DNA of 33,080 bases from Chthoniobacterales bacterium (lineage in GTDB: Bacteria; Verrucomicrobiota; Verrucomicrobiia; Chthoniobacterales; UBA10450), in assembly GCA_013820755.1 (NCBI GenBank), contig JACDHZ010000009.1:1-33080 (forward strand), given 5' to 3'. A program made the translations under genes and the position numbers. This document shows positions 1 to 33,080 of this stretch, one piece after another. The notes beneath the pieces are model-generated. The model was not told the DNA's origin and did no database searches. It worked only from the letters and a program-made list of their open reading frames with translations. How positions within the stretch are numbered: the stretch's first letter is position 1; each line of letters starts with the position of its first letter.

Positions 1-444
1 GGTTTTCAACGCGATCACCGCCGCGAGTTACTCGCCTGGATCGGGAAAAAGGTGCCCGTAAAGGCCGTGATCGCCGCCGATGATCGGGTGCGGATCCCCG
101 CTAAATCGCCCGCTGGCGAACTACGCGGTTTTTGCGAAGTGCCTCCGCTGGCGCAGGAGGTGCGCGTCGCTGTCTTCGCTGCCGATCTTGGATCGCTGGA
201 GGAGATGCGCGCTACTGGCGTTACCTACGTGGCGGTGGCAGAAGGCCGCTACGATGTATTCTTTAAGAAACGGCGCTCCGGCACGCGGGGGAAAGAAGAG
301 CTCTTCGAACGCCGGCGGGAATTCTATCGCCGGCTTTTTGAGGAAGGCAGGCTTGTTTGGTCGCGGAATACGGGCCATATCGGCACGCTGAACCCCGGGC
401 TGCGCCTTTACCAGATCTCTCAACTGCCAGCGTCGCCTCCATGA
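1..444 (+). CDS. C-terminal part of a membrane glycosyltransferase (probable GT39/dolichyl-phosphate-mannose type)
   Basis: The reading frame is open from base 1, upstream of the GTG at 52, so the gene begins outside the window. About 147 codons are visible. The visible part looks like the soluble C-terminal domain of large membrane glycosyltransferases that use lipid-linked sugars: an opening segment around WIGKKVPV, a charged helix ending in EFYRRLFEEG, then NTGHIGTLNPGLRLYQI, the sort of ending seen in that group. No membrane helices are in the visible part. Its TGA overlaps the ATG of lspA (ATGA), so the two are probably translationally coupled. The family call rests on the tail only, so it is tentative; a different envelope protein is possible. 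Confidence 0.55.
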   Translation, partial: GFQRDHRRELLAWIGKKVPVKAVIAADDRVRIPAKSPAGELRGFCEVPPLAQEVRVAVFAADLGSLEEMRATGVTYVAVAEGRYDVFFKKRRSGTRGKEELFERRREFYRRLFEEGRLVWSRNTGHIGTLNPGLRLYQISQLPASPP

Positions 445-926
445 AGTATATTCTTGTCACGCTCCTGTTGTACGTCGTGGATCAGCTAACGAAATGGTGG
501 GCGCTCCACAACATTCTGCCTGATGATCCACGTATCATCGTTCCCGAATTTTTCGTCCTCGTTTTCGTGACAAACACCGGCGCGGCTTTCGGTTCGTTCA
601 AGAATAACAACTGGTTCTTTATCGCGCTTTCGTGCGCCGCGCTGATCTTCGTTCTCACGCTTCTGCTCCGCCGGCACGCGCGCGACACTTTGCGCGATCT
701 CTCCCTTGCGCTCCTGCTGGCGGGAGTGATGGGAAATCTCACTGACCGCTTGCTGCATGGTCATGTGATCGATTTTCTGCTGTTCGACCTGCACGTGCCG
801 TTCGCGCATCCCTGGCCGGCATTCAATGTTGCGGATGCCTGCATCTGCGTCGCGGTCGTTTGCTTCATCGTCCACTCTTTCCGGCAGGAGGCAGTCAAGA
901 CCGCGCCGCACCATAACGCTCAGTGA
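441..926 (+). CDS. lspA: Lipoprotein signal peptidase (signal peptidase II)
   Basis: Cleaves the signal peptide of prolipoproteins after lipid attachment, in the inner membrane. The protein is 161 residues, normal for the family, with four hydrophobic segments. Family motifs are NTGAAF (about 45-50), GNLTDR (98-103), and the two catalytic aspartates, one in HVIDFL (about D111) and one in FNVAD (about D132). The ORF track starts at 357, but the ATG at 441 gives the normal N-terminus [15 protein letters not shown] and overlaps the stop of the gene before it. The 3' end overlaps the convergent antiporter gene by 7 bases. Identification is firm. Confidence 0.95.
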
Positions 927-2029
927 TGCACCGCTTCAGGGAGATAGAAGAAGAGAATGCCGAGGATTAAGTACACTGAAAGCAACTGGATGCCTTCGAT
1001 CCAGTTTGTCTCTCCGTCCCCGCTGATCTGAAACAAAATGTAGACCGAGGCTACGACTGAGAAGATCTCCGGCATGGTAAACTCGAGGTTCATTGGCCGG
1101 CCGAAGCAGTAAGAAAGAAAAACCAGTAGCGGCGCGACAAAGAGAGCAATTTGCAGGCTGGAACCGATCGCGATCCCGACGCTGAGATCCATTTTGTTCT
1201 TCATCGCCATGACGATTGCGGTGGAGTGCTCGGCAGCGTTGCCAACAATCGCCACAACAATGACACCAACGAAAACCTCAGTGATGCCGAGCGAGGTGCG
1301 GACGCTCTCGATTGTGCCGACGAGGAATTCGGACAGCAGCGCGACGACCGATGTTGCGATCACGAGAATCGTCGTCGCTTTCGCGCGCGACCAATTCTGA
1401 CCTGTATCGTGGGCCGCTTCGCCTCCTTGGAAGAAATGCTTGTGCGTTTTTAGCGAGAAGCCCAGGACACAAACGTAAGTCAGGAACAACACGATCGCGA
1501 TCGCCAGGGAGAGTCTCTGCTCCTGCGCGGGGCTCCACCCAGCTGGGCTGATGCTGGCCGCGTGATGGAATACTGTCGGGATTATCAGCGCGATTGCCGC
1601 GAGTGAGAGAGAGATTACCGATGTCCGTGCGGCAGTGCGATTGAACCGCTGTTCGCGATATTTCGTGCCGCCCGCAAGAATGGAAAGGCCGAGCACCAGC
1701 AGCACGTTACCAATGATCGATCCGGTAATCGAAGCCTTCACAACGCTCGTAAGACCTTTCGATAACGCAATACCAGCGATAATCAGCTCTGCAGCGTTGC
1801 CGAACGTTGCATTAAGCAATCCGCCGAGTCCTTCGCCCACTCGTGCAGCGAGGGCTTCCGTTGCATGTCCTATCCAGCCGGCCACCGGAATGATAGCCAA
1901 CGCGGCACAGATGAACAGAGCAGTCGGATTGTGCCAGGGAGGTAGGAACCGCAACGCCAGCGCAACGGGAACAAATACAAGCAGCCAATCGATGGAAGGT
2001 CGGACTCTCACGTCGCTGATGCATCGCAT
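920..2029 (-). CDS. Calcium/cation:proton antiporter (CaCA superfamily, CAX type)
   Basis: Inner-membrane exchanger that expels Ca2+ or similar divalent cations against protons. The 369-residue protein has about eleven hydrophobic segments and two inverted halves. Each half carries the alpha-repeat signature: [16 protein letters not shown] near residue 76 and [17 protein letters not shown] near 262. The glutamates in these repeats form the ion site in the family. An acidic, histidine-rich loop ([17 protein letters not shown]) separates the halves. It is transcribed divergently from cca, with 115 bases between the two start codons, and its end overlaps lspA. Ion preference cannot be told from sequence alone. 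Confidence 0.9.
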
Positions 2030-2144
2030 CGTGTGGACGATTCGCGCGTCATCGATCGCGCATCGCGACTGCTCTATCAGCGATGTCGGCAGTCAGGAGT
2101 TGCGTGCTCGACACTGGTTCTGCGGCGGCCACATTCATTGTCAG

Positions 2145-3491
2145 ATGCGGACGCCGCAACTTCCTGATTCTGCGCTGAATGCTACAGCGCGAGCGATCTC
2201 TCAACAGCTACGTGACGCCGGACATATCGCCTATTTCGCTGGAGGCTGCGTTCGGGACCTTCTACTCGGCGTCGAGCCCAAGGACATCGATATTGCCACG
2301 AATGCACCGCCCGAAAGGGTGCAGAAGATCTTTTCCCGAACCTACGCGGTGGGTGCGCATTTCGGAGTCATCGTTGTTTTGGAGCACGGGCTGCAATTTG
2401 ACGTAGCGACGTTTCGCTCAGACGGCGCGTACGTCGATGGGCGCCACCCGACTGCAGTCACGTTCTCGACACCGGAGGAGGATGCCGCGCGCCGCGACTT
2501 CACGATCAACGGGATGTTCTTCGATCCGAGCGCCGATGAAGTGATCGACTTCGTCGATGGCCGTAGGGATCTCAATGCGCGGCTGATTCGCGCAATCGGC
2601 GACCCGGAAAAGCGGTTTGCCGAGGACCGCTTGCGCATGCTGCGGGCGGTGCGTTTCGCGACAACTCTGGAGTTCGAAATCCAAACCGACACATGGGAGG
2701 CCCTGGCGCGCAGCGCTGCGTCGATCACGGAGATCAGCGCCGAGAGGATTCGTGAAGAGCTGGTTCGCATTTTTCTCTCGCCGCACAGGCCACGCGGCTG
2801 GGATTTGCTCGATTCGAGCGGGCTTATGGGCGCGGTTCTTCCCGAACTCACGGCGATGAAGGGATGCGAGCAGCCGCCGCAGTTCCATCCGGAAGGTGAT
2901 GTGTTCAAGCACACGCGGATCATGCTCGAACTGCTACCGGCGGAGGTGTCGCTGCCGCTGGTATTCAGCGTGTTGTTCCACGATATCGGGAAACCGCCGA
3001 CCTTTGGCGTCGATGAGAACGGTCGAATCCGATTCAACGGTCACGATCGGATAGGCGCCGAGATGACTGAGCTTGCGATGCAGCGGTTGCGCTTCTCGCG
3101 TGCGGAGATGGAGGCCACGGTCGAGATGGTACGCCAACACATGGTGTTCAAAGACGTCCCGAAGATGCGCGTCGCAAAGCTGAAACGATTCATGGCACGA
3201 CCGACGTTCCAGGACGAGTTGGAGCTGCACCGGGTCGATTGCGCGAGCAGCCACGGGATGCTCGACAATTACGAATTCCTGCTTCAGAAACGCGACGAGT
3301 TCTTGGAAGAACCGATCATTCCGCCACCGCTGGTGCGTGGCGATGATTTGATCCGGCTCGGCATGAAACCAGGGCCGCGTTTCGGCAAAATTCTAGAGGC
3401 GTTGGAGACGCGGCAGCTGGAAGGTGGATTCCGGGACAGGGAGGATGCGATCGAGTGGGTGAAGCGAGAATACTCCGTTTCCCAGGAGTAA
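2145..3491 (+). CDS. cca: CCA tRNA nucleotidyltransferase with HD domain
   Basis: Adds or repairs the 3' CCA end of tRNA, or possibly performs only part of that reaction or polyadenylation, since class II CCA enzymes and poly(A) polymerases look alike. The N-terminal nucleotidyltransferase domain has GGCVRD (33-38) and the metal-binding KDIDIAT (D47, D49), then RRDFTINGM and the neck motif AEDRLRMLRAVRFA. An HD domain (VLFHDIGKPP, with a following HDRIGAEM) occupies the C-terminal half. The track ORF begins at 1635, but the first 170 residues read antisense to the antiporter gene, so the ATG at 2145 is the right start, giving 448 residues. It stands alone, with no obvious operon partner. Confidence 0.92.
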   Translation: MRTPQLPDSALNATARAISQQLRDAGHIAYFAGGCVRDLLLGVEPKDIDIATNAPPERVQKIFSRTYAVGAHFGVIVVLEHGLQFDVATFRSDGAYVDGRHPTAVTFSTPEEDAARRDFTINGMFFDPSADEVIDFVDGRRDLNARLIRAIGDPEKRFAEDRLRMLRAVRFATTLEFEIQTDTWEALARSAASITEISAERIREELVRIFLSPHRPRGWDLLDSSGLMGAVLPELTAMKGCEQPPQFHPEGDVFKHTRIMLELLPAEVSLPLVFSVLFHDIGKPPTFGVDENGRIRFNGHDRIGAEMTELAMQRLRFSRAEMEATVEMVRQHMVFKDVPKMRVAKLKRFMARPTFQDELELHRVDCASSHGMLDNYEFLLQKRDEFLEEPIIPPPLVRGDDLIRLGMKPGPRFGKILEALETRQLEGGFRDREDAIEWVKREYSVSQE

Positions 3492-3595
3492 AGCGGCGCA
3501 TCGGGGATAGCGAGACAATGGAGGCGCAATCGGTCCTGCGGAATTGATGTTGGACCTTCCGCGTTGGGCATAGAACGTTCGGATTCGATTCTCGT

Positions 3596-5047
3596 ATGCG
3601 AATCTTGATGATCAGCCCGGAAGGACCGCCGCTCGTTCGCCCGACCGTGTTGGTGGATGTGATCGAAGCGCTGCCGCGCGAGCTCCGCGCGCGAGGACAC
3701 GAGATCGGAATCGTGCTGCCGTACTACCGCGCAATTCGCGAGAACATGTTCGTCGACCACACGGACACCGGCATCACTGTCGACGTTCGGCTGGGGGCGA
3801 AGACTTACGTCGCAGAGTTCCTCACCGGCCGCACGACTGGAGGCGTGCAGTCGTTCTATGTTCGATGCGATGAGTTTTTCGACCGCGACGGCATCTATGG
3901 CGAGCACGGTGTGGCCTACGAAGACAACGACGCTCGTTTTATTTTCTTCAGCAAAGCAGCGCTCGAGCTTGCGCGCCGGCTGACGCCTTCGCCGGAAGTG
4001 CTGCATGTTCACGACTGGGCGGCCGCTCTAGTGCCCGTGCTGGTGCACGCCGCGCAGATGCCGTTCCGAACGGTCCTGACAATTCACCACCTTGCGGACC
4101 AGGGGAGCTTCTGGGGGCTCGACTTCGCTCTCACCAATCTGCCGGAGCGGTATTTCACGCTGGCTGGTCTCGAATATTTCGGGCGTATGAATCTGTTGAA
4201 AGGCGGCATCCTATTCGCCGACAAAACTACGACAGTGAGCGAGCGGTATCGCCACGAAATGCTGACGCCGGAGGGTGGATTCGGCCTGGACATCGTTATG
4301 CGCGAGAATGCGCACCGGATCGCCGGAATCCTGAATGGCGCAGATTATGAGCGTTGGAATCCCGCGACGGATCGGTTGCTGCCGCACGTCTTCGATGCCA
4401 TTCCCCTGGACGGCAAGCTAGTGTGCCGCGACGCGCTGCTCGCCGAGATGCGGCTGGGACCGGCGCCGCGCGGTCCGGTATTCGGAATGGTGACGCGGCT
4501 GGTGCCCGAGAAAGGTTTCGACGTGTTGATGCCGGTGCTCGATCGGCTGCTGAGCGACGACGTGCGACTGATTATCCTCGGCGAAGGCGACCCCGCGTAT
4601 GAACGCGCGCTGGCGATCGCGGCGCGGAGATATCCGGCGAAGTTCGCGTATAGGGAATCGTACGACGAGCGCCTTGCGCACCTGATCGAAGCAGGCGCCG
4701 ACATGACGTTGATTCCGTCGCGGATCGAACCGAGCGGGTTAAGCGCGATGTACAGCCTGAAGTATGGCGCGCTGCCGGTCGCTCGCGCTACAGGCGGTAT
4801 CCAGGAGATAATCGAGGACTATGATCCTACGACAGATCAGGGATACGGGTTCCTGTATTACGACGAGTCCTCGGAGGCATTCTGGGACGCGATCAAGCGC
4901 GCTCGCGAGTTATTCCACGAACAATCGCTGTGGACTCGACTGGTGCAGCGCGCGATGACGCAGGAGTTCTCCTGGCAAACCGCCGCCGTCCAGTATGAGC
5001 AGCTATACGCAAGCGTGCTGTCGCAACCGCGAAGCCGGGCAGCTTGA
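3596..5047 (+). CDS. Glycogen/starch-synthase-like glycosyltransferase (GT5) with altered N-terminal nucleotide loop
   Basis: GT-B fold glucosyltransferase of the glycogen synthase family, 483 residues, normal length. Family landmarks are HDWAAALVP, TIHHLADQGSF, NLLKGGILFADKTTTVSERY, GILNGADYERWNP, MVTRLVPEKGFDVL, and the C-terminal acceptor/nucleotide segment IPSRIEPSGLSAMYSLKYG followed by RATGGIQEII. The oddity is the N-terminus: the canonical KxGGLxDVV loop that contacts ADP-glucose reads RPTVLVDVI here (about residues 15-23), so the lysine is arginine and both glycines are missing. It may therefore use another sugar donor or have reduced synthase activity. No glgB, glgC or glgP is nearby to support a glycogen operon. 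Family is sure, substrate is not. Confidence 0.85.
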   Translation: MRILMISPEGPPLVRPTVLVDVIEALPRELRARGHEIGIVLPYYRAIRENMFVDHTDTGITVDVRLGAKTYVAEFLTGRTTGGVQSFYVRCDEFFDRDGIYGEHGVAYEDNDARFIFFSKAALELARRLTPSPEVLHVHDWAAALVPVLVHAAQMPFRTVLTIHHLADQGSFWGLDFALTNLPERYFTLAGLEYFGRMNLLKGGILFADKTTTVSERYRHEMLTPEGGFGLDIVMRENAHRIAGILNGADYERWNPATDRLLPHVFDAIPLDGKLVCRDALLAEMRLGPAPRGPVFGMVTRLVPEKGFDVLMPVLDRLLSDDVRLIILGEGDPAYERALAIAARRYPAKFAYRESYDERLAHLIEAGADMTLIPSRIEPSGLSAMYSLKYGALPVARATGGIQEIIEDYDPTTDQGYGFLYYDESSEAFWDAIKRARELFHEQSLWTRLVQRAMTQEFSWQTAAVQYEQLYASVLSQPRSRAA

Positions 5048-5087
5048 GATAGCTTCGCTAAGCGTGATCGGTTGATTAGCGTCCTCG

Positions 5088-5426
5088 GTGGTGGAATCAT
5101 CTGACCAGTTTCATCATAATGTGTATGTGGTCCTGCTCGACTCGCAGGTGGCGAAACATCCATCGGTTGTGCGAGCGAATCCGCGGCGCGATCCGGCGAA
5201 ACCGTGCGTGTATGTCGGCATGAGTGGTTTGCCACCGGAGCACCGGTTTGAGAACCACAAGCACGGCTACAAATCCGCATGGACCGTGGAGAAGTACGGC
5301 GTGCGTTTGATGCCCGACCTCTACGAGCATCTGAATCCAATGCCGTACGAAGCCGCCCTCCAGATGGAGATGGAACTCGCGGAGGATCTTCGCGCCGAGG
5401 GCTTCACCGTTACTGGAGGGCACTGA
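5088..5426 (+). CDS. GIY-YIG-like small protein
   Basis: A 112-residue protein with the two short strands of a GIY-YIG nuclease domain: VYVVLL near residue 12, then CVYVGMSGLPPEHRFENHKHGYKS (about 39-62), where the arginine and the helix that follows match the family layout. The usual downstream glutamate may be one of those in the C-terminal segment MEMELAEDLRAEGF. A start at GTG 5088 or at the next codon, GTG 5091, is equally possible. It lies 40 bases after the glycogen-synthase-like gene. The role is unknown; such stand-alone domains occur in DNA repair, in restriction and as inactive versions. The antisense ORF 5097-5477 is taken as a shadow. Confidence 0.7.
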   Translation: MVESSDQFHHNVYVVLLDSQVAKHPSVVRANPRRDPAKPCVYVGMSGLPPEHRFENHKHGYKSAWTVEKYGVRLMPDLYEHLNPMPYEAALQMEMELAEDLRAEGFTVTGGH

Positions 5427-5451
5427 GCGCTGCTTCGCAGCATCGCCGCGT

Positions 5452-5523
5452 AAGGTCGTGTTCATCAACCGCTGCACGAAGGTCGTTAAGGGCGGTCAGC
5501 GTTTCACAATGACGGCTATCTGA
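5452..5523 (+). pseudogene. Short fragment of ribosomal protein S5 gene (rpsE)
   Basis: Between two genes, 23 codons read KVVFINRCTKVVKGGQRFTM and then TAI followed by TGA. This matches the N-terminal RNA-binding strand of bacterial ribosomal protein S5, where the family pattern is close to VNRVxKVVKGGRRFxFxAL. Nothing like the rest of S5 (the VGFGxGKA region) follows in any frame, and no ribosomal protein genes surround it. I read it as a stray remnant of about 70 bases and not a functional gene. Chance similarity cannot be excluded at this length, but the run of matching residues around KVVKGG is long. Confidence 0.55.
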
Positions 5524-5719
5524 AGAGAATCCGAGCGGCTTCGCCGCGATTGTAAGAGGCGCGATCAAAACGTCCGCGATACGCGGCAGCCTGTGTTTAC
5601 ACCCTCCGCCGACAAATTTGGCCACAAATCTCCGTTGGAGATTCCTTTCTACAACCCGGGAAATTGGGTGTGACTTCAACGAATAAAGGTCCCGGCTGGG
5701 CGTCAAAGGTTGCTCGACC

Positions 5720-7069
5720 ATGGAAACCGGCGTCCAGCTTTCAGCACCGATGCGATTCCAGACTGCACGGAAGGACCGGCCGGTACTTCGCGGAGAGGGG
5801 CAGTTGGCAGGTGTTGCCGTCACTCCTGTCGTGAACGAACCGTTCAGCAGCAGGCCGAAAGCACTGCGCGCGATACTCGCGGGGCTCGGCTTCACCCTGG
5901 TGCAGTTGTTCATCACGGTGGTCCTGATCGCGCCTGAAGGGCCGATGTCATACCGCTACCAAACCCTAGTGCAACACGACAGCTACTGGTTCGCCAACAT
6001 CGTCGGACGCGGTTACGACACGATACTGCCGCCGATTACCCGCAAAATGATGGAAGTTTCGAACGTTGCCTTTTTCCCGGCTTATCCGGCCATCGCGGCG
6101 ATCTTGCACAAGGCGACCGGGATCGGGATCTACAATTCTTTATTGATCTCTGCGCAAACAGCGGCCTGGGGGTTCTGGAGTTACTTCTTTCTTCTGTGCG
6201 ATCGCTGGACGGTGCGGCCGGAACTGCAATTCCTCGGCGCGATGAGCGTGCTCGCGCATCCTACCGCATTTTTTCTGATCGCCGCGTACTCGGAATCTCT
6301 CTTTCTGGCCGGGTTACTCGGATTCATTTACTGGAGCGCAGCGGAGGGGCGCCTTGCCAAAGTCATCGCTGCGGCACACGGGATCGTGATGTCCGCGACT
6401 CGCATCGTCGGCATTCCATGCGCGGCCTACCCTGTGGTGCGAACGCTTTGCGAGCGGGGCTGGGGACCCTTGCGTGATATTCGCGCATTGGTGCGCAATT
6501 ACGCCGCGCCGCTCGCACTCACGACGGTAGCGACTTTTGGTGGCTTCGCGTTTTTCTTGTATTGCCTCGTCCGCTGGGGACGCTGGGATCTGTACATGCA
6601 AACTCAGGCGACTGGCTGGGCGATCATCCCCGATTATCTCGCGGTGCTAAAGCCCGCTAGTTACCGCTGGTTGATTCCCGCCATGGATAATCCAACCCAG
6701 GCGAGCCAGATGACGATGACCCTCGGCGCTATCGCATTCCTCCTTGTGGGTATCTTCGAATTGTTCGCCGCCCGGCGGTGGCGCACTGCGTGGCCGAAGC
6801 GTCTCGCCATCTATTTTAGTGCGTTCGTCACATTTTATCTCGCAGTCAGCGGTGTCGCTTCGGTCGAAATGGAAAGCATGCTGCGTTACCAGTTCTGCGC
6901 GCACGCTTTAATCGTGCTGGCGCTTTTGCATTTTCTGGCCCAGTTTCGAACCCCGCCGATGCCGATACGCATCGTGGGCATGGCAGCGGCGGCGCTGCTG
7001 TGGCCTCTGGGGTTCAGCCTGCAAGGCTGGTACGTCTGGAATTTCACCCGCGCAGGGTGGGTAGCTTAA
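5720..7069 (+). CDS. PIG-V-like integral membrane mannosyltransferase
   Basis: Polytopic membrane glycosyltransferase of about 449 residues resembling the bacterial relatives of GPI mannosyltransferase 2 (PIG-V, GT76). The landmarks are the first luminal loop HDSYWFANIVGRGYD with its acidic residue, NVAFFPAYPAIAAIL, and AYSESLFLAGLLGFIYW, with eight or more hydrophobic helices. The likely donor is a polyprenyl-phosphate sugar. The first 48 residues are polar and poorly typical, so the true start may be the ATG at 5750 or a later codon. It ends six bases before the FAD oxidoreductase gene, so the two are probably co-transcribed. Donor and acceptor are not known. Confidence 0.8.
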   Translation: METGVQLSAPMRFQTARKDRPVLRGEGQLAGVAVTPVVNEPFSSRPKALRAILAGLGFTLVQLFITVVLIAPEGPMSYRYQTLVQHDSYWFANIVGRGYDTILPPITRKMMEVSNVAFFPAYPAIAAILHKATGIGIYNSLLISAQTAAWGFWSYFFLLCDRWTVRPELQFLGAMSVLAHPTAFFLIAAYSESLFLAGLLGFIYWSAAEGRLAKVIAAAHGIVMSATRIVGIPCAAYPVVRTLCERGWGPLRDIRALVRNYAAPLALTTVATFGGFAFFLYCLVRWGRWDLYMQTQATGWAIIPDYLAVLKPASYRWLIPAMDNPTQASQMTMTLGAIAFLLVGIFELFAARRWRTAWPKRLAIYFSAFVTFYLAVSGVASVEMESMLRYQFCAHALIVLALLHFLAQFRTPPMPIRIVGMAAAALLWPLGFSLQGWYVWNFTRAGWVA

Positions 7070-7075
7070 AACAAC

Positions 7076-8593
7076 ATGAAAACAAACGTAGCGATCATTG
7101 GTGCGGGACCGGCCGGGCTTACGGCGGCGTACCTTCTGTCGAAAAACAACGTCGACGTCACGGTGCTCGAGGCTGACCCGGTTTACGTCGGCGGGATCTC
7201 GCGGACCGCGAGCTACAAAGGATTCCACTTCGACATCGGTGGGCACCGTTTCTTCTCGAAGTCGAAGGAAGTGAATGATTTTTGGCAGGAGATTTTGCCG
7301 AACGACATGCTAGACCGGCCACGCTCATCGCGCATCTTTTACGGTGGGAAGTTCTTCGCCTATCCGCTGAAGGCACTCGAAGCGCTGACCAAACTAGGCG
7401 TGGTGAAGTCCACGCTTTGCGTGCTCTCGTGGCTGAAAGCACGCGTTTTCCCGGTGCCGAACCCGACAAACTTCGAGGATTGGGTGAGCAATCAATTCGG
7501 TAAGCGGCTCTTTAACACGTTCTTCAAGAGCTATACAGAAAAGGTCTGGGGTATGCCGTGCAAAGAGATTTCGGCGGACTGGGCTGCGCAGCGCATCAAA
7601 GGCCTGTCGTTAGGTAGTGCCATCAAGAACGCGCTCCTTCCCGAGAAGCAACCCAAGGATAAGAACAAGGTAATCAAGACGCTGATTAACTCCTTCAAGT
7701 ATCCTCGCAAAGGTCCAGGTATGATGTGGGAAGCTTGCGCGGAAAAAACGCAGGCGCTCGGCGGCAAAATTGAGATGGGGGCGAAGGTAGTCGGCTGCGA
7801 ATATGATGAGGCGGGCGCGACCTGGACGCTGCGTTACACCGATCAAACAGGAAATGTCCACGCGCTCGAATCCGAGCACGTGATCTCGTCCGCACCAATG
7901 CGCGAGCTGGTAAATGGGATTCAGCCGAGCGTCTCGGATCCCGCAAAACGCGCTGCCAACAGCCTGAAGTATCGGGATTTTCTTACCGTGATGCTGATCC
8001 TGAAGAACCGCGAGGCCTTTCAAGACAACTGGATCTACATCCATGATCCAAGCGTGAAGGTCGGGCGGATCCAGAACTTCCGTTCGTGGTCGCCTGAGAT
8101 GGTGCCCGATCCAGATAAAGCGTGCTTCGGCCTGGAGTATTTTTGCTTCGAGCATGACGGGCTGTGGGAGTCGTCGGACGAGCAGCTGATCGAGCTCGCG
8201 AAGGAAGAGCTGATGCAAATCGGCCTCTCGAAAGAAGGTGATGTAATGGACGGAACCGTTGTGCGCCAGAAGAAGGCATATCCGGTTTACGATGACGACT
8301 ACGCGAAGCACGTGTCGACGATTTCGGACGAGCTCGATGCGCGTTTCCCGAACCTGCACCTTGTTGGCCGCAACGGCATGCACAAGTATAACAACCAGGA
8401 TCACGCAATGATGACGGCGATGCTTTGCGTCGAAAATATCTTGGCGGACACAAAGCTTTACGACCTGTGGCAGGTGAACGGCGACGCCGAGTATCACGAA
8501 GGCGGCGAAGCGGCAGAAGAAACCGCTGGCACTGCACTACGTCAGGTTCCAGGACGCGTGAAGACGCCGGAGCTCGCATCCGAGCAGACTTAA
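7076..8593 (+). CDS. FAD-dependent oxidoreductase of the UDP-galactopyranose mutase/protoporphyrinogen oxidase-like group
   Basis: A 505-residue flavoprotein. The N-terminus has the dinucleotide-binding motif [15 protein letters not shown] (GxGxxG at residues 9-14) and the acidic end of the second strand, [23 protein letters not shown] and a C-terminal segment around [18 protein letters not shown] resemble the FAD-binding ends of UDP-galactopyranose-mutase-like and amine-oxidase-like proteins, a group often found in polysaccharide gene clusters. It follows the membrane mannosyltransferase after six bases and is followed by a strong terminator, so the two form an operon and may act on the same lipid-linked or surface sugar. 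The exact substrate is unknown, and the last 35 residues (acidic, alanine-rich) look disordered. Confidence 0.85.
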
Positions 8594-8624
8594 GCGCAAT
8601 TCTCGGGCACGGGATGTTTGAAGA

Positions 8625-8656
8625 GGCGGTGCATCGCTGCACCGCCTTTTTGTTTT
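8625..8656 (+). terminator. Rho-independent terminator after the FAD oxidoreductase gene
   Basis: A perfect 9-base-pair stem (GGCGGTGCA / TGCACCGCC) with a TCGC loop is followed directly by TTTTTGTTTT. It begins 31 bases past the stop codon. The T-tract is on the plus strand only, so it serves the plus-strand operon and not gcvP, which ends nearby on the other strand. Confidence 0.92.
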
Positions 8657-8701
8657 GTTATTGTCTTCGCGGCTGACCTTACCGGCGGCAACATTACTCC
8701 G

Positions 8702-11662
8702 CTAAGCTCCACTCGGCACGCAGGAGCAAAAGAGATTGCGATCGCCATACACGTTGTCGATCCGCCCCACTGGCGGCCAAAATTTGGCATCCCGCAACCA
8801 TGGCGCGGGATATACTGCCCTTTCGCGGGGATACGGCCGGTCCCAGACATCGGCAGTCGCATGCCGCGCTGTGTGCGGAGCGTGCTTCAACAGGTTGTTC
8901 TGCCGGTCGGCGGCTCCTGAGACGATCTCCTGGATTTCGCCGCGAATAGAGATCATCGCTTCACAAAAGCGATCAAGCTCCGCTTTCGATTCGCTCTCGG
9001 TGGGCTCGATCATCATCGTGCCCGCCACGGGAAACGAAATTGTCGGAGCATGGAAGCCATAATCGATCAGCCGTTTAGCTACGTCCTCGACCTCCACCCC
9101 AGCGGCCTTGAACTGCCGCAGATCCACGATGCATTCGTGGGCCACGAAGCCGTGTTTGCCTTTATAGAGGACCGGGAAATAAGCATCCAGCCGCTTCGCA
9201 ACGTAGTTCGCGTTCAAGATCGCGACCTTTGTCGCCTCGGTAAGTCCCTGTGCGCCCATCATCCGAATATACATCCAGGAGATCGTCAGAATGCTGGCGC
9301 TGCCGAACGGAGCCGCCGAAATGGGTCCTACTACTCCGTGCCGCTCCGATACTTCACCGCCGTGCAACTTTGGATGGGAAGGCAAAAAGGGCAGCAGATG
9401 GAGCGCAACACCAATCGGTCCCATCCCCGGCCCACCGCCGCCGTGAGGAATACAAAACGTTTTATGCAGGTTTAAATGGCAGACGTCCGCGCCGAAATCA
9501 CCCGGTCGGCATACGCCGACCTGCGCGTTCATGTTCGCGCCATCCATGTAAACCTGACCTCCGCGCAAATGAACGACGTCGCAGATTTCGCGGATCGTCG
9601 GCTCGAAGACGCCGTGGGTTGACGGATACGTGACCATCAGTGCGGCAAGCTCTTTTTTGTGCTGATCGGCTTTGATCCGCAGATCCGCGAGATCGATATC
9701 ACCGTCCTTCAACGTCGCGACCGGCACGACCTTGAAGCCGGCCATGATAGCGCTCGCGGGGTTAGTGCCGTGAGCAGATTGCGGTATGAGGCAGACCGTC
9801 CGGTGTCCTTCGCCTCGGGAATTGTGGAATTCACGAATCGCGAGCAGCCCTGCGTATTCGCCTTGCGATCCGGCGTTCGGCTGCAGCGAGACGGCAGCAA
9901 ATCCGGCAATCTCCGCAAGCCAACGCTCGAGCTGCTCGCACATGTCGCGGTAGCCGGCCCATTGATCCCCCGGTGCGAACGGATGCAGCTTGGCGAACTC
10001 CGGCCACGAAATCGGAAACATTTCGGCAGTCGCGTTCAGCTTCATCGTGCAAGACCCGAGCGGGATCATGGACGTCGTGAGCGAAAGGTCGCGTGATTCG
10101 AGATGGCGGAGGTAACGCAGCATCTCCGTTTCGGTGTGATAACGGTTAAACACCGGGTGCTTGAGATACTCGGATGTGCGACGCATCGCTTCAGGCAGCG
10201 GAAACGCCGCGCCGTCCAACTCATCATCAGCAAACTCGCGCACGTGCGTGCCGCGGAAAATCGACATCAGCGTTTCGACGTCGCCGTCGGTGGTCGTCTC
10301 GTCGACGGAGATGCCGATCGCGTGCGGACCGAGCTGCCGCAGATTGCACCGGACGCGCTCGGCACGGTGCAAAACATCTGCGCTCGCCCCTGCGCCGAGT
10401 TCGACGCGTATTGTGTCGAAGAAATCTTCGTGCGCGAGTTCAAAGCCAAGCTGCTGCAGACCGCCGGCTAGTTTTGCCGCAAAGTTATGCACGCGTTCGG
10501 CGATGGCCCGAAGCCCATGTGGCCCGTGATACACCGCGTACATTGACGCCATCACCGCGAGAAGCACCTGCGCAGTGCAGATGTTGCTCGTCGCTTTGTC
10601 GCGGCGGATGTGCTGCTCGCGCGTTTGTAGCGCGAGACGAAATCCTGGCTTTCCATCAACGTCATGTGAGACGCCGACAAGCCGGCCGGGCAGATGTCGC
10701 TTGTAAGAATCGCGGGTGGACATATACGCGGCATGAGGTCCGCCAAAGCCTAGCGGAACGCCAAACCGCTGAGTGTTCCCAACAACAACGTCCGCGCCAA
10801 ACTCCCCCGGCGGGCGCAGCACCGCGAGACTGAGAAGATCAGCGGCAACGACGACGAGCGCACCAGCATTGTGCGTCTGCTCGACAAAGCCGGAATAGTC
10901 GATGACTGCGCCGTCAGTGGCCGGATATTGCAGCAACGCACCAAACATCGGCTGCGCGAAATCGAGCTCCTCGTGATCACCAACGAGAACCCGAATACCC
11001 AGCGGCTTCGCGCGTGTTTGCACCACCTGGATCGTCTGCGGATGGCACTGCTCTGAGACGAAAAAAACATCACGACCAGTTACCACGGCCCGACAGAGCG
11101 TCATCGCTTCCGCTGCAGCGGTGGCCTCATCGAGCATCGATGCGTTCGCAATATCGAGTGCGGTCAGATCGGTGATCATCGTTTGGAAGTTCAAGAGTGC
11201 TTCCAAGCGGCCCTGCGCGATCTCCGCCTGGTAAGGCGTGTATGCGGTATACCAACCGGGGTTCTCGAGGATGTTCCTCTGAATGACAGGCGGCGTAACG
11301 CAATCTGAGTAGCCGGCCCCTATGAAACACCGGACGACTTTGTTCTTCAGAGAGATGGTTCGCAGCTCTTCGAGAGCTTCGCGTTCGCCCTTTGCAGAGG
11401 GCAAACCAAGCTCGCGATTGAGACGGATGTTCTTCGGAACAGTGGCGTCGATAAGCGCATCGAGGCTCTTATGACCGACGGTCTCAAGCATCTGCGCGAT
11501 CGCGTGGCCGTTCGGGCCGATGTGCCGTCGCGCAAATGCATCAAAGCGGTCGAGGAGGGGAGAATCGTGCCGGTTTTCTGCGCGGTTTTTCGCCGGCTTT
11601 TCAAGCAAATCCGCGTTCGCCTTGTGCATCACCGAAAGTACGGAGGAACGTAGCGCGTTCAA
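8702..11662 (-). CDS. gcvP: Glycine dehydrogenase (decarboxylating), P protein of the glycine cleavage system
   Basis: PLP enzyme that decarboxylates glycine and passes the aminomethyl group to lipoylated H protein. At up to 986 residues it is the full-length single-chain form, not the split gcvPA/gcvPB form. The PLP-lysine segment is [24 protein letters not shown]. Other landmarks are RRHIGPN near the N-terminus, [50 protein letters not shown], and [18 protein letters not shown]-type sequence in the second half. The start may be the first Met (11662) or the Met at residue 12. It lies 15 bases after ilvA on the same strand and is probably co-transcribed. gcvT and gcvH are not in the window. 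Confidence 0.97.
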
Positions 11663-11677
11663 GCTAGCGGCCGCTCG

Positions 11678-12889
11678 CTACCTTGAATCAAACGTCTGCA
11701 CGCCGTGGCTTTTCAGCCGCTCACGCAGCTCAGCGAGATGCTGGTGATTGCGCGTTTCTACCGTGCATAATACGTGCACGGCCGAAACGTCCGAACCCGC
11801 GAATGCGCGATCGTGCACCACTTGCTTAACGCTAGCACCGGACGCCGCGATTTGCGCCGCGAGATCGGCTAAACCGCCGGGCCGATCGCTGATCATTGCG
11901 GTGAAACGACAAAGTCGTCCATCCGCGACGAGCCCGCGCTCAACAACGCGGCTGAGCACGTTCGGATCGATGTTTCCGCCGCACAGAAGGATCACGACTT
12001 TCCTGCCGGCCAACTCCGGCAGCTGACCGGAAAGGCACGCGGCCAGGGGAGTCGCAGCCGCGCCTTCGACGACGCCTTTTTCCAGCTCGACGATTCGCAA
12101 AATCGAGACCGCGATTTGTTCCTCCGAGACTGTGATCACGCGGTCGACGCGATCTTTGGCAATGTTGAAGGCATTGCTGCCCACGACTGGAATTGCCAGA
12201 CCGTCTGCGAGTGTTGGTTTCGTCGAGAAGCGAGTTGGCTCTCCAGCTGCCAGGGCCGCAGAGAAGCTCGCGACGTTCTCCGCTTCGACGGCAATTACTT
12301 TCACCTGCGGCCGCAGCGACTTCACTGCCAACGCGACTCCGGCCAGCAATCCGCCGCCGCCGACCGGCACCACAACGGCATCAAGATCCGGCACTTGCTC
12401 GACGATCTCGATTCCCATCGTGCCCTGACCCGCGATGATCGCCGGATCGTCGTAGCCGTCGATATAAGCGAGACCGCGCTCCTTCGCGATTTCGTGCGCG
12501 TGAGCTTTCGCTTCTCCGAAATCGTGCCCGTACATCAACACCGTGGCGCCGAGTTTTTGGCAATTACTCACCTTGATGAGCGGCGCGAATTTCGGCATCA
12601 CCACTGTAGCCGGAATGCCGAGCAATTTGCCTTGATACGCGAGCGCCTGCGCGTGATTGCCCGCGGAAGCTGCGATCACACCTCGCTTTTGCTGCTCATC
12701 TGGAAGCTGCGCTAGGGCATTACGTGCGCCGCGTTCTTTGAAACTTCCGGTCCGCTGGAGGTTGTCCAGTTTGCAGTAAATTTCCATCCCGGTGATCTCG
12801 CTCAGCGGAATGGAATGCGGACACGGCGAGCGGTATACGGCCGCATCGATCCGCGCGCGTGCTGCCTCGATGTCTTCGAACGTCGTCAC
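11678..12889 (-). CDS. ilvA: Threonine ammonia-lyase (dehydratase) with C-terminal ACT-like domain
   Basis: Converts threonine to 2-oxobutyrate and ammonia with PLP; related enzymes also act on serine. At 403 residues it is the medium-length form: a fold-type II catalytic domain plus one ACT-like domain. The PLP lysine sits in GSFKERGARNAL (K51), and the phosphate-binding glycine loop is PVGGGGLLAGVA. The ACT-like tail begins around FTAMISDRPGGLADLAAQI and may bind an allosteric effector. gcvP follows after 15 bases, so threonine/serine and glycine breakdown appear linked in one transcript. Biosynthetic (isoleucine) versus catabolic use cannot be decided here; no other ilv genes are seen. Confidence 0.93.
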   Translation of the reverse strand: MTTFEDIEAARARIDAAVYRSPCPHSIPLSEITGMEIYCKLDNLQRTGSFKERGARNALAQLPDEQQKRGVIAASAGNHAQALAYQGKLLGIPATVVMPKFAPLIKVSNCQKLGATVLMYGHDFGEAKAHAHEIAKERGLAYIDGYDDPAIIAGQGTMGIEIVEQVPDLDAVVVPVGGGGLLAGVALAVKSLRPQVKVIAVEAENVASFSAALAAGEPTRFSTKPTLADGLAIPVVGSNAFNIAKDRVDRVITVSEEQIAVSILRIVELEKGVVEGAAATPLAACLSGQLPELAGRKVVILLCGGNIDPNVLSRVVERGLVADGRLCRFTAMISDRPGGLADLAAQIAASGASVKQVVHDRAFAGSDVSAVHVLCTVETRNHQHLAELRERLKSHGVQTFDSR

Positions 12890-13086
12890 GCGATTGCATA
12901 TACCCGCACGGCGCTAGCAGCAATGTTTTCGGAGACCTCCGCAGCTGCAACAAGAGAAATCACCGCATGCGCTAGCCCGTGGCGATTCCGTCGAATTTTT
13001 CCCCGGCGTCTTCGATCCGGCTAATCCGCGCAAGGACAGTTTCGAAGTCATCCAGGAAAAACGGGAATCACCCCCGAGGGACAATG

Positions 13087-13136
13087 GAGCCGGCGGGAAG
13101 CCGGTGCGACACGGACGCAGCCCGAAGGGTGAGCGA
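13087..13136 (+). repeat. Mini-element copy A (core only)
   Basis: About 50 bases sharing the framework GAGCC-GCGGGAAGC-GGTGCGA-GGACG-AGCCCG-AGGG-GAGCGA with copies B and C. Relative to B it has one extra C after GGAAGC and is two bases shorter before AGCCCG, so it is read in a different frame but keeps the surrounding ORF open. Confidence 0.7.
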
Positions 13137-13242
13137 ATCAAGCTCCGCCACGCCGTCACCGACGAGCTCGCCGCCTACAAGCTGGCGCAGTTACCCTTCC
13201 CCGGCGTCTTCGGCGTCATTTACCAGAACAATCGGCCAACAA

Positions 13243-13311
13243 GAATCGAGCCTGCGGGAAGCGGTGCGAGATGGACGGGAAGCCCGGAGGGCGAGCGACG
13301 GGCGGAGCGAG
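13243..13311 (+). repeat. Mini-element copy B
   Basis: About 69 bases from AGAATCGAGCC to GGCGGAGCGAG, lying in frame between codons for NRPT and RVNAL of the truncated gene. By hand alignment it differs from copy C at only four positions, including one deleted base in C. It contains a small GCCC-GGA-GGGC hairpin and an internal GAGCGA repeat near its right end. Confidence 0.75.
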
Positions 13312-13421
13312 TTAACGCGTTGGAGAAGAAGTGGGTGGATTCGACGAGGGAAAAACTCGGTCAGCCCACGGACCTACAGCTTCTTCAGAAAACATTCGAC
13401 CGAATGAAGTGACAACGCTAG

Positions 13422-13437
13422 CAGCATTGCAATGCTG
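13422..13437. promoter_or_regulatory. 16-base perfect palindrome upstream of the DUF4258/DUF2283 pair
   Basis: CAGCATTGCAATGCTG is a perfect palindrome ending ten bases before the ATG of the DUF4258 gene. Its position fits an operator for autoregulation of a toxin-antitoxin-like pair. It is not followed by a T-tract, so it is not a typical terminator. The role is inferred from position only. Confidence 0.45.
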
Positions 13438-13447
13438 AGCGCAGTAG

Positions 13448-13725
13448 ATGGATCTCCCTAAGTCTGCGCGCGTCAAACCAATCCGCCTGTCAGGGCACGC
13501 ATTCCGTTACATTGAGAAGCGCGGCTTCACGATCGCCGAAGTCGAAGAAGCCATTCGGACAACTCCATGGAGCCCCGCGGAACTGCAGCGGCTTGAATGA
13601 CGCAAAGATTTTCCTTATCACCGACAATGGAACGGGAAGTTCTACGCAACCAGCAAGTGCGACCTGTGTTCGTCGATGAACCTGAGGAAATCGTTGTCGT
13701 GACCGTCTACACCTACTACTTTTGA
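13448..13725 (+). pseudogene. DUF4258-type (toxin-like) gene, disrupted by a stop and a frameshift
   Basis: The frame from ATG 13448 reads MDLPKSARVKPIRLSGHAFR, then YIEKRGFTIAEVEEAIRTTP and on to QRLE, where TGA interrupts it. The same frame continues with RKDFPYHRQWNGKFYATSK. The expected family ending (VRPVFVDEPEEIVVVTVYTY) then appears one frame over and runs to the TGA at 13725. The pattern SGHAF...RGFT...V..AI, a central W.GK.YAT and a terminal VVTVYTYYF is typical of DUF4258 proteins, which often pair with DUF2283 proteins like the one four bases downstream. With a nonsense codon and an indel, the toxin-like partner is presumably dead while the downstream gene is intact. Confidence 0.75.
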
Positions 13726-13728
13726 CGC

Positions 13729-13935
13729 ATGAAAATCAGCTATGACGCTGAGGTCGATGCGCTGAGCATCATGTTTCGTGATACGACAGTCACGACGAAG
13801 CATTTAGCCGAAGGCATCGCTGCTGATTACGACAGCGAAGGCCGTCTTGCCGGCCTCGAAATTCTCGATGCGAAGCAGCGTTTCGGCGACGCCGACACAA
13901 TGCGCCGGGTCGAGCTGGAGGGCGTCGGCTCATGA
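13729..13935 (+). CDS. DUF2283 domain protein (putative antitoxin-like partner)
   Basis: A 68-residue protein starting MKISYDAEVDALSIMFRDTT, with the DUF2283 pattern: an initial DxxxDxLxI strand, an EGIAADYDSEGRLAGLEIL hairpin, and a short helix DADTMRRVEL. The ATG lies three bases after the stop of the DUF4258 gene, the usual order and spacing for this pair. In the family these are thought to be antitoxin-like or accessory, and the biochemical role is not known to me. It survives intact beside a broken partner. The stop is followed at once by sequence homologous to the tail of the upstream remnant. Confidence 0.8.
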   Translation: MKISYDAEVDALSIMFRDTTVTTKHLAEGIAADYDSEGRLAGLEILDAKQRFGDADTMRRVELEGVGS

Positions 13936-13937
13936 TC

Positions 13938-14116
13938 GGCCGACCAAAAATCGAGCCCGCGGGAAGCGGTGCGAGATGGACGGGAAGCCCGGAGGCGAGT
14001 GACGGGCGGAGCGAGTCAATGCGCTCGAGAAGAAATGGGTCGACAGCACGCGCGAAAAACTCGGCCAACCGAGCGATCTGCAACTGCTGCAGAAGACCTT
14101 CGATCAGATGAAGTGA
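13938..14116 (+). pseudogene. Second, diverged copy of the 3' tail of the 12918-13412 gene
   Basis: Starting two bases after the DUF2283 stop, the sequence repeats the end of the upstream remnant: a TCGGCC-ACC start, mini-element copy C, then 33 codons reading VNALEKKWVDSTREKLGQPS and DLQLLQKTFDQMK to a TGA at 14116. The tail protein differs from the first copy at 2 of 33 residues, while I count 27 of 102 base differences, nearly all synonymous. Copy C has lost one base, so this tail is out of frame with anything upstream. It is a non-coding relic of a paralogous gene. Confidence 0.6.
13946..14015 (+). repeat. Mini-element copy C
   Basis: Nearly identical to copy B (A/G at the second base, C/T after GAGCC, GAGGCG for GAGGGCG, and GAGTGA for GAGCGA). 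It lies at exactly the same point of the duplicated tail, just before the VNALEKK codons. Confidence 0.75.
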
Positions 14117-14519
14117 GTACGGCCGTTAGTAAAGCGCTCGCGGGGACTCCGCTCCCTACGCGATTGCTCGAGTGCTCAGGCGTAATGGTTGGCAAGCCGG
14201 AGATCTTAGGCACTCATTGAGAGTTAGATTCGCAATCGTCGACGCTTCCGGCATTCCAAAATTCGTCCTGCACCGCATTGTGCCGGATCGGTGCCGCGCA
14301 CGCATGCCGCAGGCGTAACCCCGCGCGGCTCCAGCGATGTGTTGCTTAACGCAAGCGGCGCGTCATTGTGCGACAAACGCGTCGCTGTGAATACCGCCAC
14401 CCAACAGCGTCGCCGCACTCGATTGGAGACGAGTCATGAAGAGCTCGAGCGCACCGGATCTTCCGCGCCGGCTGGGCCAACGTCTGCAAAACACCAGACG
14501 CCTGCTCAGCACTTCTTGA
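14117..14519. other. About 400 bases without a recognisable gene
   Basis: No convincing protein or RNA in either strand. It begins with a GC-rich stretch (GCTCGCGGGGACTCCGCTCC) that looks like a dispersed intergenic repeat, though only one copy lies in this window. ORF 14291-14641 overlaps the start of the methyltransferase remnant in the wrong frame and shows no domain. It most likely holds degraded insertions. Confidence 0.5.
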
Positions 14520-15729
14520 ATGGAGAAGTTCATGACTGGATCGCATCCTTTTGGTTATTCAGACCACCTCGTTTCTGCCCTTCTGGATCGTTTCGAACTG
14601 ACGCACACGGACCATGTTCTCGATCCGTTTTGCGGAGCTGAGACGACACTTGTCGAATGCATGAAGCGCCGGGTTTCAGCAGTGGGAATTGACGCCAATC
14701 CCTCCGGCTGCTTTGCAACTCGGGTGAAGACAAACTGGAAGCTCTAATCGAAACGTTTGCTCGCGCTGCTGCGGGAAGTAGAGCGGAGTTACTGCACCTT
14801 CCTGCTGGAACCAACATCGGGAGATCCGACTCACCGACACCTCATTGATAGCGGGATGCTTGAGCGAGCTGGATTAGCAAAAGGCCGTTGCGGAAGACCC
14901 TAGCCCTGAAAAGAGCGATTTTGGCCACGCGTACCACGCGTGCTTACCGTGACGCACTGATGTTAGCGCTGGTTGCTGAAGTGGTCAGCACGGCTTCAAA
15001 TATTCGCTTCGGACCGGAGCCATATTGTGGACCCAAGAAGAAGGATTCCGGTTTACTAGAAGCATTCTCGAAGCGTGTAAGAGCAATGGCTGGGGATCTA
15101 GCCCTTGTTGGTGTGATTGACCCGGGCGACGCAGTAGTATTTGAGGGCGACTCCCGCGAATGCGGCTCTGTTCTTGGCGAAGACTTCAACGAATCGTTCA
15201 CTGCGCTGATCTGCTCGCCACCGTATCCTGCCGAACACGATTATACGCGACACGCCCGCTGGGGCTCGCATTTCTTGAAGCGGTAGTCGACCGCGCCAGC
15301 TTGCAGGAAATCAAACGAACGATGATCCGCTCGCACACGAAGGGTATCTATAAGTCGGACGACGACAAAGCATGTCTGTGTGACTCCCCCTCCTTGACCG
15401 CAACCACTGATCTTATTTCGTCGAAGGCAGCAACTAAGACTCACGGCTTCGCTCGCCTGTATTCTACGGTAGTTAAAGAACATTTCGGCGGTAGGAAGCG
15501 CCACCTTGCGAGTGTTTTGCCACTCCTTGCTCCAGGAGCACAGTGTGCGTAGGTGGTTGGCGACCAGTCTTGCTATCTCCAAGTACATATTCCTACTGCG
15601 GAGATTTTAGGCGATATTGCGTCAGAAGTCGGCTTCCGAGAGGTAAGAATCGAGCACTGGCGTGAACGATGGTCGACAACGACGTCGAAAATGATCGACG
15701 AGAACATTCTATCGTTTGAAAAGCCTTAG
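14520..15729 (+). pseudogene. DNA methyltransferase (amino-methyltransferase type), broken in at least three places
   Basis: Pieces of one protein lie in successive frames. The first (14520-14747) starts MEKFMTGSHPFGYSDHLVSA and holds the SAM-binding motif HVLDPFCGAETTLVECM followed by GIDANPSG. The second (about 14888-15286) holds the catalytic SPPYPAEHDYTR motif of N4-cytosine or N6-adenine methyltransferases. The third (about 15250-15729) carries LGLAFLEAVVDRASLQEIKR, VVKEHFGGRKRHLASVLPLL, and after a TAG in place of an expected tyrosine, VVGDQSCYLQVHIPTAEILG. The order of motifs (DPFCG first, SPPY later) is of the alpha/gamma kind. Base composition seems lower in GC than in the neighbours, consistent with transfer. 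The gene was probably the modification arm of a defence cassette with the ATPase remnant that follows. Confidence 0.8.
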
Positions 15730-15738
15730 GCGGTACTG

Positions 15739-17245
15739 ATGCTTAGGATCAAAGTTCACGAGAAGGCTCTCGCGCACCTAAGTCGGGGACTTCGAGGCCC
15801 CGCAAGTGCACTGCGCGAACTGGTCAGTAACGGATGGGATGCGAACGCCACTTCTGTCCGGATTGACACTAACTATCCAAACTTTTTTCAAGTCTCGGTA
15901 GAGGATAACGGCGACGGGTTCACACGCGATGAGTTCGAAAGGATCATGGGAGGCGGAATCGGGAACAGCGAGAAAAGGCCGAGGAATAAACGGCTGAAAT
16001 TCGAGCGCCCGATCATCGGAAGGTTGGGTATCGGGCTCCTCGGCATCGCTCAAATCTGTGGCGCATTCACGATCACCTCTAAGACAAGGTCCGGGGACGG
16101 GTTCAAAGCGCGACTGCATCTATACGATCTATTGAAGGAACGTATGGACAAAGACGACCCGACGTCGTCAAAGATACTGAAGTCGACGTTGGCGAGTATC
16201 ATTTCGAAAACTTCGTGCCGGCGGAAACTCGGAACGGCACGCTCATCATCGCTGACGCTGTGCATCCGAGCTTTACACGCGCCTTTCAAGCGTCGCTTAC
16301 CTTTGAGGACTTCGAGGAGCCACCATCGGATTGGGTCGCTGCCGTCGACGTCGTTTCAAGTGTCCATTCCCTGCAACAGCAAGGAGATTATTGGCGTCTG
16401 CTGTGGGAGCTAGCCGCTTCTTGTCCGATTCCTTACCTAGACGGGTTCGCTTTACCGGAAGGCTGGTAGTCGACCAGCAGGCGAGACTGCTAAAGTATAA
16501 TTTTGAGGTGCGTCTGGATGGCCTAAAGCTCCTCAAGCCGGTCTACCTCGATGGCAATCCTGGTGGTTATACGACTTTGCGAATTCCGGACGAGCCAATG
16601 AAGGTCTATGGTAACGACGTCGCCTTTTCTGGATACATCGCGGTCTAAGAAGGCGCGCAATGAATCCCGACGAGCTCCGCGGGATAATGGTACGCATCAA
16701 GAACATCGGGATCGGGTACTATGATCCTACGATGCTCGACTATCGATTCAACGAGGGGCCTCGAAGCCGATGGCTGACCGGCGAGATCTTCGTCGAGAAG
16801 GGCTTGGAGAATGCACTGAACGTTGGATCGTGACAGCTTCCAATCGCTTTCATCCTGAATTTCGGGCGGTGCAAGAGTTTGCTCACAGACTGCTGCATCA
16901 AACGGTATTTCCGCAGACTTACCAAACTATCAAAAGGCGTTCGGCTTCCCGCGCTCGCCGCCGTGAACGGGAACGCCAGACCCATTTGGAAGGTGTGCTG
17001 GCGCAAACATTTGAGAAGCCGGTCCGTCTCGTCCTCGAAGAGGACGCTGTTCCCGTCGTGACAGAGAACAGCCGACAAATCACCGTCGGCCTCCCTGCTC
17101 CCGAGACATCGACACAAAAAAAGCCAACCGGCAATTAGCATCCGCCATCCTTGCGCTTTCCGAGGTCGCACGGCACCAGCCAACAGCGGAGAGGCGACGT
17201 GAAATCTTCACAACCCTTCTCTTGCACCTGCTGAAGCGCTGGTAA
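15739..17245 (+). pseudogene. GHKL (Hsp90/MutL/MORC-like) ATPase, multiply frameshifted
   Basis: The N-terminal frame begins MLRIKVHEKALAHLSRGLRG and shows a Bergerat ATP site: SALRELVSNGWDANA (E27, N31, D34), VEDNGDGFTRDEF, and GRLGIGLLGIAQICGAF. It then shifts near 16175 to a frame reading EYHFENFVPAETRNGTLIIA, and shifts again near 16465 to RLVVDQQARLLKYNFEVRLD. A TAA stands where GYIAVQEGAQ is expected, followed by another frame from 16660 (NPDELRGIMVRIKNIGIGYY). Later pieces include HPEFRAVQEFAHRLLH and a tail ending REIFTTLLLHLLKRW at 17245. At least four lesions make it a pseudogene. It starts 9 bases after the methyltransferase remnant, as in an operon. Confidence 0.8.
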
Positions 17246-17248
17246 TCT

Positions 17249-17529
17249 ATGACCGAGGGAGGCTTTTCGTTCGAAGATTGCTTATTGAAGCACTACGTTC
17301 GACATGAGGGTTGGTTACCCCGCGTAAAGAACGGCTCGCGGCGATTAGATCCGCGGTTCGTAAACCAACTGAGGCTCGCCGGCTGAGATACTTTACATTC
17401 TGTGCAGTCTGCGCCGTCGATGTCTTGATGCTCGACGTGACAGGGGTGATTCGTCGTTCGGGCGCCGGTAAGTTTGACACCGTCGTCCGGTTCAACACAC
17501 AAGATTCAAGCATATGGTCGTGTAAATGA
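17249..17529 (+). pseudogene. Remnant of the third gene of the methyltransferase/ATPase cassette (unknown function)
   Basis: Three bases after the ATPase remnant an ATG opens MTEGGFSFEDCLLKHYVRHE. The likely continuation lies in another frame: RKERLAAIRSAVRKPTEARR, then LRYFTFCAVCAVDVLMLDVT and VIRRSGAGKFDTVVRFNT, ending at the stop at 17529. The core LRYFTFCAV-AVDVLMLD looks like a real protein, and I have an impression that similar uncharacterised proteins accompany such methyltransferase and ATPase genes, but I cannot name a family. It is short and shifted, so it is probably only the 5' third of the original gene. Confidence 0.5.
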
Positions 17530-17532
17530 TAC

Positions 17533-17561
17533 TTGACATAAAGACACTCATCTTTTACTAC
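17533..17561 (+). promoter_or_regulatory. Possible sigma-70-like promoter
   Basis: TTGACA is followed after 17 bases by TACTAC, in an AT-richer patch just upstream of the ATG at 17568. The -35 is perfect and the -10 poor. If used, the transcript would start close to that ATG. Weak evidence. Confidence 0.3.
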
Positions 17562-17567
17562 ACGTCC

Positions 17568-17816
17568 ATGACAAAAACGCGGAACGTTAATGAGTCGTGT
17601 AAGAGCGCAGGTGGTTCATTCCCCGTGGTTGCGACCGTCACGGGTGTCGCCAGTTGCTTTGCGCAATCACTCCTCCATAAGCACGTAGATCTTGGCTCGG
17701 GGTTGGAGGTGCTCCTCGCGGTCAGCCAAGCAGTGCCATTCGCGCTCGTGCTCCGGTACTTCGGGACACGCCTGCGTGCGAGATCCGGCCTCACGTCAGC
17801 GCACCAACTCCGATGA
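17568..17816 (+). CDS. Small putative membrane protein, unrecognised
   Basis: From ATG 17568 (the track ORF starts at 17526) it encodes 82 residues, MTKTRNVNESCKSAGG..., with two hydrophobic stretches, SFPVVATVTGVASCFAQSLL and GLEVLLAVSQAVPFALVLRY, ending in RTRLRARSGL-like basic sequence. The second hydrophobic stretch plus the basic end loosely resembles the middle of the next gene product (QMAVAFIPVIPFLFFVRRFV), so it may be a diverged, shortened relative. A stop 16 bases before the next start suggests co-transcription. It could also be a decayed fragment; no function is assigned. Confidence 0.4.
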   Translation: MTKTRNVNESCKSAGGSFPVVATVTGVASCFAQSLLHKHVDLGSGLEVLLAVSQAVPFALVLRYFGTRLRARSGLTSAHQLR

Positions 17817-17832
17817 ATTGCCCTTCCCACAA

Positions 17833-18246
17833 ATGAACGAAACTCCTGACGTCTCTCGGTTGTGCGACACACGGCAGCGCGAAATCCCATTGCTGCCGAC
17901 GGCTCTGTGGATCGGTAGCTACCTCGGCGTATTGCTGCTGCTGAAATACCTGACGCTCTCCGCGCCGTTGCAGATGGCGGTCGCGTTCATTCCAGTGATT
18001 CCATTTCTGTTCTTCGTCCGGCGCTTCGTCGGGCATCTGCGCAATTTGGATGAACTGCATCGCCGCGTGCATATCGAGGCGCTGGCTTACGCGTTTCCGT
18101 TGTCGATTCTACTGCTCATGACGCTCGGCTTGCTGGAGCGGGCGGATGTGCTCGCCGCGCAGCAGTGAAGCTACGGTCAAGTTTGGTTCTACCTGCCGTT
18201 GTTCTATCTCATTGGGCTGGCGATCTCCTGGCGCCGCTATCGATGA
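17833..18246 (+). pseudogene. Four-helix membrane protein paired with an HTH regulator, interrupted by an in-frame TGA
   Basis: ATG 17833 begins MNETPDVSRLCDTRQREIPL, followed by helices at ALWIGSYLGVLLLLKYL, MAVAFIPVIPFLFFV and ALAYAFPLSILLLMTLGLL. A TGA follows AAQQ at 18166-18168. The same frame then runs on with SYGQVWFYLPLFYLIGLAIS and WRRYR to a TGA at 18246, giving a normal fourth helix. A TGG (Trp) to TGA change would explain this. The final TGA overlaps the ATG of the HTH gene (ATGA), the arrangement I would expect for a membrane protein and its small Xre-like partner. Many intact genes here end in TGA, so recoding is unlikely. The truncated 111-residue form may still be made. Confidence 0.65.
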
Positions 18247-18452
18247 CGAACCGTCTTCGGGTTCTGCGCGCGGAACGACGCTGGTCACAGGCGGAGCTGG
18301 CGGAGCGCCTCGGCGTCTCACGTCAATCCGTGAATGCCGTGGAGACGGAGCGCTACGAGCCGAGCCTTTCGCTCGCGTTTAAGATTGCGCGTCTCTTTGA
18401 ACGATCAATCGAGGACATCTTCGAAGCGCCTGTAAATGCCGGCGAGAAGTAG
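18243..18452 (+). CDS. Small Xre-family HTH transcriptional regulator
   Basis: A 69-residue, almost pure helix-turn-helix protein: MTNRLRVLRAERRWSQAELA, ERLGVSRQSVNAVETERYEP, SLSLAFKIARLFERSIEDIF. This is the short type often written YozG-like, with the recognition helix around SRQSVNAVE and the typical SIEDIF ending. The track ORF starts at 18165, but the ATG at 18243 overlaps the stop of the membrane protein and gives the standard N-terminus. Such regulators commonly control their own operon together with the membrane gene. It appears intact. Confidence 0.85.
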   Translation: MTNRLRVLRAERRWSQAELAERLGVSRQSVNAVETERYEPSLSLAFKIARLFERSIEDIFEAPVNAGEK

Positions 18453-18540
18453 GCCCGCTGTTTCTCTGGAATGGCTATGGCAGGGCTTCGGCGCGCTATC
18501 AGGGACGTCTTCGTTTGGGCGGCGCGGTAACGGAGTCAGT

Positions 18541-18579
18541 AAAGAAAAACCGCTGCCAAGAATAATCCTTGGCAGCGGT
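18541..18579 (-). terminator. Rho-independent terminator of the metK-GxxExxY-ahcY transcript
   Basis: A 12-base-pair perfect stem (ACCGCTGCCAAG / CTTGGCAGCGGT) with a seven-base loop. On the minus strand the stem is followed by TTTTCTTT, and it lies about 30 bases past the ahcY stop codon. The plus-strand side has no T-tract. Confidence 0.92.
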
Positions 18580-18607
18580 GTTCGATGCTCGGTAATCGAG
18601 AGGGGAA

Positions 18608-20041
18608 TTAGTAGCGGTAGTGCTCGGACTTGTAGGGTCCGTCGACGGGTACGCCGAGATACTCGGACTGCTTCTTGGTGAGAGTCGTGAGCTTCACGCC
18701 GATCTTCTCGAGGTGCAGACGCGCGACTTCTTCGTCGAGCTTCTTCGGCAGGATGTAAACGCCAGGCTTATACTTGTCCTTGCCGGACCAAAGGTCGAGC
18801 TGCGCGAGGACCTGGTTGCTGAACGAGTTCGACATCACGAATGAAGGATGGCCTGTGGCGCAACCAAGATTCACGAGACGGCCTTCGGCGAGCATGAAGA
18901 CCTCGTGGCCGTCTTCGAAGGTGTACTTATCGACCTGCGGTTTGATGTTCGTCCGCTTCACACCCTTGGTGGTGTTGAGAAGATCGACCTGAATCTCGTT
19001 GTCGAAGTGGCCGATGTTACAAACGACGGCCTGGTTCTTCATCTTCGACATGTGATCGAAGGTGATGATGTCGACGTTCCCCGTCGTCGTGACATAGATG
19101 TCGCCGCGGCCCAACGTGTCTTCGATGGTAGTCACTTCGTAGCCTTCCATCGCGGCCTGGAGCGCATTGATCGGATCGATCTCGGTGATGATGACGCGCG
19201 CGCCCTGGCCGCGGAGTGATTGCGCGCAGCCTTTGCCGACGTCGCCGTAGCCGCAAACAACCGCGACTTTGCCGGAGATCATGACGTCGAGCGCGCGGTT
19301 CAAGCCGTCGACTAACGAGTGGCGGCAGCCATAGAGGTTGTCGAACTTGGACTTCGTCGCGGTATCGTTCACGTTGATCGCCGGGACGAGCAGCTTGCCC
19401 TTATCGAGCATCTGATAGAGGCGATGCACGCCGGTGGTTGTCTCTTCTGAGACGCCACGCCAATCCTTCACGACTCCATGCCAGCGGAAGGGATCCTGCG
19501 CTTTGATTTCGCGCAACGCGTCTTTGATGACTTCCTCTTCCGCGTTGCTCGCTTCGGTGTCGATCCAGTCGCTGCCCTCTTCGAACTCGTAGCCTTTGTG
19601 GATGAATAGCGTCACGTCGCCGCCATCATCGACGACCATCTGCGGGCCTTTGCCGCCCGGAAACGAGAGCGCCTGGTCGGTGCACCACCAATATTCCTCC
19701 AGTGACTCGCCTTTCCATGCGAACACCGGCACGCCCGCTTTCGCAATCGCGGCCGCGGCGTGGTCCTGCGTCGAGAAGATGTTGCACGAGCACCAGCGAA
19801 CATCGGCGCCAAGTTCGACCAGCGTTTCGATCAACACCGCGGTCTGAATCGTCATGTGCAGCGAGCCAGTGATGCGGACATCCTGAAGCGGCTTCGAGGC
19901 TGCGTATTTTTTGCGGATGGACATGAGCCCGGGCATTTCCTGCTCGGCGATGTCGATTTCGCGGCGGCCGAAATCGGCCAGGCTGATGTCGGCGACTTTG
20001 TAGTCGTTTGTCTCTGTTTTAGTGATGGTTTGGGTGCTCAT
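18608..20041 (-). CDS. ahcY: Adenosylhomocysteinase (SAH hydrolase)
   Basis: Splits S-adenosylhomocysteine into homocysteine and adenosine, relieving product inhibition of methyltransferases. It has 477 residues, normal for bacterial forms with the inserted segment. Landmarks are [38 protein letters not shown], the NAD-binding loop [52 protein letters not shown], and the C-terminal KSEHYRY whose Lys and Tyr reach the NAD of the partner subunit. Its ATG overlaps the stop of the GxxExxY gene (ATGA), so its translation may depend on that gene. A strong terminator follows. Confidence 0.98.
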
Positions 20042-20466
20042 AATGTTATTTCCTGAAGGTTGTCCGCAGATTGCGCAGATTGCCGCAGATTTTCGGAGAG
20101 GGTTCGGACGGCTCGTTTAAACTCCAAACTTCGCCCGCCGAAATTGAGAAGCAGACCACGTTCGTAGCTGGTCGCTTTCAGCTCGTTGAGAAGCTGCGCG
20201 TCATCGGCGCTCGTCAGCTTTGCGATTGCTTTGGTCTCAACGAGGAAATTGTCGAAACAGACGAAATCTGCTCGATAGGCACACGTCAGGAGCTTTCCTT
20301 TGTATCGGATCGGAAGCGCGACTTCCGCTTTGTATGGAACCCCCCGTTCTTGGAACTCAAGCGCCAGAGCCGTCTGATAGACAAGCTCAAGAAAACCACC
20401 GCCAAGCTCGCGATGAACTTCCATCGCAGCTCCGATAATCGCGTGGCTCTGGGGATCCTTCTCCAT
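20038..20466 (-). CDS. GxxExxY protein (PD-(D/E)XK nuclease-like fold)
   Basis: About 142 residues from the ATG at 20466 (the track uses a TTG at 20481 that falls inside an inverted repeat). The namesake motif is GFLELVY within [20 protein letters not shown]. The nuclease-like core is [18 protein letters not shown] (D then ExK), followed by [20 protein letters not shown], the usual ending. Family members are widespread and of unknown function. Here the gene sits between metK and ahcY, overlaps ahcY by four bases, and lies wholly inside a 439-base cassette bounded by inverted repeats. The left repeat encodes its extra C-terminal residues [13 protein letters not shown]. That points to a mobile gene and not to an original member of the methionine cycle. 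Confidence 0.93.
20057..20081 (+). repeat. Left inverted repeat of the GxxExxY cassette
   Basis: Begins AGGTTGTCCGCAGATTGCGC and continues CAGATT; a third CCGCAGATT unit follows at once. It lies 16 bases from the ahcY start codon and inside the 3' coding end of the GxxExxY gene. It matches the reverse complement of 20470-20495 at 24 of 26 aligned positions. Confidence 0.88.
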
Positions 20467-20469
20467 TAA

Positions 20470-20493
20470 AATCTGCGTCAATCTGCGGTCAAC

Positions 20494-20495
<2 letters not shown>
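20470..20495 (-). repeat. Right inverted repeat of the GxxExxY cassette
   Basis: Read on the minus strand it begins AGGTTGACCGCAGATTGACG and continues CAGATT. It starts inside the metK stop codon (20494-20496) and ends four bases before the GxxExxY ATG. Confidence 0.88.
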
Positions 20496-21696
<1,201 letters not shown>

Positions 21697-21750
21697 GGGC
21701 AGAGAAGGAGGAAGTAGGAAGGCGGAAGTAGAAACAGGACGGCCAACATA

Positions 21751-21780
21751 TTGACCAATCATGATGCGTAGATGTATCGT
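21751..21780 (+). promoter_or_regulatory. Possible promoter/operator between metK and the ArsR-methyltransferase gene
   Basis: TTGACC is followed after 18 bases by TATCGT, ending 11 bases before the ATG at 21792. The spacer contains the palindrome ATCATGAT (21758-21765), a possible regulator site. Two GAAGTAG direct repeats lie a little further towards metK. Inferred from pattern and position. Confidence 0.4.
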
Positions 21781-21791
21781 TTCCGGACTTG

Positions 21792-22727
21792 ATGGCGTCA
21801 ACTTTAAATTTCCTCCGCTTGCTCGCCGATCCGACGCGCTTGCGCCTCTTGCTGCTGCTCGAGCGCGAGGAGCTCTCAGTCGCGGAGCTGCAGGACATTT
21901 TAGGCATGGGACAGTCGCGCATTTCAAGTCATTTGGCGCAGTTGAAGCGGGCGGGAGCGGTGGCAGATCGGCGGGCGGGGAAGAATGTTTATTATGGCCT
22001 GGTGCGGAATGCGGAACCCCATCCCGCACGGGCGCAAATCACAGCGCTCATGCGCACGCTAGCCGCCGAAATTCCCGAGACACCGCACGATGAGACATCG
22101 CTCACGCTCGTCCTCAAAAGGCGCAAGGACCGGGCGCGCGAATATTTTGACGAGCTCGCGGGTAAGTTTGGCCGGAGCTACGTGCCGGGCCGTTCATGGC
22201 AGGCGCTTTCGCATACGCTTATTGCACTGCTGCCGGCGCAAAACGTGGCGGACCTTGGCGCCGGGGAGGGAACTCTTTCGCAGCTGCTGGCAAAGACCGC
22301 GAAAAGGGTCATAGCCGTCGATAATTCGCCAAAGATGGTCGAGTTCGGTTCGGCTCTGGCCGTACGGCACGGGTTTGCGAATTTGGAATACCGGCTCGGC
22401 GACATTGAAGACCCGCCGATCGCGAAAAGCTCCATCGACCTCGCAATTCTCAGCCAGGCGCTGCATCACGCGATTCACCCGGAGCGCGCAATCCAGGCTG
22501 CTTACCGCATTCTTAAGAAAGGTGGCCGGCTTGTGATCCTCGATCTGCTCACCCACCGGTTTGAGCGTGCACGCGAACTTTACGCGGATCACTGGCTTGG
22601 GTTCAGCGAGGTGCAGCTGCATCAGTTACTGGAGGGGAGCGGATTCGGCAGGATCGAGGTCACGGTCGTCTCTCGCGAGAAGGAGAGCCCGCATTTTCAG
22701 ACAGTTTTCGCCACCGGAGTGAAGTAG
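21792..22727 (+). CDS. ArsR-type DNA-binding domain fused to a SAM-dependent methyltransferase
   Basis: A 311-residue fusion. Residues about 1-90 form an ArsR/SmtB winged helix ([48 protein letters not shown]). From about 145 a class I methyltransferase follows, with motif [17 protein letters not shown], the acidic strand end [25 protein letters not shown] and [12 protein letters not shown]. No metal-binding cysteine pair is seen in the ArsR part. It is divergent from metK with 95 bases between start codons, so it may sense SAM or SAH and regulate the SAM-cycle genes; ArsR-family SAH-responsive regulators of these genes are known in other bacteria. The methyl acceptor is unknown. The track start at 21789 is TTG; the ATG at 21792 is preferred. 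Confidence 0.88.
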
Positions 22728-23226
22728 CGACGCCGGGGGATCGGCTCAGTGCAATGCCATTTGCAAAGCCAGCTGCGAGAGCCGGCTCACTCGCCGGGCT
22801 GCTGAGCAGGGCCGTCGCGCTGAACGAGAAAAATGTTAATCGTGCTGGCTTTGCCTTCCCTTCCCTGAGCGACGACGCAAAGAGTGGACGACAGGGGCGA
22901 ATTACATCCCAGGCGACCTGGCATCAGAGCGAAATGGCGCCTTTTCTACTTCACCAATCTTGTCGAATGGCTGCTCTTTGCCGGGTCGAACGATGGCGCT
23001 TATCGAAGCGATGCGTTGTTCGTCGTCGGTTTTTATAAACACCGCGCTATAGTCTGTCTCAGCAATTGCCAGAGGACCTTGCGTGTGCCGCGAGCGGCCT
23101 CATCGCCGCCTTTCTTCTCCCCTTTGGGGTCCAAAGCCACGCCACGAACCTGGGAAAGATTTTCGTGTCGCCGCACCACGCGAATATTCGTTGTTATGCG
23201 CGCTCCCACCTGATTTGCTCTGTGCG
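22728..23226. other. Gene-poor stretch of about 500 bases
   Basis: No convincing gene or RNA. ORF 22884-23213 reads KWRLFYFTNLVEWLLFAGSN in part, which looks faintly protein-like and could be a relic, but I cannot name it. A 10-base palindrome (GAGCCGGCTC, 22779-22788) has no T-tract. Confidence 0.45.
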
Positions 23227-23839
23227 ATGAAACATTTGTTAGTTGTGACATTTATAGCCGTCGGCCTGGCCCAGATTTCGGACGGTCAGACAAGCCGAGG
23301 CGAGGCGACCCGGGGAACGACACAACGGGCCGCCGCCCCCGGCACATACCGTGATTGGCATGATATCGACGAAGTTACAATTCTTCAGCCGTTCGACGCC
23401 TCCGCCTACAGTCAAATCGCCGTCGAGTCTTTCGACAGCTCAGGCGTGAAGTTGCCCGAGACGAATGACAACACCTATCGGGCCGGTGCAATCCGCGTTG
23501 CGGGCGATCAAGCCGGCGTTCATCGAAGGGTTGGAGAAGAAGGCACAACGAAAGGCGGGCGCGGCGCAATCCGGTCGCACACTGATCGTTCGAGCGAGGT
23601 TGACCACAGTTGATCCGGGCTCGCAGGCGGCACGCTATTTTGGGGGCTTTGGTGCGGGCGCGGTGAAAATTGCGATGGCGGGCGAAATAATAGACGGTGC
23701 TTCTCAGAAGACCCTGGTGCGGTTCGTCCAGGAGCGACGTTCGGCCTTTGGTGCTTTCGGAGGCGGCTACGGCGAGTTGTTCCAGAGAACTGCGCGTCAG
23801 CTTGGCGGTGACGTGGCTGGTTTGATCAGCGCTTTCTAA
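23227..23839 (+). pseudogene. DUF4410-type secreted protein, frameshifted
   Basis: ATG 23227 gives a signal-peptide-like start, MKHLLVVTFIAVGLAQISDG, then DWHDIDEVTILQPFDASAYS and IAVESFDSSGVKLPETNDNT. Around 23480 the sense moves one frame: PVQSALRAIKPAFIEGLEKK, LIVRARLTTVDPGSQAARYF, GGFGAGAVKIAMAGEIIDGA, and an ending LGGDVAGLISAF at 23839. The combination (secreted, RARLTxVDPGSxAxRYFxGFGAG, and a final conserved helix) fits DUF4410 proteins, whose function is unknown. A single indel separates the halves, so this may be a recent pseudogene or a sequencing error. The TPR remnant begins directly after the stop. Confidence 0.65.
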
Positions 23840-24712
23840 CTTGACCGCTCTCCCGACACTCTACTAGCCCGCTCCGAGCGCCGGCAGGGTAAATGGAAGG
23901 AGTCGACTGCGCATTACAATCACGCTGTTTCGCTGAACCCGAACGACGCCGTCCTGGTGGAAAACCTCGGCCTGAATTACAACGCGACCCGCGATTACGC
24001 GGCCGCGGCGGCGATGTTCGATAACGCAATCAAGCTTGCGCCGGATGCATTTGAGATAAAAGCGGAACGCGGTTGGGTGGATGTGTATGCAGACGGAGAT
24101 TTTCGCCGATTGCACGAACTGCTCGATGCCGCTCCATACGGCGTGGATCCAAGCCCCGTCGTGGCGCTAACGCGTTTCAACGTCCACTTCTTTGAGAGAA
24201 AGTTCCCGGAGGGGTTGGCAGCACTTGCGAAAACTCCGTTCGAGAACATGCGAGGCGAAACAAGTGCTCCATTGCCGAAACCCTTTCTAGCTGCGCAGAT
24301 TTATCGCGCGATGGGAGATGCGGAAAAGGCCCAATCGTCTTACGAGCAGGCCCGCGCGATCGCAGAGCAGGCTCTTGCTGTCAGCCCCGGCGATGCGGCA
24401 CGGCATAGTCTGCTGGGATTGATCGACGCCGGGCTCGGGCGGAGCGAGGAAGCAGTGAGCGAAGGAACTCGCGCGGTGCAGATATTACCAGAATCGGTGG
24501 ATGCAATGGACGGTCCGCTGCTGACGATCGCGCTCGCGCGCATCCACACGGTCGTGACGAACCACGATCGGGCTCTAGAGTTGCTTGAACACTCACACTC
24601 GACGCCCTCCGGCATCACGACGAGTGAGTTACGGGTGGATCCTACATGGGACCCGCTCCGGCAGAATCCGCGTTTCGAGAAGCTGATCGAGCAAGCGCCG
24701 ACAACACCATAG
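23840..24712 (+). pseudogene. C-terminal part of a TPR-repeat protein, 5' end missing
   Basis: The frame is open from just after the DUF4410 stop, reading LDRSPDTLLARSERRQGKWK, and continues to 24712; the track start (GTG 23957) falls inside a repeat. TPR-like units include YNHAVSLNPNDAVLVENLGL, AAAMFDNAIKLAPDAFEIKA and LGRSEEAVSEGTRAVQILPE. The ending RVDPTWDPLRQNPRFEKLIE is typical of the C-terminus of large kinase- or adenylate-cyclase-like regulators that carry TPR arrays. No start codon, RBS or N-terminal effector domain is seen, so the 5' part was probably lost when the DUF4410 gene was joined to it. An internal start could still give a 250-residue TPR protein. Confidence 0.6.
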
Positions 24713-24728
24713 GGGAGAATCCCTCGCC

Positions 24729-25661
24729 ATGGCGCGCGCTCGGTGGTTGCGGTTGTGTACATTGGGTGCCGATGTTGGTCTCCGCATGATGAACAGCTTT
24801 TTAGCAGACCTGCGCAGGAGAAAAATCCATGGCGTGCCGGTGACCGGGACACGTCACGCAATCTGCCGCGGCGCGGCGCGGCGTTCGCGAAACATCACGA
24901 GCGCGCTTCGCATCTCACTCGCGTCGTGGATCGTTAGCGCCGCGGCCGCACAGGCGCAGTGGACCGCCGTCTCGTCCGAATCCGATTTCTCGAGCGGTAA
25001 AGCGGTCGAGCATCGACATGTCGTCGCTAGATCTGCCTCGGGTGACGAAGCGACGCTCGATGTCGCACTGTTCTCGTGGAAACGCGTGACGTTGCGCGTG
25101 ATCGACATCCCCGCGGCAGACACCAGCATGGAAGCCGTGATGCAGAGGGAAGACGCGATCGCCGGAGTCAACGGCGGCTACTTCGATCCACAATATGCGC
25201 CGGTAGGTTTGCTGGTGAGCAGGGGACGGGTCATTGCACCTCAGCAGAAGGCTCGCCTGCTTAGCGGCGTCGTAAGCGTTGTCAATGGACGTGTACAGGT
25301 TCAACGGGCCGCGGAATTCTCAGTGAAAACGAAGCCGACAGCAGCGCGGCAATGTGGCCCTTTTCTTGTTGAAGCCGGCAAGGCGATGCCTGGGTTGAAC
25401 AATTCGAGGCGCGCGCGGCGGACATTCGTACTGACCATGTCAGGGGAGCGCGCCGCGATCGGATTTTGCTCGCATGTGACACTTGCGGAACTGGCAGCTC
25501 TCCTCGTGACGCCTCAGGTGATTGCGAGCGGCAAAGTTCAACGCGCGCTCAACCTGGATGGCGGATCGTCGAGTGGATTCTGGTTTGCGGGCGAACGGCG
25601 GCCGTTTTCCATTCCCGAGCAGAAAACGGTGCGCGACTTCCTGGCGATTGTGCCTCGATAG
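24729..25661 (+). CDS. Phosphodiester glycosidase (NAGPA-like) family protein, probably exported
   Basis: The C-terminal two thirds match the NAGPA fold, whose founding member removes N-acetylglucosamine from phosphodiesters: IAGVNGGYFDPQYAPVGLLV, RQCGPFLVEAGKAM, RRTFVLTMSGERAAIGFCSH and the hallmark ALNLDGGSSSGFWF. A hydrophobic segment near residue 60 (ALRISLASWIVSAAAAQAQ) resembles a signal peptide, so the true start is probably well inside the track ORF, perhaps one of the tandem ATGs at 24786/24789 or a later non-ATG codon. If exported, it would act on cell-wall or extracellular glycans. Bacterial members are mostly uncharacterised. It starts 16 bases after the TPR remnant. Confidence 0.8.
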   Translation: MARARWLRLCTLGADVGLRMMNSFLADLRRRKIHGVPVTGTRHAICRGAARRSRNITSALRISLASWIVSAAAAQAQWTAVSSESDFSSGKAVEHRHVVARSASGDEATLDVALFSWKRVTLRVIDIPAADTSMEAVMQREDAIAGVNGGYFDPQYAPVGLLVSRGRVIAPQQKARLLSGVVSVVNGRVQVQRAAEFSVKTKPTAARQCGPFLVEAGKAMPGLNNSRRARRTFVLTMSGERAAIGFCSHVTLAELAALLVTPQVIASGKVQRALNLDGGSSSGFWFAGERRPFSIPEQKTVRDFLAIVPR

Positions 25662-25919
25662 CGGAAAATTCGACAGCGGCCTGCGGCCGTCGGAACTGGT
25701 CGGCCGTTCAAAAAAAGAGGCCGCTTTGATTTTCATTGGTGCTGCTTACATCCCGCGAGTGAACGTGATGCGATGTAAACTGTGGTTCATCGGAGCCAAA
25801 AACCGCCGAATGGAGAATCGCCAAAAGTTTTGCTCGACTCGCAGTTGCCGCGTTGCGGATAACTCGCGAGTGAATCAATGCTGATATTGGGCCGGTTTAA
25901 CGAGCTTTCCCTCAACCCT

Positions 25920-26924
25920 ATGAAAATACTGCTAACTATCTCCGTCTGCTCCCTCACTTTTGCGCTGACTTCGTTCGGCCAGAATCCGCCGCCGCCTGGT
26001 GGCGCCGGCTCACCAGCCGTCACGGCGCCTGGTGACCCTGCTGCTGCCCCTGGCGATCCAGCTGCTCCCCCTGCGGCACAAATGCCTCCGCCACCCAACG
26101 GCATGCCACCGGGCAGCAACGCGACAGCTCCCGCCCTTGCCCCGACCGCGCCGGCCACGGCTCCCGGAGCGCCTGGCCTGTCCCCAGCGGCTGGAACGAC
26201 TCCCTCCGCCGCGTCAGGGGCGGCACCGGTGACGGCGCAGAGTATGGCGTCCGCTCCGGGAGCCCACGCCATCGAACCTACCGGCAACGCTCTGATCGAT
26301 AACTTCAAAAAAGGCGGCCCGATCATGTGGCCGATCCTCCTGGTCTCCATCACGGCGATCGCGGTGGTGTTGGAGCGTATTTTCTGGTGGCTGTTCCGCT
26401 GGATGCGCCGTGACCCCAAGCGTATCGAAAAGGTTTTCACCGCAATCGAAAACGGCGATGTGGCCGAAGCTTCCCGGCTTTCCCGCGGATCGCGGGATCC
26501 AGTGCTCCGAATGATGTGGAATGGCTTGAATCACCAGCATGCATCCCTGCAGGGGGCACTCCAGGTGGCTGCCGGTATCGAGATCAAACGCGCCGGTCGG
26601 TTCCTGGTGGTCATGGACACATTGGTGACGCTGGCTCCGTTGCTCGGTCTCCTCGGCACGATTACCGGTCTGATGAAATCGTTCAGCTTCCTCGGAAACG
26701 AAGAACTCGCTGTCCAGGCGGTCACCGGTGGTATCGCCGAAGCGCTGATCGCGACCGCCGCTGGTCTGGGTATCGCGATTTTCGCGCTGATTCCGTTTAA
26801 CTTTTTCACCTCGCGCGTGTCTAACTTAGAGTTCGAATTGCAGACTGCTGCGACGAACCTGGAAGTCATGCTCGAGGCCCGAAACCTGACGAAGCGCGAT
26901 ACCGAGGTAGCTGCAGCGGTGTAA
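25920..26924 (+). CDS. exbB: ExbB/TolQ/MotA-family proton channel protein with signal peptide and Pro/Ala-rich leader
   Basis: Proton-channel subunit that energises TonB-type transport. From ATG 25920 (the track begins 14 codons earlier) it is 334 residues. A signal peptide (MKILLTISVCSLTFALTSFG) precedes about 100 residues rich in Pro, Ala and Gly (repeats like PGDPAAAPGDPAAPP). The channel part starts about residue 125: GGPIMWPILLVSITAIAVVLE, then a cytoplasmic domain, the core MDTLVTLAPLLGLLGTITGL, and GGIAEALIATAAGLGIAIFA. The long periplasmic leader is absent from E. coli ExbB. It is followed after 20 bases by exbD, then tonB and a second exbD. Confidence 0.9.
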   Translation: MKILLTISVCSLTFALTSFGQNPPPPGGAGSPAVTAPGDPAAAPGDPAAPPAAQMPPPPNGMPPGSNATAPALAPTAPATAPGAPGLSPAAGTTPSAASGAAPVTAQSMASAPGAHAIEPTGNALIDNFKKGGPIMWPILLVSITAIAVVLERIFWWLFRWMRRDPKRIEKVFTAIENGDVAEASRLSRGSRDPVLRMMWNGLNHQHASLQGALQVAAGIEIKRAGRFLVVMDTLVTLAPLLGLLGTITGLMKSFSFLGNEELAVQAVTGGIAEALIATAAGLGIAIFALIPFNFFTSRVSNLEFELQTAATNLEVMLEARNLTKRDTEVAAAV

Positions 26925-26944
26925 GGAGCGGAAACGGAAATCGG

Positions 26945-27382
26945 ATGGAAGTCGCCTCACCAATCCCCAAGAAGCACGCGCGGATTGAGATCATCCCGTT
27001 GATTGACATCATGTTCTTCCTGCTGGCGAGCTTCATGATGGTGAGCTTGAGCCAGACCACGATGAAAGGAATGAAGGTCGCGCTGCCGACGGGCAGCTCC
27101 GGCCAGACGCAATCGAAGAAAGATTACGTCAGCTTCTCCATCGACAAAGACGGAAAACTCTACTTCGATAAAAACCCGATGGGCTATGAGGAAGTAGCGC
27201 CTCGGCTGCGTCAGCTGTACGTTACAAATCCCGAGGCGAAGATCTTCGTTCGTGGAGACCGCGAAGCGGTGCACGGAAATGTGACTCGGTTACTCGATCA
27301 GATTAGATCGACCGGTTACAAGAAGATCTCGTTTGAAATCAAAAGCGAAGCGAGCGCGGGCATACCCGCTCCCGGAAAATAG
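26945..27382 (+). CDS. exbD: ExbD/TolR-family protein 1
   Basis: Partner of ExbB, 145 residues. The cytoplasmic N-terminus PIPKKHARIEIIPLIDIMFF leads into the single membrane helix, with the conserved channel Asp in LIDIMFFLLASFMMV. A periplasmic domain follows, including EEVAPRLRQLYVTNPEAKIF and a final GYKKISFEIKSEA. The first 35 residues are almost the same as in the second exbD downstream. It is 20 bases after exbB and 16 bases before the tonB start, clearly one operon. Confidence 0.93.
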   Translation: MEVASPIPKKHARIEIIPLIDIMFFLLASFMMVSLSQTTMKGMKVALPTGSSGQTQSKKDYVSFSIDKDGKLYFDKNPMGYEEVAPRLRQLYVTNPEAKIFVRGDREAVHGNVTRLLDQIRSTGYKKISFEIKSEASAGIPAPGK

Positions 27383-27398
27383 GAAGTCTCTTCACGTC

Positions 27399-28046
27399 AT
27401 GCAGGGTCCTCTCCTCTATCAGCCTCAGCCGCGCTGGCAAGTGGTCGCGGCGATCGGTGCAGCGTTGGCAATTCACGCTGCCGCGGTTGGTATAGCGGCT
27501 CTAAAGCCCGTCCCGCCGGAGGTTGATCTCTCCATGATCCCTGAAGCAGTTATCGAAATGACGATGGAGACCCCGACGGTGGAGCCGACTCCTCCCCCGG
27601 AGGAGCCTGAGCCCGAGCCCGAGCCCGACGCGCCGCCAGAACCCATGGATACGCCGGAGTTCGTGGAGGAAAAACCGACTCCACCGCCGAAACCGAAGAC
27701 AAACACTCCGCCGAAGCCGGTTGCGCCAATCACGCGACCTGTCACCGGAGTTCCGGGGCCGAAACCTACCGGGCCAGCGCCTACGGGAAAAGCGGCGATG
27801 GTATACAAGCCGAACATCCAATATCCGTATGAAGCGCGCCGGCAAAAGGCGACTGGCAGCGGTGTGGTGCTCGTGTCCGTAAGCCCAAGTGGCAGTGTTA
27901 CATCTGCTTCGATGGCATCGAGCACTGGAAACCCAATTTTGGACAACGCGAGCGTCACGGCATTGCGATCAGCTCGGTTCAAGCCTGGAACTGCGCCGCA
28001 GGTGAGAATCCCGATCACTTGGACGCTAACCGGCGCGAGTCTTTAA
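27399..28046 (+). CDS. tonB: TonB-family protein
   Basis: Energy transducer that couples the ExbB/ExbD proton channel to outer-membrane receptors. ATG 27399 gives 215 residues; the longer track start overlaps the exbD end. The N-terminal helix is RWQVVAAIGAALAIHAAAVG. A Pro/Glu/Lys-rich spacer (PPPEEPEPEPEPDAPPEP, later PTPPPKPKTNTPPKP) follows. The C-terminal TonB domain starts IQYPYEARRQKATGSGVVLV and includes NASVTALRSARFKPGTAPQV. It sits between two exbD genes, so it probably works with both. Confidence 0.92.
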   Translation: MQGPLLYQPQPRWQVVAAIGAALAIHAAAVGIAALKPVPPEVDLSMIPEAVIEMTMETPTVEPTPPPEEPEPEPEPDAPPEPMDTPEFVEEKPTPPPKPKTNTPPKPVAPITRPVTGVPGPKPTGPAPTGKAAMVYKPNIQYPYEARRQKATGSGVVLVSVSPSGSVTSASMASSTGNPILDNASVTALRSARFKPGTAPQVRIPITWTLTGASL

Positions 28047-28076
28047 AAACTGTCGGTTAGTTACCTGAAGTAACGT

Positions 28077-28523
28077 ATGAGAATGCGCTCCCCCATCCCG
28101 AAGAAGCACGCGCGGATCGAGATCATCCCGTTGATCGACATCATGTTCTTCCTTCTCGCGAGTTTTATGATGGTGAGCTTGAGCCAAACGCACATGAAGG
28201 GCATTGGTGTGAATCTCCCGTCAGCAGTGGCCGCGCCGCCTGACCCGAGCCAGAAGGACTTCACATCACTGCGCGTCAGCGAAGGCGGACTCACATACAT
28301 CGACAACAACCTGGTGGACGATGACCAGGTCCTGCCACGCCTGTATCAGCTGTCGCAGGGAAATCCGAATGCGAAGGTCTCAATCAGCGCAGAGCAGATG
28401 GCCGCGCATGGCGATGTGATTACATTGCTGGATCGCGTGCGTTCCGCAGGGATCACAAAGATCGGGTACCAGGTGAAAACCGCGTCCGTGCAGGGTGCTG
28501 GCGGTGCTCCGCCTCCACCATAG
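28077..28523 (+). CDS. exbD: ExbD/TolR-family protein 2
   Basis: Second ExbD of the operon, 148 residues, 30 bases after tonB. The N-terminal part PIPKKHARIEIIPLIDIMFF and the membrane helix match ExbD 1 almost residue for residue. The periplasmic part has diverged (DPSQKDFTSLRVSEGGLTYI, LPRLYQLSQGNPNAKVSISA), with a short Gly/Pro tail ending GGAPPPP. It could form mixed pairs with ExbD 1 in the same channel. It is the last gene of the cluster; no clear terminator is seen in the 44 bases before the convergent gene. Confidence 0.92.
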   Translation: MRMRSPIPKKHARIEIIPLIDIMFFLLASFMMVSLSQTHMKGIGVNLPSAVAAPPDPSQKDFTSLRVSEGGLTYIDNNLVDDDQVLPRLYQLSQGNPNAKVSISAEQMAAHGDVITLLDRVRSAGITKIGYQVKTASVQGAGGAPPPP

Positions 28524-28567
28524 AGCGCGGCGCAACTCGACGCGGCTCAAGACTTCTGGTCGACGCG

Positions 28568-29149
28568 CTAAAGGTGCTCGCGCAACGCGCCGATCGCTCG
28601 TGCGCGGTGGCTGATCCTGTTCTTCGTTTCTGCTGACAGCTCAGCAAACGACTGGTCGAACCCTTCGGGGACAAATACAGGGTCATACCCGAAACCTCCG
28701 TCGCCCTTTGGCGTGCTCATAATACTGCCGTCGACTGTACCCGCGACCGTCGCGATCGGGTTTCCGCCCTGCGCGAGCACGATGGCACAGTAGAAGCGGG
28801 CTTCGGCACCCGAAGGAGTGCCTGCGCGTCGGAGTTCCCTCAACAGTTTTGCAACGTTCTCCGCGTCAATCGCGTTTTCGCCAGCATATCGAGCCGAACG
28901 AATTCCCGGCGCACCGCCGAGGGACTCGACCTCCAGACCCGAATCATCTGCAACGACAAGTAAATCGGTCAGGCGCGACGCAGCGATTGCTTTCAACAGT
29001 GCGTTCTCCTCAAACGTCGCGCCCGTTTCTCCAACTTCGACGGTGTTAGTCAGCGAGAGGAGATCAGCGACGGTATAGTCGCCGCCAAGAATCTGCGCAA
29101 ACTCTGCTGTCTTACGCGGATTCCGCGTCGCCAGGAGGAGCTCCACCAC
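28568..29149 (-). CDS. rdgB: RdgB/HAM1-type non-canonical purine NTP pyrophosphatase
   Basis: Removes ITP, dITP and XTP from the nucleotide pool, keeping deaminated purines out of nucleic acids. It has 193 residues, normal for the family. Motifs are LLATRNPRKTAEF, ATFEENALLKA, VVADDSGLEVESLGGAPGIR, DGGFGYDPVFVPEG and the C-terminal ISHRARAIGALR. The start is GTG (two in a row at 29149 and 29146). Divergent from leuS with 86 bases between. Confidence 0.95.
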   Translation of the reverse strand: MVELLLATRNPRKTAEFAQILGGDYTVADLLSLTNTVEVGETGATFEENALLKAIAASRLTDLLVVADDSGLEVESLGGAPGIRSARYAGENAIDAENVAKLLRELRRAGTPSGAEARFYCAIVLAQGGNPIATVAGTVDGSIMSTPKGDGGFGYDPVFVPEGFDQSFAELSAETKNRISHRARAIGALREHL

Positions 29150-29235
29150 GACTGACGGTGTAACGACCGTGCATGAAATTCCAGCCGCATCCGCGACAAT
29201 CGTCTGAATCCTGTTAATTCTGTCTGTCTCCCGTC

Positions 29236-31821
29236 ATGTCCGAGCGCCGCAAGCCATACCCGTTCCACGAAATCGAGCCGAAGTGGCAGCAAGTATGGGA
29301 GAGGGACGGCTCATTCCATGCGCCGAATCCCGGCAATTCCGCGTTCGATCCGGGAAAACCGAAGTTCTACATCCTCGACATGTTTCCCTACCCGAGCGGC
29401 ACGGGGTTGCACGTCGGCCATCCCGAAGGCTACACCGCCACTGACATCGTCGCGCGCTACAAGCGAATGTGCGGCTTCAACGTCCTGCATCCGATGGGCT
29501 GGGATGCATTTGGTTTGCCGGCGGAGCAGTATGCAATCAAAAGCGGCCAACACCCGGCGATCACCACCGGCGAGAACATCGCTAAGTTCAAGAGCCAGCT
29601 GAAACGCATTGGGTTTTCCTACGATTGGAGCCGGGAGATCAACACGACCGACAAAGGTTACTTCCGGTGGACGCAGTGGATATTCCTGCAGATTTACCAT
29701 TCGTGGTTCAATCCGGAGACGCAGCGGGCGGAGCCAATTTCTACGTATCGCGGCACTGATGCCGACAACGTGCGACTCGCATATGTCGCCGAAGTGCCAG
29801 TAAATTGGTGCGCCGAGCTTGGGACGGTACTGGCGAATGAGGAGGTGATCGAAGGAAGGAGCGAGGTCGGCGGATTCCCGGTTGTGCGCCGGCCGATGCG
29901 GCAATGGATGCTGCGGATTACCGCGTTCGCTGAGCGGTTGCTGGATGAGCTGGAGGGGCTCGATTGGCCGGATTCGATCAAGGCACTTCAGCGGAACTGG
30001 ATCGGTCGGAGCCAAGGCGCCGAGGTGGAGTTCCCAATCGTCGGGACAGCGGGCACGGGCATTCGCGTTTTCACCACGCGGCCCGATACGCTCTATGGTG
30101 CCACGTACATGGTGCTCGCGCCGGAGAACCCGCTGGTGGATGCGCTCACCACCGGCGAACAGCGCGACGCGGTAAACAGCTATCGGGTTGAGATCGGATC
30201 AAAATCCGACCTGGAGCGGACAGAGTTGGCGAAGGACAAGACTGGTGTTTCTACGGGTGCGTTCGCAATCAACCCCGTCAACGAGCAACGGATCCCAATC
30301 TGGATCGCCGATTACGTGCTGATGAGCTACGGCACAGGCGCGATCATGGCAGTGCCGGCGCACGACGAGCGGGACTTCGAGTTTGCGCAGAAATACGCGC
30401 TGCCGATCCGTGAAGTGGTGGCGGACGCGCCGCGTGCTAGGAATGGCGGTGAGGCGCCCTGCAGCCTGCCCCCGCTTGTCTGTACGACAGGTGAAGGTTT
30501 CGCAGTGAACTCGCCGCTCATCGATGGTTTGCCCTCGCCGGCTGCGAAGCGACAAATCACTGAATGGCTCGAGGAGCGTGGGCTCGGCCGTCGCATGATC
30601 AATTACAAGCTCCGCGATTGGCTTTTCTCGCGGCAGCGATATTGGGGCGAGCCGTTTCCGATCGTCTGGCGCGACGGCAAACATGAAGCCCTGCCGGAAT
30701 CCGAGCTGCCGCTGGAGCCGCCGCCGCTCGACGATTTCAAGCCGACCGGCACCGGCGAGCCGCCGCTCGCGAAAGCGAAGGATTGGATCCACTACTCGGA
30801 AGGAGCGATGCGTGAGACGAACACCATGCCGCAATGGGCAGGCTCGTGCTGGTACTACCTGCGGTTTTGCGATCCGACGAACAACCAGTGTTTCGTCGGC
30901 GAGGAGGCGGAACGGTATTGGATGGGTGGCCCCAGGCCGGGCGGCGTCGACTTGTACGTCGGCGGTACGGAGCACGCCGTGCTCCACCTGCTCTACGCAC
31001 GGTTCTGGCACAAGGTGCTGTTCGATCTAGGCTACCTTTCGAAGCCGGAGCCGTTCCAGCGGCTGGTGAATCAAGGAATCATCCTCGGCGAAGACGGCCA
31101 GAAAATGTCGAAAAGCCGCGGGAACGTGGTGAACCCCGATGACGTGATCGACGAACACGGAGCCGATGCGTTCCGCTGCTATGAGATGTTCATGGGACCG
31201 CTGGAGCAGATGAAGCCGTGGAGCATGAATGGCGTGGAAGGCGTCTCGCGCTTTCTGGCGCGCGTGTGGCGGCTGATGATGGAGGAAAACCAGGCGGGCA
31301 AATGGGTTTTGTCGGCCGCCGTAGCGCACGCGCCCGCCGAGAAGGCGCAGCTGAAAGTGCTGCACGCCACGATCAAAAAAGTTGGCGAAGACATCGAGAC
31401 GCTTTCGTTCAACACCGCGATCTCCCAGATGATGATTCTGGTGAATTCCCTCACGATCGCGCCGGTGCGCTCTCTGGCAGCGCTCCGAACGTTGCTCGTC
31501 CTCCTAAACCCTTTCGCGCCGCACGTGACCTCCGAGTTGTGGGAGACACTGGAGCAGAAGTTTGGCAGCGGCACGGGCGATATTGCCGCTCAAACCTGGC
31601 CGAGCTACGACGAACAGATGCTGATCGAGGATGAAGTCACGGTTGTCATCCAGGTGAACGGGAAGGTCCGTGACAAGATCATCGTGCCAATGGATGCGCC
31701 TGCTCAGGAAGTTGAAAAGGTGGCCCTCGAGAGTGCGAAGGTGAAGGAGGCAATCGCCGGTAAAACCGTTCGCAAGGTAGTGGTTGTGCCAAAAAAGCTT
31801 GTGAACGTGGTCGCGAACTGA
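29236..31821 (+). CDS. leuS: Leucyl-tRNA synthetase
   Basis: Charges tRNA-Leu. It has 861 residues, as expected for bacterial LeuRS. The class I signatures are [20 protein letters not shown] (HIGH region) and [20 protein letters not shown] (KMSKS). The editing domain has [20 protein letters not shown] and [16 protein letters not shown]. The C-terminal tRNA-binding end is [20 protein letters not shown]. mscL starts 13 bases downstream, so they may share a transcript. Confidence 0.98.
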
Positions 31822-31833
31822 GTTTGCTTTAAC

Positions 31834-32292
31834 ATGTTCAAAGAGTTCAAAGAATTCGCCGTAAAAGGAAACGCGCTCGATCTCGCGATCGGCGTGATTA
31901 TCGGTGCGGCGTTTGGCTCGATCGTCACATCCTTGGTTAAGGATATCCTGATGCCTCCCATAGGACTGCTCACTGGCGGACTGGATTTTTCGAATAAATT
32001 CCTTGTCCTCAAAGGCGCTACAAACGGCGCGATGTTTGCGACTCCGGCGGACGCGGTCAAGGCAGGGGCAATCACATGGAACTACGGCAATTTCGTCAGC
32101 TCGATCATCAACTTCCTTATCGTCGCGTTTTGCGTGTTTGTGCTCGTCCGCGCGATCAATAAGATGAAAAGACCGGCACTAACCACCGCTCCGGTCTCGA
32201 AGGATTGCCCATTCTGCCAGATGACCGTTCCGATCAAGGCAGCGCGTTGCCCGCATTGCACATCAGAGATCGCCGGTAGCGTTCGCGCGTAG
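31834..32292 (+). CDS. mscL: Large-conductance mechanosensitive channel with C-terminal zinc ribbon
   Basis: Tension-gated channel that releases solutes on osmotic downshock. The N-terminal helix and TM1 are typical: [42 protein letters not shown]2 is [20 protein letters not shown]. At 152 residues it is about 15 longer than E. coli MscL, and the usual C-terminal helical bundle is replaced by a CPFC-x9-CPHC zinc-ribbon motif ([18 protein letters not shown]). The role of such a cytosolic ribbon is not known to me; it could gate assembly or respond to metal or redox state. Confidence 0.93.
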
Positions 32293-32309
32293 AGCGGCGC
32301 CTGCGTTCC

Positions 32310-32966
32310 CTACACGGGAGCGGCAACTGTTTCAGCTAATCGGAGGATGCGTGTCGGGGTGCAGAGCCACATCCGGCTTTGCACCTCCGCTTTCCACGTC
32401 GCGCCAGTGGCCCACGGGGAGAACGCCGGCATAATCCAGCAGCGATCCTGCTGGACGAATGCCGGCAGCTTCAGCCGCAGGCCGGCACCGTCTGTGATGG
32501 TGCCGGAAGGGTGATGATGCCCGATGACTTGTGTCCGGCCCGTTGCGTCTGCCTCGCAATGTCCGTGATGAAAATGAAACCCGTCGCTCTGCCAAGAGTC
32601 CAGCATCGGGATGGTCCCGAGAAGCTGGCGGTCGTGATTGCCAGCCAGAAGGATCACCTCTATCTCGACCCTGAGCCGCATGACAAGCTCCCGCGCCTCG
32701 GGCGCAGCAGCTCGGTCATGTACCAGATCGCCCAGAATCACGAGCCGTCGCGGCTCATAGTCCGCCAGCAACGCCATCAGCCTTTCTTCAATCGAGTTCA
32801 TCCCCCACATCGGCATCAGCCGACCGGCGGCGCGCTGGCTGATCTCGTAACCGAAGTGCAGGTCCGCGACGGCAAGCCAGCGTTGCTCTTCGTTGAAAAG
32901 CGCCAGCCGGCCATCGAGCAAAACGTGGTCCGCGATGGTGACTTGGCTGGAGTTTAGAGAGGGCAT
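32310..32966 (-). CDS. pdeM: PdeM-like calcineurin-type metallophosphoesterase
   Basis: Phosphoesterase or nuclease of the YkuE/PdeM group, often encoded with DNA ligase and a Lhr-type helicase. It has 218 residues with the family metal motifs in order: VADLHFGYE (DxH), VILGDLVHD (GDxxHD), LLAGNHDR (GNHD), HFHHGH and IGHHHPSG. No ligase or helicase gene is seen in the window, so the 'ligase-associated' link is by family only. It is convergent with mscL and ends 17 bases from it. Confidence 0.85.
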   Translation of the reverse strand: MPSLNSSQVTIADHVLLDGRLALFNEEQRWLAVADLHFGYEISQRAAGRLMPMWGMNSIEERLMALLADYEPRRLVILGDLVHDRAAAPEARELVMRLRVEIEVILLAGNHDRQLLGTIPMLDSWQSDGFHFHHGHCEADATGRTQVIGHHHPSGTITDGAGLRLKLPAFVQQDRCWIMPAFSPWATGATWKAEVQSRMWLCTPTRILRLAETVAAPV

Positions 32967-33036
32967 ATCGCGTCGGCGCCGCGGAAATTATCGCTTGCCA
33001 CTCCCTACCGCAATCGCTAATGAGGCTGCTTCCTAA

Positions 33037-33080
33037 ATGGCAAAGGTTCTGAGACTTACAGCAATTGGCATGGCTGCCGC
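33037..33080 (+). CDS. Possible 5' end of a gene running off the window
   Basis: ATG 33037 opens MAKVLRLTAIGMAA and stays open to the last base. The start resembles a short basic then hydrophobic signal peptide. It is divergent from pdeM with 70 bases between. Only 14 codons are visible, so this is a weak call. Confidence 0.25.
   Translation, partial: MAKVLRLTAIGMAA

Follow-up and report, generated by a model that had tools for sequence, protein, structure and literature searches.

The DNA analysed here (hereafter the window) is a stretch of 33,080 nucleotides from a Chthoniobacterales bacterium (contig JACDHZ010000009.1 of assembly GCA_013820755.1). Within it, two conserved open reading frames (ORFs) of 112 and 449 amino acids enclose a spacer of variable sequence, and a flavin oxidoreductase gene comes after the second ORF (Table 1). 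The 112-aa ORF occurs in most of the family, with 72–81% identity to the window copy (ten aligned). Its motifs H.VYV.LL, CVYVG and HRFEN are invariant, and two relatives carry a broken second copy close to the intact ORF (L060 1727–1894 in G020 and L058 1148–1267 in G025). The 449-aa ORF has no match in Pfam or NCBIfam. The order of the two ORFs is retained in ten relatives, whose intervening spacers are about 120 to 1400 bases long and too different for an empty-site comparison; those of G027 and G033 hold a pyrophosphatase-like frame, as read from the sequence by eye. The sole spacer part that is similar among relatives is the leader of ~40 bases before the 449-aa ORF.

Table 1 Features of the mosaic-bearing spacer and its flanks. 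Positions are those of the window; C173 and C202 are other contigs of the same genome.
Feature	Position	Strand	Description
Upstream conserved 112-aa ORF	5088–5426	+	GIY-YIG-like by eye only; found across the family without the mosaic
Variable spacer with mosaic	5427–5676	.	Other sequence in relatives
Shard A	5452–5506	+	Sense copy of own rpsE, codons 28–46 (C173:4574–4628); 53/55 identical
Shard B	5504–5533	-	Antisense to 5' part of secY, codons about 17–26 (C202:601–571); 29/31, one gap
Shard C	5533–5578	-	Antisense to 3' part of secY, codons about 460–474 (C202:1945–1900); 44/46
Possible further shards	5580–5606	.	12 exact bases of C173:2071–2082 (+), then rplF antisense, C173:3836–3820, 16/17
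Leader of next gene	5677–5719	+	Resembles that of relatives (GAATAAA...CGTCCAA.TTTGCTC); bounds the variable part on the right
Downstream conserved 449-aa ORF	5720–7069	+	Mannosyltransferase-like according to the earlier note

Between the two ORFs, positions 5452–5523 translate as KVVFINRCTKVVKGGQRFTMTAI, followed by a stop codon. An earlier note on this DNA had read the frame as the N-terminal part of ribosomal protein S5 ending in a stop, and both the translation and the Pfam S5 N-terminal profile bear this out: the profile matches the peptide with an E value of 1.5e-5 and recovers the same piece in a whole-genome search with an E value of 4.6e-4. The score lies under the curated cut-off because the S5 piece is short. 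Comparison at the DNA level with the organism's own rpsE, a check that the note had proposed, gave identity at all but two of the 55 bases from 5452 to 5506, and a match of this grade is expected by chance about 6e-23 times in 6 Mb (a 3 Mb genome counted on both strands); chance similarity is thereby refuted. The DNA match ends sharply, so that of the 23 codons originally assigned to S5, the part through 5506 is S5-derived and the remainder is not; the last codons (TMTAI and the stop) are antisense to the 5' sequence of secY, read in an accidental frame. The own rpsE lies on a separate contig, C173, as an intact open frame of 194 codons in a normal ribosomal-protein operon. Two suggestions are supported: that the fragment is a genuine partial copy of an essential gene, and that it marks a capture event. 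Like an rpsE duplication or pseudogene, it is rpsE-derived; unlike an ordinary one, it spans ~18 codons, has no start and is fused to antisense secY. The feature is larger than first seen and continues rightward into antisense secY.

Searching the organism's own genome with the spacer revealed two further pieces, both matching secY on contig C202, which has a 127-base overlap with the end of C173 and extends the same operon into that gene. The own secY is intact, and the sources of all three shards lie within 2.5 kb of one ribosomal-protein operon. The resulting mosaic, at 5452–5578, comprises 127 bases in which the shards abut without a gap, sharing 3 bases (TCA) at the join of shards A and B and 1 base (G) at the join of shards B and C; pieces, origin, order, orientation and joins can all be read directly from the alignments. 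Shard B is the weaker match. Its best place in 858 kb of the own genome is secY (E 0.01, vs 2.3 for the next), and since secY is by far the best place and the piece sits exactly between shards A and C, we take it as real. The organism's own genes are also the closest sources: shard A is 96% identical to its own genome and at most 91% to other genomes, and the own secY is closest to shards B and C. Right of the mosaic, the 12-base and 16/17 matches to the same operon extend the chain neatly past shard C. Of 150 real intergenic stretches searched as controls against the ribosomal operon, one matched as well as the rplF piece, for which equally good places also exist elsewhere in the own genome. 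Operon shards beyond 5578 are possible, and we do not claim any at 5580–5621, where both matches are similar to chance ones.

Shard A differs from the own rpsE at 5476 and 5498, in both cases by a change from G to A that alters an amino acid (A to T and R to Q, respectively). Both residues are kept in the rpsE of all eight relatives compared, and the changes were therefore most likely acquired after copying; residue-altering changes are as expected of unconstrained sequence. The differences in shard C, at 5567 and 5576, fall on synonymous sites of secY, and one relative (G028) carries the letter of shard C at both. They may reflect change in the shard or in secY, or a slightly different donor strain. 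In total, the mosaic shows six differences from its sources in about 130 bases, which indicate decay, and a divergence of ~5% implies that the event was not very recent.

Neither the S5 piece nor the mosaic is present in the matching spacer of any of the ten relatives with the conserved gene order; the earlier note had proposed looking there, beside GIY-YIG-like genes in relatives, for the S5 fragment. Against 83 family genomes, shard A gave at most one match per other genome among the matches listed, as expected for rpsE itself. Whole-genome searches with the spacers of three relatives found no multi-piece mosaic: that of G027 contains palindromic repeats, that of G033 gave a single 38-base match, and the third gave nothing significant. 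The palindromic repeat in the G027 spacer (L059 2660–2722) is ~62 bases long and has ~30 matches in that genome.

Across 213 genomes of the order, no other shard-size match to the S5 profile was seen. Second matches to the profile occur only in the source genome, G057 and G078; in each of the latter two, the match is an almost complete domain on a different contig and not a shard. An exact search with the join of shards A and B gave a single hit, 20 bases long, in a Burkholderiales MAG, which is about the chance level in 257 Gb; in viral contigs the join had no exact match. Within the own genome, we compared 437 intergenic stretches (150 kb) with 764 predicted genes and found no other gene shards that were both remote and in several pieces. 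This survey sampled 28% of the genome, used gene calls from a simple script, and confined self-comparison to the stretches taken; the remaining strong intergenic matches are local copies or contig-end overlaps. One further gene shard, though a local one, is a 53-base intergenic sequence that is 94% identical to part of a predicted gene nearby (L138, on contig C245, 1705–1757 and 2440–2492). The window itself also contains two direct copies of a 188-base repeat, 81% identical to each other, at 13231–13417 and 13935–14121, parts of which also match L094. The mosaic looks like a rare accident.

We consider it reasonably probable that the 127 bases at 5452–5578 are a DNA repair scar, with filler drawn from the organism's own ribosomal-protein operon, probably via Ku/LigD end joining. 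Several features are those of such a scar: (i) The inserted pieces are short and come from elsewhere in the own genome. (ii) The two inner joins show microhomology, of 3 and 1 bases, overlaps near enough to chance level that end joining is not proved by them alone. (iii) The gene content includes two predicted Ku proteins and two predicted proteins with a LigD polymerase domain. (iv) In Streptomyces ambofaciens, 30, 42 and 83 bp of the organism's own genomic DNA were found at three cut-site scars, with microhomologies marked (PMC5869714). The mosaic resembles the Streptomyces scars in its short own-genome pieces, its microhomology and the availability of Ku and LigD; it differs in that three pieces make up one scar, in that all come from one ribosomal operon, in its partial decay and its draft-genome setting, and in that the Streptomyces breaks were induced and observed. 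We favour Ku/LigD end joining on the strength of this filler-like anatomy, the Streptomyces precedent, and the two Ku proteins and two LigD polymerase domains. A break or stalled end would have arisen in the spacer that follows the 112-aa ORF and is dispensable, and the gap would have been filled with one rpsE piece and two secY pieces from the ribosomal-protein operon, presumably the cell's own DNA rather than DNA imported from the same species. The pieces would have been joined head to tail at 1–3 shared bases and then sealed. Ku/LigD end joining, a pathway that takes up short DNA or copies from short templates, would probably have been responsible, and the copy would afterwards have decayed without function. 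The mosaic is most likely a harmless fossil of error-prone repair and not a working element.

That the mosaic is an artefact of assembly or library preparation is very unlikely. The assembly is a draft of 316 contigs and the length of the mosaic equals that of the contig overlap, both 127 bases, but the mosaic differs from its source genes at six positions, and the flanks stand in the gene order of the relatives, so that nothing is misjoined. Even less probable is a remnant of an attachment site, or DNA carried as cargo by a mobile element or homing nuclease, as might be suspected from the adjoining small ORF, which the earlier note took for GIY-YIG-like and beside which it saw a possible integration or decoy. 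No tRNA is present in the window, phage and plasmid collections and viral contigs contain no match, and the three separate shards do not form a single attachment core. The 112-aa ORF has no sequence match in Pfam, NCBIfam or the PDB, its AlphaFold model (pLDDT 64.5, low confidence) has no fold match, and it is conserved in relatives without the fragment; neither a nuclease role for the neighbour nor mobile integration is supported. A decoy or homing target is rejected as well: the rpsE piece is accompanied by two further operon shards, the three stem from three distinct places in two genes and are not specific to rpsE, and the ORF beside them is unconfirmed as a nuclease. A working regulatory RNA is likewise highly improbable. 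A putative plus-strand transcript would carry 34 exact bases antisense to the 3' part of the secY mRNA, together with bases complementary to the 5' part, and could reduce secY expression. However, the mosaic was not found in any relative (83 family genomes searched), has no credible match in Rfam, folds in a way that is not unusual (z 0.57), is ~5% diverged and consists in part of sense rpsE. A search for RNA structure, promoters and terminators at the mosaic found only small hairpins above chance.

The main rival to end joining, possible if doubtful, is either short-patch double illegitimate recombination or replication-fork template switching, without Ku/LigD. Short single strands of the operon, the cell's own or acquired from dead siblings, would have annealed at microhomologies and been copied in, which predicts the same anatomy of short pieces from both strands with microhomology joins, and the genome encodes the competence protein ComEC. 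According to its title, Harms et al. 2016 (PNAS 113:15066; cited in PMC6321871) reports substitutions in which short heterologous segments have an intragenomic origin, and as far as that title goes, the mosaic is like short-patch double illegitimate recombination in that short intragenomic DNA was placed elsewhere. It is unlike such recombination in that several pieces are fused and apparently inserted rather than replacing other sequence, and competence is suggested here by ComEC only. Sequence alone does not separate end joining from fork switching or illegitimate recombination, but filler at a break accounts somewhat better for the fusion of three pieces and the apparent net insertion. The origin of all shards, three or perhaps five in number, in a single operon goes against capture of random fragments, which does not explain it; one shattered operon fragment, or the nearness of a transcribed locus, would account for it. 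This operon is normally heavily transcribed, and transcription or its RNA might have supplied the filler, i.e., by transcription-linked or RNA-templated patching. We regard such patching as quite unlikely; if true, the mosaic would be a natural record of it in bacteria.

Filler insertions at breaks are already known from laboratory experiments, and, read as a repair scar, the mosaic is a clean natural case, in which the common operon origin of the shards presents a small puzzle. A readable multi-piece scar in an environmental-type genome suggests that filler insertions persist in nature and that they can move core-gene pieces into spacers, with the potential to mislead annotation and marker-gene searches.

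Follow-up and report, generated by a model that had tools for sequence, protein, structure and literature searches.

A one-gene mobile cassette with mirrored tandem-unit arms around a GxxExxY gene in the metK–ahcY gap of a Chthoniobacterales bacterium

The junction between metK and ahcY in a Chthoniobacterales genome raises the question of what a small gene flanked by inverted repeats is doing between two operon genes, and whether it could have brought itself there. The original prediction, made from the window (the whole stretch of 33,080 nucleotides that was analysed), held that gene and repeats form a compact mobile unit that inserts between the genes of an operon without breaking them and is possibly self-mobilising. 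The parts are located as follows:

18608–20041, minus strand: ahcY, the host gene downstream of the cassette.
20038–20466, minus strand: the GxxExxY gene (TIGR04256 / PF13366 PDDEXK_3), with its ATG at 20466 and a TGA that overlaps the ahcY ATG.
20057–20495, minus strand: the cassette with both of its arms, 439 bases in all; its ends are backed by same-type cassettes at unrelated sites.
20057–20093, minus strand: the 3′ arm, with its core at 20057–20081, which doubles as code for the protein's C-terminal residues.
20065–20072, 20074–20081 and 20084–20091: the three CGCAGATT units of the 3′ arm, at spacings of 9 and 10.
20470–20495, minus strand: the 5′ arm (gene sense), with a 2-base overlap with the metK stop.
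20480–20487 and 20470–20477 (plus-strand coordinates): the two inverted CGCAGATT units of the 5′ arm.
20494–21696, minus strand: metK, the host gene upstream of the cassette, searched for in relatives with tblastn.

The core of the 3′ arm and the reverse complement of 20470–20495 align as AGGTTGACCGCAGATTGACGCAGATT / AGGTTGTCCGCAGATTG-CGCAGATT in 26 columns, of which one is a mismatch and one a gap, and the match at 24 of 26 positions that had been claimed for them was borne out by an SW score of 19.5, above all of the 103 control pairs taken from further out (≤12.5); arm pairs drawn across loci had a median score of 8. The right-hand repeat does begin within the metK stop codon (20494–20496), its end at 20470 adjoins the GxxExxY start (ATG at 20466–20464), and ahcY is coupled to the gene via an ATGA overlap (ATG at 20041–20039, TGA at 20040–20038), all as had been described, whereas the distance from the left-hand repeat to the ahcY ATG, given earlier as 16 bases, is actually 15. 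The statement that the arm codes for the last residues of the protein holds for the window cassette and part of the family, but not for most of the family. Absent from the earlier account was the point that the arms are made of tandem units.

The GxxExxY protein, of ~142 residues, scored 130.5 bits against TIGR04256 (cut-off 35) and 121.7 bits against PF13366 (cut-off 22). When 15 diverse members were compared, G25, E28, Y31, R66, D68, E78, K80, Q92 and N109 were invariant, and these residues match a putative D..ExK core of the PD-(D/E)XK type. The nuclease-like fold is a prediction taken solely from Pfam; no PDB relative was found by sequence search, and an AlphaFold model built from six sequences reached a mean pLDDT of 48.7, too poor for its Foldseek matches to carry any meaning. 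The PDDEXK_3 gene is the single ORF of the cassette, in which no transposase or recombinase was found (a match to a Tc5 fragment lay below the cut-off, with an E of 0.05). A phage origin of the gene was considered and rejected, there being no match among phages and one distant locus in viral contigs. Elsewhere, a 284-residue open frame with two GxxExxY matches was seen (L277, G128:C17:13393-14139), possibly a double-domain form.

GxxExxY genes occur in more than half of the sampled Verrucomicrobiota genomes and in other phyla; in the window's own genome (3.0 Mb, 316 contigs), a single TIGR04256 copy was found. The arms were surveyed at 115 GxxExxY loci (the window's own, those of relatives and four GTDB records) by comparing the 150 bases upstream of each gene with the reverse complement of the 200 bases downstream. 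The median arm score was 20.5, whereas the medians were 8.0 when arms of separate loci were paired and 8.5 (maximum 12.5) in sequence further out; 90% of the loci lay above the 99th percentile of this further-out null. Inverted arms at related genes, which a mobile unit would lead one to expect, were also present at 25 of 29 further loci of a phylum-wide sample and in three plasmid records from other phyla, those of Bernardetia, Sphingomonas (in the fabD / fabG gap) and Bacteroides. Each arm has 2–3 tandem units, with a period of 9 being the commonest in a range of 8–10. About 10% of the 115 loci were without clear arms, and none were seen at the distant GxxExxY genes of Persicobacter, Gemmatirosa, Fusobacteria and Prevotella, i.e., arms are dispensable for the persistence of the gene. 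Gene-less arms of the CGCAGATT type, solo or decayed, were also observed in the window's own genome (G000) on three contigs other than that of the cassette, at C59:3582, C113:2173, C113:4830 and C223:6544 (L003, L007, L005, L008); one of them adjoins a remnant resembling the GxxExxY C-terminus.

Does the unit move? Between same-type cassettes at unrelated sites, similarity spanned the cassette between the outer limits of its two arms and stopped there, so that the boundaries coincided with the arms, and this stopping of similarity at unrelated sites implies that the unit moves. Relative to the arms, similarity ended at 0/0 and 0/0 in the pair L035/L069, at +4/+4 and +1/+1 in L077/L113, and at −3/−3 and −3/−3 in L030/L049, and L057/L065 and L098/L122 were further unrelated-site pairs bounded in this way. 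At metK–ahcY itself, relatives had an intact GxxExxY cassette, a decayed one (165 bases in G048, with the arms still visible), an S23/IVP cassette, S23 remnants, solo arms or gene-less hairpins, and the junction was empty in G020, G029, G012, G033 and others. The gene-less relatives that were checked thus revealed the anticipated empty site as a short, armless spacer with 4–22 bases from stop to start, and others keep decayed copies with arms. At a second site, the cassette is present in G066 and missing from G090, where the host genes overlap as ATGA; an empty site for a further locus, L043, was not found among its near relatives. The empty/filled pairs are too diverged for footprints to show, and no target-site duplication was found in 38 site clusters, in which the longest direct repeat averaged 3.74 as against 3.47 in the null. 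Orthologous copies are frequently found at a shared site, the cassette thus being inherited in many cases, and its presence at the same site in most close relatives indicates that movement is old or rare. The starred branches of the metK tree force at least five changes each for GxxExxY and S23, in a weakly resolved tree in which gain and loss are indistinguishable. With its arm-bounded blocks and its empty and filled sites, the compact mobile unit landing between operon genes is well supported: the cassette is gained and lost, and it is a real, widespread one-gene mobile unit. The three conditions proposed beforehand for rejecting the prediction were checked, and none of them spoke against it.

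Three other arrangements were seen alongside. In a genome of the same genus (G003, L153), ~400 bases at metK–ahcY hold an apparent HicB/HicA-type pair, an assignment made by eye and solely from the translation, and no cassette. L091 (G066) and L119 (G082) share the cassette and the left flank, and their right flanks are unrelated from the right arm on, which marks a rearrangement point. Two loci at metK–ahcY, L187 (G078) and L179 (G079), are gene-less, MITE-like hairpins with GxxExxY-type (CACCAAG) and S23-type (GGATGAA) arms.

The GxxExxY gene is under purifying selection, with a pN/pS of 0.18 among orthologues at metK–ahcY, measured at a pS of 0.78, i.e., with synonymous sites near saturation. 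Such selection, together with long residence at one site, would suit an ordinary, non-mobile host gene that regulates itself through operator sites repeated at either end, a view that is highly improbable, being largely refuted by the arm-to-arm blocks at unrelated sites, the empty sites and the swap for a different cassette at metK–ahcY. Every bit as improbable is a nuclease cassette of benefit to the host (in repair, defence or addiction) that spreads via fitter cells and uses its arms for occasional transfer. The low pN/pS at saturating synonymous divergence and the presence of GxxExxY above the family cut-off in 80 of 98 relatives accord with it, but there were zero matches among PADLOC defence models and PHROGs, the cassette has repeatedly decayed or been lost at metK–ahcY, and the nuclease of a mobile element would likewise be under purifying selection.

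The cassette lies in the sense orientation, in a short gap after a stop codon. Independent GxxExxY sites in tandem gene pairs were 16:1 sense and S23 cassettes in such pairs 13:0; the distance from the upstream stop codon to the left arm had a median of 2 bases, and commonly <25 bases separate the right arm from the start codon that follows. This placement bias may reflect selection for expression within the operon rather than targeting.

If the unit moves, what moves it? A single genome can contain several mutually unrelated arm motifs, and where two of its proteins are dissimilar, so are their arms. Across GxxExxY cassettes, the similarity of the arms was correlated with the identity of the proteins, with a Mantel r of 0.546 for pairs without shared neighbouring genes (null from 2000 permutations: sd 0.017, maximum 0.085); the correlation was 0.516 between different families and 0.606 for S23 cassettes, the latter with shared sites included. 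The arms are thus specific to the clade of the protein, and the period of their units differs between the protein families (8–10 for GxxExxY and 7 for S23). That several unrelated motifs exist per genome and that the motif tracks the protein argues that the arms are read by the cassette's own protein and not by a shared transposase, for which the ends would have to be alike. On the simplest reading, each protein would recognise its own arms; co-inheritance of a linked unit yields the same correlation, yet by itself leaves the match between period and family unexplained. That the gene and arms are passengers which a transposase from another locus moves in trans, in the manner of a gene-carrying MITE, appears rather unlikely. 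Gene-less or internally deleted copies (L186, L187, L179 and those of G224), whose arms persist or spread without an intact gene, are in its favor; the unrelated motifs within one genome, the dependence of period on protein family and the lack of target-site duplication count against it. In G224, three cassettes of 88–94% identity on contigs C31, C50 and C59 (L267, L270, L273) have both arms and the same internal GxxExxY deletion, which hints at a spread of deleted derivatives, with the proviso that the repeat extends ~100 bases beyond the right arm and that this larger repeat may be what moves. Support for self-mobilisation is indirect, coming from the tracking of the protein by the arm motif, and no target duplication was found.

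The closest known thing to the GxxExxY cassette is the rRNA IVS. The IVS in the 23S rRNA of Coxiella burnetii is ~430 nt long, carries an S23p/IVP ORF and has a 28-bp terminal stem, with one mismatch and one bulge, that is cut by RNase III; IVSs are sporadic and have been called selfish (PMC4990558). The cassette, likewise sporadic, is nearly equal in size, with one small ORF and inverted repeats that would close a stem (26 bp, one mismatch, one gap). Unlike the IVS, it is found in an operon gap (metK / ahcY) and not in rRNA, its ORF is predicted to be of the PD-(D/E)XK type and not an S23p four-helix bundle (only GxxExxY/PDDEXK_3 scored above cut-off), and its arms are made of tandem units. 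An Rfam search of the cassette gave zero matches.

This likeness leads to another explanation, that of an IVS-like RNA element whose arms pair in the transcript, where RNase III frees the message of the gene and RNA pairing maintains the mirror symmetry. Besides the Coxiella precedent and the sense orientation in operons, it can draw on the sense strand, which folds into an arm-closed stem with a z of −4.6, and on the arms at orthologous sites, which change together: 128 of 197 double arm changes were mirrored, where 50 double changes of any kind were expected. Mutual copying of the arms was tried as a candidate and rejected, the unit-specific columns matching at 0.85 within a cassette and at 0.76 against arms of the same class at other sites; given the latter value, most of the match within a cassette is conservation at the level of the motif class. 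Selection for RNA pairing should favor G.U-compatible arm mismatches, but 79 were compatible and 85 incompatible (p 0.71), and pairing leaves the tandem units, the family-specific period and the protein-tracking motifs unexplained. As a replacement for mobility, the RNA element is unlikely; IVS-like RNA processing may operate alongside it. Taken together, the lack of a target duplication and of a G.U bias means that the cassette is not accounted for by a classical transposon or by selection on an RNA stem.

The best current reading is therefore of a cassette that would move itself, and a probability of about 60% is given to a one-gene mobile cassette in which a PD-(D/E)XK-type gene lies between mirrored tandem-unit arms and is moved, we infer, by its own protein. 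The GxxExxY protein would bind the units that are repeated in both arms of its cassette and draw the cassette ends together, which would account for the several units per arm and for their mirror symmetry. It would then cleave at the arms, by which the cassette is released or copied, and host repair would seal it into another gene junction. The cassette leaves little space for a separate promoter and would be expressed as part of the operon transcript; this would explain both the sense bias and the coupling of stop and start codons.

Outside rRNA, the S23/IVP (TIGR02436) cassettes form a parallel type of element that repeats this design around another protein and with units of 7 bases. They occupy metK–ahcY in G019, G035, G053, G032, G077, G092, G075 and G094 (L172, L201, L176, L193, L191, L210, L212 and L177), and their units match at 72% at a lag of 7 and 71% at a lag of 14. 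They share genomes, junctions, size, mirrored tandem-unit arms and sense orientation with the GxxExxY cassettes, and differ in their unrelated four-helix-bundle protein and in the period of 7 versus 8–10. They look like the missing relatives of the IVSs. In L193, two different S23-type right arms were seen in tandem, as if one cassette had landed beside or inside another.

Among other known elements, insertion sequences and MITEs resemble the cassette in their terminal inverted repeats, multiple sites and internally deleted derivatives, but the cassette fails the test for an insertion sequence, since it has neither a transposase nor a detectable target duplication; its arms, moreover, vary within one genome. 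REP/REPIN elements with RAYT have short palindromic units tied to a small enzyme gene, with many identical extragenic copies per genome; palindromic units and a small enzyme gene are common to both, whereas the cassettes number one or few per genome, with many motif types and a different enzyme family. No literature linking GxxExxY to inverted repeats or mobility was found in a search that left preprints and most subscription journals outside. For each known kind that was tested, the one-gene cassette lacks a defining trait, and it is apparently undescribed; were the rRNA IVSs placed in one class with it, it would be a variant of them.

A broader view, held tentatively and at somewhat less than even odds, is that GxxExxY proteins are the engines of a new, minimal self-mobile class of ~450-base cassettes that enter operon stop/start gaps without a transposase, with S23/IVP as a second, convergent engine and the rRNA IVSs as a special case. 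GxxExxY and S23 genes are widely annotated without a function, and two large hypothetical families would gain a role if this were true. The origin of the rRNA IVSs would then be framed as S23 cassettes that landed in rRNA, a transposase-free route by which a nuclease moves its own gene would become directly testable, and the clade-by-clade change of the arm motif would provide a natural series for protein–DNA co-evolution.
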